A stretch of DNA of 64,000 bases, from contig OX437086.1 of assembly GCA_949299565.1 (NCBI GenBank), positions 290,919-354,918 of the forward strand. The letters run 5' to 3'. The notes beneath the pieces were generated by a model. That model had not been told where the DNA came from. It worked only from the letters and a program-made list of their open reading frames with translations, and ran no database searches. How positions within the stretch are numbered: the first letter of the stretch is position 1; every line of letters begins with the position of its first letter. Of the stretch, positions 1 through 64,000 are shown piece by piece. Origin of the DNA: an uncultured Bacillota bacterium (lineage in GTDB: Bacteria; Bacillota_I; Bacilli_A; RFN20; CAG-826). The position numbers and the translations under genes are program-made.

Positions 1-1131
1 TATGTAACGGTTACGTCTTACGAAACAACGATTGCGAACATGATCGTGGCTGGTAACCTTCCAGACATCATTTGGACGAACACTCCCGAATACTTATTCC
101 TTATTCAAAGAAATGTTGCGGAGCCTCTAGACGGCTATATCGCCGCTAGCGAGGAAGCTGGTGACTTTGATTTCGATCAAGATTTCAAGACATCATACTT
201 CGATATGTGTTCTCTCAACGGCAATTATTACGTTGTTCCACGCTGCGCTGACTGCGTTGTTACATTTGTTAACAACGAACTCTTAGAAACAGCCGGCGTT
301 GATATGGATCTCATTAAGAATGGCTGGACATGGGCTGATTTCATTGAGTGCTGCCGTCAGTACAAAGAATGGCTTTTAAACAATGGCACCGATGATGATG
401 ATGCTTATTATTGTGTTGACGCTAACCTTACGGGCTGGGGTTCGGTTTCTTATCCGATGCTCCGCAGCATGGGTGGAGATGTTCTTAACCCGGATGGCAG
501 TATTGCTCTTGATTCTCAAGCGGCGCTTGACACCATCGAACTTATCCGTGGATTGACAGAGCCTGGCTATGCTGTTACTTCTGGCGTCACTTCAGTTAAC
601 AGTTTTGAAAGCGGCACAACGCCATTCATCTTCCAGAGCGCTCCGTTCTCTCATTATGACAATCGTGCTGCTCTCAACGGCAAAATCGATCTTTGCACCT
701 TCCCGCTTATCACAGGCGAAGGAACGCCATCGACTCCAAAAATCGGTGGTGGCGTTGCCGGTTACACAATCAACAAAAATTCACCAGATAAAGTCTTAGC
801 GTGGCAATTCTTGAACGCTCTCATTTCACACGATGGTCAAGAAGCCATGGCGCGTGGCGGTTTGAATAGCGCTCCGATCAGAACAGATATGAACGACTAT
901 ACAACCGAAACGTGGGGTGAAGGATATGAACATATCAATCTCCAAGCCTACCTTGAATTTGATCAATACAAAATCACTGAAGAATATCTCGGATATGTTG
1001 CTCCAGAGTATATGTCAGATCTTCAATTAAATTTCTCCGACTTTATCGCTGACGCTACTCAACGTAGAAAAACTCCGGAAGAAGTTGTTGCCGACGCTGT
1101 TGATGCCATTGAAGAAACTCTTAGCCGGTAA
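1..1131 (+). CDS. Sugar ABC transporter substrate-binding protein (5' partial)
   Basis: Family 1 extracellular solute-binding protein that would bind an oligosaccharide outside the cell and pass it to the two permeases that follow. The reading frame is open from base 1, so the gene starts before the window; the ATG at 40 is internal. Visible family features are the hinge-type segment around IIWTNTPEYL, a WTWADF segment and a C-terminal GGGVAGYTINKNS region typical of sugar-binding proteins. The signal peptide and lipobox are off the window. The following genes (MalF-like and MalG-like permeases, glycosidases, rhamnose catabolism) suggest a rhamnose-containing glycan fragment as ligand, which is inference. 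Confidence 0.9.
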   Translation, partial: YVTVTSYETTIANMIVAGNLPDIIWTNTPEYLFLIQRNVAEPLDGYIAASEEAGDFDFDQDFKTSYFDMCSLNGNYYVVPRCADCVVTFVNNELLETAGVDMDLIKNGWTWADFIECCRQYKEWLLNNGTDDDDAYYCVDANLTGWGSVSYPMLRSMGGDVLNPDGSIALDSQAALDTIELIRGLTEPGYAVTSGVTSVNSFESGTTPFIFQSAPFSHYDNRAALNGKIDLCTFPLITGEGTPSTPKIGGGVAGYTINKNSPDKVLAWQFLNALISHDGQEAMARGGLNSAPIRTDMNDYTTETWGEGYEHINLQAYLEFDQYKITEEYLGYVAPEYMSDLQLNFSDFIADATQRRKTPEEVVADAVDAIEETLSR

Positions 1132-1150
1132 TTGTTTTGGTTAATTCATT

Positions 1151-2170
1151 ATGGTTACCGCCGAGAAAAACTTAGAGTCAACTTCTAAAGAAGGCAAGAA
1201 AGGTTTTCTCCCTTCCTTCCTTGCCTTCTTCAAGAAGGGCTCCAAACAGCAACAAGTTGCTAAGCTCCCGAAGCGGCGCATGAGCCCTGGGGCCAAAAAA
1301 CAAAATATCGCTGGATGGCTTTTTGCGACACCTCTTATTTTGGGTTTGATTCTCTTTACAGCCGTTCCAATGATTTGGTCTTTGGTCCTTTCTTTTAAGG
1401 AATATAGTCCAGGAAGCGCTGATTATTGGGTTGGCTTTGCGAATTACATTACGATTTTCACCAACGATCGCGAGATGGGGCAGGTCGTTATCAACACGAT
1501 TATCTATACATTTTGCAGCGTCCCTTTGAACCTTTGCTTGTCGTATTTCTTAGCCTTATTGGTCAACAATACGCACCGATTCACAAAGGTGTTCCGTGTC
1601 TTATATTATCTCCCATGCGTTATTCCTGCTGTTGTTTCGGGCTTATTGTGGAAGGATATTACAGACACGACTGTTGGTATCTTCAATAAGATTCTCTCGA
1701 TATTCGGAATTCCGGCTTTCTCTTGGTTTCAAGAAGCAAGCACTTCGATGGTCTCACTTCTCATCATGAATCTTTGGAATATTGGTGGCGGTATGATTCT
1801 TTGGCTTTCAGCTTTCAAGAACATTCCTCAAAGCCTTTACGAGGCTGCTAAGATCGATGGAGCGAATCGCTTCCAACGTTTCGTTCACATTACGATTCCG
1901 ATGTCAACGCCGATTATCTTCTTTAATCTTGTAACTTCAATCATTGGATCTTTGCAATTTAACGGTACTCTTGTCATTGCTCCGCGTGGAGGACGTGGCG
2001 AAGATAATTCACTTCTTGTTTATGGTGTCAAGATTTACCTTGAGGCCTTTGAGGACTTCCGTCTCGGTTATGCAGCGGCTCTTAGTTGGCTTCTATGTTT
2101 AGTAATTGCAATCTTCACAATTATTCTCTTTAAGACTTCTAAGTGGGTCTTCTATGGGGAGGACGTCTGA
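1151..2170 (+). CDS. Sugar ABC transporter permease, MalF/UgpA type
   Basis: Inner subunit of a CUT1-type sugar importer. About 55 Lys-rich cytoplasmic residues precede six predicted membrane spans. The EAA loop that docks the ATPase is visible as YEAAKIDGANRFQRF in the C-terminal third. Length (339 aa) is slightly above the usual 290-320 because of the long N-terminal tail. There is no strong Shine-Dalgarno before the ATG, so the start is moderately certain. It lies 19 bp after the binding protein and overlaps the next permease by one base. No ATPase gene is present in the window; this importer class often shares an MsmX-like ATPase encoded elsewhere. Confidence 0.93.
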   Translation: MVTAEKNLESTSKEGKKGFLPSFLAFFKKGSKQQQVAKLPKRRMSPGAKKQNIAGWLFATPLILGLILFTAVPMIWSLVLSFKEYSPGSADYWVGFANYITIFTNDREMGQVVINTIIYTFCSVPLNLCLSYFLALLVNNTHRFTKVFRVLYYLPCVIPAVVSGLLWKDITDTTVGIFNKILSIFGIPAFSWFQEASTSMVSLLIMNLWNIGGGMILWLSAFKNIPQSLYEAAKIDGANRFQRFVHITIPMSTPIIFFNLVTSIIGSLQFNGTLVIAPRGGRGEDNSLLVYGVKIYLEAFEDFRLGYAAALSWLLCLVIAIFTIILFKTSKWVFYGEDV

Positions 2171-3105
2171 TGGCTCTCACAATGAAACGTTTTTTGAGTA
2201 CTGATCGCGACAAACGCGATACTCAGCTTAAAATATGGAATGGTGCTAAAACGACCGGCCTTTTCGTAGTAATGACGCTTTTAGCCATCGTCCTTTTGTT
2301 CCCATATATCTTCATGGTTAACAAATCGCTTATGAGCAGCGCGATGATTATTAACCCTGATGTTCAATTTTTCCCTGATTGGGGCGATCTCCGGTTTGTT
2401 AACTATTATTTGTTGTTTAATCCGACAAATACGGGCGTAACGATCGACTTCGGATGGGCGCTTATGTGGTCGTTTATCACAGTAGCCACCAACTGTATCG
2501 TTGTGCCGATCTCTGCCTCATTAGCGGCTTATTCCTTCGCTAAACTTCGTTGGAAAGGACGGAACGTTGTCTTTGCCTGCATGATGCTAACAATCATGCT
2601 TCCTGGCACTGCGACGCAGATTCCTCTCTATGTCATGTATGCACGGCTTGGATGGCTCAACACGATTATGCCGTTCACGATTCCTAACCTCTTCGGCGGC
2701 GGTGCCCTTTATATCTTCTTGATTAGACAATATATGATGGGCATTCCGAACGAATTGATTGATGCTGCTCGGGTTGATGGATGCGGAGCCTTCAGAACAT
2801 ACATCCAAATCATCATGCCAAACTGCAAAACGATTCTCCTCTATATCGCTATTCAGGTCTTCATGACTTACTGGGGCGACTACTACGGACCATTGGTCTA
2901 TATGACAACTGCAAGTGGTCATCAAGCCCAATATAACTTCGCTTACGCTCTTTTCCAGAGTTCAGTCGAAGGGGCTGCGGCGACCGAATATGGCGGTGTC
3001 AGAATGGCTGGCGGCGTCTTTATGACCCTCTTCCCAGCTATCATCTTCACAATCTTCCAAAAACAGTTGACTAATGGTGACATCACCTCTGGTCTGAAAG
3101 GATAG
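2170..3105 (+). CDS. Sugar ABC transporter permease, MalG/UgpE type
   Basis: Second CUT1 permease subunit, 311 aa, with six predicted spans and the EAA motif DAARVDGCGAFRTYIQII. The start is placed at the ATG that overlaps the preceding TGA (TGATG), because GGGGAGG lies eight bases before it; an upstream in-frame ATG at 2143 has no ribosome binding site. Overlapping stop and start imply translational coupling with the MalF-like gene, as expected for two subunits made in equal amounts. Confidence 0.93.
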   Translation: MALTMKRFLSTDRDKRDTQLKIWNGAKTTGLFVVMTLLAIVLLFPYIFMVNKSLMSSAMIINPDVQFFPDWGDLRFVNYYLLFNPTNTGVTIDFGWALMWSFITVATNCIVVPISASLAAYSFAKLRWKGRNVVFACMMLTIMLPGTATQIPLYVMYARLGWLNTIMPFTIPNLFGGGALYIFLIRQYMMGIPNELIDAARVDGCGAFRTYIQIIMPNCKTILLYIAIQVFMTYWGDYYGPLVYMTTASGHQAQYNFAYALFQSSVEGAAATEYGGVRMAGGVFMTLFPAIIFTIFQKQLTNGDITSGLKG

Positions 3106-3107
3106 TT

Positions 3108-4886
3108 ATGAATAAGAAACTCCGGATTTTCTCAGTCATGGCGCTAGGACTGTTTGCCCTTGCTTCCTGCGGCGAAAGCGGTCCGGCTCGAGTTGAAGAT
3201 ACTCGCGATTTAAGCGAATTCGACTATACGCTAGCCAATGTTGCTTGTTACGATGGTCTAAATCGCTATGTTCCTGCTGGTGGTGTCGAAAACGACAATA
3301 CAGTTGGAATGTTCTATTTCTTGTGGCATGGCACTCATGAAACAGGTATTTACAATATTAGCGAGCTTGAAAAGACAGACCCTGAAGCTATTTTTGATTT
3401 AAGTCCCAATAACAGCGTTTCTCCTGTCGGTGAATTCCATTATTGGGGTGAACCTCTCTATGGTTATTATCGTTCTGACGATCCGTGGGTTATCGCTCGT
3501 CACTGTGAACTGTTGACGATGGCTGGCGTTGATTATCTGATTTTTGATAATACGAATGCCTATACTTACCTCAATGTCGTCGATGTTCTAGCGGAAGTCT
3601 TTACCAAATTCCAAGAGCAAGGATGGGATGTTCCACGCATTGCTTTCTATTGCAATTCTGAGTCGGCTGCGACGATGCGTCAGCTTTATAACAACGTCTA
3701 TCTTTCAAATAAGTACAGCAACCTCTGGTATATGGTGGACGGGAAGCCGTTCATCGTATGCGCCGATGCGGCAATTCCAGATTCTGAATGGTTTGTTTAT
3801 CGCGACTATTTCACGATGAAATCATCGCAATGGCCGAGCCAACGTCCTGATTATGATGATGGTTTCCCGTGGATGGACTGGACATATCCTCAAGGAAATT
3901 ATGACGGCACGATGTCAGTCTCTTTAGCCCAACACCCAACTTCCAATATGGCGAATCCAAATTCTTGGGGTCGTGGCTACAGTTTCAAAACGGCCACCAA
4001 TAGCGCGGACCGCGTAAACGAAGGTAGTAACTTCGAGGAACAGTGGGAAACTGTCCATAATTCTCAATCGGAAGAAGATCCGGATGATCGGATCAATAAC
4101 GCATTCGTTACCGGTTGGAATGAATGGATGGCCATTAAGCAAAACATTGATAACAAAGTCGTCTATTGCGATGCTTTCAATGAGGAGTATTCGCGTGACA
4201 TCGAGATGATGAAGGGTGGTTATCAGGACAATTACTATCTCCAACTTGTCCGTAACGTCAAGAAATTCAAATATAGCGACGCTGAACATTATCTTTATCC
4301 CGAGGCAACAATCGATGTGACTGACTTCAGCGAAGATAATTGGAAAGATTTATCAAGTGTTTATCGTGACTTTGTCGGTGAAGTAATGCCGAGAAATCAC
4401 GCAAACATCATCAATAGCGAAACCTACCTCAATGATTCTGATCGTAACGATGTAGCAAAGACGACCGTTACGCATGACCAGAATTACCTCTATTTCCGCA
4501 TCGAAACAGCAGAGGATTTGACAACTCCTGCTTCCGGTGATCAAGGCTGGATGAACATCCTTCTTGATTCTGGTTCCGAAACTAATAACAAGTTCGCGAA
4601 TAACTATGATTTCCGAATCAACGCTCGGCGGACTGACTCCACTTGCTCAATCGAACGAGCGACAGGCACAACAACTTTCGAGGAAGTTGGCGAGGCTCAA
4701 ATGGCCTATCAAGGAAACATCCTTCAAATTGCTGTTCCTTTGAACATAATTGGCAAAACCGCCGATGATGTACATATCCGCTTCAAGGTTACTGACAATA
4801 TTCAGGATCCAACAAATATCGAAGATTATTACGTGAGCGGTGAAGCCGCACCTATTGGGAGGTTGGCCTATGAATACGGCTACTAA
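3108..4886 (+). CDS. GH99-like lipoprotein with C-terminal CBM9-like domain (copy 1)
   Basis: Probable surface glycoside hydrolase. A signal peptide ends in the lipobox LASC (Cys21), so it should be a lipoprotein. The middle of the protein resembles the GH71/GH99-like (WbsX-type) barrel: FYFLWHG near the start, AGVDYLIFDNTN, and VTGWNEW late in the barrel, a hallmark of this fold with acidic residues expected in the active site. The last about 180 residues (from roughly 415) look like a CBM9-type sugar-binding sandwich. AAAGGA precedes the ATG. The gene is followed, with a 17-bp overlap, by a longer paralogue. Characterised GH99 enzymes are endo-alpha-mannosidases, but the substrate here cannot be read from sequence; the rhamnose genes downstream are the best hint. 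Confidence 0.75.
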   Translation: MNKKLRIFSVMALGLFALASCGESGPARVEDTRDLSEFDYTLANVACYDGLNRYVPAGGVENDNTVGMFYFLWHGTHETGIYNISELEKTDPEAIFDLSPNNSVSPVGEFHYWGEPLYGYYRSDDPWVIARHCELLTMAGVDYLIFDNTNAYTYLNVVDVLAEVFTKFQEQGWDVPRIAFYCNSESAATMRQLYNNVYLSNKYSNLWYMVDGKPFIVCADAAIPDSEWFVYRDYFTMKSSQWPSQRPDYDDGFPWMDWTYPQGNYDGTMSVSLAQHPTSNMANPNSWGRGYSFKTATNSADRVNEGSNFEEQWETVHNSQSEEDPDDRINNAFVTGWNEWMAIKQNIDNKVVYCDAFNEEYSRDIEMMKGGYQDNYYLQLVRNVKKFKYSDAEHYLYPEATIDVTDFSEDNWKDLSSVYRDFVGEVMPRNHANIINSETYLNDSDRNDVAKTTVTHDQNYLYFRIETAEDLTTPASGDQGWMNILLDSGSETNNKFANNYDFRINARRTDSTCSIERATGTTTFEEVGEAQMAYQGNILQIAVPLNIIGKTADDVHIRFKVTDNIQDPTNIEDYYVSGEAAPIGRLAYEYGY

Positions 4887-6792
4887 GAAACGACTTTTAC
4901 TACTATTTCCGGCTTTGTTATTAGCTTTAGGAGGATGTGATAACGTGGGAAGCAATAGCAGCGATAGCGACATCAACACGAGCGGAGGAAACACATCCAG
5001 CGTTTCCGACGAATACATTGATCCGTCGCTTCCTAAAGATGAACGGGGACTTTCCCCGATGGAGTATGCCCTCTTTAACCTTGTTGGCACTGACGGCTTA
5101 GGACGTCAAATTGAACGTCAAAATGGTTATCGCGAGGGAATGGTCCAAAAAGTCGGTCTCTTCTATCACACTTGGCTTGGACAAGAACAGAAGCAAGGCG
5201 GTATTTATGATGTCTCTTACTTATTGAGCACGGAAGAAGGACGAGAAGCTCTTGCCTCTGACACTCCGACGAATGAATTATCACCGCAAGGACAGTTCCA
5301 TTTCTGGGGTCAACCGCTTTATGGCTACTATAACGCCTCTGATCCTTATGTTCTTGCCCGCCACGTCGAACTCTTTATTGAGGCTGATATTGATTATCTA
5401 GTAATTGACGCGACAAATAGAGCGATTTACGGGATTCCGACGAATACGCTTCTTGAGACGCTCAAAAAATTCAAAGATCAAGGATTTGATGTTCCGAAGG
5501 TTTGTTTCTACACGAACTCCTTCTCAGCCTCAACTGCTTGGGGTCTTTATAACCAATTCTATCAAGATCCAATTGATCCTGATTTATGGTTCACACTTGA
5601 TGGTTATACACCGGTTTTGATTGCCGTCACTGAGGATAATGGCACTGCGAGCGATACAGCGGCCTTCCCGGGGCAGGCTTGGATGTATGAACCTTTAACG
5701 CGGGCTAATGACGCCTTCCTCTTTGAGTTCTTCGACATTCGCGAGAGCCAATGGCCGAATACCGGATATGAACATCCGAATTCAATGCCATGGATGGACT
5801 GGCATTATCCGCAAACAATCCACGAACAAACTAAGGCTGTTGCGGTGCCGGTAGCCCAGCATTCGCATAGCGTAACTTATGTTTCTAGCGGTGACCCTGA
5901 GTGCTCGCGCGGTTATAACCCCGAAACCGGAGAAGTTGATGAAGAATGGTGGAGAGGTCAAGCGCTCGAGATGATGTTTGATAGTGTCATCGAGCGTCGC
6001 GATCAAATTGAAAACATCATGGTTACCGGCTGGGGTGAGTGGATTGCCATTAAGCAACCAGCCAATGCTGACGGACCGTTCTGGGTCGATGTTTATAACA
6101 ACGAATTCAGTCGTGACATCGAAATGTCGAAAGATCCGTTGCTTCAAGATCACTTCTACATGCAGCTCATCCGCAAGGTTCGCGAGTTGAAGATGACGCC
6201 ATACGTCAAATACGCGAAACCAATCGTCAATATCGATGTGAGAAACGGTGTTGATCCGAAGTGGGATAACGTCATCAGCGCCTATGCAGATGTAACGGGC
6301 GACGCTATCAAGCGTGATTTCCAAGCTGCTGCTACTGATCTCCGTTACACAGATGATTCAGCTAGAAACGATATCAAACTTGTGAAAGTGGCTGAGGATA
6401 AGGAGAATCTCTACTTCTATATCGAGTGCGCATCCGATATCACTCCGCATACAACTGGTGATAGCACCTATATGAATATCCTTATCAATACAAATTCCGG
6501 CAACGATTCATTCTGTGGATTCGATTACCGAATCAATGGCGATTTGAATGGCACTATCGGAAGCGTTGAGCGTTCGACTGGTGGTTATAACTGGGAACGC
6601 GTTGGCGATGCAACGACTGTTGTCGACGGTCATGTCATGCAAGTGGCGATTCCTAAGACTGCCATCAATTACTTAGATGGCCGTGATATTTCCTTCAAGG
6701 TCACCGATCACATCACACACCCTGATGACATTATGGATTACTACGTGAGCGGCGACGCGATGCCACTCGGACGTATCGGCTACGGCTATTAA
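4870..6792 (+). CDS. GH99-like lipoprotein with C-terminal CBM9-like domain (copy 2)
   Basis: Paralogue of the preceding gene, 640 aa. The start is taken at the ATG with GGGAGG eight bases upstream, giving a signal peptide with lipobox LGGC (Cys23); the earlier in-frame ATG at 4840 would spoil the signal peptide. After the lipobox comes a Ser/Asn/Asp-rich linker, then the same barrel landmarks (LFYHTWLG, FHFWGQPLYGYYNASDPY, WMDWHYPQT, VTGWGEW) and the same C-terminal CBM9-like module ending in YYVSGDAMPLGRIGY, close to the end of copy 1. The main difference is an insertion around the barrel centre. Tandem duplication followed by divergence suggests two linkages of the same glycan are attacked. 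Confidence 0.75.
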   Translation: MNTATKKRLLLLFPALLLALGGCDNVGSNSSDSDINTSGGNTSSVSDEYIDPSLPKDERGLSPMEYALFNLVGTDGLGRQIERQNGYREGMVQKVGLFYHTWLGQEQKQGGIYDVSYLLSTEEGREALASDTPTNELSPQGQFHFWGQPLYGYYNASDPYVLARHVELFIEADIDYLVIDATNRAIYGIPTNTLLETLKKFKDQGFDVPKVCFYTNSFSASTAWGLYNQFYQDPIDPDLWFTLDGYTPVLIAVTEDNGTASDTAAFPGQAWMYEPLTRANDAFLFEFFDIRESQWPNTGYEHPNSMPWMDWHYPQTIHEQTKAVAVPVAQHSHSVTYVSSGDPECSRGYNPETGEVDEEWWRGQALEMMFDSVIERRDQIENIMVTGWGEWIAIKQPANADGPFWVDVYNNEFSRDIEMSKDPLLQDHFYMQLIRKVRELKMTPYVKYAKPIVNIDVRNGVDPKWDNVISAYADVTGDAIKRDFQAAATDLRYTDDSARNDIKLVKVAEDKENLYFYIECASDITPHTTGDSTYMNILINTNSGNDSFCGFDYRINGDLNGTIGSVERSTGGYNWERVGDATTVVDGHVMQVAIPKTAINYLDGRDISFKVTDHITHPDDIMDYYVSGDAMPLGRIGYGY

Positions 6793-6803
6793 TATGGTGA
6801 ATT

Positions 6804-6819
6804 GCTTGGTTAACCAAGC
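6804..6819. promoter_or_regulatory. Perfect 16-bp palindrome, candidate operator
   Basis: GCTTGGTTAACCAAGC reads the same on both strands. It lies 12 bp after the second GH99-like gene and about 95 bp before the surface protein gene. No run of T follows on either side, which argues against a terminator. The TTGGTTAACCAA core is the sort of half-site pair bound by LacI-family repressors, but no such regulator is in the window. Confidence 0.45.
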
Positions 6820-6868
6820 TCCTATAACTAAAAAAGGAGGTTATTAAGAGAAAAAATTGATGAATTGT

Positions 6869-6896
6869 TTGTTGATTAGTGCTTTGGACTTATAAA
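6869..6896 (+). promoter_or_regulatory. Possible promoter of the Ig-like surface protein gene
   Basis: TTGTTG (6869-6874), a 16-bp spacer and TATAAA (6891-6896) precede the ATG at 6916, with a weak Shine-Dalgarno (AAGG) between. The match is modest; read-through from the glycosidase genes is equally possible. Confidence 0.3.
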
Positions 6897-6915
6897 AGTA
6901 GAAAGGATTAAGGTA

Positions 6916-8892
6916 ATGAAAAAAGCATTGTTTACCTTAGCATGCTTAGCTTTAGCAGGCGGCGTGTTAGGGACATCGGCTTCCGCGTCTCCATCCGTGA
7001 ATGTGGAAGTCACTCCAACAATTGCTCGGGCTGATGGAACAAGTTCGTCAGATCCCGGCACCTCCGAGCCGACAAATCCCGTTGTGAATTTTGTCCCGAG
7101 TTTCGGAAGTTACAACGACACGGCTTGGGGTTTCTCCTATGTTGGTATGTCAGCGGATCCAGCTTTCCCGGATTTCGGCATTTGGACTGACCAAAACGCG
7201 ATCGTCGGGGATAATGACACTTATGTTATCCACCCCGATGGCTCAATTGAATATATTGATAGCTGGACATCGCACGGCACATATCTCCGTATCTATCAAG
7301 GTTTGATGGATCGTCATGGCGACGTCATCGTTGTTCCTGAAGGCTGGGGATTCATCAACTCGGAATATACTCCAACGACGACATTCCAAGTTGAGCAAGA
7401 ATATAAATTTGTTTGCACGCTCGATAATGGTGCGTTCGGTGAATGGGAAGTTTTCCAAGCGCCAACAGGCATCACGATTGAAGGCGGCGATTTAGAAATT
7501 GGAACCACAGACCCAGCCAGAACTCTTACAGCAAATATTGAGGGCGAAACCAATGGTTATCTCTATTGGAGAAGTGCGAATACAAGTGTTGCAAGAATCG
7601 ATTCTAATGGCTTATTAACACCTGTCGGAGCTGGTACAACAACCGTTACGGCTTTTGTCGGTGATGTCGAAGCGACAATCAACGTTACTGTTGAAGAGGG
7701 GCGCGATCCGTCGACGATTACAAGCGCGACCTTCGAAAACATTCCTAATTATTTCTCGGTTACAAAGGATAGCGATCCAAGCACGTTCGCTCCTGATTTA
7801 ACTGACGTTGTCTTCAATTATGAGGATGGCAGTCAAAGCGGTATTGTCGAAATTCCAGCTGAAGATATCACAATCTCCGAATTCTCGACTGCTGAAGCCG
7901 GACGTATAGATGTTGAAGTAACGGTAGCCTATGAAGGTTATGACATCACCGGTACCATCGCGGTTGATGTTTATGAAGTTCAGACTTACGATCGTGCTCC
8001 GGGAAGCGTTTCCATCATTGACTGGTGGCAATATGGCATGTTCATCGATTGCTCTAATGTCAGTCTTAATGATGTCAACATTTCAAAAGGCGAAGCGTGC
8101 TTAGATGAGATTGCCAGTTACATCACTTACAAGAGAGGCGATGAGGAAATTGGCATCACTGTTAACCAACTTCAATATCGTATTTGTATCCTTCCTGACT
8201 TCTTAAAAGATGAAAATGGTAGCTTCATCGGTACTGCTGATAACTACTTAGAACTTTATCAAGTCGGCGATATTCTCACTCTTGAAGCCGGCACTCCGAC
8301 TTACTTCTGGACCGGTGAATCCGATCCAGGCGATCAGATGATTGCTGGCACTGGTGAAATCCGTCTTGAAGGACGTTTTGCCGAATCCCACAGCTATCGC
8401 TTCAATGGTAGCGGCTGGTCTGTTTATGTGGCCACCGAAGGCTTAGAAGTTGAAAACGAAAATATCACGCTCGAAGTTGGACAAACTGCGAGAGCCGGTA
8501 TTACCCGTGTTCCTTCCAACGCCACCTCCGGAACCATCACCTATGAATCATCCAATACGGAAGTTGCTACTGTTACCACCAGCGGCGTCATCGTTGGCGT
8601 TGCTGCTGGCACTTGCGACATCACCGGCACTTGGACAGATCCTGATGATCCAAACCACACCTATGAAGCTGTTGTTCACGTGACTGTTACTGGTGGCGGT
8701 AGTACCTCTTCCTCTGAGCCAAATCCTCCGACCAGCTCTGAACCCGGAACTTCTGAACCTACTGAGCCAACTGATGGCGGCGGTTTAGGAACCGGTGCAA
8801 TCATCGGTATCGTTATCGGTGTGATTGCGGCAGTGGTCGTTGTTGGCCTTGTTGTCTTCTTCGTTGTTCGTAAGAAGAAAAAAGCAAACTAA
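6916..8892 (+). CDS. Cell-surface protein with Big_2-type Ig-like domains and C-terminal membrane anchor
   Basis: Secreted, membrane-anchored protein of 658 aa. Residues 1-25 are a signal peptide. A Big_2-like domain spans about 185-260 (ASVARIDSNG-type strand and PVGAGTTTVTA), a Big_3-like segment follows at about 275-355, and a second Big_2-like domain occupies about 513-600 (SSNTEVATVTTSGV). A Pro/Ser/Glu/Thr linker then leads to one membrane helix and the basic tail RKKKKAN; there is no LPXTG. Two regions ending in an aromatic beta strand precede each Big_2 domain, which suggests a duplicated unit. Its place between glycosidases points to a scaffold or glycan-binding role, but the binding function is inference. 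Confidence 0.8.
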   Translation: MKKALFTLACLALAGGVLGTSASASPSVNVEVTPTIARADGTSSSDPGTSEPTNPVVNFVPSFGSYNDTAWGFSYVGMSADPAFPDFGIWTDQNAIVGDNDTYVIHPDGSIEYIDSWTSHGTYLRIYQGLMDRHGDVIVVPEGWGFINSEYTPTTTFQVEQEYKFVCTLDNGAFGEWEVFQAPTGITIEGGDLEIGTTDPARTLTANIEGETNGYLYWRSANTSVARIDSNGLLTPVGAGTTTVTAFVGDVEATINVTVEEGRDPSTITSATFENIPNYFSVTKDSDPSTFAPDLTDVVFNYEDGSQSGIVEIPAEDITISEFSTAEAGRIDVEVTVAYEGYDITGTIAVDVYEVQTYDRAPGSVSIIDWWQYGMFIDCSNVSLNDVNISKGEACLDEIASYITYKRGDEEIGITVNQLQYRICILPDFLKDENGSFIGTADNYLELYQVGDILTLEAGTPTYFWTGESDPGDQMIAGTGEIRLEGRFAESHSYRFNGSGWSVYVATEGLEVENENITLEVGQTARAGITRVPSNATSGTITYESSNTEVATVTTSGVIVGVAAGTCDITGTWTDPDDPNHTYEAVVHVTVTGGGSTSSSEPNPPTSSEPGTSEPTEPTDGGGLGTGAIIGIVIGVIAAVVVVGLVVFFVVRKKKKAN

Positions 8893-8922
8893 TCGTTAAT
8901 AGACATTAGTTTCTCCTTTCAT

Positions 8923-8947
8923 GGAAGGGGGTGAAATTCCCCCTTCC
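8923..8947 (+). repeat. Perfect 9-bp stem-loop upstream of the GH78 gene
   Basis: GGAAGGGGG, a 7-base loop and CCCCCTTCC form a very stable hairpin between the surface-protein gene and the rhamnosidase gene. No U-run follows, so it is not a classical intrinsic terminator; it could stabilise the 3' end of the upstream message, attenuate, or separate expression levels in the operon. The hairpin contains a GTG that is in frame with the next gene but cannot be a good start. Confidence 0.6.
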
Positions 8948-8966
8948 TTCCTATCGAGGTATCATT

Positions 8967-11489
8967 ATGTTTCAAATTATAGAATTCTTGATTGATGGTT
9001 GTGAGCATCCCTTGGCGACATCTCTACGTCCGGTTTTTTCTTGGAAATATGAGAAAACAAGTGTCAACCAAGACTCCTATCAATTGCTCGTTAAAGACGA
9101 GAAAGATGGACGTTTAATGTGGGATTCAGGATGGCTTCATTCTGACCGAACATTTGGACTTATATATCGAGGGGCAACACTCGATACAAAAACAACCTAC
9201 GTTGTCACATTACGCGTCAAATCAATTAATGGCGATTTGAGCGAGGCGACAGCTTCCTTTGAAACTTGCTTAGGCGAAAAAGATTGGAAAGGTTCTTTTG
9301 TCGGTGTTCCCCAAGCTTGGTGTGGAGGCGCTTTGGCGCTTCGTAAAAGAATTCCCGCTTTTACGAGCCCAGTGAAGAAAGCGCGCGCTTATGTGGCGGC
9401 GATCGGCTATCACGAACTTTATATCAATGGCGAGAAGATCGGAAACGAAGTTCTTTGCCCACCCCAGAGCAATTATCAAAAAGTTGTTTATTATGAGACA
9501 TACGATGTCACATCAGCTTTGAAGGGCGACGGCGATGTTGTCGGCCTTTTAATCGGGAACGGCTGGTTTGGCGATCGCAAAGCCTTGATTCAATTGGATA
9601 TCGCCTTAGAAAGCGGTGAAAATCTTGAAATTCACAGCGAATGCAACGGCGGCTGGTGGTTCTCCTCCTCCCCGATTGTCTATAACTCTGTTTATAATGG
9701 CGAAACTTATGATGCGCGCATCGAGGACATTTATCCTGGCGGCTTCACAAATCCGAAATTGGAGGGTGAATATAATTATCAATGGTTTGGTTCTGTCAAT
9801 AGCCAGTGGCAACCAGAGACGCTTCGTCCGGCGATGAAACCCGGTATCGGAGAAACCGACACTCATGAAGGCAAATGCATCGCCACTTTAAGCGATGGTC
9901 ATCAAATTTATGATATCGGCGTCAATATTGCCGGTTACGCGGAGATTGTCGTTAATGGTCCGCGTGGCAGTTCCATTACTTTAAAGTTTGCCGAAACATT
10001 AAAAGAAGATGGTCATGCTGATCAAGCTAACCTCCGTTCAGCCCTTTCAAAAGATACTTATATTTTAAGAGGCGAAGGACAAGAACGTTATAAGCCGCGC
10101 TTTACATATCACGGCTTCCGCTATGTGGAAGTAATTTCCGAAGGCGGAGCAGAGCTTATTTCGCTCACCGGCATCCATGTTCATAACATCCTCGAAAGAG
10201 TTGGAAGTTTTACTTGTTCAGACGAATATTTGAACAATTTACACGAAATGGTTGTTCGGACCGAGCAAAACAACGAACATGGTTTATTGACTGATTGTCC
10301 GCAGCGTGATGAGCGTTTTGGCTGGCTCAACGATTTAAGCACCCGTGTTTTCCAGACTGTTTATAACTTTGATGCTGAGGCCTTGCTCAATAAAGTTGAG
10401 GATGATATTGCTTATGCCCAAGGCGAGGACGGAACCATCACAGATACCGCGCCTTATTACACAGGCGGTCGTCCAGCATGTCCGGTTTCGATTTCTTATT
10501 TGACGATGGCCTTGCTTTCTTACCATTTCTATGGCGATCGCGAGGTTTTAAGAACTCATTATCAAGGGCATAAAGATTGGGTCCATTATCTATTATCGCG
10601 TTCTGATAATTTCATCATGAATTACGCTTATTACGGCGACTGGGTAGCTTGCACGAATTTCCCAGACGCTACTTCAGATTTAATTTGCATTGCTTCAATT
10701 TTCCTCTATTGGCATCTCTTACTTTTAAAGGAAGAAGCAACGATTTTGCAGAAGAAAAAGGAAGCGCGACAATATGGCAGCCTAGCTAAAAAAGCGAAAG
10801 AGGCTCTTGTCGCTAAATATTTGCATGATGATCACTTCCATGAGGGAACGCAGGCCGAAGATGGTTTAGCGCTTTATCTCGATTTAGTGCCCGCCCGGCA
10901 AAGAGAAAAAGTATACGCTCATTTAAAGAACAGCATCATTGCTCATAATTATCATTTAACGACTGGAAATCAGGGTTATCGCCCAGTGATGTGCGTTTTA
11001 GCAGAGCACGGCGATATGGAACTTGTGCTCCAAGTTCTCCGCAATCCCGAATATCCGGGCTGGGGTTATATGGTCGCGAATGGTGCGACGAGCATTTGGG
11101 AACGTTGGGAGAAGGATAACCTCTCGGTTATGAATTCTTTTGATCACCCGATGTTCGGCAGCTTTGATCAATTGTTCTATCGCTACCTTGGCGGTTTGGC
11201 AATCGACGATATGATCGCTGGCGATTTGGACATCAAAGCGAGTTATGTCCCGTCTTTGAATCATGTCGATGTCACTTATCAAAGCCGTCGCGGCTTAATT
11301 TCCAGCAAGTGGAAACGTTTGAACCCGCAAGAGATTGAGCATGAAGTCGAAGTGCCTCCTAATACAAAGGTTCGCTTCTTTATTCCGAAGGGATATCGGG
11401 CATTCGTGAACGAAAAACCCTTCTATCGCACGCATGCGATTCTTAGAACCGGAACACACCACATTCTTTTGAAAAAGAAAGAAGGTTAA
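8967..11489 (+). CDS. Alpha-L-rhamnosidase, GH78 family
   Basis: 840-aa enzyme expected to remove terminal alpha-L-rhamnose. N-terminal beta-sandwich domains are followed by an (alpha/alpha)6 barrel with the family signature DCPQRDERFGWLNDL, which holds the acidic catalytic region, and a C-terminal beta domain. There is no signal peptide, so it acts in the cytoplasm on imported oligosaccharides. The ATG at 8967 has CGAGG upstream; the in-frame GTG at 8931 sits inside a stem-loop and is rejected. It is 8 bp before rhaA, so substrate release and rhamnose catabolism should be co-expressed. Confidence 0.92.
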   Translation: MFQIIEFLIDGCEHPLATSLRPVFSWKYEKTSVNQDSYQLLVKDEKDGRLMWDSGWLHSDRTFGLIYRGATLDTKTTYVVTLRVKSINGDLSEATASFETCLGEKDWKGSFVGVPQAWCGGALALRKRIPAFTSPVKKARAYVAAIGYHELYINGEKIGNEVLCPPQSNYQKVVYYETYDVTSALKGDGDVVGLLIGNGWFGDRKALIQLDIALESGENLEIHSECNGGWWFSSSPIVYNSVYNGETYDARIEDIYPGGFTNPKLEGEYNYQWFGSVNSQWQPETLRPAMKPGIGETDTHEGKCIATLSDGHQIYDIGVNIAGYAEIVVNGPRGSSITLKFAETLKEDGHADQANLRSALSKDTYILRGEGQERYKPRFTYHGFRYVEVISEGGAELISLTGIHVHNILERVGSFTCSDEYLNNLHEMVVRTEQNNEHGLLTDCPQRDERFGWLNDLSTRVFQTVYNFDAEALLNKVEDDIAYAQGEDGTITDTAPYYTGGRPACPVSISYLTMALLSYHFYGDREVLRTHYQGHKDWVHYLLSRSDNFIMNYAYYGDWVACTNFPDATSDLICIASIFLYWHLLLLKEEATILQKKKEARQYGSLAKKAKEALVAKYLHDDHFHEGTQAEDGLALYLDLVPARQREKVYAHLKNSIIAHNYHLTTGNQGYRPVMCVLAEHGDMELVLQVLRNPEYPGWGYMVANGATSIWERWEKDNLSVMNSFDHPMFGSFDQLFYRYLGGLAIDDMIAGDLDIKASYVPSLNHVDVTYQSRRGLISSKWKRLNPQEIEHEVEVPPNTKVRFFIPKGYRAFVNEKPFYRTHAILRTGTHHILLKKKEG

Positions 11490-11497
11490 GAAAATCT

Positions 11498-12760
11498 ATG
11501 GATAAAAAAACTATTACAAAAGCCTACGAAGAAGCTAAAAAGATATACGCGGAATATGGCGTTGATACTGATGAAGTTTTAAAGCAATTTGCCTCCATCA
11601 GCGTTTCGCTTCATTGCTGGGCTGGCGATGACATTAAGGGTTTTGAAGATTTAGGCGATGTTAAATCTGAAAACGTCGTTACTGGTTCTTATCCTTATCG
11701 TGCAAGAAACGGTGAAGAACTGCGGATGGATATCGAGAAAGCCTTTTCCTATTCGCCTCTTTCCCCGCGCGTGAGTCTTCATTCAATGTATCACGAGAGC
11801 AAATCTCCGCGAAACGATTTGACGATTGAAGATTTCAGAACTTGGGTTGATTGGGCGAAAAAGAATCATTATGGTCTTGATTTCAATACCTCGTTCTTTA
11901 CGCATCCGATGATGAAAGACGGGATGTCGGTCGCGTCATTAGACAAAGAAACACGCGATTATTGGATCAAAGCCGGCATCGACTCGCGGAAAATCTCGGT
12001 GGCGATTGGAAAAGAATTAGGTACAGCCTGCTGGAATAATTTCTGGTTCCCAGATGGTTTGAAAGACGTTCCAGCCAATCGCGCTTTATATCGGGAATTG
12101 CTTAAGGATTCGCTCGATCAAATTTTCGCAGTTCCTTATAGCGAAGAAGAAAAGAAATATGCCGTCGATTGCTTAGAGGGCAAATGGTTTGGCATCGGCA
12201 CGGAAAGTTTCGTGGTCGGCAGCCATGAGTTCTATCTCGGTTATTGTGCGAAAAACCATGTTGGTCTCACTCTCGACAGCGGGCACTTTAGACCTTCAGA
12301 AGATATCGGCGATAAAATCAGCGCGGTTTTCCCTTTTGTCGACAACGTGATGCTTCACGTTTCACGCGGAATTCATTGGGATTCTGATCATGTGGTCATT
12401 GAAGATGATGGTCTTCAAGGCATCATGAATGAGTTGAAACGCGGAAATTACTTTGGAAAGGTTCATATTGCCCTCGATTATTTCGACGCGACGATTTCCC
12501 GGGTTTTCAGTTGGGTGATTGGACTTAGAGCGACGGCCAAAGCGATTTTAAAAGCTCTTCTAGAACCGACCGCTCTTCTTCAAAAGGCTGAGCGTGAGAA
12601 CAATTTCACGAGCCGTCTTTACTTGTTGGAAGAACAGAACAATCTTCCCTTCAATGCTGTGTGGCAGTATCTCTTGATGGAAAAAGGCATTGTCAGCGGT
12701 CTTGAACTTGAAAAAGAACTCTTCGAATATCAAGAAACAGTTCAAAAAGTACGTGGTTAA
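11498..12760 (+). CDS. rhaA: L-rhamnose isomerase
   Basis: Converts L-rhamnose to L-rhamnulose, the first step of the phosphorylating rhamnose pathway. The 420-aa length matches the family (E. coli 419). Recognisable segments include SVSLHCWAGDDIKGFE near the N-terminus, the metal-binding region around TLDSGHFRP, and HVSRGIHWDSDHVV in the C-terminal half. It is followed after 24 bp by rhaD and then rhaB, giving an A-D-B order instead of the B-A-D of enterics. Confidence 0.97.
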   Translation: MDKKTITKAYEEAKKIYAEYGVDTDEVLKQFASISVSLHCWAGDDIKGFEDLGDVKSENVVTGSYPYRARNGEELRMDIEKAFSYSPLSPRVSLHSMYHESKSPRNDLTIEDFRTWVDWAKKNHYGLDFNTSFFTHPMMKDGMSVASLDKETRDYWIKAGIDSRKISVAIGKELGTACWNNFWFPDGLKDVPANRALYRELLKDSLDQIFAVPYSEEEKKYAVDCLEGKWFGIGTESFVVGSHEFYLGYCAKNHVGLTLDSGHFRPSEDIGDKISAVFPFVDNVMLHVSRGIHWDSDHVVIEDDGLQGIMNELKRGNYFGKVHIALDYFDATISRVFSWVIGLRATAKAILKALLEPTALLQKAERENNFTSRLYLLEEQNNLPFNAVWQYLLMEKGIVSGLELEKELFEYQETVQKVRG

Positions 12761-12784
12761 TAAAATAAAGGAGTATTTATAAAT

Positions 12785-13606
12785 ATGGCACATCCAGTTG
12801 AAGAAGCACGTGAATTCCGTGATTATCTCGCCATCATTGGTCGGATGTATGACCTTGGCTGGGATGAAAGAAATGGTGGGAATGTTTCCTACTTGTTAAG
12901 CGAAGAAACAATCGAGAAATATTTGGACGGCGGAAAAAAGATTATCAGAAGAATTCCGCTTCCGATGGAAGCTGATCCAATCATGAAGGGGCGGGTTATT
13001 TTATGCACCGGTACCGGCAAATTCTTCCGCAACGTCCCGCGTTATCCTTCTGAATGCGTCGGAATTTTCAGAATTGCCGATAATTTGAAAGAAGTAGAAT
13101 TGCTTTATGGCTTCGATAACAATGCTTGCTTCACTTCGGAAATTTATGCACATTTGATGTGTCACGCGACGCGTCTTAAAAAAGATCCGGAGAACCGTGT
13201 CATTCTCCACACGCACCCGACGAATTTGATTGCTTTGTCGCAAATTCATAGTGCGGATGATCGCGAATTAACTGTCGATTTGTGGCGCATGATGACCGAA
13301 TGCGTTGTCGTTTTCCCGGATGGCATTGGCGTTCTTCCGTGGATGGTTTGCGGCACTGACGAAATCGGTCGTGCGACCGCTAAAAAGATGGAAGAACATC
13401 GTTTGGTTTTATGGTCGATCCATGGAATTTACGGAGCTGGCCCAAGTTTAGACGATGCTTTCGGCTTAGTGGAAACGGCTGAGAAAGCAGCGGAAATTTA
13501 TTTGAAAGTTTTACCTTACAAACTTAAAAACATCATGACTGACGAAGATATTAAGGCAGTGGCTAAGCGTTTCGACTTAACGCCGTTCCCCGGTTATCTT
13601 TCCTGA
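12785..13606 (+). CDS. rhaD: Rhamnulose-1-phosphate aldolase
   Basis: Class II zinc aldolase that splits L-rhamnulose 1-phosphate into dihydroxyacetone phosphate and L-lactaldehyde. Length 273 aa (E. coli 274). Zinc ligands are visible in LHTHPTNLIAL and in WSIHGIYGAGPSLDDAFG; GTGKFFRNVP forms the phosphate-binding region. AAAGGAG precedes the ATG. No lactaldehyde reductase or dehydrogenase gene is seen in the window, so that end-product must be handled by a gene elsewhere. Confidence 0.97.
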   Translation: MAHPVEEAREFRDYLAIIGRMYDLGWDERNGGNVSYLLSEETIEKYLDGGKKIIRRIPLPMEADPIMKGRVILCTGTGKFFRNVPRYPSECVGIFRIADNLKEVELLYGFDNNACFTSEIYAHLMCHATRLKKDPENRVILHTHPTNLIALSQIHSADDRELTVDLWRMMTECVVVFPDGIGVLPWMVCGTDEIGRATAKKMEEHRLVLWSIHGIYGAGPSLDDAFGLVETAEKAAEIYLKVLPYKLKNIMTDEDIKAVAKRFDLTPFPGYLS

Positions 13607-13616
13607 GGTAAGTCTC

Positions 13617-14927
13617 TTGATACAAGCAGCGGTTGATTTAGGCGCTTCAAGCGGGCGCCTCCTTTTGGAAATCGGTTTAGAGGATAGAATCTTCTATAAG
13701 GAAATTCGCCGTTTTAAGACGCCGAGTTTCACATTGAATGGTCGTTTGTTTTGGGATGTTGATCGTCTTCTCGAAGAAATTATTCTCGGTTTGAAGGAAG
13801 CTCGCCATCTCGGGTATCAGGCGGAACGGCTCTGCATCACCTCATTTGGTGTTGACTATGCGCTTCTTGATGAAAATGGACATTTGATTGGCGAGGGCGT
13901 TTCTTCTTATCGCGATCCGAAGCGGGGTTTAAGAGGGCAAAAAGAATTCTTAACTCCTGAAAAGCAATTTCTTTTAAGCGGCGTTCAGCCACAAATTTAT
14001 AACTCGATATATTCTCTTTATGAGGATTATAAAGACGGGCGGTTAGATAATGTTGCGCATATTTTGATGTTGCCAGCCTATCTTTCTTATCGTTTGACTG
14101 GCGTTATGGCAAATGAGGTTTCCTCTTTATCGACAAGCGGAATCCTCGATGTTAAAAACTGTCAATTGATTCCTCAACTTTTAGAAACCTTGAATTTAAA
14201 AGAAGATGTTTTCCTTCCGCTTTATAAGGCCGGAACTTTGCTCGGGAAAACAAATAGCGAAATCAGCGAAAAGATCGGTTATGCCTTAGACGTCTATTTG
14301 ACGCTCGGTCACGATACCGCTGCGGCTTTTTATGGATCAAACGCAAAAGAAGACGAACTGCTTTTATCGAGCGGAACTTGGTCGCTTTTAGGTTCCTATC
14401 TTTCTAGTCCTTTACGCGATTTATCTGTTTATAAGGCCGGTTTCACCAATGAACTGAGTTATCCGGGAATGATTCGCTTTTTGAAGAATATTCCCGGCAT
14501 GTACATCGTCAATCGAACTTTAGCGGAATTACCGGGCAACATCAGTCCGGCCAAAGCCGTTGAAATGGCGCGCGCAGTGAAAGAAGAAACGCCGGTCTTC
14601 GATCCGTGTGACGATCGTTTCTTAAACCCGGAATCAATGATTGAGGAGATAAAAAAAGCTCTCCGTGAAAATGGCTTTGATGGTGATTTAGAAGCGCCGG
14701 TTCTATTTAAGACTATTTACACTTCCTTGGCTATTTCTTACGCCCATGCAATTCAAGAAATTGAAAGCTTGACGGGACATCACTATAAAACATTAGTGAT
14801 CTTCGGTGGCGGTTCAAAGAACGAACTTCTCAATGAATTGACATGCAAGATTGCAAAAGTCGCAGTCTTCAAAGGTCCGAGCGAGGCTACTTCGCTTGGC
14901 GCTTTAAAAGCAATAAAGAACAAATAA
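13617..14927 (+). CDS. rhaB: Rhamnulokinase
   Basis: FGGY-family kinase that phosphorylates L-rhamnulose. N-terminal AAVDLGASSGRLLL is the phosphate-binding loop of the sugar-kinase fold; GHDTAAAF and the C-terminal IFGGGSKNELLNEL are also typical. At 436 aa it is somewhat shorter than E. coli RhaB (489). The start is a TTG 10 bp past the rhaD stop; TGAGGTAAG, overlapping that stop, supplies the Shine-Dalgarno, and no ATG is placed better. The weak start probably lowers kinase relative to isomerase. Confidence 0.95.
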   Translation: MIQAAVDLGASSGRLLLEIGLEDRIFYKEIRRFKTPSFTLNGRLFWDVDRLLEEIILGLKEARHLGYQAERLCITSFGVDYALLDENGHLIGEGVSSYRDPKRGLRGQKEFLTPEKQFLLSGVQPQIYNSIYSLYEDYKDGRLDNVAHILMLPAYLSYRLTGVMANEVSSLSTSGILDVKNCQLIPQLLETLNLKEDVFLPLYKAGTLLGKTNSEISEKIGYALDVYLTLGHDTAAAFYGSNAKEDELLLSSGTWSLLGSYLSSPLRDLSVYKAGFTNELSYPGMIRFLKNIPGMYIVNRTLAELPGNISPAKAVEMARAVKEETPVFDPCDDRFLNPESMIEEIKKALRENGFDGDLEAPVLFKTIYTSLAISYAHAIQEIESLTGHHYKTLVIFGGGSKNELLNELTCKIAKVAVFKGPSEATSLGALKAIKNK

Positions 14928-14930
14928 ACA

Positions 14931-16082
14931 ATGTGGGGTCATAATTTCTTATTATCGCGAGAAGTTCCTAATTATCCCGAGATTTCGTCTTGGGCTTTAG
15001 TGGGCGCACCGTATAAGGGACGACTGACCCTTTTTCATGCTTATTTAGCAACTCCGAAAATCAAAAAAGGAGCGCCCGGAATTCTTTTAATTCATGGCGG
15101 AGGTGGACATTCTTTTCTTGAATGGGCCAAAAAATATCAAGAAGAAGGATATTACGCTTTAACGCTTGATTGGGGCGGTTTTTTCCCGACTGGTTTAGAT
15201 GCTGGTAAGAACGAATTAGATGAACGTTGGAAACGTTCGTTGCCGCTTTGGCTTTTAGGCTCTAATTACACAATTTTGCCGCCTTTTTCTGAGGATTTTG
15301 CGAAGATGAAGTTGGAAGAAGGCTGGCTTTATCAGGCTACACAGGCTTCGCTTCATGCCTTCTCTTTCTTAAAGCAACAAGAAGGAATCGATCAGGAGAG
15401 GATTGGTGTTTTCGGCATATCGTGGGGTTCAGTCATTACTTCGATTTTAATCGGTTTATGCCAGGATTTCGCTTTTGCAATCAATGGTTACGGCGGGGGA
15501 TTTTTAGGCGCTTCGCGAGGCTGGATTTCCTCTTCTTTTAATTACGAAAAAATCGATCCTTTTTATCAGGCTGAACGCAATTTGTCTAAATATCAAAAAC
15601 CGATTCTTTATGTTGGGGGCGATAACGATAATTTCTTTGATCCTTATTCATTATCGCAAAGTTATTTAGCTAATCAAAATCCGCATAGCAATTTCGCCCT
15701 CAAACATCATTTTCCGCATTCACATGGTCACGCATATAACGCGCTTGAAGTTAAATACTTTCTCGCTTCTCTTTCTTCTAGCGATTATTTGTTACCACGT
15801 GTTCCAACTTTTCCAAAAGACGGCGAGTTCGCGTTTTCTTTAGAAAGAAAAGAGCGAGCCTATATTTTTAAATCCGCCTCCCTTTATTATTTATTGGAAG
15901 AGATGGATTACAGCAAAAAGCAGGGTTTTGTCAGCACATGGTACAATTTCCCTCTTCTTTATGAAAACGGAGTTTTGAAAGGAAAAATGCCCGATAAATA
16001 TGCTTATGCTTATTTAAGTCTTGTTTATCACGTGGGAGAAGAGGAAATTGTCGTTGCTTCTCCTCTACAAAAACGGACCTGA
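14931..16082 (+). CDS. Alpha/beta hydrolase, probable carbohydrate esterase-like enzyme
   Basis: 383-aa alpha/beta hydrolase of the dienelactone-hydrolase/acetyl-xylan-esterase group. LLIHGGGG supplies the oxyanion region, GISWGS is the nucleophile elbow (GXSXG), VGGDNDNFFDP likely carries the acid and SHGHAYNA the histidine. No signal peptide is present. It follows rhaB by 3 bp with no separate Shine-Dalgarno, so it is part of the rhamnose operon. A role in removing acetyl or other esters from the imported rhamnose-containing oligosaccharide is inferred from context only. Confidence 0.75.
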   Translation: MWGHNFLLSREVPNYPEISSWALVGAPYKGRLTLFHAYLATPKIKKGAPGILLIHGGGGHSFLEWAKKYQEEGYYALTLDWGGFFPTGLDAGKNELDERWKRSLPLWLLGSNYTILPPFSEDFAKMKLEEGWLYQATQASLHAFSFLKQQEGIDQERIGVFGISWGSVITSILIGLCQDFAFAINGYGGGFLGASRGWISSSFNYEKIDPFYQAERNLSKYQKPILYVGGDNDNFFDPYSLSQSYLANQNPHSNFALKHHFPHSHGHAYNALEVKYFLASLSSSDYLLPRVPTFPKDGEFAFSLERKERAYIFKSASLYYLLEEMDYSKKQGFVSTWYNFPLLYENGVLKGKMPDKYAYAYLSLVYHVGEEEIVVASPLQKRT

Positions 16083-16093
16083 ATTGGTATAAT
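16064..16093 (+). promoter_or_regulatory. Promoter of gpmA
   Basis: A consensus TATAAT (16088-16093) with a weak -35 (TCTACA, 18-bp spacer) lies 27 bp before the gpmA ATG and just after the esterase stop, marking the start of a new transcription unit. Confidence 0.55.
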
Positions 16094-16120
16094 CCATTAC
16101 TGTAAAGAAGGGTGGAAAAG

Positions 16121-16828
16121 ATGATTAAATTAGTACTCATTCGTCATGGGCAATCCGCATGGAACCTCGAGAACAAATTTACGGGTTGGACCGATGTTGA
16201 TCTCTCACCAAAGGGAGTGGAAGAAGCTAAAGCTGCCGGACGTCTTTTAAAGGAAAAAGGCTATAGTTTCGATGTCGCTTATAGTTCTGTTTTAAAAAGA
16301 GCAAATCGGACGATGGATTTAGCTTTAGAAGAATTAGGGGAAGGCGATATTGAAAAGCATTATTCGTGGCGTCTTAACGAACGGCATTATGGAGCGCTTC
16401 AAGGACTCAACAAAGCCGAAAGCGCCAAAAAATGGGGCGATGAACAAGTTCATATTTGGCGGAGAAGCGCTGATGTTCGACCGCCGGCTTTGACTAAAGA
16501 TGATGAACGCTGGCCGGGAAATCAAAAAGAATATTTGGATCTTGTGAAAAAAGGCGAGATGAGCGAAAAGGATTTACCGCTTACTGAATGCTTAGTCGAC
16601 ACCGCTAAGCGGGTGAAGCCTTATTTTGATCAAGAGATTGCGCCGGCGATTAAAAACGGCAAGCGCGTTTTAATTGCTGCACACGGAAATTCATTGAGAG
16701 CTTTGGTGATGGAATTAGAACATCTCAGCGCAGAGGAAATCGTCGCCGTTGAGATTCCGACCGGCAAGCCGCTAGTCTATGAATTAGACGAAAAGACTCT
16801 CGAAGTTCTTGATAAATATTATCTCTGA
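16121..16828 (+). CDS. gpmA: 2,3-bisphosphoglycerate-dependent phosphoglycerate mutase
   Basis: Glycolytic enzyme interconverting 3- and 2-phosphoglycerate. RHGQSAWN carries the phosphohistidine, [12 protein letters not shown] the substrate loop and HGNSLRAL the second histidine. The ATG at 16121 is chosen over an in-frame GTG at 16112 because GAAGGGTGG sits just upstream. Length 235 aa. It has its own promoter and terminator and is therefore monocistronic. Confidence 0.97.
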
Positions 16829-16855
16829 TTTTTCCCGAAAAACTTTATTGAGAAT

Positions 16856-16884
16856 GGCCTCCTTAAAACGGAGGCCTTCTTTTT
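16856..16884 (+). terminator. Intrinsic terminator of gpmA
   Basis: GGCCTCC, a 7-base loop and GGAGGCC are followed by TTCTTTTT. Confidence 0.9.
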
Positions 16885-16910
16885 AAAATGCCTAGATATT
16901 GGGAGAAATT

Positions 16911-16979
16911 ATGATTGAAAAGATGCGTTTTTTGCATATTTATTTTCAAATTCATGAAAAATTCGACCTTTTCTTGTAA
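16911..16979 (+). CDS. Possible 22-aa small ORF or leader peptide
   Basis: ATG preceded by GGGAG six bases upstream, then 22 codons to TAA. The peptide is rich in Phe, His and Leu (FLHIYFQIHEKF). Its stop codon lies inside a perfect cre box and its 5' part contains an ATGC...GCAT inverted repeat. It could be a chance ORF; conservation would be needed to believe it. Confidence 0.25.
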   Translation: MIEKMRFLHIYFQIHEKFDLFL

Positions 16980-16988
16980 GCGCTATCA
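16975..16988. promoter_or_regulatory. Perfect cre (CcpA) site
   Basis: TGTAAGCGCTATCA fits every position of TGWAANCGNTNWCA. It overlaps a candidate -10 (TATCAA, 16984-16989) that is 16 bp from TTCGAC (16962-16967). A site on top of the -10 would repress, so the membrane-protein genes that follow are predicted to be catabolite-repressed. Confidence 0.65.
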
Positions 16989-17026
16989 AGCGAGTGATAA
17001 CCTATGACCGGAGGTTTGTTCAAAAT

Positions 17027-17740
17027 ATGGCAGAAAATGAAAAAAATAAATATGATCTGCAGATGAATGATCGACCGATGAATTTTCGCGAACGGATTGT
17101 CGATTTTTTTAGACGTCCGAAAGTAGTAAGAAAAGAAAAGTTTCAATTCAAGGTCAAATATAACAAGCATCGTTTAATCGCTGGACTGATTTTGATTGCT
17201 CTTTCCCTCTTCTTCATCGCTCTTTTGGCGTGTCCTGCCGAAGATGTGACATTAGTTGGTGCGGCCGATGACGTGGTCATGACTACCGATCGTTATGTTC
17301 GTTCTTTCTTTGAGTTAATCGGCGATGTTGGCAATATGTCTCTTTTAGGTACTACCTATCAAGGGATGGAAGGCTTTGCTGGTCTGACCGCCATCCTTCT
17401 TCTTTCTTTTGCTGGTTTAGCGATTATTCTCGGCGTTCTTTTGATTCTCTTTGATTCGAAGTTCTTAAAAAATTGTGTGTTCATTGCTCCGATCTTCTTA
17501 GGAATTTTCTCGATCTTCTGCGCCATCATCAGTCTTATTTCTGCTAGCTTGACAGCAAACGATATGACTGGCAGCGGCGTTATTGATGGAATAGAAGTTT
17601 CAATCACGAGCACCGGTCTTAGCACTGGCGGTATTGTTTTCCTTGTCTTTGGCGTTTTAACCCTTGCGCTTTGGGCTACCTATCGTTACCGCATTTTGGA
17701 GTTTATCAAAGAAATTAAAATCTACCGCACCGAGGGATAA
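17027..17740 (+). CDS. Four-span membrane protein, paralogue 1 of 3
   Basis: 237 aa of unknown function. The ATG at 17027 follows GGAGG; an in-frame GTG at 16994 is rejected. About 45 charged cytoplasmic residues come first, then four predicted spans. It shares with the next two genes a CPAE/SPA turn after span 1, a FFELIGDVGN segment, a FxGLT segment before span 2 and a GGIVFLVFGVLTL final span. The fold layout suggests a small integral membrane protein; nothing catalytic is visible. It lies downstream of a cre site. Confidence 0.75.
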   Translation: MAENEKNKYDLQMNDRPMNFRERIVDFFRRPKVVRKEKFQFKVKYNKHRLIAGLILIALSLFFIALLACPAEDVTLVGAADDVVMTTDRYVRSFFELIGDVGNMSLLGTTYQGMEGFAGLTAILLLSFAGLAIILGVLLILFDSKFLKNCVFIAPIFLGIFSIFCAIISLISASLTANDMTGSGVIDGIEVSITSTGLSTGGIVFLVFGVLTLALWATYRYRILEFIKEIKIYRTEG

Positions 17741-17793
17741 TTTACTATAATCATTAAGAACTTAAAGTTTGGTATAAATAGGAGGTAACATAT

Positions 17794-18327
17794 ATGACCA
17801 AGCCAAGTCTCCAACGCATCGTTGTCGGATCCATCATGGGAGGTGTTTATCTACTTCTTCTCATCTTAATGGTCTGTCCAGCCGAGACTCTTTCTATCAT
17901 GGGTTTATCTCAGAGTGTCTCGTTCTTCGACCTTATGGGTGCTGTCGGGAATCTTCAGTATTTCGGCGATTCTTTGTATATAGGATTTGAAGCCTTCACA
18001 GGCTTACTCAGCATCATCCTTTTAATTGTTCTTATCGGTGGAATTATTCTCTCAGTTCTCTTCATTTTCATGAAGCATCCACGCGTTAAAAAGGAAGCTG
18101 TCAATTATCCACTCAGCGTCGGTGTTTATCTTATCATCACTGGTATCTTTGCCTTGGTGAGTGCCTCTTTAGCGGCAGGCGAACTCAATAACCAAGGAGG
18201 ACAAGGACTCGTTGATTTCATGAGTGGCGGCGGCATCTGCTTCATGATCTTCGGTGTTCTTCTTATTGTGGCGTGGTTTGTCCTCCGCAAAAAGCTTGAT
18301 AAAATTCTTAAAGAAAAAGCCGAATAA
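17794..18327 (+). CDS. Four-span membrane protein, paralogue 2 of 3
   Basis: 177 aa, without the long N-terminal tail of paralogue 1. AGGAGGTAAC just before the ATG is a very strong Shine-Dalgarno. Shared landmarks are VCPAETLSIMG, FFDLMGAVGNLQYFG, FEAFTGLLSIILL and FMSGGGICFMIFGVLLI, and a basic C-terminal tail. TATAAA at 17771-17776 may give it its own promoter. Function unknown. Confidence 0.75.
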   Translation: MTKPSLQRIVVGSIMGGVYLLLLILMVCPAETLSIMGLSQSVSFFDLMGAVGNLQYFGDSLYIGFEAFTGLLSIILLIVLIGGIILSVLFIFMKHPRVKKEAVNYPLSVGVYLIITGIFALVSASLAAGELNNQGGQGLVDFMSGGGICFMIFGVLLIVAWFVLRKKLDKILKEKAE

Positions 18328-18350
18328 AACATTTTGACTTCAAAATAAAG

Positions 18351-18381
18351 AAGAGTTCCTGGAAGGAACTCTTTTCTTTTT
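18351..18381 (+). terminator. Intrinsic terminator after paralogue 2
   Basis: AAGAGTTCC, a 5-base loop and GGAACTCTT followed by TTCTTTTT. The stem sequence is the same as that of the terminator after paralogue 3. Confidence 0.88.
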
Positions 18382-18468
18382 GGAGGTTACATTCTTTAAT
18401 ATCTTGACTTTGTTGGGGGGTCTATACTTGGTTTATAGGTCAACTGATTCATAGTTGAGGTGGTAATT

Positions 18469-19029
18469 ATGGCTTCTAAAATGATAACGAAAGAAGACGC
18501 CCCGCGAGTTGTTTTTGCTTGCGCGATGGCTCTATTTTATCTAATTTGCATTATTTTATTAGTTTCTCCGGCTGTGACGCTTAACATTGTAATGTATTCA
18601 TCTGTTGGACTTTCCTTTTTTGATCTTATCGGAACAATTGGTGATCTTCAGTATTTCTCACAATCTCCTGGCTCGGGATTCGGAGGTTTGACGGGATTAT
18701 TGAGCGTAGTTCTTATAATCGCCTCCGTTATCGGAATCATCATTTTTGTTTGCCTTGTCTTTTTTAAAAGCCCATCTATGAAAAAATTGACGTCGTCCTA
18801 TTTAATTTGCAGTGGCATCTTCCTCCTTTTATTGGGAATTTGCGCTTTTATCAGCGCCGGTCTTATTTCGAATGAAATCAATAAATATTACATGGAAAAC
18901 GATGTTGCCATCGCAACGACTTTCATGAGCGGAGGAGGCCTTACCTATATTATTTTCGGAGCCTTGCTTATTACAGTATGGGCCGTTGTTCGCAAGAAAA
19001 TGAAGTTTTTTAACGAAGAGAACATATAA
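18469..19029 (+). CDS. Four-span membrane protein, paralogue 3 of 3
   Basis: 186 aa. The ATG at 18469 is preceded by GAGGTGG; the GTG at 18460 is part of that site. It keeps LVSPAVTLNIV, FFDLIGTIGDLQYFS, FGGLTGLLSVVL and FMSGGGLTYIIFGALLI, so it is closer to paralogue 2 than to paralogue 1. Function unknown; the strict conservation of the loop motifs across copies suggests a shared structural or sensing role. Confidence 0.75.
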   Translation: MASKMITKEDAPRVVFACAMALFYLICIILLVSPAVTLNIVMYSSVGLSFFDLIGTIGDLQYFSQSPGSGFGGLTGLLSVVLIIASVIGIIIFVCLVFFKSPSMKKLTSSYLICSGIFLLLLGICAFISAGLISNEINKYYMENDVAIATTFMSGGGLTYIIFGALLITVWAVVRKKMKFFNEENI

Positions 19030-19057
19030 AAAGAGTTCCATCAGGAACTCTTTTTTT
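19029..19057. terminator. Bidirectional intrinsic terminator
   Basis: AAAGAGTTCC, ATCA and GGAACTCTTT followed by TTTT on the + strand and by TTTTTATAT on the minus strand, so it can also end the convergent superoxide reductase transcript. The stem repeats that at 18351. Confidence 0.85.
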
Positions 19058-19074
19058 GTTTCAGAAATTCAATC

Positions 19075-19440
19075 TTAGAATTCAGTTTTCCAAAGACCGT
19101 GGAGGTTGCAGTAAGCATAAGCAGTTCCATGCTCAGCGTACGGGAAACTAGCCTCTGGCTTGCCAAGATGATCAAGGTAAATGATGTGGAAATTGTTTTC
19201 AGTTTCTAAAGCCAACCAACCGATATAATGCGGTTCAGTCATCGGGTGCGGAACGCTTCCACATTTGACGAGTAATTTGTCTCCAGTTTTTTCTACAACT
19301 GGAACGTGTTTTTCGGCTGCAGCATCGACGCTATTGGCTTCTAAAAGTTCCATTGGCGTTCCGCAGCACACGAGTTGGCCACCGCCTTCTTCAACTAAAG
19401 CGACGATGTTGCCACATATAGGGCAGCGATAAATTTTCAT
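19075..19440 (-). CDS. dfx: Desulfoferrodoxin (superoxide reductase)
   Basis: Reduces superoxide to peroxide without making oxygen, a defence typical of anaerobes. The N-terminal desulforedoxin module has Cys6, Cys9, Cys25 and Cys26; the catalytic SOR iron ligands are seen in EKHVPV, VPHPMTEPHYIGW and CNLHGLW. Length 121 aa is usual for the two-iron form. AAGGAG precedes the ATG. Standing alone as a single gene, it supports an anaerobic lifestyle for the host. Confidence 0.96.
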   Translation of the reverse strand: MKIYRCPICGNIVALVEEGGGQLVCCGTPMELLEANSVDAAAEKHVPVVEKTGDKLLVKCGSVPHPMTEPHYIGWLALETENNFHIIYLDHLGKPEASFPYAEHGTAYAYCNLHGLWKTEF

Positions 19441-19501
19441 ATTTTTTCTTCTCCTTATTCTTACTTTAATACTAATTTAGAAAACTTCAATTCAAGTGCT
19501 T

Positions 19502-19507
19502 TATAAT
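19502..19507 (+). promoter_or_regulatory. -10 box placed for leaderless transcription
   Basis: TATAAT ends seven bases before the GTG start at 19515, so transcription would begin at or next to the start codon. No Shine-Dalgarno is present between them and the -35 is poor. Confidence 0.5.
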
Positions 19508-19514
19508 AACGACT

Positions 19515-20102
19515 GTGACTGAACAAAATGTGCGTATTAATCTAGTAGGCTCCTATTTTTATAAGGACAGTCAGCCTCTTCGCCTTCTATTAGAAGAGAA
19601 TGAGAGCAAAAAAGCGGAATTAACCTCCCTTTTATCTTTTCGTGCGCCTCATGATAAGAAACCTACCGATAGATTAAGAAAGATGTTCCCGTTTGTCACT
19701 ACATTCCTAAAACATTATCATCTTCCATTGAATAAAGAAAAAAACAATCTCTGTTTTCAATTGATGATTGAGATTTTAAAAAAGGAGGAACTTCCTTATT
19801 TATTGCGTTTGGCCTCTTTTGATTTCTTTTCCGCTCATACATTTTTGGCTTTGTCACAATTTCAAAAGGAACGGGAAACCATTCTATTCGATGCTTATTC
19901 ATTCTTTTACGAAAGAGAGATTGCTCAGGAAATTGTTGAGCATCAACCATTAGATAAAACGCCAGTACCCCTCATTTATCCATTAGAAGATTTAAGCAGT
20001 GTCTTTTATGGATATCTGCGCAATATCAGCTTTATTTTAGAGGAAATGATAAGGGAGATTCGCCACCTTAATTCTCTTCATAAGGATGCACGAGATTTGT
20101 AA
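19515..20102 (+). CDS. Hypothetical protein, probably cytoplasmic
   Basis: 195 aa, not recognised. It is mostly helical and rich in Phe, Leu, Lys and Glu (FPFVTTFLKHYHLPL, LRLASFDFFSAHTFLALSQF), with no signal peptide or membrane span. The start is a GTG seven bases behind a TATAAT, consistent with a leaderless message. Its 3' end overlaps the convergent CDF transporter gene by 35 bp. No family assignment is made. Confidence 0.6.
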   Translation: MTEQNVRINLVGSYFYKDSQPLRLLLEENESKKAELTSLLSFRAPHDKKPTDRLRKMFPFVTTFLKHYHLPLNKEKNNLCFQLMIEILKKEELPYLLRLASFDFFSAHTFLALSQFQKERETILFDAYSFFYEREIAQEIVEHQPLDKTPVPLIYPLEDLSSVFYGYLRNISFILEEMIREIRHLNSLHKDARDL

Positions 20103-21255
20103 CGAGGAGAATTTTTGAATCATTCAACGCGTTATAAAGAAAGGAATCGATTTCCTCTTTTTTAAGTTTAACTTCATATGGCTCGACAATGTCGAGATGA
20201 ACTTCAAGTTTTTCTTTATCGGTTGAACAAGAAAAATCATGGAAGCGTAAACGAGGATCTAATTGTTTTAAAGACTCGCTTATTTTATTTTTGAGTTCTT
20301 TTTCTTCGCTTGAAAGAACGCTTATCGGATCAACGTGAATTGTTACGTTGGCCCCACAAGATTCATGGATTTTATTTTCGAGTTTTGTTGCGATTAAATG
20401 AGCGGAGTCTAAAGACGTCGTTTCCGGTATCTCAATATGCAAAGAAATGAAAGAATTTAAAGGTCCGTAATCATGAATCATCAAATCATGGAAAGCGACA
20501 ATCTCTTTTTCATTTTTCAAAAGCGCAGTTATTTTTTCGATTTTTTCTTTGCTGGCTTTTTGTCCGATAAGCGGAGACGAGGTCTCTTTGAGCATGCGAA
20601 AGCCCGAAAAGATGACAAAAAGCGAAGCTAAAAGTCCCATATAACCATCTAGAAAATCATAGGAAAGGAAATATGAGAGGAAGGCAGAAATTAAGATTGC
20701 TAAATTAGATAGGGAATCAGTCAAAGCATCTAAAGACGTCGCTTTTAAAGCAGGACTAGAAAGAAGAAGCGACATTTTGTAAGTGTAATAAGCCTGTAGG
20801 AGCTTAAGAAAAAGGGAAATAGATAAAATCACAAGCGTTGAGACGACATAAGAATTCAATTCGCCTTCAATGATTTTTAGAAGTGATTCATAGAATAATT
20901 GCGCTCCAAGCATCAAAACGATGACTGAAATGATTAAGCCGGCGATGTATTCGATGCGAGCGTGTCCGAAAGGATGTTCCTTATCGGCGGGTTTAGCCGC
21001 CATCTTAAAAGAAACTAAAGAAACGACGGAAGAAGAAATGTCCGCGATGTTATTGATGGTATCGGCGAGAAGTGCGGCAGAAAAAACGCCATTGACCTCT
21101 AAGAGGAGAATTGCCGCTACAAGTTTTAAAATCACCAGGATGGCATTGATGACAATTCCGAGGTAACTAGCCAATAGTCCGTGTTTCTTTCGCACGAGCG
21201 GGTCAGACAAATTTTGATAGTCTTTGATGAAAAGACGTCTTAGGAGAGTGAGCAT
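20068..21255 (-). CDS. Cation diffusion facilitator (CDF) family transporter
   Basis: Divalent metal/proton antiporter of 395 aa with six predicted spans followed by a cytoplasmic domain of about 190 residues. The metal site pairs are DTINNIAD in span 2 and DALTD in span 5, i.e. DxxxD-like pairs instead of the HxxxD of zinc exporters; KEHPFGHARIEY follows span 2 as in all CDF proteins. This pattern is seen in manganese-type members, so Mn or Fe export is more likely than Zn, though not proven. Confidence 0.88.
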   Translation of the reverse strand: MLTLLRRLFIKDYQNLSDPLVRKKHGLLASYLGIVINAILVILKLVAAILLLEVNGVFSAALLADTINNIADISSSVVSLVSFKMAAKPADKEHPFGHARIEYIAGLIISVIVLMLGAQLFYESLLKIIEGELNSYVVSTLVILSISLFLKLLQAYYTYKMSLLLSSPALKATSLDALTDSLSNLAILISAFLSYFLSYDFLDGYMGLLASLFVIFSGFRMLKETSSPLIGQKASKEKIEKITALLKNEKEIVAFHDLMIHDYGPLNSFISLHIEIPETTSLDSAHLIATKLENKIHESCGANVTIHVDPISVLSSEEKELKNKISESLKQLDPRLRFHDFSCSTDKEKLEVHLDIVEPYEVKLKKEEIDSFLYNALNDSKILLVTNLVHPYEEN

Positions 21256-21330
21256 CGGTTAATGATTATAAGTTTTCTCTTTTCAATTAAGTACTCTAAA
21301 TTAATATCTAGTTTCAGAAACCAGTTAGCA

Positions 21331-21358
21331 TTGATTTTATTACTAGCATTCTTATAAT
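21331..21358 (+). promoter_or_regulatory. Promoter for a leaderless hemolysin III family gene
   Basis: TTGATT (21331-21336), a 16-bp spacer and TATAAT (21353-21358). The ATG at 21365 starts six bases after the -10, exactly where the +1 is expected. Confidence 0.65.
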
Positions 21359-21364
21359 AGCCTC

Positions 21365-22024
21365 ATGGCAGTTGAATTACCGAATTATTCCCGCAAGCAA
21401 GAACTTTGGAATTCTTTGACGCATGCTTTAGGAGTTCTTTTCGCTTTAATTGGTGGCCCCTTTCTTTTAATTAAGGCAGCTGATAGCAGTGATAGTTATA
21501 AAATCGTCAGTGCTTCCGTTTTTGTGTTCTCTTTGCTTCTTCTTTATAGCGTTTCGGCTTTATACCACGGACTGCCTATTTCAAAAGGAAAAAAAGTCTT
21601 CCGTGTTTTAGATCACGACATGGTCTTCTTTTTAATCATGGGGACTTATACGCCATATTGTCTTGTTTCGCTCCGTAGTTATAGCCCGGCCTGGGGCTGG
21701 AGCATTTGGGCAATCGTAATGGTTTTAGGAATCGTTGGGATTGTTTTAAATTCCTGCAATTTAAAGAAGTTCGCAGTCTTTTCAATGATTGATTATTTAT
21801 TGATGGGGTGGATTTGCGTTATTTCAATTTATCCTCTTTTAATGTCATTAGGCTGGTGGCCGGGTTTCTTTCTTCTTTTGATGGGCGGCATTTCTTATTC
21901 TTTCGGCGCGATCCTTTACGGACTTGGCAAAAAACATAGTCCGTGGTTTCACACAATCTTTCATCTTTTTGTTCTTTTAGGCACGCTTTTGATGTTTCTT
22001 TCCATCTATTTCTACGTTATTTAG
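21365..22024 (+). CDS. Hemolysin III family (PAQR-like) membrane protein
   Basis: 219-aa integral membrane protein with seven predicted spans. The conserved zinc-site residues of the YqfA/HlyIII/PAQR family are visible: SALYHGLP at the end of span 2 region, the RVLDHDMVF segment and HTIFHLFVLLGT near the C-terminus. Some relatives have been linked to membrane fluidity or lipid handling; hemolysis itself is not implied. It has a leaderless promoter and is followed 16 bp later by the metalloprotease gene. Confidence 0.92.
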   Translation: MAVELPNYSRKQELWNSLTHALGVLFALIGGPFLLIKAADSSDSYKIVSASVFVFSLLLLYSVSALYHGLPISKGKKVFRVLDHDMVFFLIMGTYTPYCLVSLRSYSPAWGWSIWAIVMVLGIVGIVLNSCNLKKFAVFSMIDYLLMGWICVISIYPLLMSLGWWPGFFLLLMGGISYSFGAILYGLGKKHSPWFHTIFHLFVLLGTLLMFLSIYFYVI

Positions 22025-22026
22025 GC

Positions 22027-22032
22027 TATAAT
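22027..22032 (+). promoter_or_regulatory. -10 box placed for leaderless transcription
   Basis: TATAAT begins two bases after the previous TAG and ends eight bases before the ATG at 22041. The -35 region, inside the upstream gene, is weak. Confidence 0.45.
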
Positions 22033-22040
22033 CTTTCCGC

Positions 22041-23693
22041 ATGGAAAAGAGAAGAGTTGTTCGATATCTTTCTTATGTTTTCTTCACTTTTTTCTTCTTT
22101 TTATTTGTGAGTGCTTGTTCAGGTCCTATCAGTTCTAATGATTATCGCTATATTGAAGGAATCTCTTTAAAGAGAAGTTCACCCTCTTCTTTAACGTTAG
22201 AAGATTTTCGTTACGATCGTAGCGGAAGGCGGAAACCGATTATGCCGAGTCAAGGCGAAGTGCCGCTTCTTGTGATTCCTGTCGAATTTTCTGATTTTCC
22301 GTTTTCAAATAATGATTTAGATTCTCTTCTCCGCGCTTTCGGGGAAAAAGAGAATGATTATTGGTATTCCCTGAAGGATTATTACAGAGAATCGTCTTTT
22401 AACAAACTATCGCTAAAACCTTCAGTCGCTGATGTTTATGAAGTCGGAATGACTGCTGGTGAATTTATGAGCCAGACTACGACTTCCAGTAGACGCACGC
22501 TTGATTTGCTTCGCGAAGCAGTTGAATTTTATCGCAAAAACAGCGAAAGCAATTTACAAGAATTTGATAGCAACAATGACGGCTTTATCGATACGGTATA
22601 TCTAATTTATTCTTCACCTGATTATCGCTCTATCGGAAACGATGACCCTTATAAAGACTTAACAGCAACGCAAAAAGAAGAATTTTGGGCTTACACAAAT
22701 TGGGATTATAGCAGCGAAAGCGATTTAAATTCGCCAAATCCGAGCGCCTATTGTTGGCTTTCGATTTCTTTTTTGAATGATGGCTCAATAAGTGGCGGAG
22801 ACGCTCATACCTTGATTCACGAGACCGGTCACCTTTTGGGTCTACCAGATTATTACAATGTCGATCAAGGAGACGCCAGTTCTCGTGTCGATCCGCTTTA
22901 TCGCGATTATGGTCCGCTTGGCGGTTTAGATATGATGGATCTCAATATTGGCGATCACAACGCTTTCAGCAAGATGGCCTTAGGATGGCTTGAACCGGTC
23001 GTCATTGATGAGGACGCCTCGTTTCCTCTTGCCGTTGAATTAAAAGATTCATTCGTGGGACGCGAAGCTCTTGTGCTTGAAAGTCCTTATCAAAGTTATA
23101 ACAATCCTTTCAGCGAATACATACTCGTAGAACTTTATAATCCGGGCTTCTTGAATCAACTAGATGCTCAGACGATGTATCGAGGATATTATCCGAAAAA
23201 TTTCTTTATGCCGGGCTTAAAGATTTATCACGTCGACGCGCGCGTTAGAAGTTATCGCAACACTTTAGGGAGCGTGATTCGGGAGGAATATTTAGACCCT
23301 GTCGATGAGAGCGTTCTCAATAATGATTCACGCAGCAATTGGCATGTCCTCGAGATGTCTAACACGCCAAGCGAGTCGGCTGCCCAAAATTATCGGCTCT
23401 TGCATCTTCTAGAATCTGATGGCGAATTGACTTTCAATAATCTCCATTATGAAGAAGTGGGAGGCCCTATTTACGCTAACAATAGTACTTTGTTTTATCC
23501 GGAAGATGGTAAAAGCACTTTTGAATCCAAAAAATTTAAAGACTTTTTTGCGAATAATGATGGAAATGGGAATTTCCTCTTTAATGACGGGAATCAGTTT
23601 CCTTATACTTTGAGAGTTAATGGTATTCGTGGAAATTTAAACGAAGGCTATGAAATTAGTATTACTATTGACGTAAAAGAAAGCGAATTATGA
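22041..23693 (+). CDS. M6-like metalloprotease domain lipoprotein
   Basis: Secreted zinc protease of 550 aa. The long hydrophobic signal ends in the lipobox VSAC (Cys26). The zinc motif HETGH is at residues 260-264, followed by LLGLPDYYN as in M6/immune-inhibitor-A-like enzymes, and DSNNDGFIDTVYLIY precedes it as in this family. The remaining C-terminal part is probably beta-rich. It overlaps smpB by 4 bp (ATGA). Substrate unknown; anchoring to the outer membrane face suggests extracellular protein degradation. Confidence 0.88.
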   Translation: MEKRRVVRYLSYVFFTFFFFLFVSACSGPISSNDYRYIEGISLKRSSPSSLTLEDFRYDRSGRRKPIMPSQGEVPLLVIPVEFSDFPFSNNDLDSLLRAFGEKENDYWYSLKDYYRESSFNKLSLKPSVADVYEVGMTAGEFMSQTTTSSRRTLDLLREAVEFYRKNSESNLQEFDSNNDGFIDTVYLIYSSPDYRSIGNDDPYKDLTATQKEEFWAYTNWDYSSESDLNSPNPSAYCWLSISFLNDGSISGGDAHTLIHETGHLLGLPDYYNVDQGDASSRVDPLYRDYGPLGGLDMMDLNIGDHNAFSKMALGWLEPVVIDEDASFPLAVELKDSFVGREALVLESPYQSYNNPFSEYILVELYNPGFLNQLDAQTMYRGYYPKNFFMPGLKIYHVDARVRSYRNTLGSVIREEYLDPVDESVLNNDSRSNWHVLEMSNTPSESAAQNYRLLHLLESDGELTFNNLHYEEVGGPIYANNSTLFYPEDGKSTFESKKFKDFFANNDGNGNFLFNDGNQFPYTLRVNGIRGNLNEGYEISITIDVKESEL

Positions 23694-24169
23694 CGAGAAA
23701 AAAAGAAAGCGGTGTTTTGTTAGAGAATAGACGTGCTCGTTATGAGTATTTTTTATCTGATTTTCTTGTAGCAGGTCTCGTTTTGAAAGGAACGGAAATT
23801 AAATCGCTTCGTAAACACGATGCGGGAATTACGGATGCTTATATTTATGTGCGCGACGGAGAGGCTTTTGTGGCCAATATGCACATCGCTCCATACAAAG
23901 AAGGAAATATCTTTAATGTCGATCACCTTCGCGACCGCAAATTGCTTTTGAACAAAAAAGAATTACGGCGTTTAGCTAACGCTTTAAAGGACGGGGGGCT
24001 TACATGCGTCCCGACAAAGGTTTTTCTTTCGCATGGCTATGCAAAAATGGAGATTGCTTTAGCAAAAGGCAAAAAACTGCATGATAAACGCGCGACTTTG
24101 AAAAAAGAAATAGCTGAACGGGAGGCCAACGCCTTTCGACAAGGACGGAGGGGAACTTTCGACGAATGA
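23690..24169 (+). CDS. smpB: SsrA-binding protein SmpB
   Basis: Brings tmRNA to stalled ribosomes. 159 aa. LKGTEIKSLRKHDAGITDAY is the conserved RNA-binding core and HDKRATLKKEIAER the C-terminal tail that enters the decoding site. The ATG overlaps the TGA of the protease gene. tmRNA itself is not found in the window. Confidence 0.96.
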   Translation: MTRKKESGVLLENRRARYEYFLSDFLVAGLVLKGTEIKSLRKHDAGITDAYIYVRDGEAFVANMHIAPYKEGNIFNVDHLRDRKLLLNKKELRRLANALKDGGLTCVPTKVFLSHGYAKMEIALAKGKKLHDKRATLKKEIAEREANAFRQGRRGTFDE

Positions 24170-25395
24170 AGTTTTCTGAGGTTTTGCTTTCCTTAAAACA
24201 AAGCGATATGACGATGAGACGCTACGAACGCGCCTCTTTTGATGAATTTTGCAAAGCCTATGACATCAAAATCGACTTTCCGTTTATTCATGTGACTGGC
24301 AGCAATGGAAAAGGAAGCGTCATCAACTTTTTATCGTCTATTTACACTAATGCCGGGTATCGTGTAGGCACTTATTTGTCGCCATATCATAAAAGTCCGA
24401 CCGAAACGCTTTGGTGTCGGAGAAAACCGATTGATGAAAAAGAATATTCTTCAATCTACGAAGAATATCTCAGCGGTTTTAAAAAATACAATCTCAGCTC
24501 CTTTGAGCGCGAAACAATCGTAGCCATCAAATACTTTCAAAGGCAGAAAGTTGATTTGGCAATCCTCGAATGCGGGATGGGGGGCACGCTTGACGCCACA
24601 AACATCGAAGGCTCTTTTCCACTTTTAGCAATCATCACAAGCATCAGCGAAGAGCATCTCAAGTTTTTAGGACCGACCATCGAAGATGTTGCTCGAGCAA
24701 AACTCGGAATCTTAAAGGAAGGTGGACATCTTCTTTTAGGACAAGTGTCAGATAACTTATTAGCGCTTGCTAAAAATGATTGTTTGAAAAAGCAAGCAAC
24801 GCTTTATCAAGTAAAGGATTTTAAAATCATTTCGCATAATCAAAGCGCGTTTTGCTTTGATTTTCTTTCTTATAATCAACTGAGCATCAATGCAAATAGC
24901 GATTTAATGATTAAGAACGCTACAATGGCCATTGAAGCGGCAGAGATTCTTCGTTTATCATTTCCTTTCAAGCGAAACGATATCGTAAAAGCTATGCAAA
25001 CTCCTGCTCTTCCTGGCCGTTTTGAAAGAATTGGTCCCTTTTTATTAGACGGAGCCCATAATCCAGAAGCAATTTGCGATGCTTTGCCAGCTTATTTAGC
25101 CTTCAGTAAAGGAGATTCAACGCTTCTTTTCGCTTCTTTTGATGATAAAAACATTAAAGAAGAACTGAGAATCTTAAGAGGTGCTGGTTATCATGTAAAT
25201 TTGACTAATTTTAATCATAAGCGCGCTCACGATTTTTCGCTTGAGAAGGCAATAGAAGGAACGCGTTTCTTTTTTGATTTTAAAAGCGCGATTGGCACTC
25301 TCCTTCAAGAAGGGCATAAGCGTATAGTTATCTGCGGATCGCTTGCTTTCGTTTATGAGGTACGCGATTACTTGAAGGAGTATTTAGATGATTAA
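24166..25395 (+). CDS. folC: Folylpolyglutamate synthase / dihydrofolate synthase
   Basis: Adds glutamate to folates. Mur-ligase fold with the P-loop VTGSNGKGSV, the GMGGTLDATN segment and DGAHNPEA in the C-terminal domain. 409 aa, within the family range. Start and stop overlaps with smpB (4 bp) and the next gene (8 bp) show a tightly packed operon. Pairing with an ECF folate S component suggests that it traps imported folate inside the cell. Confidence 0.95.
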   Translation: MKFSEVLLSLKQSDMTMRRYERASFDEFCKAYDIKIDFPFIHVTGSNGKGSVINFLSSIYTNAGYRVGTYLSPYHKSPTETLWCRRKPIDEKEYSSIYEEYLSGFKKYNLSSFERETIVAIKYFQRQKVDLAILECGMGGTLDATNIEGSFPLLAIITSISEEHLKFLGPTIEDVARAKLGILKEGGHLLLGQVSDNLLALAKNDCLKKQATLYQVKDFKIISHNQSAFCFDFLSYNQLSINANSDLMIKNATMAIEAAEILRLSFPFKRNDIVKAMQTPALPGRFERIGPFLLDGAHNPEAICDALPAYLAFSKGDSTLLFASFDDKNIKEELRILRGAGYHVNLTNFNHKRAHDFSLEKAIEGTRFFFDFKSAIGTLLQEGHKRIVICGSLAFVYEVRDYLKEYLDD

Positions 25396-26176
25396 TAACG
25401 GACTCAGCGAAACACGGAAACTTGCTTATGCTTCAATCATTTTGGCTCTAGCCATTGTTTTTACTGTTATTGCGAAATTATTTTCGATTCCCGGTTTCCC
25501 GTTTCTTCGCTTTTCTCTGGCTCCTGCCTTGTTGCTTTTTTCTTCTTTGACGCTTGGACCGCTTTATGGCGGACTCATCGGCTTTCTTTCCGATTTAATT
25601 CCGGCCTTTATTTATCCGACGGGAGCATATAACTTTTTAATCAGTTTTGTCTATTTGCTTTTTGGCGTTTTGGCATATCTTCTCCTTCTTTTAGTTCGAA
25701 AATTTTCTAAAACTTTCAGTACTCCCTATCCTTTTATTGCCGTTCTTCTTTTTTCGTTCCTTCTCCTTGTCGTTATTTTTTATGGAACGGATTGGCTTGA
25801 TTCATCTTTCGGCGAAGCTTCTTATTGGGCGAAGCCTCTTGTTCTTGCTTTATCTTTCATTGTCGATATGGGCCTTTATCTCGGCGTCTATTTTTATGGG
25901 CGAAAAAAAGGCAAAGAAAGTTTTTCTCTCCTTTATCGTCTTTCTTTCATCGCTTCTTTCAGCGATTTATTGATTCTTGATTTTCTTAAGGCGTTAGCCT
26001 TTTATCTTTATTACACTTACATTTTGGCTGGGGGCAGTTTTCTAGGTTATGGTGTCTATCTTTCAATGATTGTGGTGGGGACGCCGATCAATGTGCTTTT
26101 AATGATTTTCATCAATAGTTTGATGTTTTTCGAACCCGGGATTGCCAAGCGTTTGAAATTAGAAAGAGTTTTGTGA
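25388..26176 (+). CDS. folT: ECF transporter S component, probable folate type (FolT)
   Basis: Substrate-binding membrane subunit that would dock on the EcfA1-EcfA2-EcfT module encoded at 29328-31862. The first half matches FolT well: LRFSLAPALLLFSSLTLGPL, GGLIGFLSDLIPAFIYPTGA. At 262 aa it is much longer than the usual 165-180, with extra hydrophobic segments in the C-terminal half that are not standard for S components. Overlap with folC by 8 bp strongly supports folate as ligand. Confidence 0.8.
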   Translation: MINNGLSETRKLAYASIILALAIVFTVIAKLFSIPGFPFLRFSLAPALLLFSSLTLGPLYGGLIGFLSDLIPAFIYPTGAYNFLISFVYLLFGVLAYLLLLLVRKFSKTFSTPYPFIAVLLFSFLLLVVIFYGTDWLDSSFGEASYWAKPLVLALSFIVDMGLYLGVYFYGRKKGKESFSLLYRLSFIASFSDLLILDFLKALAFYLYYTYILAGGSFLGYGVYLSMIVVGTPINVLLMIFINSLMFFEPGIAKRLKLERVL

Positions 26177-26439
26177 AACTTCAAGAAAATGTAAAGATAA
26201 AAAATAAGCGTTGATTTTTAATGAAATAAGAAGTTCGGAAACTTATTAGTTTGTCAGAAGATGTGCGTAGATGCTTATCTTTGCTATTTTTCTGAAATAA
26301 CAAAAAAATAGCGGCAGCTATAAAAACTGATTATTTTTTCTTTATAAAAATCATTAAAAAGCAAAAGCGCAATTTTTGTCTTTTCTTCCAACTTTTTTCG
26401 GGTATGATTTAAGTGCTCTTAAAGAGCTAGAGGTGTTGT
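26177..26439 (+). promoter_or_regulatory. AT-rich intergenic region with promoter and +1 palindrome of the wHTH gene
   Basis: TATGAT at 26403-26408 is the likely -10. The 13-base palindrome GCTCTTAAAGAGC (26415-26427) begins about at the expected +1 and ends just before the Shine-Dalgarno GAGGTG, a position suited to an operator, possibly for autoregulation. Farther upstream, GCTATTTTT (26283-26291) and AAAAATAGC (26304-26312) make an inverted repeat. Nothing else is recognised in this stretch. Confidence 0.5.
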
Positions 26440-26763
26440 ATGAGTGAGATTGAGATTGAGCGTCTCGATGGCTCGGTGGTTCTTTGCGATTTAGAAGCGC
26501 GAACCCTGGCAGCCGGACGTTATCGGGTAAAATTTACCCCTCTAGAGTGGGCGATTTTGACAACGCTTTATGAAGCGCGACCAAAGATTGTTTCGCGCAA
26601 CGAATTGTTGCACACCATTTGGGGAAATGAGCACGAATGGAATACGCGCACGATTGACGTGCACATCACATCAATCCGTAAAAAATTAGCCTACATCAAA
26701 GGCGCGCGCATTGATTCAATTTATGGCCAAGGCTACAAATTGGTGATGTTGAATCGTTTCTAA
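26440..26763 (+). CDS. Stand-alone OmpR/PhoB-type winged-helix DNA-binding protein
   Basis: 107 aa forming only the effector domain of an OmpR-type regulator: FTPLEWAILTTLYEARPKIVSRNELLHTIWG includes the transactivation loop and HTIDVHITSIRKKL-like recognition helix (seen as TRTIDVHITSIRKKL), ending in the wing IYGQGYKLV. No receiver domain or partner kinase gene is adjacent, so control cannot be by the usual phosphorylation. A palindrome at its probable +1 suggests autoregulation. Strong terminators follow, so it is a single-gene unit. Confidence 0.85.
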   Translation: MSEIEIERLDGSVVLCDLEARTLAAGRYRVKFTPLEWAILTTLYEARPKIVSRNELLHTIWGNEHEWNTRTIDVHITSIRKKLAYIKGARIDSIYGQGYKLVMLNRF

Positions 26764-26771
26764 TCTTAAGA

Positions 26772-26796
26772 GGCCGACCGATGGTCGGTCTTTTTT
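26772..26796 (+). terminator. Intrinsic terminator of the wHTH gene
   Basis: CCGACC, GAT and GGTCGG followed by TCTTTTTT. Confidence 0.88.
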
Positions 26797-26913
26797 AATT
26801 AAAGTTTAAGATGTGCACTTTCTCTTTTATAAAAAACTTGGACAGTGTCATTATTGCCTTCTTGTTTCAAGAAATGCTTCCTTGTTAAACTCTCCTTCGT
26901 GAAGGACGAAAAT

Positions 26914-27063
26914 ATGAAACCGGAAAGCCACATGAACAATAAACGAAGCCGTTTCGATTACGATTGTGATTTGGCTTTTGCCGAAGCGACTTCAGTCAGC
27001 GAGACGCGCGAAGCTTTAGAAGCCTCATATCTCCAACAACATAAGGGTTCCTCTTCTAAATAA
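26914..27063 (+). CDS. Small acidic/basic protein, 49 aa, unknown
   Basis: ATG with GAAGGA just upstream, 49 codons, then a strong terminator 20 bp later. The protein is hydrophilic (FDYDCDLAFAEATSVSET) without a signal or membrane span. A second ATG at codon 7 is possible. An isolated position between two terminators supports a genuine small gene, but no family is recognised. Confidence 0.6.
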   Translation: MKPESHMNNKRSRFDYDCDLAFAEATSVSETREALEASYLQQHKGSSSK

Positions 27064-27084
27064 AAATTTCTTTCATTCTCAACG

Positions 27085-27110
27085 AAGACCCTTTGGGTCT
27101 TTTTCTTTTT
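27085..27110 (+). terminator. Intrinsic terminator after the 49-aa gene
   Basis: AAGACCC, TTT and GGGTCTT followed by TTTCTTTTTC. Confidence 0.85.
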
Positions 27111-27155
27111 CTTGCTCCCCATAATTGACTAAAATACTTATTGAGGAGAAATCAT

Positions 27156-28787
27156 ATGCGTCGTTTTTTTGAAGAAGAAGTTGTTTATCAAATTTATCCG
27201 CGTTCGTTTCAAGACAGTAACGGCGACGGCATCGGCGATCTCAACGGCATTATTTCCCGACTCGATTATTTAAGAGAACTTGGCGTAAAGATTCTTTGGC
27301 TCTCGCCAATTTACGCTTCTCCAAATGCGGATTATGGCTATGATATCTCCGATTATTTCTCTATCAATCCCGAATTTGGAACGATGGATGATTTTGAAAG
27401 GCTTATCAGCGAAGCCAAAAAGCGCGGAATCCGCATTGTCATGGATTTAGTTGTTAATCATACGTCTAACAAGCATCAATGGTTTATCGCTTCCAAAAAT
27501 GAAAATAGTCCATATCGTTCCTATTATTATTGGAGAAAGGGACGGAAAGATAATAAGTTACCGCCTAACAATTGGACTTCTAATTTCGGCGGAAGCGCCT
27601 GGACTTATGTGGAGGAGGCTGATGCTTGGTATTTACATCTTTTTACGCCCGAGCAACCGGATTTAGATTGGCATAATCCGAAAGTACTAGAAGAGGTAGA
27701 AAAGATTTTAAGATTCTACCTTGATAAGGGAGTGTATGGCTTCCGTTGCGATGTTATCAATCAGATTTATAAAGAAAGTTTAGCGGACGGCAAACGTCGC
27801 GTACGGACGATTGGTTTAGAACATTATCTTCAAAAGGAGAACAACCATCAGATTCTCCACACTCTTTATGAGGATGTTTTTTCGCATTACGACTGTATGA
27901 CCGTTGGAGAGACGGGGGGCGTTGATTTTAAAAACGCCAGACGTTTCACGAACGAAGAACTTGATATGGTTTTTCAGTTCGATACGATCAATTCTGATAG
28001 TCGCAAGATTCCGCTTTTAGCACCAAAGATGCAAAAAAAACGTTTTAAAAGGACGCTTTTTGCTTGGCAGAAGGAACTTGATTGGAATGCCGTTTGTTTT
28101 GAAAATCACGATCAGAGACGCTCATTGCCGCGTTTCGGCAATCCGAAAAAATATCCTTATGAGTCAGGCAGCATGTTAGCGACGCTTCTTCTCACAATGC
28201 GAGGCACCCCTTTTATCTATCAAGGCGAAGAAATCGGGATGACTAATTACAAAAATCTAAAACCCGAAGAATATAAAGATGTTGTCGGTCTTTATATCTA
28301 TTCATTGCTTCGGAAAATGCATTTGCCGAGGAAGACATCTGAACGCGTCGCCAGTTATTTTAATCGCGATAACGCACGTTCACCGATGCAGTGGAATGGA
28401 GAAATAAATGCTGGCTTCAGTACCGGAGTCCCTTGGTTACCCGTCAATGGCGATTATCAAGAAGTCAATGTTCTAAAAGAGCAGAATGATGAAGAAAGCA
28501 TTTATAAAGCTTACAAAACTCTTTTAAAACTCAGAAGAGAAGACGACGTTTTGCGTTATGGAACATTTGAAGAAACACGCACTAAATCATCTTTCATCGC
28601 TTATTATCGGCTTTATGAAGGAGGGCTTCGCTTTGTGATTGCTAATTTGACGGGACATCGCGTAAAGTTGCCGCAATGGATCAAGAGAATGCGCGGAGAA
28701 GTGCTTTATAGCAATTATTGCGGAGCCGGTTTCCTTTTCAAGAAAGTTTTGAGACCATACGAAGCCTTAATCATCAAAATTCGTTAG
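27156..28787 (+). CDS. GH13 alpha-glucosidase (oligo-1,6-glucosidase type)
   Basis: Cytoplasmic enzyme of 543 aa hydrolysing alpha-1,6 (or alpha-1,4) linked gluco-oligosaccharides. VYQIYPRSFQDSNGDGIGDL is the family start; the nucleophile Asp is in GFRCDVIN, the acid/base Glu in TVGETGG and the third acid in ENHDQRRS. The ATG at 27156 has GAGGAG upstream; the TTG at 27141 is part of that site. It is one of two GH13 enzymes in the window, and no transporter is adjacent. Subfamily 31 is likely; substrate is not certain. Confidence 0.92.
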   Translation: MRRFFEEEVVYQIYPRSFQDSNGDGIGDLNGIISRLDYLRELGVKILWLSPIYASPNADYGYDISDYFSINPEFGTMDDFERLISEAKKRGIRIVMDLVVNHTSNKHQWFIASKNENSPYRSYYYWRKGRKDNKLPPNNWTSNFGGSAWTYVEEADAWYLHLFTPEQPDLDWHNPKVLEEVEKILRFYLDKGVYGFRCDVINQIYKESLADGKRRVRTIGLEHYLQKENNHQILHTLYEDVFSHYDCMTVGETGGVDFKNARRFTNEELDMVFQFDTINSDSRKIPLLAPKMQKKRFKRTLFAWQKELDWNAVCFENHDQRRSLPRFGNPKKYPYESGSMLATLLLTMRGTPFIYQGEEIGMTNYKNLKPEEYKDVVGLYIYSLLRKMHLPRKTSERVASYFNRDNARSPMQWNGEINAGFSTGVPWLPVNGDYQEVNVLKEQNDEESIYKAYKTLLKLRREDDVLRYGTFEETRTKSSFIAYYRLYEGGLRFVIANLTGHRVKLPQWIKRMRGEVLYSNYCGAGFLFKKVLRPYEALIIKIR

Positions 28788-28837
28788 GCTTTAGTGAGAG
28801 AAAAGGATATCATTGTGAACGGCTAAGGGGGGACAAA

Positions 28838-29326
28838 ATGAAGGAAGAAACTGCGCGCAAGGATTACATTGCCTGGGATGAATATTTTATGGGTATCGCT
28901 GTTCTTTCCTCTTTAAGAAGCAAGGATCCTTCCACCCAAGTCGGCGCGTGCATTGTTGATCAAGAAAAGAAGGTAGTGTCGATTGGCTATAACGGAATGC
29001 CGCGTCATCTAGATGAAGAACAACTGCCATGGGGGCACGGAGAGGGATTAGACAGCAAATATCTTTATGTGTGCCATGCTGAACTCAATGCGATTTTAAA
29101 TACGCGCAACGGCGCAGCTTTAAAGGGTTGCACAATTTATGTGACGCTTTTTCCATGCAACGAATGCGCCAAAGCGATGGTGCAAGCGGGCATCAAACGG
29201 CTTGTTTATTTAGATGACAAACACAAAGACGAGATAATTTATCAAGCTTCCCGTAAAATTTTGATGATGGCAGGCGTTGAAGTCGAGGCTTATAAAGGGC
29301 GCTTACCAGAAATTCAGTATCATTGA
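28838..29326 (+). CDS. Deoxycytidylate (dCMP) deaminase
   Basis: Produces dUMP for thymidylate synthesis. 162 aa. Zinc motifs are CHAELNAI and PCNECAKAMVQAG; the KDPSTQVGACIVD segment near the N-terminus is typical of the ComEB/dCMP deaminase group. The start is the ATG after AAGGGGGG; the upstream in-frame ATG lies inside the GH13 gene. It ends one base before ecfA1 starts, implying coupling. Confidence 0.94.
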   Translation: MKEETARKDYIAWDEYFMGIAVLSSLRSKDPSTQVGACIVDQEKKVVSIGYNGMPRHLDEEQLPWGHGEGLDSKYLYVCHAELNAILNTRNGAALKGCTIYVTLFPCNECAKAMVQAGIKRLVYLDDKHKDEIIYQASRKILMMAGVEVEAYKGRLPEIQYH

Positions 29327-29327
29327 T

Positions 29328-30152
29328 ATGACGATTATTGAAGCAGAGAATTTGACTTACAAATATGATGAAGAAAACGCCCTCGACGGCGTCTCTTTTA
29401 CGGTGGAAGAAGGAGAACACGTGGCGCTTATCGGCCACAACGGTTCTGGCAAATCGACTTTGGCAAAGGCTTTAGCGGGCCTCCTTTTAGAAAGTAGAGA
29501 CGATGAATTGCCGCTCAAAGTTTTTTCTCTTCAAATGGAAAGCAAAAACCTCTCAGAAATCAGAAAGCACATAGGCTTAGTCTTTCAAAATCCCGATAAT
29601 CAATTTGTCGGCTCTTCAGTTCGCGACGATATTGCCTTCGGTTTAGAAAACCGACAAATACCACGCGAAAAAATGGAGGCCATCATTCAGAAATACGCGA
29701 AAGAAACGGGAATGGAAGATTATCTAGACAGCGCACCGGAGAACCTTTCGGGCGGTCAGAAACAAAGAGTGGCGATCGCTGGCGTTTTAGCGATGGAACC
29801 TGATTTGATTATTTTCGATGAGGCTACTTCAATGCTTGACCCGAAAGGGAAAAAAGAGATTCTCTCTTTAATCGAGAAAATGAAGGAAGAAAAAAAGAAT
29901 TTGACGATTCTTTCAATCACCCATGATGTCGAAGAAGCCTATCAGGCGGATCGCGTTCTAGTTTTAGACAAAGGACGGCTTGTTCTTTCGGGAACTCCGG
30001 ACGAAGTGTTTGCGCAAGAAGATATTTTAGCGGCCACGAATTTGGCCTTGCCTTTTATCCCTTCGCTTAAGAAAGAATTGATGAAGTTAGGAATTCAAGT
30101 TCCGTCCTCCATCAGAACGCGTGAAGAATTGGAGGATTTCTTATGCCAGTGA
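29328..30152 (+). CDS. ecfA1: ECF transporter ATPase EcfA1
   Basis: ATP-binding subunit of the shared vitamin/folate importer. Walker A is GHNGSGKST, the signature LSGGQKQR, Walker B LIIFDEAT. The start at 29328, one base after the dCMP deaminase TGA, fits the family N-terminus (IIEAENLTYKY); the longer in-frame start at 29277 lies inside the previous gene. 274 aa. It overlaps ecfA2 by 10 bp. Confidence 0.96.
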   Translation: MTIIEAENLTYKYDEENALDGVSFTVEEGEHVALIGHNGSGKSTLAKALAGLLLESRDDELPLKVFSLQMESKNLSEIRKHIGLVFQNPDNQFVGSSVRDDIAFGLENRQIPREKMEAIIQKYAKETGMEDYLDSAPENLSGGQKQRVAIAGVLAMEPDLIIFDEATSMLDPKGKKEILSLIEKMKEEKKNLTILSITHDVEEAYQADRVLVLDKGRLVLSGTPDEVFAQEDILAATNLALPFIPSLKKELMKLGIQVPSSIRTREELEDFLCQ

Positions 30153-31006
30153 AATTCTTCGATGTCGATTATATTTATGATCCAAAAACGCCATTTCCCC
30201 ACGCCGCGTTAAAAAAGATCAATCTCACTCTCAAGGAAAGCAAGATAACCGCGATTGTCGGGCGAACTGGAAGCGGGAAATCGACATTGATCCAACAGAT
30301 CAACGCGCTTTTGAATCCGAGCGAAGGCTATGTTGACATCAACGGTTTCATCAACCACGCAAAAAAGAAAAAGAGAAGCAAAAATTTAACGTCTTTAAGA
30401 CGGAGCGTTGGGATGGTCTTTCAATTTCCCGAATATCAGTTATTTGAAGATACGGTCGAAAAGGATGTTGCTTTTGGTCCAAGAAATTTTGGAGCCAGTA
30501 AAGAAGAAGCACTAAAAATGGCACATGAGGCCTTAAAGAAAGTCGGTCTCGATGAAAGTTTTTATAAACGTTCGCCGTTCCAACTTTCAGGAGGAGAGAG
30601 AAGAAAAGTGGCGATTGCCGGAGTCTTGGCGACTTCGCCTACAATCCTTGTGGTAGATGAGCCTACTTCGGGGCTCGACCCGATGGCGGCTCGCGAAACA
30701 ATGGAACTATTTCTAAAATTTCATGCAGAAAATACGGCGATTTTCCTCGTTACGCATGATATGGATTTGGTTTTGCGTTATGCAGATGAGGCTATTGTTC
30801 TCCATGATGGGGAAGTTGTTTTTCAAGGAGTACCTCGTGAACTATTCTCGCGTCCTTTAGAGGAGTATTCATTGGAGAGACCTCAGGTTTTCGTTTTGGC
30901 TTCCGAATTAGAAAAGCGCGGATATCAACTAAAAAACGCGCCATTTGAGACGATAGAAGATTTGGCAAAAGGAATTGCCGAGGAGTATAAGAAACGCCAT
31001 GGCTAG
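30143..31006 (+). CDS. ecfA2: ECF transporter ATPase EcfA2
   Basis: Second ATPase of the ECF module. Walker A GRTGSGKST, signature LSGGERRKVAIAGVL, Walker B LVVDEPT and the H-loop THD are all intact. 287 aa. GGAGG lies before the ATG. The heterodimer with EcfA1 and the membrane protein EcfT is encoded as three overlapping genes. Confidence 0.96.
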   Translation: MPVKFFDVDYIYDPKTPFPHAALKKINLTLKESKITAIVGRTGSGKSTLIQQINALLNPSEGYVDINGFINHAKKKKRSKNLTSLRRSVGMVFQFPEYQLFEDTVEKDVAFGPRNFGASKEEALKMAHEALKKVGLDESFYKRSPFQLSGGERRKVAIAGVLATSPTILVVDEPTSGLDPMAARETMELFLKFHAENTAIFLVTHDMDLVLRYADEAIVLHDGEVVFQGVPRELFSRPLEEYSLERPQVFVLASELEKRGYQLKNAPFETIEDLAKGIAEEYKKRHG

Positions 31007-31862
31007 TTTGTCTTTAGGACGTTATACGCCTTATAACTCTCTTGTTCATCGTCTAGATCCTCGGACGAAGATTTTTTGCTTTATTCTTTTGATTATCCCG
31101 ATTTTCCTCGGTTATTCGTCATATACGTTGACGTTCGTAATGGCCGGCTTTTCTTTTCTTTTAATCATTGTTCTTTTTCTAATCGGGCATGTGTCTTTCC
31201 TTTCCTTTTTAAAGAGTTTAAAGTCGCTTTGGTTCATTCTTCTTTTCCTTCTTCTGATTTATGCGATTACGCCGCGGACGAACCATTTAGATTGGATTGC
31301 TTTCTATATTGGTAGTTATCCGATTTATTGGGCTTCTCTTTTAGACGCTCTTCAAATTTTAGTGCGTTTAATGATGATGATTGCTTTGTCCTTGATTTTA
31401 ACTTCCACGACAAAGCCGTTGGATTTGACTTTCGGGCTTGAATGGTATTTGACGCCCATTCGTTATTTAGGTGTTAATACGCATATTTGGGCGATGATTG
31501 TTTCTTTAGCTTTGCGTTTTATTCCGACGATTTTAGAAGACGTCGAACGAATTATGAAAGCGCAATCTTCGCGGGGAGTTGATTTTAAACACGGGAAAAT
31601 TCGTAACCGCATCCGCGCGATGGTTTCTTTGATTGTTCCTTTGTTTGTCTCTTCTTTTGTTCGGAGCGAAGAACTTGCCAACGCGATGGAGTGTCGAGGC
31701 TATGATCCTAAGGCTCCGCGGACGAGCTACCGCAAATTGAAATTTACCTGGATTGATTTGGCAGCCTCTTTATTGGCGGTGACCTTCACTTCTTTGTCTC
31801 TTTATCTTTCGATCAGCGGTTTTGATCCTTTTATGTCTTGGTTCGGAGTGGCTTTAAGGTGA
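30999..31862 (+). CDS. ecfT: ECF transporter transmembrane protein EcfT
   Basis: Membrane coupling subunit, 287 aa. The two coupling-helix motifs are visible as AQSSRGVDF and MECRGYDP. The ATG overlaps the end of ecfA2; GAGGAG is a little far upstream (13 bp). The module can serve several S components, including the FolT-like protein at 25388. Confidence 0.96.
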   Translation: MASLSLGRYTPYNSLVHRLDPRTKIFCFILLIIPIFLGYSSYTLTFVMAGFSFLLIIVLFLIGHVSFLSFLKSLKSLWFILLFLLLIYAITPRTNHLDWIAFYIGSYPIYWASLLDALQILVRLMMMIALSLILTSTTKPLDLTFGLEWYLTPIRYLGVNTHIWAMIVSLALRFIPTILEDVERIMKAQSSRGVDFKHGKIRNRIRAMVSLIVPLFVSSFVRSEELANAMECRGYDPKAPRTSYRKLKFTWIDLAASLLAVTFTSLSLYLSISGFDPFMSWFGVALR

Positions 31863-32605
31863 GTGAAATTCTTAAAATCGCTTATCGCGGCGATCTCTTT
31901 TATGGCTTTGAAAGGCAAAAGAAGCATCCGAGTATCCAGGGACGTTTAGAAGAAGTTTTGTCGCTTCTATTCAAAACGCCGATCCATGTTCATGGTGCCG
32001 GACGTACCGATAAAGGAGTTCACGCTAAAGGGCAGGTCGTGTCTTTTGAGGCACCATTTCCGATTCATAATCGTCAACAAATATTAGAGGCGGCCAATAA
32101 GTTCTTGGAACCAGGAATTCATATTTTGAAGTGGGTAGCGCGCGAGAACTTTGACGCCCGTCATTCTTCGATGGGAAAAGTTTATTCCTATAAATTCAGT
32201 TTTGCTGATTTTGATCCCATGCGATTGGACACCTACTTTTATCCACATTATTTTTTGTTTGATGAAAAGCAATTTTGCTCTGCTCTAGATTTATTTGTAG
32301 GAGAGCATAATTTCCAGCAATTCACGGATAAAAGAGAAGATAAAGACAATTTTGTTCGTTCGTTGGAGAAGATTCTAATTCAAAAAGAAAATGAAGAATA
32401 TGAAGTAATTTTTCGCGGATTACACTTTATGACGTATATGGTTCGTTATTTAGTGGGAAGCGGGTTTTTGGCTGCTCGTCATAAAGTGGAGCTAGAGGAT
32501 TTGAGAAAAGCTTTATTTGGCGAGAAACTTTTGAAGCGTGAGATGGCTCCCGCCCGCGGCTTGACGCTTTTGGAGGTTAAATATGACGAAGATCTCTTTT
32601 CCTAA
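31859..32605 (+). CDS. truA: tRNA pseudouridine(38-40) synthase TruA
   Basis: Isomerises uridines in the anticodon arm. The catalytic Asp is in GAGRTDKGVHA; the C-terminal LVGSGFLAA-like helix and MVRYLVGSG are also typical. The start is a GTG overlapping the ecfT TGA (GGTGA), with CGGAGTGG upstream. The ecfA1-ecfA2-ecfT-truA order is the one seen in many Firmicutes. It overlaps the next gene by 23 bp. Confidence 0.95.
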   Translation: MSEILKIAYRGDLFYGFERQKKHPSIQGRLEEVLSLLFKTPIHVHGAGRTDKGVHAKGQVVSFEAPFPIHNRQQILEAANKFLEPGIHILKWVARENFDARHSSMGKVYSYKFSFADFDPMRLDTYFYPHYFLFDEKQFCSALDLFVGEHNFQQFTDKREDKDNFVRSLEKILIQKENEEYEVIFRGLHFMTYMVRYLVGSGFLAARHKVELEDLRKALFGEKLLKREMAPARGLTLLEVKYDEDLFS

Positions 32606-33449
32606 ACATCCAGATTATTGTTATCACACGCATACCTCTCGCTGCGGACACGCCTATGGAAAAGACGAGGAATATATTTTAGAGGCTTTAAAGGACGGGT
32701 ATCGTGTTTTAGGTTTTGCTGATCACGCGATGTTTCCTCATTTTTCGCAACCGGGGATGCGCGGCGATTATCGTCTTCTCGATGATTACTTAGAATCCAT
32801 AAACGGCTTAAGAAAGAAATACGCTGAACAAATCAAAATTTATTCTGGATTTGAATGCGAATATTCTAAACGCTTCTTAGGTTATTTAACTGAACTTTTA
32901 AGCAGCGCGAAACTTGATTATTTAATTTTAGGACAACATTTGCATATCGATAAGGAACGTTACTTTTGGTATCCGTATCTTGATGATTTAGAGGAAGCAT
33001 TGGATTTGTACGCTAAAGATTGTCTAGAGGCTCTTGATAGCGGGCTTTTCGCCTATTTTGCGCATCCAGATCATTTCATGTCATGGTATCCAAGATGGAA
33101 TCATCATGCAGAAGAGGTGAGCCGCGCCTTGATTGAAGCATCCATTCAACATCACGTTTATTTAGAAATTAACATGGGGCGAACTAGAATTCATGGCTAT
33201 TATGAAGGGCAAGATGTAAGCGATGCCGAATACCCCGCTTATCAATTTTGGCAATTGGCTGCATCTTATGGCGTTAAATCTGTCATCGGTGTCGATGCAC
33301 ATATGCCTAAAGATTTGACTCTCTCGCCATTTTCTTACATTAATAGTCTCGTTGAAAAAACCGGTGTTGCGTTAGAGGATTCAGAAAAAATTCTGAAAAA
33401 TTTATTGCTTCCCGGCAAAAGGCTACAAAAATCATTCCAAGAAGACTAA
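32583..33449 (+). CDS. PHP-domain phosphatase, histidinol-phosphatase (HisJ) family
   Basis: 288-aa metal-dependent phosphatase. Metal-binding motifs are YHTHTSRCGHA, GFADHAMFP, GFECEYS, GQHLH, FAHPDHF and GVDAHMP. GGAGG lies just before the ATG within truA. No other histidine-biosynthesis gene is present, so the physiological substrate may be something other than histidinol phosphate. Confidence 0.88.
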   Translation: MTKISFPKHPDYCYHTHTSRCGHAYGKDEEYILEALKDGYRVLGFADHAMFPHFSQPGMRGDYRLLDDYLESINGLRKKYAEQIKIYSGFECEYSKRFLGYLTELLSSAKLDYLILGQHLHIDKERYFWYPYLDDLEEALDLYAKDCLEALDSGLFAYFAHPDHFMSWYPRWNHHAEEVSRALIEASIQHHVYLEINMGRTRIHGYYEGQDVSDAEYPAYQFWQLAASYGVKSVIGVDAHMPKDLTLSPFSYINSLVEKTGVALEDSEKILKNLLLPGKRLQKSFQED

Positions 33450-33470
33450 AATCAAGCACGAGGATTTTTT

Positions 33471-34181
33471 ATGGGAAGACATTTTGAAGTGCGTGCCGCG
33501 GCAATGGCTGCCACGGCAAAAGCAAAATCGGCCATTTACATGCGGGCCAGCAAAGAAATTTATGCAGCGGCCAAAAAAGGCGTACCTGACCCGGAGGCTA
33601 ACCTCGCTCTTCGCAGCGCGATTGAAAAATATCGGAAAAGTTGCCCACGCGATGTCATTGACCGGGCGATTGAAAAGGCTAAAGGCGGCGATCAAGTTGC
33701 TTATTTAGAGGGCCGTTATGAATTTTTCGGTCCGGGCGGAAGTTTAATCATTGTTGATACTTTATCTGACAACGTTAATCGGGCCTTAACTTCTGTGAGA
33801 ACAATCGTCACTCGCAAAGGCGGGAAGATGGGATCGGTTCTCTACAATTTCCAAATGTTGGCAGTCATTGATTTCAAAGGCGAAGAAAGCAAACTTCATG
33901 AATATGAGGACAATCTAATTCTCGGCGACGTTGATTTAGATAGCGTCACTTATGAAGATGGAGAAATTGAAGTGACAGCAGCGCCTACGGACTTAGAAAA
34001 GGCGAAAGACGTTCTTAAAGAGATGGGAATCACGGATTTCGACTCAGCAGAAGTCACTTTCATAGCGAACGAGCAAGTCACTCTCAATGATGAGGATTTG
34101 GCGAAATTCAAGGGAATGCTCAACGATCTAAACGAGAATGAAGATGTCCAAAACGTCTATCATAATGTCGCGAATATTTAA
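33471..34181 (+). CDS. YebC/PmpR family transcriptional regulator
   Basis: 236 aa, family-typical from MGRHFEVRAAAMAATAKAKS onward, with the conserved DRAIEKAKGG and YEFFGPGG segments. Members act as DNA-binding regulators or, in recent work on Firmicutes, as ribosome-associated factors that relieve stalling; which applies here is not evident. A terminator follows. Confidence 0.94.
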   Translation: MGRHFEVRAAAMAATAKAKSAIYMRASKEIYAAAKKGVPDPEANLALRSAIEKYRKSCPRDVIDRAIEKAKGGDQVAYLEGRYEFFGPGGSLIIVDTLSDNVNRALTSVRTIVTRKGGKMGSVLYNFQMLAVIDFKGEESKLHEYEDNLILGDVDLDSVTYEDGEIEVTAAPTDLEKAKDVLKEMGITDFDSAEVTFIANEQVTLNDEDLAKFKGMLNDLNENEDVQNVYHNVANI

Positions 34182-34197
34182 GAAAAAACGATTTGAG

Positions 34198-34229
34198 AAG
34201 GCGGATTAAGGTCCGCCTTTTTATTTTTC
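34198..34229 (+). terminator. Intrinsic terminator of the yebC transcript
   Basis: AAGGCGGA, a 6-base loop and TCCGCCTT followed by TTTATTTTT. Confidence 0.9.
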
Positions 34230-34231
34230 TT

Positions 34232-34260
34232 TTGACAAGTTACCTTTAGGTAACGATAAT
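34232..34260 (+). promoter_or_regulatory. rplM-rpsI promoter with an inverted repeat in the spacer
   Basis: Consensus TTGACA (34232-34237), a 17-bp spacer and GATAAT (34255-34260). The spacer contains the perfect inverted repeat GTTACC-TTTA-GGTAAC (34239-34254), which fills it almost completely. A bound protein there would block polymerase, so this is a candidate operator in a ribosomal-protein promoter. Confidence 0.75.
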
Positions 34261-34347
34261 TTCTAGGCGCACTGCTTAGAAGAAGCATACCCCGGTAAAG
34301 TTTGATTCAGAAAAAGAAGTCGCAAAGACAGGAAGAAGGAAAATTAC
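34261..34347 (+). promoter_or_regulatory. Leader of the rplM-rpsI transcript
   Basis: About 80 bases lie between the expected +1 and the rplM ATG. They contain the hairpin TGCTT-AGAAG-AAGCA (34273-34287) and end in GGAAGAAGG as Shine-Dalgarno. Ribosomal protein leaders of rplM are known in Firmicutes, but a covariance-model search would be needed to say whether this belongs to that class. Confidence 0.4.
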
Positions 34348-34791
34348 ATGCAACGTCAGACTACAATGACCGCTCCGCATGAAATTGAACGGAAGTGGTA
34401 TTTGGTGGACGCCACAGGCATCCCGTTGGGACGTCTCGCGAGCCATGTTGCTCAAATTTTGATGGGCAAGAATAAACCGATTTACACACCTAACCAGGAT
34501 CTTGGTGATTATGTCATCATCATCAATGCCGAAAACGTGCTTTTAACGGGCGACGATCCTGAACACAAGAAGAATTATTACAACGTTTCCGGTTATAATG
34601 GCGGTCTTCGGACCCGGAGTGCCGGTCTCATGAAACGTGAGTTCCCGGTTGAAATGGTCGAACGCGCTGTTTGGGGAATGTTACCGAAAGGTCCTTTGGG
34701 TCGTAAAATGATCAAGAAGCTCTTCGTTCATACGGGTGCTGATCATGGCCATGAAGCGCAAAAGCCCATTGCCTTAGACCTCAAGAAATAA
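34348..34791 (+). CDS. rplM: 50S ribosomal protein L13
   Basis: 147 aa. WYLVDATGIPLGRLAS and VERAVWGMLPKGPLGR are conserved L13 segments. It is co-transcribed with rpsI, 11 bp downstream, as in most bacteria. Confidence 0.98.
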   Translation: MQRQTTMTAPHEIERKWYLVDATGIPLGRLASHVAQILMGKNKPIYTPNQDLGDYVIIINAENVLLTGDDPEHKKNYYNVSGYNGGLRTRSAGLMKREFPVEMVERAVWGMLPKGPLGRKMIKKLFVHTGADHGHEAQKPIALDLKK

Positions 34792-34802
34792 GGAGTTAGA
34801 AA

Positions 34803-35195
34803 ATGGCAAAACACGATAAGTATTATGGAACCGGACGTCGCAAAACTTCAGTTGCCCGCGTTTATATCTATGCCGGCAACGGCAAAATAACCGTCAACGG
34901 CACCGACGTCACTAAATATATGCCTTATGCCACGTTGGTTCAGAATTTAAAACAGCCTCTGACAATTCTTGGCGTTGAAGGCAAATATGATGTTGAAGCG
35001 GAAGCGCAAGGTGGTGGTTTCACTGGTCAAGCTGAAGCCATTCGTCTTGGTATCGCCCGCGCTTTATTAGAAGCCGGCGAAGATCGTCATGCCCTTAAAG
35101 TTCAAGGCATGTTGACCCGTAACAGCCGCGTTAAGGAACGGAAGAAATACGGACTTAAAGCTGCTCGTCGGGCTCCGCAGTTCTCCAAGCGTTAA
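34803..35195 (+). CDS. rpsI: 30S ribosomal protein S9
   Basis: 130 aa. [14 protein letters not shown] at the start and the C-terminal tail [16 protein letters not shown], which reaches the P-site tRNA, are both intact. A terminator follows at once. Confidence 0.98.
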
Positions 35196-35218
35196 GCTCA
35201 AAGAAAAGCAAAAAGCAG

Positions 35219-35245
35219 AAACCAAGGGTCTCCCTTGGTTTTTTC
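35219..35245 (+). terminator. Intrinsic terminator of rplM-rpsI
   Basis: AACCAAGGG, TCT and CCCTTGGTT followed by TTTTC. Confidence 0.9.
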
Positions 35246-35279
35246 TTAATCTAGTGAAAAGAATGATTTTGCAATAACT

Positions 35280-35322
35280 TAAAAGTTGTTCAACTTTTAG
35301 GCCCCGTCCGGGGTCTTTTTTT
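35280..35322 (+). terminator. Second stem-loop pair ending in a U-run before glyA
   Basis: TAAAAGTTG-TT-CAACTTTTA is directly followed by CCCCG-TC-CGGGG and TCTTTTTTT. It may be a back-up terminator, or end a short RNA of its own from the 55-base gap after the first terminator; no clear promoter is seen for the latter. Confidence 0.7.
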
Positions 35323-35349
35323 GTATGATATACAAGGCAGGATATAACG

Positions 35350-36600
35350 ATGTTAGACAAGCGAATTGAATTTTTAATTGAAGAGGAAGCGAAAAGACAA
35401 AACGAAGGAATCGAACTCATTGCGAGCGAGAACTATCCTTCTAAAAGTGTAAGGGAAGCCCAAGGTTCCATTTTGACCGCTAAATACGCTGAAGGTTATC
35501 CGGGTAAACGTTATTATGGCGGCTGTGAAATTGTTGACGCCATTGAAAATCTAGCGATCGAACGCGCTAAAAAGCTTTTTAATGTCCAATTCGCCAACGT
35601 GCAACCACACTCCGGTTCCCAAGCTAATTTCGCCGCTTATCGCGCTCTGATGGGCGACAAACACGGGAAGATCCTTGCTTTGACGCTCAATGACGGAGGT
35701 CATTTAACGCATGGCTCTCCGGTTTCTTTTTCTTCTCACCTTTATGATGTTGTTTTTTACCCATTAGACGAGAACGCGCATCTAAACCCGGCAATTATTC
35801 GTAGGGCTTTGGAAGAAGAAAAGCCAGACGTCTTTTTAGCCGGATATAGCGCTTATCCATACGCGATTGATTTTGCTTTGCTCCGTGCGTTGATTGATGA
35901 ATATAACTTAAAGAATCATCAGCATTGTTTATTTATGGTCGATATGGCTCATATCGCCGGAATTGTCGCTGCGGGTCTTTGTTCGAATCCCTGCCAATAT
36001 GCCGATATTGTGACTTCTACAACTCATAAAACTTTAAGAGGTCCGAGAGGCGGTTTGATTCTTTGGAATAATCCCGACTTCACTAAAGCAGTCAATTCCG
36101 CGGTTTTCCCATATAGTCAAGGCGGTCCTTTAGAACATGTGATAGCCGCTAAAGCGATAGCCTTTGCTGAGGCTCTCCACCCTTCTTTTCATCAATATAT
36201 AGAGCAAGTTTTAAAGAATACAAAGGCCTGCTCGGATGAATTGATTAAACTTGGCGCAGTTACAAGCGGCACTGAAAATCATCTATTTTTGTTAAATGTT
36301 TTAGAAACCTATGGTTTAAACGGGAAGGAAGCGCAAAACCTTTTGGAGAGTAACGGAATTACCGCAAATAAAAATGCGATTCATAATGATCAGTTGCCGC
36401 CTAACAAAAGCAGCGGCCTCCGTATCGGCTTTGCGGCTGTAACTAGTCGCGGCGCGGATGAAAATGATGCAAGGAAAATCGCTCAGCTCGCGCACAAGAT
36501 TTTAAAAACACGAACTGTGGATTATCGGGAAGAAGCTAGAGATTTAACTAGGAAATGGGATGATGTTTTGGAATTGGAATACCCGCTTATTGAGGCTTGA
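35350..36600 (+). CDS. glyA: Serine hydroxymethyltransferase
   Basis: PLP enzyme converting serine and tetrahydrofolate to glycine and methylene-tetrahydrofolate. 416 aa. IELIASENYPS at the start, EGYPGKRYYGGCE, and the PLP lysine in TSTTHKTLRGPRGG. It sits alone between a terminator and a tRNA gene. With folC, folT and dCMP deaminase in the window, one-carbon and thymidylate metabolism are well represented. Confidence 0.97.
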   Translation: MLDKRIEFLIEEEAKRQNEGIELIASENYPSKSVREAQGSILTAKYAEGYPGKRYYGGCEIVDAIENLAIERAKKLFNVQFANVQPHSGSQANFAAYRALMGDKHGKILALTLNDGGHLTHGSPVSFSSHLYDVVFYPLDENAHLNPAIIRRALEEEKPDVFLAGYSAYPYAIDFALLRALIDEYNLKNHQHCLFMVDMAHIAGIVAAGLCSNPCQYADIVTSTTHKTLRGPRGGLILWNNPDFTKAVNSAVFPYSQGGPLEHVIAAKAIAFAEALHPSFHQYIEQVLKNTKACSDELIKLGAVTSGTENHLFLLNVLETYGLNGKEAQNLLESNGITANKNAIHNDQLPPNKSSGLRIGFAAVTSRGADENDARKIAQLAHKILKTRTVDYREEARDLTRKWDDVLELEYPLIEA

Positions 36601-36613
36601 ATAACATCAATCC

Positions 36614-36642
36614 TTGCATTTTTTAAGAGGCAGTTATATATT
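36614..36642 (+). promoter_or_regulatory. tRNA-Ile promoter
   Basis: TTGCAT (36614-36619), 17-bp spacer, TATATT (36637-36642), 19 bp before the tRNA. Confidence 0.65.
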
Positions 36643-36661
36643 AGCAAAGCGCGAAAGCGAG

Positions 36662-36738
36662 GGGCCTTTAGCTCAGCTGGTTAGAGCGTGCGCTTGATAA
36701 GCGCAAGGTCGATGGTTCAAGCCCATTAAGGCCCACCA
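36662..36738 (+). tRNA. tRNA-Ile (anticodon GAT)
   Basis: Acceptor stem GGGCCTT/AAGGCCC, D-arm GCTCAGCTGGTTAGAGC, anticodon loop with GAT, T-arm with one G-U pair, encoded CCA at the 3' end. Confidence 0.96.
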
Positions 36739-36748
36739 AATGAAAAGC

Positions 36749-36782
36749 AAGTCTGTGTTCCTTCTGGTATGCAGACCTTTTT
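36749..36782 (+). terminator. Probable terminator of tRNA-Ile
   Basis: GTCTG (36751-36755) and CAGAC (36772-36776) with a 16-base loop, followed by CTTTTT. Confidence 0.6.
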
Positions 36783-36906
36783 ATTTAATTAAGATCAAAG
36801 TAGAAGAAAATGCATAGAAAATGTCAATAGCTGCGTTAAAAAGAAAAAGGCAGTGGTTTGGAGGGTTTATTTCTCTTCTTAAAACTTCTTTCTTTTTTGA
36901 AAAATA

Positions 36907-36935
36907 ATGACTTTTAATTCATCACTTCATATAAT
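36907..36935 (+). promoter_or_regulatory. tRNA-Val/tRNA-Thr promoter
   Basis: ATGACT (36907-36912), 17-bp spacer and TATAAT (36930-36935), 22 bp before tRNA-Val. The rest of the 36783-36906 gap shows nothing recognisable. Confidence 0.6.
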
Positions 36936-36957
36936 TATGCGCAGGCTCCTTGAGATT

Positions 36958-37032
36958 GGGTGTTTAGCTCAGGGGGAGAGCGCTTCCTTCACACGGAAGA
37001 GGTCACAGGTTCGAAACCCGTAACACCCACCA
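36958..37032 (+). tRNA. tRNA-Val (anticodon CAC)
   Basis: Acceptor GGGTGTT/AACACCC, D-arm AGCTCAGGGGGAGAGC, anticodon stem CTTCC/GGAAG with loop TTCACAC, encoded CCA. The CAC anticodon reads only GTG. It abuts tRNA-Thr with no spacer. Confidence 0.93.
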
Positions 37033-37108
37033 GCCGCCTTGGCTCAATTGGCAGAGCAATTGATTTGTAATCAATAGGTTGGCGGTTCGATTCCGTCAGG
37101 CGGCACCA
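37033..37108 (+). tRNA. tRNA-Thr (anticodon TGT)
   Basis: Acceptor GCCGCCT/AGGCGGC, anticodon stem ATTGA/TCAAT with loop TTTGTAA, encoded CCA. Confidence 0.96.
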
Positions 37109-37141
37109 ACTTGCCATTAATTAAGATTTTGATACAAGATC

Positions 37142-37169
37142 GATGAACCCGATGAGGTTCATCTTTTTT
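37142..37169 (+). terminator. Terminator of the tRNA-Val/Thr unit
   Basis: GATGAACC, a 6-base loop and GGTTCATC followed by TTTTTT. Confidence 0.88.
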
Positions 37170-37238
37170 GGTTAATGTTTGACACCCAATTTGCTTAATC
37201 ATCTTTACTAATAAGGCAAAATAATTGAAATAATCATA

Positions 37239-37292
37239 ACTTTCCGAATGTGGGCGCGTCGCCGTGAATGCGGAGTGACAGTGCCGGGAAGT
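37239..37292. other. 54-bp structured element
   Basis: Outer arms ACTTTCCG (37239-37246) and CGGGAAGT (37285-37292) can pair with one G-U; an inner GGCG-CGT-CGCC hairpin is nested inside. It has clearly higher GC than its surroundings. On the minus strand it lies just downstream of the small gene described next, and on the plus strand it is followed by a T-rich stretch that is the complement of that gene's Lys codons. Whether it is an RNA, a terminator or a protein site is open. Confidence 0.45.
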
Positions 37293-37422
37293 TTTTATTT
37301 TTTCGTTTTTGTTTTCTTCCTCTTTGAAGAAAAATTGCTTCGTCTGTCCTCTTCTAAACGTTTTCGTATATAAGCGGGTTTAGAATCGTTAGGATTTGGA
37401 TTTTGTTGAAGATCGTGGTCTT

Positions 37423-37566
37423 TTATGCCCTTTTCCTTTCTTTGGAGAATGGGTTATCCCGAAAAACTGAACGATCGATTGTCTTCTCCAACGGTATAGG
37501 CTGGATGCACGCCGTTTTTTGCGACATGCCCTCTAAAATGTCTTTTCTTCTTTGGGCAAAACACAT
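37423..37566 (-). CDS. Small basic protein, 47 aa, possibly frameshifted
   Basis: ATG at 37566 with a perfectly spaced AAGGAG (6 nt), then 47 codons to TAA. The peptide has two Cys and many charged residues (MCFAQRRKDILEG, DRSVFRDNPFSKERKRA). Directly after the stop the -1 frame stays open to 37295 and reads like protein (KPAYIRKRLEEDRRSN, Lys-rich end), so the ancestral product may have been about 90 aa and broken by an indel in the A/G-rich stretch near 37430. No family recognised. It lies opposite a spurious plus-strand ORF. Confidence 0.5.
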   Translation of the reverse strand: MCFAQRRKDILEGMSQKTACIQPIPLEKTIDRSVFRDNPFSKERKRA

Positions 37567-37572
37567 CGGCTG

Positions 37573-37603
37573 CTCCTTATATCTTCTTATAGGGAGATAA
37601 GGA
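37573..37603 (-). promoter_or_regulatory. Hairpin that sequesters a Shine-Dalgarno
   Basis: On the minus strand TCCTTAT pairs with ATAAGGA, with two further pairs after one mismatch and a 10-base loop. The second arm contains the AAGGA of the Shine-Dalgarno of the 47-aa gene, so the structure would hide the ribosome binding site. A TATAAG in the loop is an alternative -10, which would start the transcript too late to form it. Confidence 0.45.
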
Positions 37604-37660
37604 AATGAATGAACCTGTGAAATAATAAAAAAAGAAAAACAACTAAAATGACGCCACGTT

Positions 37661-37689
37661 ATGTAAGATGCTTTGGAGCATTTCTACAT
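37661..37689. repeat. Imperfect inverted repeat
   Basis: ATGTA-ag-ATGCT-ttgg-AGCAT-ttc-TACAT. It lies between the 47-aa gene and the end of the EFR1 gene; no U-run follows on either strand. Confidence 0.4.
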
Positions 37690-37757
37690 TAAGGCAAGAG
37701 AGACACATGAAAATTAACAACATCTTTTGAAGATTGTTTTTAAGAACACGATTTCAA

Positions 37758-38660
37758 TTATTGTTCTTTAATGTTGAAATATTCCCCATAAAGATTATTA
37801 ACTTCTTTAACCCATCTCTTAAAGAAACGATAGAAACCTTTCTGATGAGTTGAAAGAAAATTACTGTTGAGTTTTGCATTCCCTTTGATCGCGTCTAAGT
37901 CATAGGCCCCATTGACTTTCCATTTCTTAAGGAATCCGATTTTAATCGCATCTTTCGGACAAAAGAACGAGCAACGCATGCACATGAGACAACGATGTTC
38001 AAATTTTAAATGACCATCTTTTAAAATGATGTTGTGAGTGGGGCAAGAATTGAGACATTTATAGCAGTTGATGCATTTATTTTCATCCACCTTATATAGA
38101 AATGAATTTAGATAGGCACCTAATTCCTGCAGGCGAAACAATAAACTATTGAGACTATAGAAATAGTTTTTATGAAAAGGATGAACAATTTCGTTTTTGA
38201 ATTCGTAAAGAAAGATTTCAAGAATCTTGTCATTCAATAATAAAAGTTCTTTTGCGAGTTCATCAGGATAACGGAAATGGATATTGTAGGGGTAAAGGAA
38301 GTGATATTCATTTCTGATGATAGCGCCTCCTCTCTTTAAAGAATTTATCAAGGAGTACGATGAGGCATTATTTAGTTTTAAAGGCTCGCCGCTTTGCTTG
38401 AGAATATAAAATATTTTCCCTTTCAAGGATGAGAGACCTTTAATGTAATGCCTAAAAATTTTCGGTGCGTTAAAAGCATATATCGGATAAGACAGGATTA
38501 TATAATCATAGGGCGTTAAATCGAGAGGCTTGCTGTCGATATCGATAGAATATAAGGTGGTTTTGTAGAGATTTTGCTCTAATTTGTCTTTAATTGCCCT
38601 TGCTAAATGTGCGGTGTTGAAAGTGCCGGTATAATACAAAATCAAAACTTGATGTCTCAT
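37758..38660 (-). CDS. EFR1 family flavodoxin/ferredoxin protein
   Basis: 300 aa. An N-terminal flavodoxin-like domain (ILYYTGTFNTAHLARAI binds the FMN phosphate) is followed by two 4Fe-4S motifs, CINCYKCLNSCP and CLMCMRCSFFCP. Such proteins combine flavin and clusters for electron transfer in anaerobes; the exact redox partner is unknown. Last gene of a five-gene overlapping operon, with a 4-bp overlap to the SDR gene, which may be its partner. Confidence 0.9.
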   Translation of the reverse strand: MRHQVLILYYTGTFNTAHLARAIKDKLEQNLYKTTLYSIDIDSKPLDLTPYDYIILSYPIYAFNAPKIFRHYIKGLSSLKGKIFYILKQSGEPLKLNNASSYSLINSLKRGGAIIRNEYHFLYPYNIHFRYPDELAKELLLLNDKILEIFLYEFKNEIVHPFHKNYFYSLNSLLFRLQELGAYLNSFLYKVDENKCINCYKCLNSCPTHNIILKDGHLKFEHRCLMCMRCSFFCPKDAIKIGFLKKWKVNGAYDLDAIKGNAKLNSNFLSTHQKGFYRFFKRWVKEVNNLYGEYFNIKEQ

Positions 38661-39580
38661 TTCAATAATTCTTCAGTCAAATGAATGATCCTTTTATTAG
38701 CCTTATCCTTCCGGATGCTTTTCGGCAACTTATAAATTGTTGGATAACCCCAGGCGTGAAATAAACCACGAGGCCCGACCCATGAATCTTCTGAATTCTT
38801 TTGAAGGACGCTGGCTTTTAATAAGGATAAAGAGGCTTTCTCCGGCTTCATGAATACAATGTTCATAAGGCGAGGAACGAATAAATAAAAGAGGCGTCCA
38901 TAAGCTTTATTTTTTGGTGAAAATAATTTTGTACAGGAAACGCCGGGATGCGCGAATACGATTTGATCGCTCAATGAGTTTAAAGAACTCATCATCAAAT
39001 GTTTTGAAAGGCCATAACGACGTGTTTTGTTATTGATGGAATTTAAATACTCTCCAAACGAATCAACGTCTCGATAATCTTTGTCTTTATTGCTCAAATG
39101 GTATCTCGCAGTCAAGCTGGACACCGAGACGACTTTAAGACATGGAAAAATATTTAGAAGTTGTTCGATGAAATAGAAGGGATATAAATAATTGACGAGG
39201 TATGTTTTTTCTAAGGTTCCAGAATAATCGGGCGCTTGGTGATAGATGCCGCTTATATTGAAAAAGAGATCGATTTTCGGGAACGCTTTTAAAGATTCTA
39301 ACGCCTTATCTAAACTATCTTTTTGAAGGTAATCGAAATAAATGATTGTAATTTTCGAACCATATTCTCTTTCTAGTTCGTTTTTCAGTGTTTCCGCTAA
39401 CGATAAATTCCTCACAAAAAAAATCAAACTATTGCCGAGAAGTGCTAAATGTCTAGCGGTTGCCTCGCCAATGCTTCCGGTCACGCCGTTTAAAAGAATA
39501 GTTTTATCCTTTAAAGATGGGAGATTCTTTTGAAGCCAACAACGATATTTGTTTTCATTCTTCTTCGTTTTTATTTTCAT
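38657..39580 (-). CDS. SDR family NAD(P)-dependent oxidoreductase
   Basis: 307-aa short-chain dehydrogenase of the larger, retinol-dehydrogenase-like kind. Cofactor loop NGVTGSIGEATA, the DLFFNISG strand (NxxG), catalytic VSVSS Ser and YGLSK (Tyr-x-x-x-Lys). It overlaps the PII-like gene upstream by 26 bp and the EFR1 gene by 4 bp. Substrate not predictable; the pairing with an EFR1 protein suggests a redox step on a lipid or isoprenoid-like molecule, which is speculative. Confidence 0.9.
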   Translation of the reverse strand: MKIKTKKNENKYRCWLQKNLPSLKDKTILLNGVTGSIGEATARHLALLGNSLIFFVRNLSLAETLKNELEREYGSKITIIYFDYLQKDSLDKALESLKAFPKIDLFFNISGIYHQAPDYSGTLEKTYLVNYLYPFYFIEQLLNIFPCLKVVSVSSLTARYHLSNKDKDYRDVDSFGEYLNSINNKTRRYGLSKHLMMSSLNSLSDQIVFAHPGVSCTKLFSPKNKAYGRLFYLFVPRLMNIVFMKPEKASLSLLKASVLQKNSEDSWVGPRGLFHAWGYPTIYKLPKSIRKDKANKRIIHLTEELLK

Positions 39581-39896
39581 TATTTTCCAAACCTAAGGCT
39601 TCAATGATCGGCAAAGAAAAGACGATGCCTTGTCCTGGTGTTGTGATTCCGGATTCCTCATAGATTTTATTCATGACATCATCTTTAATTTCCAAAGGCA
39701 CGACAATGAGAACCATCTCTTTTTCCGGTTGAAGAGCAATGCCGTAGAATTTAGCGATTTCTTCATTCCCGGTTCCGCGCGCTACAACGATGGTGCCGCC
39801 ACGCGCGCCGGCTTTTCTAGCGGCTTCCATCACTAAATCAGTATTTCCTTTGTTGACGATGGCGATAATCAAACTTTGTTCTTTTTCATTTTTCAT
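39555..39896 (-). CDS. PII-like signalling protein (copy A)
   Basis: 113 aa with the ferredoxin-like PII fold: LIIAIVNKGNTDLVMEAARK (strand 1, helix 1), GARGGTIVVARGTG at the T-loop position, EKEMVLIVVP and the C-terminal GQGIVFSLPI. The usual uridylylation Tyr context is absent, so regulation must differ from GlnB. It overlaps the second PII-like gene by 11 bp and lies in an operon with a DUF1538 membrane protein, the probable target. Confidence 0.85.
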   Translation of the reverse strand: MKNEKEQSLIIAIVNKGNTDLVMEAARKAGARGGTIVVARGTGNEEIAKFYGIALQPEKEMVLIVVPLEIKDDVMNKIYEESGITTPGQGIVFSLPIIEALGLENNENKNEEE

Positions 39897-40341
39897 TTTT
39901 CAACTCCCGGATTTTTTGATCGTGATCGCTGAGGAAGCGATAAGCGGCAATGCCGTTGATAGCGTCAATCGGTAGAACGAAGGCAACGCCTTTACTGGCT
40001 CTTGAAATTTTAAAGCGCTTCATCGTTTCTTCTTCTACTTTCTCTAAAAGATCGTAATGAAGCGGGGCGACGACAATATCTTTTTTCAGGTTATCGGCTC
40101 CCAAAAGAGCAAGAATTTCTTCCGGCGGCATCGAATAGCCGTAAAGGAGAAAAGAAGCAGAAACGCCTAAATCTCGTAAAAGGTGCAAAAAGAAATCGCC
40201 TTGATGACGGTTGACGATGATAACGAAAAGAACCATTTGCCGTAACTCAGTGCGTTCTTCATAAGGGGCAAAAGTTGTTTCTTTAGTTATTTTTTTCTTT
40301 TTGATGACGCGTTTTAAAAGAACCTTTTTAGTTTTAGCCAT
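39886..40341 (-). CDS. Divergent PII-like protein (copy B)
   Basis: 151 aa. After about 35 basic residues the sequence follows the PII layout: MVLFVIIVNRHQGDFFLHLL, a glycine-poor T-loop region, KKDIVVAPLHYDLLEKVEEE and a final KGVAFVLPIDAINGI that aligns with GQGIVFSLPIIEALG of copy A. The glycine-rich loops that bind ATP in PII are poorly kept, so ligand binding may be lost or altered. It overlaps the DUF1538 gene by 8 bp; the two PII-like proteins may form a heterotrimer. Confidence 0.7.
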   Translation of the reverse strand: MAKTKKVLLKRVIKKKKITKETTFAPYEERTELRQMVLFVIIVNRHQGDFFLHLLRDLGVSASFLLYGYSMPPEEILALLGADNLKKDIVVAPLHYDLLEKVEEETMKRFKISRASKGVAFVLPIDAINGIAAYRFLSDHDQKIRELKNEK

Positions 40342-41974
40342 TTGACTCCTCCTTTTTCCAAGAGGGGAGATGAATTACTTGGTTATCATCCTTTTCCAAT
40401 TGTTGGAGAAGGGCTCGGCGATAAGCTTTCTTGGATTTAAGAATTCCAAAGAGACCGAGCGATTCAATGGCCACGAGCGGCATGACAGAAACCATTCCAA
40501 GAACTCCGAATCCATTCTCCAAAATGAATTGACCCTCGTTGATTGTTTGATAATTGAAAGAGGGGTCGTTATAAACGCCAAGCGAGTAACCGATGAACAT
40601 CGGCAAAAGGAAACAACTCGAAAGAGTTCCGGTCGCAATGCCAGAGGAATCGAAAGCGACGCCTACATAAATTTCGCTGACGAAGAACGATAAAGCGAAA
40701 GCCAAGATGTAAATTGGAATTACAAAATAAGCAATTGGAATGTTATAGCGAATGCGGATAGCGTTGAAAACAACAGCAAGGCCAGTTGCAAGACATAAAG
40801 CGATGTAAATGCTCTTTTTTCCTAATGCGCCGCGAGAAACTTCTGACACTTGATCGGCTAAAACGTGGACGCCGGGTTCAGCCAAAATGATGAGACAGCC
40901 GATAGCAAAGCCGATAAATAGGAAAAGCGGGAAATTCAAAGAGACAGCCCCTTCGCCGATTGAGGTTGCAACCGGAATAAAACCGCTAGAAGCACCCATC
41001 AAAAAGAGCACCAAGCCGATAAAGGTATAAAAAAGTCCAACAAAAATCGAGATCAACTCGCGTTTTTTAAGTTTTAGAAAGAATTGATAGACGAAGAAGA
41101 AAACAACAATCGGCGACATCGAAAGAGCGACTTCTGACAAAGAAGAAACGAAATTATCGAGATAGAAGGTGCTGATATCGCGATATGTCGGGATGCTTGC
41201 AGTCAAGCCGAGCGCGCTATCGACAAGCCCGTTTTCGATGCTTTCTAAGGCGCTGCCATTAGAAAGAAAGGCTGACATAATCATCACAGAAACAAGAGGG
41301 CCTAATGAACAAAGTCCCGAATATCCGAATGAGTCGTCCTCGGCATTTTTACCACCTCGAATTGAGGCGACGCCAATTCCGAGCGCAAGAACAAAAGGAA
41401 CCGATACAGCTCCGGTCGTTGCTCCTCCAGAATCAAAAACGATTGAATAAAAACTATCGTTGGTAACACAGCCGAGCGCGAAGACTAATCCATATCCAAT
41501 GATTAGCCAAGTTTTAAGTGATTTTTGGAAGATGACGCGGAGCATCGCTACAACAAGGAAAACACCGACGCCAATGGCGGTGATGATCATTAAAATCCAA
41601 CGTTCATTGCCCGGGAAAAAACGTGAGGAAAGAACAGAGAGGTCAGGCTCCGCTAATGTCAGCAAAACCCCCATCAAAAATCCGATAATTAAAAGGAGAA
41701 ACAGAGATTTTCTCTTTGTTAAAGTGGTGCCGGCAATCTCTCCGATTTTACCCATTGCCTTGTCAGCGCCCATTGAGAAAAGAGCAAGGCCGACAACCAA
41801 CGGAACAATTGAAATGCAAAAACTGACGAAAACAGGACCAACATTATTAAATGATGGATTATCAAGGCTTATTGCAGACAAAGAAAAATTTAAGATGATA
41901 ATCAACAAAAAAACAGGAACTATCGAAATAGCGGCTTCTTTTAATTTCAACAAAAACTCATTGTTCCCGCGCAT
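40334..41974 (-). CDS. DUF1538 (UmpA/UmpB-like) membrane protein with two fused repeats
   Basis: About 546 aa with 12 or more spans. Two homologous halves are clear: LTLAEPDLSVL and IILAEPGVHVLADQV; FDSGGATTGAVSVPF and FDSSGIATGTLSSCF. In other bacteria these halves can be separate proteins (UmpA, UmpB), reported to act as a cation/proton antiporter. Start: the ATG at 41986 overlaps a TATAAT, so if that is the -10 the ATG at 41974, about 4 nt past +1, is used. Followed by two PII-like genes, which presumably gate it. Confidence 0.88.
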   Translation of the reverse strand: MRGNNEFLLKLKEAAISIVPVFLLIIILNFSLSAISLDNPSFNNVGPVFVSFCISIVPLVVGLALFSMGADKAMGKIGEIAGTTLTKRKSLFLLLIIGFLMGVLLTLAEPDLSVLSSRFFPGNERWILMIITAIGVGVFLVVAMLRVIFQKSLKTWLIIGYGLVFALGCVTNDSFYSIVFDSGGATTGAVSVPFVLALGIGVASIRGGKNAEDDSFGYSGLCSLGPLVSVMIMSAFLSNGSALESIENGLVDSALGLTASIPTYRDISTFYLDNFVSSLSEVALSMSPIVVFFFVYQFFLKLKKRELISIFVGLFYTFIGLVLFLMGASSGFIPVATSIGEGAVSLNFPLFLFIGFAIGCLIILAEPGVHVLADQVSEVSRGALGKKSIYIALCLATGLAVVFNAIRIRYNIPIAYFVIPIYILAFALSFFVSEIYVGVAFDSSGIATGTLSSCFLLPMFIGYSLGVYNDPSFNYQTINEGQFILENGFGVLGMVSVMPLVAIESLGLFGILKSKKAYRRALLQQLEKDDNQVIHLPSWKKEESNG

Positions 41975-41984
41975 ACCCATAAGC

Positions 41985-41990
41985 ATTATA
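41985..41990 (-). promoter_or_regulatory. -10 box of the DUF1538-PII operon
   Basis: TATAAT on the minus strand, 10 nt before the ATG at 41974. No Shine-Dalgarno is present, so the message would be leaderless or nearly so. The -35 (TTTTCT) is weak. Confidence 0.4.
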
Positions 41991-42022
41991 AAGGGAATGC
42001 AGGGCTCAGAAAACGAAAAATC

Positions 42023-42517
42023 TTAATCAATTTCAGTAACGTTATCAGGAACGAAAACGTTGATGTCTTCTTCTTTAACATCTTCCTCAGGCGAGATTTG
42101 CTTAAGGGTCAAAAACATGTATAAGGCCGTGCCTTTTGCAAGCATTTCGCCTTTTTCGTTGCAGATTTCAGCGTGTCCCTTGAAACAGATGTTGTCGACA
42201 TGATCAATATAAGCTTTGCAGACGAGAGGCACACCATACGGCACACCCTTATGATATTCGATGTTTAATTTCAAAGTGCAAGCATAGGCACCGGGCTTTT
42301 TGATCCAAATCGCGCGGCCTATCGATTCATCGATGATTCCGGCAATTAAGCCTCCGTGCGTCCGTTCAGGATACGATTGATGTTTGGCATCGAAATGAAA
42401 TAGAGCGCGGAGACTGCCGTCTTCCATCTCATAAAATGAAGCATGAACGCCGTTTGGATTTTCAGTGCCACATACGATGCAATCTGTGGCATTAGTTTGC
42501 TTTTTTACCACTTTCAT
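42023..42517 (-). CDS. PaaI-family hotdog thioesterase
   Basis: 164 aa. THGGLIAGIIDESIGRAIW is the family active-site segment (HGG and the following Asp/Glu). An N-terminal CIVCG motif with two Cys is present before the fold, and an acidic tail follows it. Starts at an ATG 9 nt behind a minus-strand TATAAT; the in-frame TTG at 42544 is rejected. Acyl-CoA substrate unknown. It is divergent from rarA. Confidence 0.88.
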   Translation of the reverse strand: MKVVKKQTNATDCIVCGTENPNGVHASFYEMEDGSLRALFHFDAKHQSYPERTHGGLIAGIIDESIGRAIWIKKPGAYACTLKLNIEYHKGVPYGVPLVCKAYIDHVDNICFKGHAEICNEKGEMLAKGTALYMFLTLKQISPEEDVKEEDINVFVPDNVTEID

Positions 42518-42526
42518 AGCGTTGGC

Positions 42527-42532
42527 ATTATA
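42527..42532 (-). promoter_or_regulatory. -10 box of the thioesterase gene
   Basis: TATAAT on the minus strand ending 9 nt before the ATG, predicting a leader of 2-3 nt at most. Confidence 0.5.
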
Positions 42533-42560
42533 AACGAAACGCAAAAAATAATTGATAGGT

Positions 42561-42566
42561 TATAAT
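42561..42566 (+). promoter_or_regulatory. -10 box of rarA
   Basis: TATAAT ending six bases before the ATG at 42573, so +1 should coincide with the A of ATG. The two divergent -10 boxes are 28 bp apart. Confidence 0.5.
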
Positions 42567-42572
42567 AAAAAA

Positions 42573-43844
42573 ATGCTCGATCCTTTAGCTTTCCGTGTTC
42601 GTCCTTCGAATTTAGATGAAGTGCTTGGTCAAAAGCGCTTGGTAGGTCCTAACGGCATTTTAAGGCGGAGCGTGGAAAAACAAGCGCCCTTTTCTTTTCT
42701 CTTGTTCGGTCCGCCGGGAACTGGCAAAACAACAATCGCCGAAGCGTACGCGCGGTCGATGAAAATACATTATGCACGCTTAAACGCTGTTACGACTTCT
42801 AAAAAAGAGATGGAACAAGCAATCGCCGATGCAAAACTTTTTGGACATGCTTTGATCATTCTCGATGAAGTTCATCGTCTAGACAAAGCCAAACAAGATT
42901 TACTTTTGCCGTATGTAGAATCAGGCGACTTCTTTTTAATCGGCGCGACTACCGCCAACCCCTATATTGCGATCAATCGAGCAATCCGTTCTCGTTGTCG
43001 GATTTTTGAAGTTGAACCTCTTAAGGAAATAGAAGTTATCGAGGGGTTAAAGCGCGCTATCGATAGTAAAAAAGGTTTAGACGGCAAATGGCAATATGAA
43101 GAAAAAGCTCTGATTTATATTGCGCAATTGAGCGGTGGTGATTTGCGCTTTGCTCTCAACCTTCTTGAAGCCTCATCTATTCAATACGAGGAGAAAAGGC
43201 TCATCAGCGAAGAGGATATCAAAGCGCTTGAACGTGTTCCCAATTACGCGATGGATAAGGATGAAGAAGAGCATTATGACTCAGTTTCAGCACTTCAAAA
43301 ATCAATCCGCGGTTCTGATGTTGACGCTGCTTTATATTATCTTGCTAGGTTATGCATTGCTGAAGACCTCGATTCGATTAAAAGACGACTTCTAGTGACA
43401 GCTTATGAAGATGTTGGATTAGCGAATCCCAGCGCGGTTGAGCGTTGTCAATTGGCTTTAGAGGCGGCTGAGAAAGTTGGTTTTCCAGAGGCAGTCATCC
43501 CCTTGGGTTTCACCGTTTGTGAATTAGCCCTCTCGCCAAAGAGCAAAGCTGCGTGTCTTTCAATTCAAAACACGATTGAATTGGCCAAAAAACAACCGTT
43601 TTTAGTGCAAGATTATTTAAAATTAACGCCTGTTTCTCTCAAAGAGGAAGATAAATATCCTTATGATCGTCCAGACCTTTGGGAGAAGATTCAATATTTG
43701 CCAGACCTCATGAAAAAGATGCGTTTCTATCAAGAAAACGAAAAAACATTATCTAACTATGAGCAAAAACTTAATGAGAATCGTAAGAGGCTTTTAAAAC
43801 AGGGAAGAAGCAACGATTTAGCCTCTTTAAAAAAACAAAAATAA
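42573..43844 (+). CDS. rarA: Replication-associated recombination protein A (RarA/MgsA)
   Basis: AAA+ ATPase of 423 aa acting at stalled forks. Walker A GPPGTGKTT, Walker B LIILDEVHRLDKAKQD, sensor region GATTANPY and the C-terminal MgsA tetramerisation region (ALEAAEKVGFPEA). The ATG at 42573 fits the family start MLDPLAFRVRP; the TTG at 42552 lies upstream of the likely +1. Confidence 0.95.
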   Translation: MLDPLAFRVRPSNLDEVLGQKRLVGPNGILRRSVEKQAPFSFLLFGPPGTGKTTIAEAYARSMKIHYARLNAVTTSKKEMEQAIADAKLFGHALIILDEVHRLDKAKQDLLLPYVESGDFFLIGATTANPYIAINRAIRSRCRIFEVEPLKEIEVIEGLKRAIDSKKGLDGKWQYEEKALIYIAQLSGGDLRFALNLLEASSIQYEEKRLISEEDIKALERVPNYAMDKDEEEHYDSVSALQKSIRGSDVDAALYYLARLCIAEDLDSIKRRLLVTAYEDVGLANPSAVERCQLALEAAEKVGFPEAVIPLGFTVCELALSPKSKAACLSIQNTIELAKKQPFLVQDYLKLTPVSLKEEDKYPYDRPDLWEKIQYLPDLMKKMRFYQENEKTLSNYEQKLNENRKRLLKQGRSNDLASLKKQK

Positions 43845-43846
43845 AT

Positions 43847-43860
43847 TGAAATCGCTTTCA
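43847..43860. promoter_or_regulatory. Perfect cre (CcpA) site
   Basis: TGAAATCGCTTTCA fits every position of TGWAANCGNTNWCA. It starts three bases after the rarA stop and ends 12 bp before the -35 of the next gene, a position where CcpA usually activates rather than represses. Confidence 0.65.
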
Positions 43861-43872
43861 AAAAAACTTTTC

Positions 43873-43900
43873 TTGCAATCATTTTTACTTGACCTAGAAT
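43873..43900 (+). promoter_or_regulatory. Promoter of the 44-aa gene
   Basis: TTGCAA (43873-43878), 16-bp spacer, TAGAAT (43895-43900). Confidence 0.55.
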
Positions 43901-43947
43901 AAGCGACCATTCACTTAAAGGTGGATGATGCAAGGAGGTCGATCGCA

Positions 43948-44082
43948 ATGAAATTTTTCAAGGAAACGCTTGATGAAAATGTTCGTAACGAAGAAACAAA
44001 GCGTTTAGAAAACGAGCAAAGAATGGCCGATGATTTATTCTTAGCCTATGTTGACAGTGTGCTCTCGGGCGAGATTAACTAA
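43948..44082 (+). CDS. Small acidic protein, 44 aa, unknown
   Basis: A full transcription unit: cre box, promoter, AAGGAGG 9 nt before the ATG, 44 codons, then a terminator. The product is soluble, highly charged and probably helical (MKFFKETLDENVRNEETK, LAYVDSVLSGEIN). No family is recognised. The strong ribosome binding site and possible catabolite control suggest a highly expressed small regulator. Confidence 0.75.
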   Translation: MKFFKETLDENVRNEETKRLENEQRMADDLFLAYVDSVLSGEIN

Positions 44083-44091
44083 AGCCTAAAG

Positions 44092-44119
44092 ACCCTGCTT
44101 GGATGCAGGGTTTTATTTT
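44092..44119 (+). terminator. Terminator of the 44-aa gene
   Basis: ACCCTGC, a 6-base loop and GCAGGGT followed by TTTATTTT. Confidence 0.88.
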
Positions 44120-44730
44120 AGTTTTAGAATCTCTTTCCGGTCTTCTTCGGTTATTGAACGATATACGCGGCACGGATTGCCGAAAGCTAAACTATTTGCA
44201 GGAATTGAATGCGTAACAACGCTTCCGGCCCCGATTACAGAACCATCACCGATTTCGACGCCTCCAGTTATCACGATGTTTGAAGCTAGCCAGCAGTTAT
44301 TGCCGATTTTGATCCCCTTTGCATATTCAGAATCTGTCTTGATTCCTTTTTCGTTATAGTAACAGTTGCGATCTTTGTAATGAAGGGGATGAACCGGAGT
44401 CACAAGCGAGACGTTGACACCGATGAAGACGTTGTCGCCGATATAAACGGGCGCACAATCGAGGATCGTTAAATTAAAGTTCGCATAGAAATTCTTTCCG
44501 ATGTAGGTATTATCTCCGTAATCAAAATAGATAGGACCTTGAAGATATGTTGACTCGTCCGCATTCGGCAATAATTCACGTAGAATTTTTTGACGTTCAT
44601 CTTCTTTTGTTTCATCAAGTTGGTTATAGAGCGCGCAGAGATGATGCGCTAAACGAAGACGCTCTTTCAGTTCATGGTCTGATGGATCATACAGTTTTCC
44701 ACTCAGCATTTTTTCTTTCTCAGAAAGCAT
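44113..44730 (-). CDS. Maltose/galactoside O-acetyltransferase family (LbH) protein
   Basis: 205-aa hexapeptide-repeat acetyltransferase of the Maa/LacA/NodL group. LSEKEKMLSGKLYDPSDHEL is the Mac domain start; the left-handed helix repeats (IGKNFYANFNLTILD, IGDNVFIGVNVSL) and the loop with TPVHPLH, carrying the catalytic His, follow. Start at the ATG behind AGAGAGG; an ATG five codons earlier lacks it. It acetylates a sugar, precise acceptor unknown. Confidence 0.93.
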   Translation of the reverse strand: MLSEKEKMLSGKLYDPSDHELKERLRLAHHLCALYNQLDETKEDERQKILRELLPNADESTYLQGPIYFDYGDNTYIGKNFYANFNLTILDCAPVYIGDNVFIGVNVSLVTPVHPLHYKDRNCYYNEKGIKTDSEYAKGIKIGNNCWLASNIVITGGVEIGDGSVIGAGSVVTHSIPANSLAFGNPCRVYRSITEEDRKEILKLK

Positions 44731-44783
44731 AAAAACCTCTCTCAATACTTATTATATTAAATAGAATATTTCCAAAAAGACGT

Positions 44784-44789
44784 TATAAT
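44784..44789 (+). promoter_or_regulatory. -10 box of tRNA-Leu
   Basis: TATAAT 9 bp before the mature tRNA 5' end; -35 not convincing. Confidence 0.5.
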
Positions 44790-44798
44790 TCTAGCCAC

Positions 44799-44883
44799 GG
44801 GCCCATGGCGGAATTGGTAGACGCGTTAGACTTAGGATCTAATGGGGCAACTCGTGCAAGTTCAAGTCTTGTTGGGCCCACCA
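44799..44883 (+). tRNA. tRNA-Leu (anticodon TAG)
   Basis: Acceptor GGGCCCA/TGGGCCC, D-arm GGCGGAATTGGTAGACGC, anticodon stem TTAGA/TCTAA with TAG, long variable arm, encoded CCA; 85 nt as expected for a class II tRNA. Confidence 0.96.
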
Positions 44884-45059
44884 TCTTATAACTAATTTTT
44901 TGATACAAATTAAGGGTGTCGAAATTAACGATATTTGTCCGAGAAATCGGGCATTTTAATATATTGCGTTTTGCTAGTAGATATGAATTGATTCGAACTA
45001 ACGAAATTTAATATTCTAGTTCTACTGCTGTGTAAGATGAAGGCTTTAAATAATTGTAA

Positions 45060-45306
45060 AAATTGTTACTAGTTAAGTTTCTTATTACATATTTTGTTCC
45101 TTCATCAGTTTTAAAAATCGAGGAAGGCGCGTTTTTTCATATGAGTTCCCATCCGTTGATCATTTACTGCGAGGCAACTAGTCAACCTGCAGAATGGGAC
45201 GATAAATGGAATATTACGATGCCTTATTCTGAGGAACGCTCGGAAGCGATATGGGGGAGTTACCTACGAAGAATTTTTAGAACTGACATCTCAATCATCT
45301 TTATAA
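45060..45306 (+). pseudogene. Relic of a BspA-type leucine-rich repeat (LRR_5) surface protein
   Basis: An open frame without a plausible start reads VPSSVLKIEEGAFF and then PLIIYCEATSQPAEWDDKWN, matching the last repeat of BspA-like proteins (xxIPSSVxxIxxxAF, then IYCEAxSxPxxWDxxWN). After AIWGG the frame is lost at a run of five G (about 45252-45256); the next frame gives VTYEEFLELTSQSSL and stop at 45306. So it is both truncated at the 5' end and frameshifted. It lies between tRNA-Leu and a small gene. Between 44884 and 45059 nothing is recognised. Confidence 0.65.
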
Positions 45307-45330
45307 GGAAATTAAATCAAAGGAGACGTT

Positions 45331-45579
45331 ATGGCGTGCAAATTAAGCGACGATGCAGTAATCGTCATCAAAACAATTCAATCCGATAGCAAAAACACAG
45401 GAAAGATAACTTCCAACAAAGAAATGGAAGAATTTTGCCTCGGCGTCAGTTTGCTTTTAATGGGCGTCAAGGCTTCTGATAAAGACAAAGCCTTTTATAA
45501 ACAAGTCATCGCTTTTTTAGAGGAAATTCAATCCCATATCAATGACATTGATTATGAGGATTTGAATAGCCGTTTATAA
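45331..45579 (+). CDS. Hypothetical protein, 82 aa
   Basis: ATG with CAAAGGAG 6 nt upstream, so translated well. Soluble, probably all-helical (EMEEFCLGVSLLLMGVKASD, AFLEEIQSHINDID). Not recognised. It ends 3 bp from the convergent GH13 gene. Confidence 0.65.
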   Translation: MACKLSDDAVIVIKTIQSDSKNTGKITSNKEMEEFCLGVSLLLMGVKASDKDKAFYKQVIAFLEEIQSHINDIDYEDLNSRL

Positions 45580-45581
45580 GT

Positions 45582-47177
45582 TCAATCTTTATAAATGACA
45601 ATCGCCTCGTAAGGCCTAAGATTGTCGCTCAATCGATAATTGTAGTTATGGAGAATTATTTGACCTTCGATTTTTGGAAGTTTTTGTGTTTGATTAGAAA
45701 AATTGGCAATGACTTCTAATGTTTTTCCTTCATGGATTCTCCGATATGACCAAAGACAATCGCTTTCCTCATATTGAGGGATGAATTTCCCGTCTTTTAA
45801 AAGGTCGCGGAATTGTCGATCTTTCCAAATCAGTAGAGCTTTTTTATAGAAACTAAGGACTGAACGTGGATTTTTTGTTTCTTCCTCGACAGTCCAAGCA
45901 ATTCCGTCGTCTGAGCATTTTAACCATGGTTGGCCGTTAGAAAAGCCGAAATGAGCCTTGCTGCTCCATTGCATCGGAACCCTGGCGTTATCGCGTGAAA
46001 CTTCGCGAATCGCCTTTTCGATGCTTTTATTGTCTAAACCTTTGCTTTTTAATTCATCATAAGCATTTAAAGTTTCAATATCGCGATATTCTTCTTTGCT
46101 GCGGAAAGAGCCGTTTACCATTCCAATTTCATCTCCTTGATAGATGAAGGGCGTTCCGCGCATAAAAAGGTTAGCTGCCAAAAGCATTTTGGCGCCTTCA
46201 CCACGGTATTTAAGATCAATATAGCGATTTAAGGCGCGCGGCAAATCGTGGTTATTCCAGTAGAGGGTATCCCAGCTTTTTTCTTGTTCAACCATTTGAC
46301 GATGGAAGATGATTTCTCTCAATTCTTTCATGACAAAAGGTTTACGAACCCATTTTCCATATTTTGGGTTTTCAAAATGCGAGAAGTCGTCAAAAAGAAA
46401 AACCATATTTAATTCATGGCGTTTTGGGTCAGTGTAAAGAACGCGCGTTTCAGCATTTGAACACCATGTTTCGCCTACAGTCATTGAATCTTTTTTAGCA
46501 AAGGTGGATGCGGCCATTTCTTGAAGAATCGGATGGAGAGTTGGCCCGTTCGCGGTGATTAGGTTATCAGGATCTTTCCCGATGTTTTCAATGACATCCA
46601 TGCGGAAGCCGTAGACTCCTTTATCGAGCCAATAATTCATCATTTTATAAATATCGTTTCTTAAAGCGGGGTTTTGCCAGTTTAAATCAGGTTGTCCCTT
46701 GGCGAATAGATGAAGATAGTATTCGTTTGTTTCCGCGTTATATTCCCAAGCAGAGCCACCGAAAGTTGATTTCAACGTGTTTGGTTTTTCACGCCAGACA
46801 TAATAGTCGTGATAGGGATTGTCCTTGCTTTTTTTCGCCTCCAAAAACCAATGATGCTTGTCTGACGTATGATTGACGACAAGATCGAGAAGGATCTTGA
46901 GACCTCTCTTTTTACTCTCTTTCAACAAGAGGTCTAAGTCCTCGTCGGTTCCGAAAAGCGAATCGACATGATAATAGTCAGCGATGTCGTATCCGCCATC
47001 TTCCATCGGTGAACTAAAAATCGGCGACAACCAAATTGTCGTTATTCCTAAATCCTTCAAGTAGTCTAATTTGTCAACGATTCCTTTTATGTCACCCACT
47101 CCGTCGCTTTGCGAATCAGAAAATGAACGAGGATAGATTTGATAGACGATTTGATCCTTATAACTATTTTTTTCCAT
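45582..47177 (-). CDS. GH13 alpha-glucosidase (glucan 1,6-alpha-glucosidase type)
   Basis: 531-aa cytoplasmic enzyme. QIVYQIYPRSFSDSQSDGVG start, nucleophile in GFRMDVIE, acid/base Glu in TVGETWC, third acid in NNHDLPRALN. The NNHDLPRAL form is common in dextran glucosidases, unlike ENHDQRRS of the other GH13 enzyme here, so the two likely differ in linkage preference. A perfect cre site lies about 105 bp upstream, so catabolite repression is likely. Confidence 0.92.
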   Translation of the reverse strand: MEKNSYKDQIVYQIYPRSFSDSQSDGVGDIKGIVDKLDYLKDLGITTIWLSPIFSSPMEDGGYDIADYYHVDSLFGTDEDLDLLLKESKKRGLKILLDLVVNHTSDKHHWFLEAKKSKDNPYHDYYVWREKPNTLKSTFGGSAWEYNAETNEYYLHLFAKGQPDLNWQNPALRNDIYKMMNYWLDKGVYGFRMDVIENIGKDPDNLITANGPTLHPILQEMAASTFAKKDSMTVGETWCSNAETRVLYTDPKRHELNMVFLFDDFSHFENPKYGKWVRKPFVMKELREIIFHRQMVEQEKSWDTLYWNNHDLPRALNRYIDLKYRGEGAKMLLAANLFMRGTPFIYQGDEIGMVNGSFRSKEEYRDIETLNAYDELKSKGLDNKSIEKAIREVSRDNARVPMQWSSKAHFGFSNGQPWLKCSDDGIAWTVEEETKNPRSVLSFYKKALLIWKDRQFRDLLKDGKFIPQYEESDCLWSYRRIHEGKTLEVIANFSNQTQKLPKIEGQIILHNYNYRLSDNLRPYEAIVIYKD

Positions 47178-47282
47178 AATCTTGCAAAATTGATTTTAAT
47201 GACTGATTGACGATTAGATACTAGCACATAAATGATTGAAAATGCGTAATGAGCATAAATGTAAGCATTGTGGAGGTGTTAT

Positions 47283-47296
47283 TGTAACCGCTTACA
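47283..47296. promoter_or_regulatory. Perfect cre (CcpA) site
   Basis: TGTAACCGCTTACA fits TGWAANCGNTNWCA and is a near-perfect palindrome. An extra ATGTAAGC at 47259-47266 forms a wider inverted repeat with the GCTTACAT half. It lies in the divergent region between the GH13 gene and the 45-aa membrane protein; the rest of 47178-47441 shows no other feature. Confidence 0.7.
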
Positions 47297-47441
47297 TCAA
47301 GTGATATAACGAGATTGATTTAATCGAGGAAGAAAAAACGAACTATTTGATTTTGTCAGTCTCAATAAAGGCACATTTCCAAGATGCGATGTAACAATCG
47401 AGTTATAGATAGAAGCAGTGTAATTCTTGGAGGTAATAAAG

Positions 47442-47579
47442 ATGCCAATACTTGAATGGTTTCATATAGTGGGCATTATCGGAATTGCGCTTTTCTTCGG
47501 TGTTCTCATCATTGGGCTTTTCTTAAGCTGGCTTATTTCTGAAATACGGAAAAAGACGGAAAACCAAAATCAAAAATAA
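47442..47579 (+). CDS. Small single-span membrane protein, 45 aa
   Basis: TTGGAGGTAATAAAG precedes the ATG. One hydrophobic helix (IGIALFFGVLIIGLFLSWL) with a short N-terminus and a basic/polar tail EIRKKTENQNQK. Small stand-alone membrane peptides of this kind are often regulators or toxins; no evidence decides. It is followed by the frameshifted locus below. Confidence 0.65.
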   Translation: MPILEWFHIVGIIGIALFFGVLIIGLFLSWLISEIRKKTENQNQK

Positions 47580-47587
47580 TCAATTAT

Positions 47588-48492
47588 TTGAATACAGTCG
47601 TTCTCGCTTTGATACCGCTTGTTTGCTGTTCTGCGTATGCAATCACCGGCAACATGATTGTGAATAACGAACTTGCAACACATTACGGCTCGCCGTTGAC
47701 AAAGACATATCATCTATCTGAGGGACCTCTTGATCTCTCTCAAGATAGTCAGCAAACGCTTGAATTCGATTCTGATTTTCTATATAAGCCTTTAACGCCT
47801 AGTTTCGACGAAGAATATTATCTTACTTCCCCAATGCTCAGATATCGTTATCTAAGCGAAGAGGAGTTACCGAAAATTACGATTGAAGATGGCAAATTGA
47901 CTATTTAGACATTTCTTTTATTGCAATAGAAGACGGTTATGAAGGGCATTTAGTTTTGATTGATATCAATTATCTAAGTGGGGATTTAAACGTTACATTC
48001 GACTTTAACTTTGAGTTTTCCTCAAAAGATGAAATGGAGTGGTACAACCTCTATGTTAGCAGCGACAAAAACTGCAATATGATGGACGTTATCTCTAGTT
48101 TCACTAGTTTTCCTCGTGAGATTCATCAGCTTGTCATCGATTCTAGTTACAACAACCCTTTAACTTTTGAATATCGTTTTCCGATTGATGATGATCGCGG
48201 TGATCTTGAAGTGAGCCAGGAATATTTCTATCGACTTGCTGAAAATGAGTATCGGGCCTCTGAATTGTTTGTGCGAGATTTGCTTTTGCCGAATCTTGGG
48301 TATTCGCTTTATCTTCAAAGCGGGCGCTTAAATGAAAGCAATCCTCTTTCGGAAGGCTTAAACGCTGGGCGGGAAATAATAAACTTCCTTTCTTTGAGTG
48401 ATGAAACTAAACTCCCTTCAACCGTTTCAGAAGGTCGAGCGATAAGCGTGAACGAGTGGGCAAAAGGAAATAGACCGGAACTTTATTTGTGA
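47588..48492 (+). pseudogene. Frameshifted secreted protein of unknown family
   Basis: Two open frames belong together. The first (47588-47908) starts with a hydrophobic signal-like segment (VVLALIPLVCCSAYAIT) but has only a TTG without a ribosome binding site; it ends at TAG. The second frame is open from 47887, so DYLDISFIAIEDGYEGHL can follow directly after KITIEDGK if one base is skipped near 47890-47905. It then runs to 48492 (LEVSQEYFYRLAEN). Either a decayed gene, a sequencing error, or regulated frameshifting. No family is recognised. Confidence 0.55.
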
Positions 48493-48509
48493 ACCGTAAC
48501 TATTAGATA

Positions 48510-48540
48510 AAAGCTCAAAGTTTTTTCTTCTTTAAGCTTT
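48510..48540 (+). terminator. Weak stem-loop upstream of the flippase-like gene
   Basis: AAAGCTCAAAG and CTTTAAGCTTT pair with one mismatch around a T-rich loop, ending in TTTT. A poor terminator. Confidence 0.35.
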
Positions 48541-48556
48541 TGCTAGAATAACTCCG

Positions 48557-50059
48557 TTGAAACGCCTTATGGAAGAGAAGACAAATCCAAATATTTCTTA
48601 TAATGAGCAAACTAAGAAGAAAAAAGGCTTTCGTCGCTATTTAATCACAGTTTCGCTTTTATTGATTTTAACTATAGGCTCGGTTCTTTTTTCTTTATAT
48701 CAAGCCGGCGGTGGAGACATTGTCGAAGGCGGTTTGCAAATTGTAAACGCGATTGGCGGTTCTGACTACCGCTGGTTATTGGTTTTGGCAGCGCTTCTTA
48801 TTGTTTCTTACCTTTTAGACGGCCTTGTTATTTTTGTTTTCGCTCGTCTATATACGCGACGATATCATTATTACCAGGGTTTGGCCAATACTTGCGTCGG
48901 TGCTTTTTATAACAATGTGACGCCGGGCGCCAGCGGCGGTCAGGTAATGCAAGTTTATACTTTGAAAACTCAAGGAATCGCTGTCAGCAACGCTGCCTCA
49001 ATCATGGTCATGTGGTTTATCTTGTATCAAGCTTCGTTGATTGTGATGGGAGTGATTTCAATCGCTGTTATGTGGAATCGAATCGCTGATATCAGTGTCA
49101 ATATCGGCATCAGCATCGGTGGTTGGGATGGCACTTTGACGATCATCCCTTTAATCATCATTGGTTTCGGTCTCAATTTAAGCGTCATTGCCGTCTTGAT
49201 TCTTATGTCGTATTCCCATCGTTTTCATAATTTCATCATGCATTATGTGGTGGGATTTTTAGGGAAGATTCGTCTAGTCAAAAATCCCGACCGAACAAGA
49301 GAAAATTTGAGAATCCAAGTTGAAAATTTCAAGATTGAATTAAAGCGTTTGCAAGCCAACATTCCTGTCACAATTCTCATTTTTGTCCTTTTCTTTGTGA
49401 TTTTGACAATTCGTTTTTCGATGCCGTATTTTGCAGGCATGGCCTTAAACGCTCTTCCCAGTCAAACGTTTGACATTTCGTTGATGTTTGACGCCTGCTT
49501 TCGCAATTCCTTTCACCAGATGGTCACCGGTTTGATTCCGATTCCCGGTTCAGCCGGTATTTCTGAAGTTTTCTTTAACATTGTTTTTGGCAATTTCTTC
49601 GGTCCTACAATTGTCGATGGCACGATAATCCGTTCGGCTGAGGTCAACCTCAATACCGCTCAAATCATTTGGAGAACCGCTACCTTCCACCTTGTATTCA
49701 TTATCTGCGGTCTAGTTACTTCCTTATATCGTTCGCGTCCAAAAGATAATTTTCATTACGCCAATAGACAAACGTTTGTTGATTTGCAGTTAGCGACTTA
49801 TGAGGAACGTAAGCACGCGGTTGACACTCTTTATGAGACGCGGCAATTGTCGCGCAAAGAGATACAAAAGCGTCTTTTGCCATTTGGTCAAGAAACTGGA
49901 GATGCGACGATTGAAGAACCGTTAAAGCGTGCCAAGAGCCCAGAAGATAGCGTAGAAAATAATGAAAAAGAGAAGAAAAAAGTCAAAAGTGCCAATGTTG
50001 TGCGAAAGCGCAGCATTAAGAAAAATGTGAACAAAAAGAAAAAGGACGATAAGAAATGA
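48557..50059 (+). CDS. Flippase-like integral membrane protein (UPF0104/MprF N-terminal type)
   Basis: 500 aa with about eight spans. NVTPGASGGQVMQVYTLKTQG is the signature of lysylphosphatidylglycerol synthase transmembrane (flippase-like) proteins. A long Lys/Glu-rich cytoplasmic tail of about 110 residues (ending in NKKKKDDKK) is unusual. The TTG start lies seven bases after TAGAAT, suggesting a leaderless message; the ATG four codons later is the alternative. It overlaps a glucosyltransferase by 4 bp, so it may flip a glycolipid made by that enzyme. Confidence 0.87.
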   Translation: MKRLMEEKTNPNISYNEQTKKKKGFRRYLITVSLLLILTIGSVLFSLYQAGGGDIVEGGLQIVNAIGGSDYRWLLVLAALLIVSYLLDGLVIFVFARLYTRRYHYYQGLANTCVGAFYNNVTPGASGGQVMQVYTLKTQGIAVSNAASIMVMWFILYQASLIVMGVISIAVMWNRIADISVNIGISIGGWDGTLTIIPLIIIGFGLNLSVIAVLILMSYSHRFHNFIMHYVVGFLGKIRLVKNPDRTRENLRIQVENFKIELKRLQANIPVTILIFVLFFVILTIRFSMPYFAGMALNALPSQTFDISLMFDACFRNSFHQMVTGLIPIPGSAGISEVFFNIVFGNFFGPTIVDGTIIRSAEVNLNTAQIIWRTATFHLVFIICGLVTSLYRSRPKDNFHYANRQTFVDLQLATYEERKHAVDTLYETRQLSRKEIQKRLLPFGQETGDATIEEPLKRAKSPEDSVENNEKEKKKVKSANVVRKRSIKKNVNKKKKDDKK

Positions 50060-51231
50060 AAGTAGCGCTTTTTTCTGACACATATCCGCCGGAGATCAAC
50101 GGCGTAGCCACTTCATGCCGGACGCTTCATAATTCGCTTCTAAAGCATGGACATGAGTGCTTAGTTGTTACGACAAATCCATATGGTTTTGAATTAGCAC
50201 TCGATCATGACGTCATGCGTCTTCCAGGTATTCGCCTCCGCCATCTTTACGATTATCGGATGGCTTGGGTTTATAATTCTGGGGCGATGCGAATCGTCCG
50301 TGAATTTCAACCCGACTTGATTCACATTCAAACAGATTACGGGATCGGACAATTCGGCTATATTGCCGCTAATAAACTGAAAATACCGACAGTCTATACT
50401 TACCACACGATGTTAGAGGACTATACATATTATGTGACAAAGGGCGTTTTTGATCGCGCTGCTAAGGGCATTTTGAGAATGTATATGCGTCATCGTGCTC
50501 ATACGGCCGATGAATTCATTGCCCCGGCTGAAAAAACGAAAGAATATATGCGCTCGGTGATGGTTGATAAATATGTGAGCGTCATTCCGACCGGCATTGA
50601 TTTTCAAGCTTTTACCGCCGATAACAACCCACCAGAAATTATTGCTTCGATTAAGAAAAAATATGGTCTTAAGGATAATGAATTTGTCTTTGTCTCTTTA
50701 GGGCGCGTGGCTAAGGAAAAATCAATCGACGTTCTTCTTCGCGGCTACGCAATCTTCAAAAACGAGCATCCAGAATTAAAAACTAAGTTTGTGATTGTCG
50801 GCGGCGGTCCCGCCCTCAATGAATTAAAGGAATTAAGCCAAACTTTGAAAATTGATGACAGCGTCGTTTTTGTCGGACCAATCAATCCTGACGAAATTCA
50901 TTATTATTATTACCTCGGCGATATTTTCATCAATGCTTCAGTAACCGAGACTCAAGGCTTAACTTTCATGGAGGCTTTAGCGGCCTCCCGCATTCTTTTG
51001 GTCCGTTATGATGATTCGCTTCGTGATTTAATAAAAGAAGGGAAGAATGGATTCTTTTTCTTGGATGAGAATGACTTGGCCAAGAAATTGCTTTATGTAA
51101 TGTCTTTATCTTCTGAGATGAAGAAAGAAATCAGGATGAACGGCTTAGAATCCATTGAACCATATTCCTTAGAAAGGTTTTATGAAAACGTCATACGAGT
51201 CTATAAACGCGCTCTCCGCAACAAATGGTGA
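50056..51231 (+). CDS. GT4 glycosyltransferase, diacylglycerol glucosyltransferase-like
   Basis: 391 aa GT-B enzyme. FSDTYPPEINGVATS at the N-terminus is typical of the Acholeplasma monoglucosyl-diacylglycerol synthase group; the C-terminal nucleotide-sugar site is NASVTETQGLTFMEALAAS. Expected to put glucose on diacylglycerol for membrane or lipoteichoic acid anchors. Coupled by a 4-bp overlap to the flippase-like gene, and recX begins inside its 3' end. Confidence 0.88.
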   Translation: MKVALFSDTYPPEINGVATSCRTLHNSLLKHGHECLVVTTNPYGFELALDHDVMRLPGIRLRHLYDYRMAWVYNSGAMRIVREFQPDLIHIQTDYGIGQFGYIAANKLKIPTVYTYHTMLEDYTYYVTKGVFDRAAKGILRMYMRHRAHTADEFIAPAEKTKEYMRSVMVDKYVSVIPTGIDFQAFTADNNPPEIIASIKKKYGLKDNEFVFVSLGRVAKEKSIDVLLRGYAIFKNEHPELKTKFVIVGGGPALNELKELSQTLKIDDSVVFVGPINPDEIHYYYYLGDIFINASVTETQGLTFMEALAASRILLVRYDDSLRDLIKEGKNGFFFLDENDLAKKLLYVMSLSSEMKKEIRMNGLESIEPYSLERFYENVIRVYKRALRNKW

Positions 51232-52012
51232 AGTTTTAGAAATTCACCACCGCAACAGCAGCGAAGTTTCAATTATTTTTAAACCAAATATCAAAATTTT
51301 AATTACAAAGGATGTTTATCTTCGTCATTATTTTTATGTTGGCAAAGTCTTTTCACGTAAAGAAATTGAAGAAATAAAGAAAGAGCTTCGCCTTCAAGAC
51401 CTTTATAAATACGGTCTCATGCTTTTAAAAAGAGGCGCTTATTCCTCTTTTGAGATTCATGAACGTCTATTAGCAAAAAGCGGAAATAATTACAACGATG
51501 CAGACGCGGCATTAAAACTTTTAATTGAAAATAATCTAATAAATGATCGGCTTTTTGCGGAGAATTTCTTGGATAGCAAGGCAAATTCTCCTAGTTATGG
51601 CAATGAACGAATTAAAGATGAACTTTTGAATTTTAAACATCTTGACTCCGGCATTGTTGAAAGTCTTGTTTTTCCTTCAGAAAATGAACGCGCCGAGGCA
51701 TTAATGAAACGTTTTTTAAGGCAAAACAATGATTCCTATCAAGAAAAAAAGAGAAAACTATGGGAACTATTGAATAAATATGGTTACGAAAAAGGAACGA
51801 TTGCCTCGCTTATTGAAAGCCTTAACTTTGATGACGAGGAAGAGAATGAGAATCGCAAAAAAGCTTTAGAAAAGGCGCTACGTCTTTATGCTTCGCGTTA
51901 TGAGGAGAAAGAACTGAAGAGGCGTTGTTATAATTATCTTCTCCAAAAGGGCTATAATTTAGAAGGTTTTGAGACGTTATATCGAGGATTCAAAAATGAT
52001 GAAAAAAATTGA
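51182..52012 (+). CDS. recX: Regulatory protein RecX
   Basis: 276 aa, modulating RecA filaments. The three-helix repeats are visible, e.g. LYKYGLMLLKRGAYSSFEIHERL and YNYLLQKGYNLEGFETLYRGF. The ATG has GAAAGG upstream and lies 50 bp inside the glycosyltransferase gene in another frame. recA itself is not in the window. Confidence 0.88.
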   Translation: MKTSYESINALSATNGEVLEIHHRNSSEVSIIFKPNIKILITKDVYLRHYFYVGKVFSRKEIEEIKKELRLQDLYKYGLMLLKRGAYSSFEIHERLLAKSGNNYNDADAALKLLIENNLINDRLFAENFLDSKANSPSYGNERIKDELLNFKHLDSGIVESLVFPSENERAEALMKRFLRQNNDSYQEKKRKLWELLNKYGYEKGTIASLIESLNFDDEEENENRKKALEKALRLYASRYEEKELKRRCYNYLLQKGYNLEGFETLYRGFKNDEKN

Positions 52013-52937
52013 AGCACTGTCTGAAGGCGATCATATCAATTCTTCCTATCTCGTCAGTAATGTAACAAAAGGAGTAACGACTAATTCCCGCAGTTATTTG
52101 ACAGTTACTTTCCAAGATAACTCTGGCACGATTGAAGGAAAGAAGTGGGATGTTCAAGAAGGCGACAATGAAATCTTTAAAGTCGGAAATGTTGTCAACA
52201 TCGACGGCGAAGTCATTTCTTATCGCGAACGCCTGCAATTAAAAATTTATGATGGCGAGATTGTGAATCCCGAATTGATTGATTATGAGCGTTTTGTGCC
52301 AGCTCCTCCGATACCGCGTGAAGAACTAGAAAAGAAACTTGATTTATATCTTGCTTCATTTTCTTCTGAGCCACTTAAAAAACTCGTTAATGCCATCATT
52401 GCACGTCATAGAAAATCTTATGTCAGTTATCCGGCTGCCATGAGCTTCCATCATAATTTTGCTTCAGGACTTCTCTACCATTCGCTTTCGATGGCGGATT
52501 TAGGAGAACAAGTAGCCAAGTTATATCCTTCAGTAAATCGTGATTTATTGATTGCCGGCTGCCTTTTGCACGATATTGGCAAAGTGGTCGAATTATCGGG
52601 TTTAGTCGCTACTAAATACACCTTAGAGGGAAAACTTCTAGGTCATTTAGCCATCGGAGCCATGGAGGTCAAAGAAGTCGCTGACTCTTTAAAAATTGAA
52701 GGGGAAATGCCGCTTCTACTCGAACATCTGCTTTTGTCACACCATGGAAAGCCAGAATTCGGAGCCGCTGTAATGCCCTTAACGCGCGAAGCTTTGGCCT
52801 TAGCGATGATTGATGATTTAGACGCTAAAATGAATGTTTTGGATAAGGCTTTTAAAGGTTTGGAGCCCGGTAGTTTTTCCTCTAGAATTATGGCTTTGGA
52901 CGATCGTTCGTTTTATTTAATGAATGACGAAGAATAA
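51996..52937 (+). CDS. 3'-5' exoribonuclease YhaM family protein
   Basis: 313 aa. N-terminal OB-fold (LTVTFQDNSGTIEGKKWD) and an HD domain with HHNFASGLLYHSLSM, CLLHDIGKVVE and LLLSHHGKPEFG metal motifs. YhaM degrades single-stranded RNA and DNA from the 3' end. Start at the ATG after GAGGA; it overlaps recX by 17 bp. Confidence 0.93.
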   Translation: MMKKIEALSEGDHINSSYLVSNVTKGVTTNSRSYLTVTFQDNSGTIEGKKWDVQEGDNEIFKVGNVVNIDGEVISYRERLQLKIYDGEIVNPELIDYERFVPAPPIPREELEKKLDLYLASFSSEPLKKLVNAIIARHRKSYVSYPAAMSFHHNFASGLLYHSLSMADLGEQVAKLYPSVNRDLLIAGCLLHDIGKVVELSGLVATKYTLEGKLLGHLAIGAMEVKEVADSLKIEGEMPLLLEHLLLSHHGKPEFGAAVMPLTREALALAMIDDLDAKMNVLDKAFKGLEPGSFSSRIMALDDRSFYLMNDEE

Positions 52938-52939
52938 TT

Positions 52940-53356
52940 TTATTTAATTTCTTTTGAAATCGTCTGGGCAAGAAGCGGGAGATTCATGCCGCTTGTGTCC
53001 TGGCTTTTCATCGTGAGTGAGAACCCGCCGTCTTTCCCGAAATAGCGCGGAATCACGTGGACGTGAAAATGCGGCACGCTTTGCCCGGCAGCCTCACCCG
53101 TATTAGTTAAAATATTGATTCCTTGAGCACCGAGAACAGCCATTTCAGCTTGCCCGATTCTTTGCGCGACGTCTAAGACTTTATGCATGACGTCTTGCGG
53201 GGTTGCCAAAAAGTTTGGGTAGTGCTCTTTCGGCATCACAAGCGTATGTCCGCGCGTTGTTTGTGAAATATCGAGTATTGCGAGAACATCGTCGTCTTCA
53301 TAGATTTTTTGTGACGGAATTTCACCTTTGATAATTCGGCAAAAGATATCTTCCAT
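52940..53356 (-). CDS. HIT family nucleotide hydrolase
   Basis: 138 aa. IFCRIIKGEIPSQKIYEDDD start and the histidine triad HFHVHVIPR. Family members hydrolyse AMP or ADP derivatives. Convergent with yhaM, stops 2 bp apart. GAGGT precedes the ATG. Confidence 0.95.
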   Translation of the reverse strand: MEDIFCRIIKGEIPSQKIYEDDDVLAILDISQTTRGHTLVMPKEHYPNFLATPQDVMHKVLDVAQRIGQAEMAVLGAQGINILTNTGEAAGQSVPHFHVHVIPRYFGKDGGFSLTMKSQDTSGMNLPLLAQTISKEIK

Positions 53357-53382
53357 AAATTTTTCTACCTCGTTTTAAGTAT

Positions 53383-53410
53383 ATAAAAAAGGGCGGCTTT
53401 CGCCACCCTT
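53383..53410 (-). terminator. Terminator of the PrsA-like lipoprotein genes
   Basis: On the minus strand AAGGGTGGC, GAAA and GCCGCCCTT followed by TTTTATAT. Confidence 0.85.
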
Positions 53411-53429
53411 ACTTTGCTTTAATTTTCTC

Positions 53430-55214
53430 TTAATCGAAGAGATCCGGGAAAGTGGTCCGGAAGTAGTCGTAGATATAACTATCATGATAAACGATAGCCA
53501 TCTGATTGACGTAATAGCGGTTAGCAGCAGTCGTCCATGTATCGCCTGTCGCTAAAGAATAAGCAACTTTTCTAGCAACCTTTTCAGCGTAATATGGCTC
53601 GTCGGCATGTTTTGGCATATTGTCGTAATAAACTTCCCTTGCACTTTCAGAAGCAGTGGAGGATGGTTCTGTAAGCTTTGCAGCCTTTACAGCTTCATCG
53701 ACTTTCACGATATATGTCGTCGTATTGTCGCCATTATAGATGATGTAAGGATAGGAATCTCCTGTTTCGTAGGAAGCAGGTGTCAAATAATAGTTGCCAC
53801 CGCGATAAGTTCCATATTGGAAGTGATCGCTTGGGGTGTCGTTTTGGTATTTGCCATCAACGAAAGGAGTGCTGTCAACTTCGTTAGCGACCTGAACGCG
53901 GAAGAGACGATCAGTGATAGAAGCGACGCCGATATCGATGTTTGAAGAAGTGAACCAGCCATTGTTCGTGTTATCTTGCGCGATAAGGGCCTGTTCTTTG
54001 ATTGCTAAGCCGGTTTCCACCGTATAAGCGCCATCGCCAGTGAAGTCGTCGCGAATCGCGGTATCATCGTCAAAACGGTTATCGGTCAAGCGAGCATATT
54101 GAGCAAGAATTGTGCCATAACTCGATTCGGCATAATAATCGACATTAGTACCATTGACGTTGATTGTAGCTGCAGTCCATTCAGCCTCTCCTAAAATAGA
54201 AGTGGCTAATTCGGTTTGCTCGGCAGTGAAATGCTCGACAGTTCCTTTATAGATTGAATCTAAGAACGGGAAACCGTAAACATCCATATCCAAGCCAGCT
54301 TCAATAACTTGATGCGAATAGGCGCTGGCTAAATTTTGAACGGCAGTCATGTTCTCGGAATTGGTTGGCAAGGCAATATAACCGACTTTTCTTGCACTTG
54401 TGAGACGTACTTGACCGTAGTTTTGCGAATAAAGATATTGAGCAGTCAGTTCGTTGCGATAAATGTCTGGCAATACCTCAGCTTCAATATAATTTTGATA
54501 GGTGCCGAAGATATCTTTGAAATAAGCGTTCTCAATGTCGCCGGGATGTGATAAATCTCCTCCGTCGAGAATTGTTGAACCAGTTTCTTCGATGCCTTCG
54601 CTTAAGCGGAAGCTTCCTTGTAACTGCGTATAGCCTTCATTGTATGGATAAACGCCATTTTCGACTTGCGCCAAATCGTGATACGAAGCAATTTGCGCAT
54701 CATAGAATTTCTTCTCTGAGAATTGGCTGCGCACTTGATAGGTGGCATCATTGACATAGCCAAGGAAAACCTCACGGACACGATAGAGAATGTCTTCATA
54801 AATCATCAAGACTTTATCAATGGATCCGTGACCTTCATTGTCGTGATAAATCGGGTAGAGATCTGCGAAAGCTTGGATAGGCTCGCTTGTGCCGTCGTTT
54901 ATATAACTTTCAGCGACGGTTCTTAAACCAGGAACAACAGCTCCGTCTTCTAATGTTGTATCGAAGAAAGAACCATAGATTGATTGACTAAAGATATAGA
55001 GAACATTGTCCAACACGCGTTGCGAGTTGGTGTCGCCCGGCGTGACCAAGGCGTCATAAATCTCGCCCATCGTATTGTTTGTAATATCGTCCAAATCAAG
55101 GATTGGAGCATTTTCTACGCTTTCGGTCGGGCGCGCTTCGATAGTGTTGCAAGAAGCTAATATCAAACTGCCAAAAGCAGCGATTGAGAGAAGCGATAAT
55201 ACTTTCTTTTTCAT
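53430..55214 (-). CDS. Large lipoprotein, probably PrsA/SurA-related
   Basis: 594 aa with lipobox LASC (Cys22). Its first 150 residues resemble the N-terminal chaperone region of the next gene's product (Asp-rich start, then a helical xxVLDNVLYIFSQSIYG-like segment against FDKVYEVLIRNYYQD). A parvulin active site is not obvious, so it may be a chaperone-only paralogue. Probably acts in folding of exported proteins; its 18-bp distance from the neighbour shows co-transcription. Confidence 0.6.
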   Translation of the reverse strand: MKKKVLSLLSIAAFGSLILASCNTIEARPTESVENAPILDLDDITNNTMGEIYDALVTPGDTNSQRVLDNVLYIFSQSIYGSFFDTTLEDGAVVPGLRTVAESYINDGTSEPIQAFADLYPIYHDNEGHGSIDKVLMIYEDILYRVREVFLGYVNDATYQVRSQFSEKKFYDAQIASYHDLAQVENGVYPYNEGYTQLQGSFRLSEGIEETGSTILDGGDLSHPGDIENAYFKDIFGTYQNYIEAEVLPDIYRNELTAQYLYSQNYGQVRLTSARKVGYIALPTNSENMTAVQNLASAYSHQVIEAGLDMDVYGFPFLDSIYKGTVEHFTAEQTELATSILGEAEWTAATINVNGTNVDYYAESSYGTILAQYARLTDNRFDDDTAIRDDFTGDGAYTVETGLAIKEQALIAQDNTNNGWFTSSNIDIGVASITDRLFRVQVANEVDSTPFVDGKYQNDTPSDHFQYGTYRGGNYYLTPASYETGDSYPYIIYNGDNTTTYIVKVDEAVKAAKLTEPSSTASESAREVYYDNMPKHADEPYYAEKVARKVAYSLATGDTWTTAANRYYVNQMAIVYHDSYIYDYFRTTFPDLFD

Positions 55215-55232
55215 GCATTCATCCTCCTAAAA

Positions 55233-57365
55233 TTAGCGTGTGGAGTAGTAGCAGGCACCACCTGGCTGCCAAAGTGGATCATTGGCATCGTGTGAACCAT
55301 AGCCAACAGCGCAGACTTCAGAAATCAAAGAGCCAGTTCCGGTTCCCGCACCTTGAGCGCGAGCTTGTTCTTGGGCTTCGATCATTTCCGCATATTCTTT
55401 CCAGTTATCGCTCCAATCAGTGAATTCGCTGTCGACATTTGATTGACGGCTGGTCTGAACGTAAGTTTCCATGTCGCTCTTAACTGAGTCGTTGGCGAAT
55501 TGGATATTTCCGTCTTCGACTAACTTTTGGAACTGGAAGGTTGAAAGGTTGTCATTGTAGCCTTGGATAAGACCTGCGACTTCATTAGCACGAGAGGTGT
55601 ATTCACTATCTTGTTGAGTGTTGTAACTGACGTAAGTTGTGAGATCTTCTCCGTCGCCATATGTCGGGTAACGAGACATTGAAGGAGTGGCGCTTGTGTA
55701 ATATTGCGAAATGTTAGCAACGTCTTGATCAGTAACTTGAGTTGCGTTTTCAACATATTGGTCTCCGCTTTGACTGAGACCATATTGAGAAAGAGCGCTC
55801 CGTTGAATGGTGATGAAGTGAATTCCTTGATAAGAATCAGTTCCAGCGCGGACAGCGAGAACGACCTGGCCTTCGGAATCAGTGAGAATGTTATGTTCGA
55901 ATTGAGGAAGGATATTTCTCGTGTCGACTTGGAAACCCGGGAGTTGACCGAATTGTTCGACATAAACGCCTTCAGTATTTTCGTTTGTTACATGACTGCC
56001 AGAAATTGTCGAACTGGCAGCTGCGGCTGCAGTCTTTGTTTCTTCAGTCAAAACGTTGCTTTGCGTATTGAGTTCAATAGCGTTCGGCGTAATGACGCAA
56101 ACGTTGTGCTTATTAAAATATTTATTATAGATAACGTTGCGCGGGAAGAAGGTGTCGTTAGATTCATTGACGGCATTGCCTTGATCATCAGTAATCGTTT
56201 TAGCCTCTTCTAAAAGGGCAACGGCAGCGCCGAAAGGAATTTGACCGATTCCTAAATCATCAAAATAGTTATAAACGGTCTCGCCGGTATCATCGAGAAC
56301 CTGATTTTCATCAATCATGTCGTCGGTGATCGTTCCGTCTTCATTGGGAACCGCATCTTCTCTTAAACCTGGCGTCAAGCGATAAGCGTTTTCGCGACCA
56401 TATGTCGTAGAAAGCGTTCTTTCGTTATAGAGAGTCTCATAAGCATAGATGCCGAGTTTGAATTCGGGAACTAAATCCGAACCAGTGCCGCGGCTCTTGG
56501 TCATGATGTCAATCTCACCGAAAGACGAAGCACTAGAATCATCAGAGAACTGTTGTGCGATGGTTCCAAACGTCCAGCGGCTAGAGCCTTGAGAAGTGAT
56601 ATTGGACGTAGCACCAGCTAAAGCCAAAACAACATTAGCTAATTTAGTGGCTTCACCACCCTCGCCAAGAACAGTTGACTCGCTGATTTTATCTTGGGTG
56701 TATTCACGGCTGGTTGCTGAACTTAAGCGCACCAAAATGTGGCGGACGTGATATGGCATTTGTTCTTTGAGCCAACCATCGTCGCCAATTCCCCATTCTT
56801 CGCTGGCAGGGAAAGAAACATGGCGTTCACCGTTCTGCATGTAATAACCATCACGAATCGCGTCGGTTCCAACAACTGAAGTATCGCCAGTTCCGAATGT
56901 TTGGTAAATATCTTCTTGGAAACGTTCTTGTTCCAATTCATAAAGGTGATATTGATAAAGCTCATCGACATTATCAACACCGGCATTCGAAAGGATACGC
57001 TCAAATTCTTCCTCGAAAGAAGTGTTGTTGCTGTTGGCGTTATTTGTCGCCGTTTGTTTATCCTGAGTTACTAAACTCGAGGCGTCAGCTTCTAACTCTT
57101 GTAAGACAGAACTTTGAGATGGGTCTTGATAGTAATTGCGAATGAGAACTTCATAGACCTTATCAAATTCGGTCGATAACGAGTCACCAGATTGCAGATA
57201 ATCATTGAGCAAATCATCGGCGGTGTAGCTAACCCGATTCCCTTGGGCGTCTGTGTAGGTAAAGATGCTGCCATCTTCAGATTCGGTTGGCCAGTCGCAG
57301 GCAGTGAGACCGGTCGTGACAGCAAGGATTGCCGCTAAGCCAAGGGCACATTTTTTCTTATTCAT
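55233..57365 (-). CDS. PpiC-type peptidyl-prolyl isomerase lipoprotein (PrsA-like foldase)
   Basis: 710 aa, far above the usual 290-320 of PrsA. Lipobox LTAC (Cys23). A helical SurA-like region is followed by a parvulin domain from about residue 205 (YHVRHILVRL, then AQQFSDDSSASSFGEID and LVPEFKLGIYAYET). The long insertions in and after the parvulin domain are unexplained. The C-terminus has two Cys near a glycine-rich stretch. AAGGAGG lies before the ATG. Confidence 0.8.
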   Translation of the reverse strand: MNKKKCALGLAAILAVTTGLTACDWPTESEDGSIFTYTDAQGNRVSYTADDLLNDYLQSGDSLSTEFDKVYEVLIRNYYQDPSQSSVLQELEADASSLVTQDKQTATNNANSNNTSFEEEFERILSNAGVDNVDELYQYHLYELEQERFQEDIYQTFGTGDTSVVGTDAIRDGYYMQNGERHVSFPASEEWGIGDDGWLKEQMPYHVRHILVRLSSATSREYTQDKISESTVLGEGGEATKLANVVLALAGATSNITSQGSSRWTFGTIAQQFSDDSSASSFGEIDIMTKSRGTGSDLVPEFKLGIYAYETLYNERTLSTTYGRENAYRLTPGLREDAVPNEDGTITDDMIDENQVLDDTGETVYNYFDDLGIGQIPFGAAVALLEEAKTITDDQGNAVNESNDTFFPRNVIYNKYFNKHNVCVITPNAIELNTQSNVLTEETKTAAAAASSTISGSHVTNENTEGVYVEQFGQLPGFQVDTRNILPQFEHNILTDSEGQVVLAVRAGTDSYQGIHFITIQRSALSQYGLSQSGDQYVENATQVTDQDVANISQYYTSATPSMSRYPTYGDGEDLTTYVSYNTQQDSEYTSRANEVAGLIQGYNDNLSTFQFQKLVEDGNIQFANDSVKSDMETYVQTSRQSNVDSEFTDWSDNWKEYAEMIEAQEQARAQGAGTGTGSLISEVCAVGYGSHDANDPLWQPGGACYYSTR

Positions 57366-57409
57366 AAGCTTGGGCTCGTTCCTCCTTAAAAATAAAACGT
57401 TGCGTGAAA

Positions 57410-57438
57410 ATCATATTCTCTAAAGAGAATCGGTGCAA
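57410..57438 (-). promoter_or_regulatory. Promoter of the PrsA-like genes with an inverted repeat in the spacer
   Basis: On the minus strand TTGCAC (57438-57433), a 17-bp spacer and TATGAT (57415-57410). The spacer holds the perfect inverted repeat ATTCTC-TTTA-GAGAAT (57430-57415), whose last base is the first of the -10. The layout is the same as in the rplM promoter. Confidence 0.65.
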
Positions 57439-57471
57439 CAAGTCTTTTTTCTCCTTTTCGAGTCTGTTTCT

Positions 57472-57500
57472 TTGAATATTCGCTCGTAGAGCCCTACAAT
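57472..57500 (+). promoter_or_regulatory. suf operon promoter
   Basis: TTGAAT (57472-57477), 17-bp spacer and TACAAT (57495-57500), 21 bp before sufC. The spacer holds a shorter inverted repeat GCTC-GTA-GAGC. Confidence 0.6.
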
Positions 57501-57521
57501 GAACACGCTTTAGGAGCGCGT

Positions 57522-58352
57522 ATGAAAGAATTAATCGTCAAGAATTTGCATGCAAGAGTTGAAGGAAAAGAAATTCTCAAGGGAGTCAATCTTGTATTTA
57601 AAGAGGGTGAAACAATAGCTTTATTAGGGCCTAATGGTCATGGAAAATCGACACTTTTGTCAGTGTTGATGGGAGATCCTGGATATGAGGTGACTTCTGG
57701 AAGCGTCACGATTGATGGAGAGGATCTTTTGAAGATGACGCCTGACGAAAGAAGCAAGAAAGGATTATTTTTAGCTCTTCAAAATCCTCCTGCTATTCCG
57801 GGATTAAATTCTTCAGATTTTTATCGTGCAGCTTTAAATGCTCACCGCGAAAAAGCTCTGCCACTTTTTAGTTTTTATCGTGAACTCGAGAATGCTTACA
57901 AAGAAGTGTCGATGGATTTTGCCTTTGCTAACCGTAATTTGAACGAGGGCTTTTCGGGTGGAGAACGCAAACGGAATGAGATTCTTCAAATGCTTCTCCT
58001 CTCTCCGACCTTTGCGATGCTCGATGAAATTGACTCGGGATTAGATGTTGATGCAATTAAAATCGTGTCTGGCGTTATCGCAAAACAAAAAAAGAAGGGG
58101 AGCGGATTTTTGATTGTCTCGCATTATGCCCGCCTTTATGACCTTGTCGGTCCCGATCGCAGCTTAGTGATGGTTGATGGAAAAATTGCTTTCGAAGGCA
58201 AAAAAGAAGTCATTGAGCGTATCGACAAAGAGGGTTATGAATGGCTTACTCGTGAACACGGAATCGAAATTAAAAAACATGAAGAAGAAAAGAAAATGAA
58301 TGAGGTTTCCATCGGCGTCTGCGCAACAAAAGAGGTTACAAGGAACAAATGA
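57522..58352 (+). CDS. sufC: Fe-S cluster assembly ATPase SufC
   Basis: 276 aa. Walker A GPNGHGKST, signature FSGGERKRNE, Walker B AMLDEIDSGLD, as in SufC. A charged C-terminal tail of about 25 residues follows the family end. Drives the SufBCD scaffold. First gene of a sufC-sufD-sufS-sufU-sufB operon with overlaps at every junction. Confidence 0.97.
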   Translation: MKELIVKNLHARVEGKEILKGVNLVFKEGETIALLGPNGHGKSTLLSVLMGDPGYEVTSGSVTIDGEDLLKMTPDERSKKGLFLALQNPPAIPGLNSSDFYRAALNAHREKALPLFSFYRELENAYKEVSMDFAFANRNLNEGFSGGERKRNEILQMLLLSPTFAMLDEIDSGLDVDAIKIVSGVIAKQKKKGSGFLIVSHYARLYDLVGPDRSLVMVDGKIAFEGKKEVIERIDKEGYEWLTREHGIEIKKHEEEKKMNEVSIGVCATKEVTRNK

Positions 58353-59035
58353 TGGAGAACAAGTTTTTTATCGATAGTTCTGAACTTTCAGAAATCGTCG
58401 TCAAAGAGAATGAAACTTTGCAGTTGTCGCTTATCTTTTTGGATAAAGCCCCAGATTTTCATTTTTGTTGTCATGTTGAGGAAAACGGCAAATTGCTTGC
58501 AAATCTCATAGATTTTTCTTCGAAATCGTGCAATTTTTCTGCTGAAATTTATTTAGATGGCATTTCTTCTAGTTGTGATTGGTCACTTTCTAGTTATGGA
58601 CGCGACAAAAGCTTGAAAAACTATGCTGTTTCTTCGTTTTTATCCGCAAAAACCAATTCTATCATTTCTTTGAACGGCGTGGCCGATGATGAATCGCGCG
58701 TTGCGTTCTCTGGGGTCAGCAAAATTCCCCATGGCGCAAAGAAAGCACGCGCACGTCAGGATGCGCGGGTGATGGTCTTTAATCCAAAGGCAAAAGGAAT
58801 TGCTTCGCCGTCTTTAGTGATTGAAGAAAACGATTTAGAAGCTTCACACGCTGCAATAGTCGGGCAGATTGACCCTAGACAAATCTTTTATCTTGTTTCT
58901 AGGGGCATCGAGGAACAAGACGCCCGTTATCTATTGGCCCTTTCCTATCTTCGACCGACAATCATGCGTCTTAATGATGGTGAAATCAAAACACAACTTC
59001 TTAAGAGACTGGAAGGAGGCTTTTCTAATGATTGA
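58349..59035 (+). CDS. sufD: Short SufD-like scaffold protein
   Basis: 228 aa, roughly half the usual SufD (about 430). The N-terminal helical part and much of the beta-helix are missing, while the C-terminal core is present: KKARARQDARVMVFNPKAKG and LEASHAAIVGQIDPRQIFYL. The conserved His of the SufB-SufD cluster site is kept in ASHAAIVG, but the Cys two residues before it in E. coli SufD is Ala. Position between sufC and sufS makes the assignment secure. Confidence 0.88.
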   Translation: MMENKFFIDSSELSEIVVKENETLQLSLIFLDKAPDFHFCCHVEENGKLLANLIDFSSKSCNFSAEIYLDGISSSCDWSLSSYGRDKSLKNYAVSSFLSAKTNSIISLNGVADDESRVAFSGVSKIPHGAKKARARQDARVMVFNPKAKGIASPSLVIEENDLEASHAAIVGQIDPRQIFYLVSRGIEEQDARYLLALSYLRPTIMRLNDGEIKTQLLKRLEGGFSND

Positions 59036-60257
59036 TCCTTATAAAATCCGTAATGATTTTCCGATGTATCGGAATCAAGTGAAGATGCAAGGACATCCAC
59101 TTATTTGGTTAGATAATGCCTCTACAACTTTCAAACCAGATTCTGTTTTGGAGGCTGTTTCTCGCTATTATCAATTTGAGACCGCGAACTCTCATCGGGG
59201 AGATTATGATCTTTGCTACCAAATTGATGAGGAGATTTTAAAAACAAGAAAAGCCGTCGCCTCTTTTATCGGAGCGGAAACGCAAGAAATTGTGTTTACA
59301 GCCGGGACAACATCTTCGCTCAATTTAGTGGCTTTCGGCTATGGCGCTAAATATTTAAAAGCTGGCGATGAAATTTTATTAACGCAGGCTGAACATGCTT
59401 CTAACGTTCTTCCGTGGTTTAAAGTCGCAGAAATGACAGGCGCTAAAATTTCTTATGTGCCGCTTAATCAAGACGGGCGTTTAACAGTCGCTAATTTAGA
59501 AAAAAGCATCAATGAACATACAAAAATTTTAGCTGTAGCACACGTGACAAACGTTCTTGGTTATGTGGCACCAATCAAAGAATTAACGAAAGTGGCGCAC
59601 GCTCATAATATCATCGTTGTCGTTGATGGTGCTCAATCAGTCCCACACATTCCGACTGACGTCAAAGATTTGGATTGCGATTTTTTGGCCTTTTCGGGTC
59701 ATAAGATGTTAGGGCCTACGGGAATCGGCGTCCTTTATGGCAAATTTGAACTCTTAAAACGTACCGATCCCTTCATGACTGGAGGAGGCATGAATGCGAA
59801 GTTTGATATGTGCGGGGATGTATCATATTTAGAGCCACCTCTAAAATTTGAAGCCGGTACCCAAAATATTGAAGGAATTATCGGATTACGAGCTGCAATT
59901 GAATATTTGAACGCGGTCGGTTTAAAAGAAATTAACGCTCATGAAATGATGCTTAAAAAATATGCAGTGGAGCGTTTATCTATGACCGGGAATGCGACAA
60001 TTTATAATCCTAATTCAGAAGCTGGAATCATTACATTTAATATAAACGATGTTTTTGCTCAAGATGGGGCGACTTTCTTGAATTCTCGCGGTATTGCCTG
60101 TCGAAGCGGCAACCATTGCGCAAAAATTCTCTTGGATTTTTTAAAGACAAGCGCCACGATTCGCGCCTCATTTTACTTATATACGACGAAAGAAGATATC
60201 GATGCTTTAGCGGATGCCGTTGTGCATGGGAAGGAGTTTCTTGATGCCTATTTTTGA
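59028..60257 (+). CDS. sufS: Cysteine desulfurase SufS
   Basis: PLP enzyme taking sulfur from cysteine. 409 aa. The PLP lysine is in SGHKMLGPTGIG, the active-site Cys in CRSGNHCAKIL. The ATG at 59028 follows GGAAGGAGG; the longer frame upstream lies in sufD. Overlaps sufD by 8 bp and sufU by 14 bp. Confidence 0.97.
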   Translation: MIDPYKIRNDFPMYRNQVKMQGHPLIWLDNASTTFKPDSVLEAVSRYYQFETANSHRGDYDLCYQIDEEILKTRKAVASFIGAETQEIVFTAGTTSSLNLVAFGYGAKYLKAGDEILLTQAEHASNVLPWFKVAEMTGAKISYVPLNQDGRLTVANLEKSINEHTKILAVAHVTNVLGYVAPIKELTKVAHAHNIIVVVDGAQSVPHIPTDVKDLDCDFLAFSGHKMLGPTGIGVLYGKFELLKRTDPFMTGGGMNAKFDMCGDVSYLEPPLKFEAGTQNIEGIIGLRAAIEYLNAVGLKEINAHEMMLKKYAVERLSMTGNATIYNPNSEAGIITFNINDVFAQDGATFLNSRGIACRSGNHCAKILLDFLKTSATIRASFYLYTTKEDIDALADAVVHGKEFLDAYF

Positions 60258-60699
60258 TCTTTCTCCCGAGATGATGCGGGAAATAATTTTGGATCACTAT
60301 AAGAATCCATTGCATAAAGGGGTGCCTGAAAGCCCTGACTATAAAAAAATTCATGCTTCCTCTACCAATTGCATCGATGATTTTGATTTATACGTTTCCT
60401 TTTCTTTGGATGGCAATATCGTCGATGCTAAATGGGATGGAACCGCTTGTGCTATTTCGAGTGCTTCTACTGACATCCTGTGCGAACAAATCATTGGTTT
60501 TGACAAAGAAAAAGCCGAGCACATGATTAATGAATACTTAAAAATGATTGAGGAAAAAGAATTTGATCACGAGGTTTTGAAAGAAGCTTTGGCTTTTAAA
60601 AATACCGGCAAACAAGCAGCGCGCATTCACTGCGCAACAATGGGTTGGACAGCTCTCTTTGATCTTTTAGAAGGGAAAGATTCTAATGGCGGACATTGA
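60244..60699 (+). CDS. sufU: Sulfur transfer protein SufU
   Basis: 151 aa, zinc-dependent partner accepting sulfur from Suf[13 protein letters not shown] start; ligands in TNCIDDFDL (Cys-x-Asp), [11 protein letters not shown] and [11 protein letters not shown] after GGAAGGAG. Confidence 0.95.
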
Positions 60700-62083
60700 T
60701 TTTTTAAACGAAAAGTATAAATACGGTTTCAAAGATGACGCCAAAACTATTTTTAGTACTGGCAAAGGCCTCAACGAAGAAGTGGTGCGGACTATCTCTA
60801 AAATAAAAGAAGAACCGGAGTGGATGTTAGAATATCGGCTCAAAGCGTTGAATTCTTTTCTCAAACAACCTCTCCCTTCTTTCGGCCCCGATTTAAAGTT
60901 TTTATCTTTCGATGATTACACTTATTACACGCGCGTCATGAAGGGTGAAGGACAATCTTGGGAAGAAGTTCCGAGCGCGGTCAAAAATACTTTTGAGCGT
61001 CTAGGAATTCCCGAAGCGGAAGCTAAATATCTTTCGGGAGTTACCACACAATATGAATCAGAAGTTGTCTATCACAACATGTTAGAGGAAGTTGAAAGCA
61101 AAGGCGTTGTTTTTCTTTCAACGGATATGGGATTGAAGGTCTGCCCAGAACTTTTCAAAAAATATTTTGGAACAGTCGTTCCATATCAGGACAATAAATT
61201 TGCCGCTTTGAATGGCGCGGTGTGGTCTGGCGGTTCATTCATTTATGTGCCCAAAGGAGTGAAGTTAGAAAAACCATTGCAATCATATTTCCGCATCAAC
61301 AATGAAAAAACTGGACAATTTGAAAGAACGTTGATCATCGTCGACGAAGGAGCGGATATCAACTATGTTGAGGGCTGCACTGCCCCTCTTTATAGTCGTG
61401 AATCGTTACACGCTGCTGTTGTTGAAATTGTTGTTTTGAAGAACGCGCGGTGCCGTTACACCACTGTCCAGAATTGGAGCCCAAATATTGTAAATTTGGT
61501 GACGCAGCGGGCTTTAGTCATGGAAAACGGCTTGATGGAATGGGTCGATGGAAATATCGGTTCCTATCGCAATATGAAATATCCTGCCTGTATTTTAAGA
61601 GGCGATGGCGCGAAAGGAAGCGCAATTTCGATTGCCGTCGGCGGGAAAGGGCAATTTCAAGATAATGGAGCGCGGATGATTCATGAAGGCAAAAACACTA
61701 GTTCAACCATTATTTCTAAATCGATTGTTCATGACGGAGGCGTCGCTAATTATCGAGGCACCGTCAGAATTTTGCCAGGCGCCAGCGGTGCAAAATGTCA
61801 TGAAGAATGTGACACTTTGATTCTCGATGATTTCTCTAAATCAGACACGATACCAAAAAACGAAGTTCACAATGGTCTATCCTACATCGAGCATGAGGCA
61901 ACGGTTTCTAAAATAGATGAACGTCAACTCTTTTATTTGATGTCGCGCGGTCTCACTGAAGAAAAAGCACGTGAAATGATTGTCATGGGTTTTATTGAAC
62001 CGTTCTCGAAAGAATTGCCGATGGAATACGCTGTTGAACTCAATCAATTGATCAAACTAGATATGGAAGGCTCCGTTGGCTAA
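60686..62083 (+). CDS. sufB: Fe-S cluster assembly scaffold SufB
   Basis: 465 aa. [13 protein letters not shown] near the start, [21 protein letters not shown] and [20 protein letters not shown] are standard SufB segments. Full length, in contrast to the shortened SufD. The TAA overlaps the mnmG ATG by one base. Confidence 0.97.
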
Positions 62084-63960
62084 TGGCTTACGAAAAGTAT
62101 GACGTTATTGTCGTCGGCGGCGGACATGCCGGAGTTGAAGCTGCGCATGCCTGCGCCAAAATGGGTTTTAGAACTCTTTTATCGTGCCTAAATCCCGAAC
62201 TAATAGCTAACACACCTTGCAATCCGCATATCGGAGGGTCGGCAAAAGGCATCGTTGTTCGCGAAATTGATGCTTTAGGCGGAATCATGGGCAAATGTGC
62301 GGACATTGCTCCCTTGCAAATTAAAATGCTTAATCGTTCAAAAGGGCCTGGAGTTCAATGTTTACGAGCGCAAGTTGATAAAAAAGAATATCCAAAACAC
62401 GTTCAAAACTTTTTAAAAAATACTCCGAACATTTTTATTAAAAAAATAGAAATTAAGGATATTGTCATCAAAGACAAACGCGTAGAAGGCGTCTATGATT
62501 CAAACGGAAATTTTTTAGAGGCTAAAGCGGTTATATTGACGACGGGAACTTATCTTGATAGCCGCATTTTTCGTGGATATCATGCTGAGGATGCTGGACC
62601 GGATGGCGAGAATGCTTCACACGGGCTTGCAGCCTCTTTAAGAAAACTTGGTTTTCGACTTTTTCGTTTAAAAACCGGAACCCCTCCGCGCTTAGATACC
62701 GCGACAATTGATTTTTCAAAAGCAGAGATTGAACCAGGGGAGGATGGTCCTTTGGCTTTCTCTTATTCAACTAAAACCTATACGCCTCTTGATAAACAAA
62801 TGCCGTGCTTTTTAATTCGCACGAATGAAGCCCTTCACCAATTGATTCGCGATCATTTAAAGGAAAGCGCGCTTTATAATGGTCTAATAACTGGAGTTGG
62901 CCCGCGTTATTGTCCATCAATTGAGGCAAAAATTCTTCGCTTTCCTGATAAAAAAGAACACCAGCTTTTTTTGGAACCAGAATTCCGTGATGATCATTCA
63001 ACATATGTTCAAGGCTTTTCCACCGGTTTTAGCAAGGAATTGCAGGAAAAAATGGTTCATATGTTGCCGGGATGCGAGAATGCCAAGTTCCTTAAATATG
63101 CCTATCAAATCGAATATGAAGCTATTGAACCACAGCAGTTACTTCCTTCATTGGCTCTTCGCGGATATGAAGGTTTATATGCAGCCGGACAAATTATCGG
63201 CACTTCAGGTTATGAAGAAGCGGCAGGTTTGGGACTTCTAGCAGGCATCAACGCTTCGCGCTTCTTAAAGAAAGAAGAACCATTAATTTTAAGGCGTGAC
63301 CAAGCTTATTTAGGGGTGATGGTCGATGATTTGGTAATGAAAGGGACGAAAGAACCGTATCGTTTAATGTCGTCACGTGCAGAATATCGCTTGCTTTTAA
63401 GACACGATAATGCGGATATTCGTTTACGTGAGATCGGTTATGCGAACGGGTTAGTTTCTGAAGTTGAATATCAAGAATTTAATAAGCGCAAAGAACGAAT
63501 TAAAAATGTCATAGAAATCTTAACAAGCAAAACCCCTGATCGTCATGAAATCCTTTTGGATGTTCTTCAAGAAGCAGGCTACGATTCCCCTTTTCAAGGA
63601 CAGCGGGGCATCGCTTTATTAAAACGGCCCGGCATCAGATTTGAAAATTTAAAAAAATCTTATTCAGATTTTGATGATTTTATTTTAGAACCCATCGATG
63701 AACTGACATTGGAAAGCGAAGTGAAATACGAAGGATACATTGCGAGGCAAAAAGAGGAAGCCGAGCGTCTTAAGAAGTTAGAAGACATTGTTTTGCCAAG
63801 GAATTGGAACTATTCTCAGTTAGAAGGGATTTCTCTTGAGGCCCGCGAAAAATTATCACAGTTTGCTCCGCGGACGTTAGGACAAGCATCTCGCTTACCG
63901 GGAGTTGATCCATCCGATATCGCGAATTTACTTTTACTCATAAAAAAGGAGCAGCAATGA
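62083..63960 (+). CDS. mnmG: tRNA uridine-5-carboxymethylaminomethyl modification enzyme MnmG
   Basis: FAD enzyme that, with MnmE, modifies wobble U34. 625 aa. FAD loop VVGGGHAGVEAA, CNPHIGGSAKG, LKTGTPPRLD and the C-terminal helical domain (YEGYIARQKEEAERL). ATG overlaps the sufB stop. The unusual link with the suf operon may be simple adjacency, although tRNA modification depends on Fe-S and sulfur supply. Confidence 0.97.
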   Translation: MAYEKYDVIVVGGGHAGVEAAHACAKMGFRTLLSCLNPELIANTPCNPHIGGSAKGIVVREIDALGGIMGKCADIAPLQIKMLNRSKGPGVQCLRAQVDKKEYPKHVQNFLKNTPNIFIKKIEIKDIVIKDKRVEGVYDSNGNFLEAKAVILTTGTYLDSRIFRGYHAEDAGPDGENASHGLAASLRKLGFRLFRLKTGTPPRLDTATIDFSKAEIEPGEDGPLAFSYSTKTYTPLDKQMPCFLIRTNEALHQLIRDHLKESALYNGLITGVGPRYCPSIEAKILRFPDKKEHQLFLEPEFRDDHSTYVQGFSTGFSKELQEKMVHMLPGCENAKFLKYAYQIEYEAIEPQQLLPSLALRGYEGLYAAGQIIGTSGYEEAAGLGLLAGINASRFLKKEEPLILRRDQAYLGVMVDDLVMKGTKEPYRLMSSRAEYRLLLRHDNADIRLREIGYANGLVSEVEYQEFNKRKERIKNVIEILTSKTPDRHEILLDVLQEAGYDSPFQGQRGIALLKRPGIRFENLKKSYSDFDDFILEPIDELTLESEVKYEGYIARQKEEAERLKKLEDIVLPRNWNYSQLEGISLEAREKLSQFAPRTLGQASRLPGVDPSDIANLLLLIKKEQQ

Positions 63961-64000
63961 ACTATCAAGAATTAAGAAATGCACTTGAAAACGTGATAGC
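63957..64000 (+). CDS. Start of next gene (3' partial), possibly rsmG
   Basis: AAAGGAG followed by an ATG overlapping the mnmG TGA; only 14 codons are present (MNYQELRNALENVI). rsmG commonly follows mnmG, but too little is visible to confirm. Confidence 0.5.
   Translation, partial: MNYQELRNALENVI

Follow-up and report, generated by a model that had tools for sequence, protein, structure and literature searches.

A DUF1538 transporter gene followed directly by genes for PII-like regulators forms a real and widespread module, which we describe here from a window of 64,000 nucleotides of an uncultured Bacillota bacterium. Three proteins are encoded there: T, in which two DUF1538 repeats are fused; A, a divergent relative of PII; and B, a second PII-like protein. 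Our main reading, to which we give a probability of roughly 0.55 and which draws on analogy with known PII-transporter pairs, is that A and B form a PII heteromer that docks on a cation/proton antiporter of the UmpAB type and gates it in response to a small ligand. A companion reading that we consider probable takes DUF1538 for a family of dual-topology antiporters with seven transmembrane (TM) segments per subunit, in which lone, paired, and fused forms are all extant among related bacteria, and holds that PII was duplicated and fused in step with the transporter, giving a two-subunit sensor.

Open reading frames and Pfam matches place the genes on the minus strand in the order thioesterase, T, A, B, short-chain dehydrogenase (SDR), and flavodoxin/ferredoxin-like gene (Table 1). 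T, A, and B overlap head to tail: T and A share 8 nt, with the T stop codon lying within the first codons of A (ATGGCTAA) and a strong Shine-Dalgarno sequence for A embedded in the 3' end of T, and A and B share 11 nt. The overlap between B and the SDR gene is 26 nt. In close relatives (L005 and L035) the SDR lies away from the module, and it and the downstream Fer4 gene were rejected as members of the system because the neighborhood varies among relatives. A sequence-only reading of this DNA had recognized overlapping genes for a fused two-repeat DUF1538 protein and two PII-like proteins, and all three were recovered; its lower boundary, 38657, was set too low and took in the unrelated SDR, the module itself spanning 39555-41986. 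The genome to which the window belongs (1.06 Mb, 99.98% complete) has a single DUF1538 gene and a single Pfam P-II hit, which is B. Between 34 and 46 kb, Rfam matches were limited to tRNAs elsewhere, with no riboswitch or other RNA at the operon, and promoter and terminator matches were no more frequent than in shuffled sequences.

Table 1. Features of the DUF1538-PII module and its flanking genes, in window coordinates
Feature	Position	Strand	Remarks
Thioesterase gene	42544-42023	minus	Upstream of T
T, fused two-repeat DUF1538 protein (UmpA-UmpB fusion), 550 aa	40334..41986	-	PF07556 twice, E 9e-102
DUF1538 repeat 1 of T, UmpA-like half, aa 1-262	41201..41986	-	Predicted N-in; K+R loop bias +11
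AEPD motif, repeat 1, aa 112-115	41642..41653	-	Helix break; E113 invariant
FDSGGATTG motif, repeat 1, aa 184-192	41411..41437	-	Broken helix; D185 invariant
DUF1538 repeat 2 of T, UmpB-like half, aa 263-550	40337..41200	-	Predicted inverted relative to repeat 1; K+R loop bias -10
AEPG motif, repeat 2, aa 369-372	40871..40882	-	Counterpart of AEPD
FDSSGIATG motif, repeat 2, aa 445-453	40628..40654	-	D446 invariant
Shine-Dalgarno sequence of A, AAGGAGG	40348-40354	-	6 nt 5' of the A ATG, within the end of T; read from the sequence
A, divergent PII-like protein, 151 aa	39886..40341	-	No Pfam hit; hhalign against B family E 9.8e-20
Basic N-terminal extension of A, about aa 1-30	40252..40341	-	Variable among relatives
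PII-like core of A, aa 31-133	39943..40251	-	GTA motif of the family is SMP here
B, PII-like protein, 113 aa	39555..39896	-	PF00543 E 1.1e-9
SDR gene	38657-39580	minus	Downstream of B
Flavodoxin/ferredoxin-like protein	38660-37758	minus	Downstream of SDR

The gene order that the sequence-only reading expected to find conserved is kept in relatives. DUF1538 was present in 43 of 61 relatives, 94 of 392 genomes of the phylum, and 84 of 249 genomes of a second, clostridial phylum group. Scanning the regions around these hits with T, A, and B profiles gave 170 distinct loci, mostly from Bacillota, whose counts are not independent, as related genomes share history. PII-like genes lie directly downstream in 169 of the 170, the sole exception being L203, and in 98% of the PII-linked loci the PII gene starts at most 25 nt from the end of the transporter gene, typically overlapping it by a few nucleotides; the linkage is therefore more than chance. 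The association extends to two alphaproteobacterial plasmid genera, with umpA, umpB, and one PII gene; there and in clostridia NCBI labels the neighbor a "P-II family nitrogen regulator."

These loci fall into recurring layouts. A fused transporter stands with separate A and B in 68 loci and with a fused A-B protein in 55; umpA-umpB is followed by a fused PII-PII protein in 13, by two PII genes in 7, and by one PII gene in 10, besides two tandem double modules; and in 9 loci one PII gene follows a DUF1538 gene that stands alone. The remaining loci are either truncated at contig ends or doubled. Among complete fused modules (n = 124), 123 have two PII copies, none has one, and one has none; complete umpA/umpB pairs have two copies in 18 cases and one in 13; and all nine complete lone genes have one.

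T belongs to the DUF1538 family, matching PF07556 over two stretches at 339 bits against a gathering score of 22.6. Its closest characterized relative in that Pfam family is UmpAB of Halomonas zhaodongensis, a heterodimer of two homologous 7-TM subunits of which T is the fused equivalent and, among the literature found, the only DUF1538 antiporter assayed (PMC5484666). Since UmpAB is an antiporter of Na+, Li+, or K+ with H+ (PMC5484666), the suggestion that T is a candidate cation/proton antiporter holds up. Unlike UmpAB, T is fused and scores only 121 and 94 bits against the NCBIfam UmpA and UmpB equivalogs (NF041627 and NF041628; cut-offs 490 and 500), so its substrate may differ. The text of the UmpAB paper contains no mention of PII (PMC5484666). 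UmpAB was active in Escherichia coli from a 4.2-kb clone ending with umpB (PMC5484666), and its own PII gene would therefore be dispensable for transport, as expected of a regulator.

Fourteen TM segments are predicted for T, with both termini inside, and hydropathy gives seven per DUF1538 repeat, two of which merge in some profiles. The AEPD/AEPG and FDSGG motifs are conserved, lie at helix breaks, occupy matching places in both repeats, and are obvious candidates for the ion site. An AlphaFold2 model of T was of fair quality (pLDDT 77, pTM 0.79), the alignments used for structure prediction being shallow (6 to 7 rows, with one partial locus contributed by a scan of IMG/VR). Searches of the PDB gave no sequence match for T and no convincing fold match for its model (best Foldseek E 0.02; VIA Z 5.1 over 60 residues); a likeness to EAAT was weak and partial (Z about 4).

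Counts of K and R on alternate loops suggest how these proteins are oriented. The bias is +4.3 in umpA and -5.6 in umpB (n = 32 each), and in fused proteins it is +8.0 in N-terminal halves and -7.8 in C-terminal halves (n = 127 each). Lone DUF1538 proteins are balanced (+0.2, standard deviation 1.1, n = 9; Mann-Whitney 4e-5 against umpA and 6e-6 against umpB), and in eight of the nine cases the lone gene holds the only DUF1538 repeat in the genome. Bias is thus opposite in paired subunits and lacking in lone ones; acidic residues had no matching pattern between fused halves. Loop charges say that umpA inserts N-in and umpB N-out and that the fused halves are oppositely oriented. The same charge patterns have been described for singleton and twin Fluc proteins (PMC3755343) and for EmrE (PMC4560821); in both families lone genes are charge balanced, pairs are oppositely biased, and a relation to inverted repeats is drawn (PMC3755343, PMC4560821). 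Because the DUF1538 pattern matches theirs, lone proteins are probably antiparallel homodimers inserted both ways up, umpA/umpB probably antiparallel heterodimers, and T probably an inverted repeat within one chain whose termini both face the cytosol. DUF1538 differs from EmrE/SMR and Fluc in that each stage has a PII partner and in that its subunit has an odd number of TM segments, seven, so that fusion needs no linker helix.

In the repeat tree each set of fused halves is a single group (99% SH-aLRT), the N-terminal one beside umpA and the C-terminal one beside umpB, and one fusion event would therefore suffice to explain the fused proteins of the sample; the tree also allows the lone genes to lie outside both umpA and umpB, as an ancestral form might. 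In the PII tree, first (A) and second (B) copies form two groups with few exceptions, but the PII proteins of lone genes fall within the B group, a placement that is weakly supported. Within the literature covered, with most subscription journals and preprints lying outside it, we found neither an earlier link of DUF1538 with PII nor an earlier dual-topology reading of the family.

Both copies had been proposed to be PII relatives, and profile searches bear this out. B scores 39 bits against P-II PF00543 (gathering score 25), and a profile search links it to solved PII structures, with 9p1x as the best match (E 7.7e-8). A alone has no Pfam hit and no match in the PDB either as a sequence or as a profile, but a profile of 44 A proteins aligned by hhalign with one of 42 B-type and single PII proteins over 103 columns with a probability of 99.2%, and by homology A and B are genuine PII paralogues. 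Most motifs common to B and single PII proteins (AGAxGGT, RGTGxHE, and IEPEKE) are lost from the A family, which keeps mainly a lysine and a GIAF turn, one K and one G being conserved at 90% or more. A structure model of a relative with fused A-B (L038; pLDDT 62) has the beta-alpha-beta-beta-alpha-beta order of PII in both halves; their Z scores of about 9 to 10 against PII chains, including GlnK of the AmtB complex, by themselves indicate only the common ferredoxin-like fold. The evidence for the fold of A is the A half of this model (Z about 9.5 to GlnK), a single chain of modest confidence that carries no oligomer information. The basic N-terminal extension noted in A is present in the window; it varies in length, is nearly absent in many relatives, and is not a general feature.

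Of the PII pocket residues, T29, G37, K58, G87, and G89 have equivalents in B, and D88, K90, R101, and R103 have none. The usual ATP binding is therefore not assured, although B may bind nucleotide in a nonstandard way. Its family has PGxGIAF instead of the B-loop GDGK and no arginine at the C-loop positions R101 and R103, the elements that serve the ATP phosphates in canonical PII, for which reason B was rejected as a canonical GlnB or GlnK. The cyclic di-AMP receptor PstA was also rejected, as no hit up to E 1 belonged to its Pfam family.

Some lineages encode A and B as two genes and others as one fused protein, both states occurring within the window's own genus. On the fused-transporter tree this distribution needs four changes, three of them forced by well-supported branches, and such repeated fusion and fission is good evidence that A and B work together. 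Most PII proteins are homotrimers, and A and B could each form one, with one binding the transporter while its neighbor senses the ligand or acts as a buffer for it, their adjacency reflecting tandem duplication only. The loss from A of most of the motifs that B retains, and the fact that the two are often separate genes, as in the 68 fused-transporter loci, would suit this arrangement; we think it unlikely, as 55 fused-transporter and 13 split-transporter loci encode the two in a single polypeptide, and repeated switches between the two states would be hard to keep up without assembly. A and B thus very likely form one 1:1 unit. The heteromer suggested by the sequence-only reading gains from the many genomes with fused A-B, but its single mixed trimer is less likely, since a fused chain holds the two at 1:1, a ratio not possible in a ring of three; A3B3, or else a pair of mixed rings, is more likely.

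The premise that PII proteins usually work singly calls for correction: NifI1-NifI2 already provides a case of neighboring PII paralogues that act as one complex on one target (PMC3831643, PMC8395244). A and B resemble that pair in being adjacent paralogues, are often fused, and may likewise form a complex; the NifI target is nitrogenase, not a transporter, and no fused form is mentioned in the cited passages.

Four near-complete genomes of the same family (G078, G236, G246, and G249) lack DUF1538 altogether yet carry adjacent A and B genes, in the vicinity of a pseudouridine synthase gene resembling the one that precedes DUF1538 in other relatives, and one genome (G162) has a second PII pair ahead of an ABC transporter pair (L238). 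Retention of the pair without DUF1538 supports the A-B unit, shows that the unit can do without the transporter, and means that the pair may have a second target. Together with the DUF1538 gene that has no adjacent PII at L203, the four genomes weigh against the proposed gating. They and the ABC transporter case would fit a general PII heteromer whose main target is elsewhere, be it an enzyme, a regulator, or another transporter, with DUF1538 as one client clustered for coexpression under ion or energy stress. We regard this as doubtful, given that DUF1538 is nearly never without PII (93 of the 94 DUF1538 genomes of the phylum also carry a B-type PII) and that PII copy number tracks the state of the transporter. 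It is very improbable that A is merely a functionless duplicate in decay: for all its long branches, its loss of the GGT, RGTG, and PEKE motifs, and the lack of even the GTA motif in the window, A occurs in 123 of the 123 complete fused-transporter loci having PII, keeps its K and G, and persists where DUF1538 has been lost.

In the gating model that we prefer, T would be the most derived form of the UmpAB-type cation/proton antiporter, two opposite 7-TM repeats in one chain. A and B would assemble 1:1, probably as two stacked or interleaved trimers (A3B3), in which B, keeping most of the PII pocket, would be the likely ligand-binding part and A a diverged partner giving the regulator two different faces. 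The heteromer would dock on the cytosolic side of T, where the fused inverted repeat may offer it two different surfaces. A ligand, most likely an adenine nucleotide, would bind mainly at B or at A-B interfaces, and its state would set whether the heteromer opens or blocks T, comparable to GlnK on AmtB and SbtB on SbtA. PII proteins encoded beside transporters usually dock on them, as in these two systems, and in SbtA-SbtB a PII-like protein is encoded with the transporter that it regulates. PII-transporter pairs are thus already known. In GlnK-AmtB the PII gene also lies beside that of the transporter, on which GlnK docks (PMC3831643); there one PII homotrimer meets a trimeric channel, whereas the module has two PII paralogues, a two-fold antiporter, and a B protein without the canonical ligand residues. 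SbtB has been described as a regulator (PMC10991534), and its system differs from the module in that there is only one PII-like protein and the transporter is unrelated.

Few transporter targets are known for PII proteins, which rank with the most widespread of signal proteins. If the gating model is true, PII fixed to a whole antiporter family links the energy or second-messenger state of the cell to its Na+, K+, and pH balance, and the module lends itself to tests of heteromeric PII assembly. The DUF1538 proteins, in their lone, paired, and fused forms, represent a natural series for the origin of inverted-repeat transporters, with a 7-TM unit that is large compared with known dual-topology cases. 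Its arrangement at this locus illustrates a way in which a two-fold transporter could have arisen jointly with a two-part sensor.

The order in which DUF1538 is followed by PII genes had a sole clear exception, a locus of genome G360 (L239) at which three PII genes precede two DUF1538 genes. At two other loci (L196 and L205), the entire umpA-umpB-PII module is duplicated in tandem. Downstream of the PII-like gene B, the two genes listed below overlap one another and B; they possibly encode a redox pair and are not conserved alongside the DUF1538-PII module.

Gene groups and their coordinates
Feature	Sequence	Positions	Strand
Short-chain dehydrogenase gene, then flavodoxin-like/4Fe-4S fusion protein gene	Window	37758-39580	
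Additional PII pair, then ABC transporter gene pair	L238 (G162)	2692-4788	
Three PII genes, then two DUF1538 genes	L239 (G360)		-

Adjacent A and B genes are retained at L233, L234, L235, and L236, near a pseudouridine synthase gene, in genomes without any DUF1538 gene, which seems to have been lost from this locus. The additional pair in G162, without DUF1538, lies directly before genes for an ABC ATPase and a UPF0014/FetB-like permease (both as assigned by eye), and this position suggests a further transporter client of such PII pairs.
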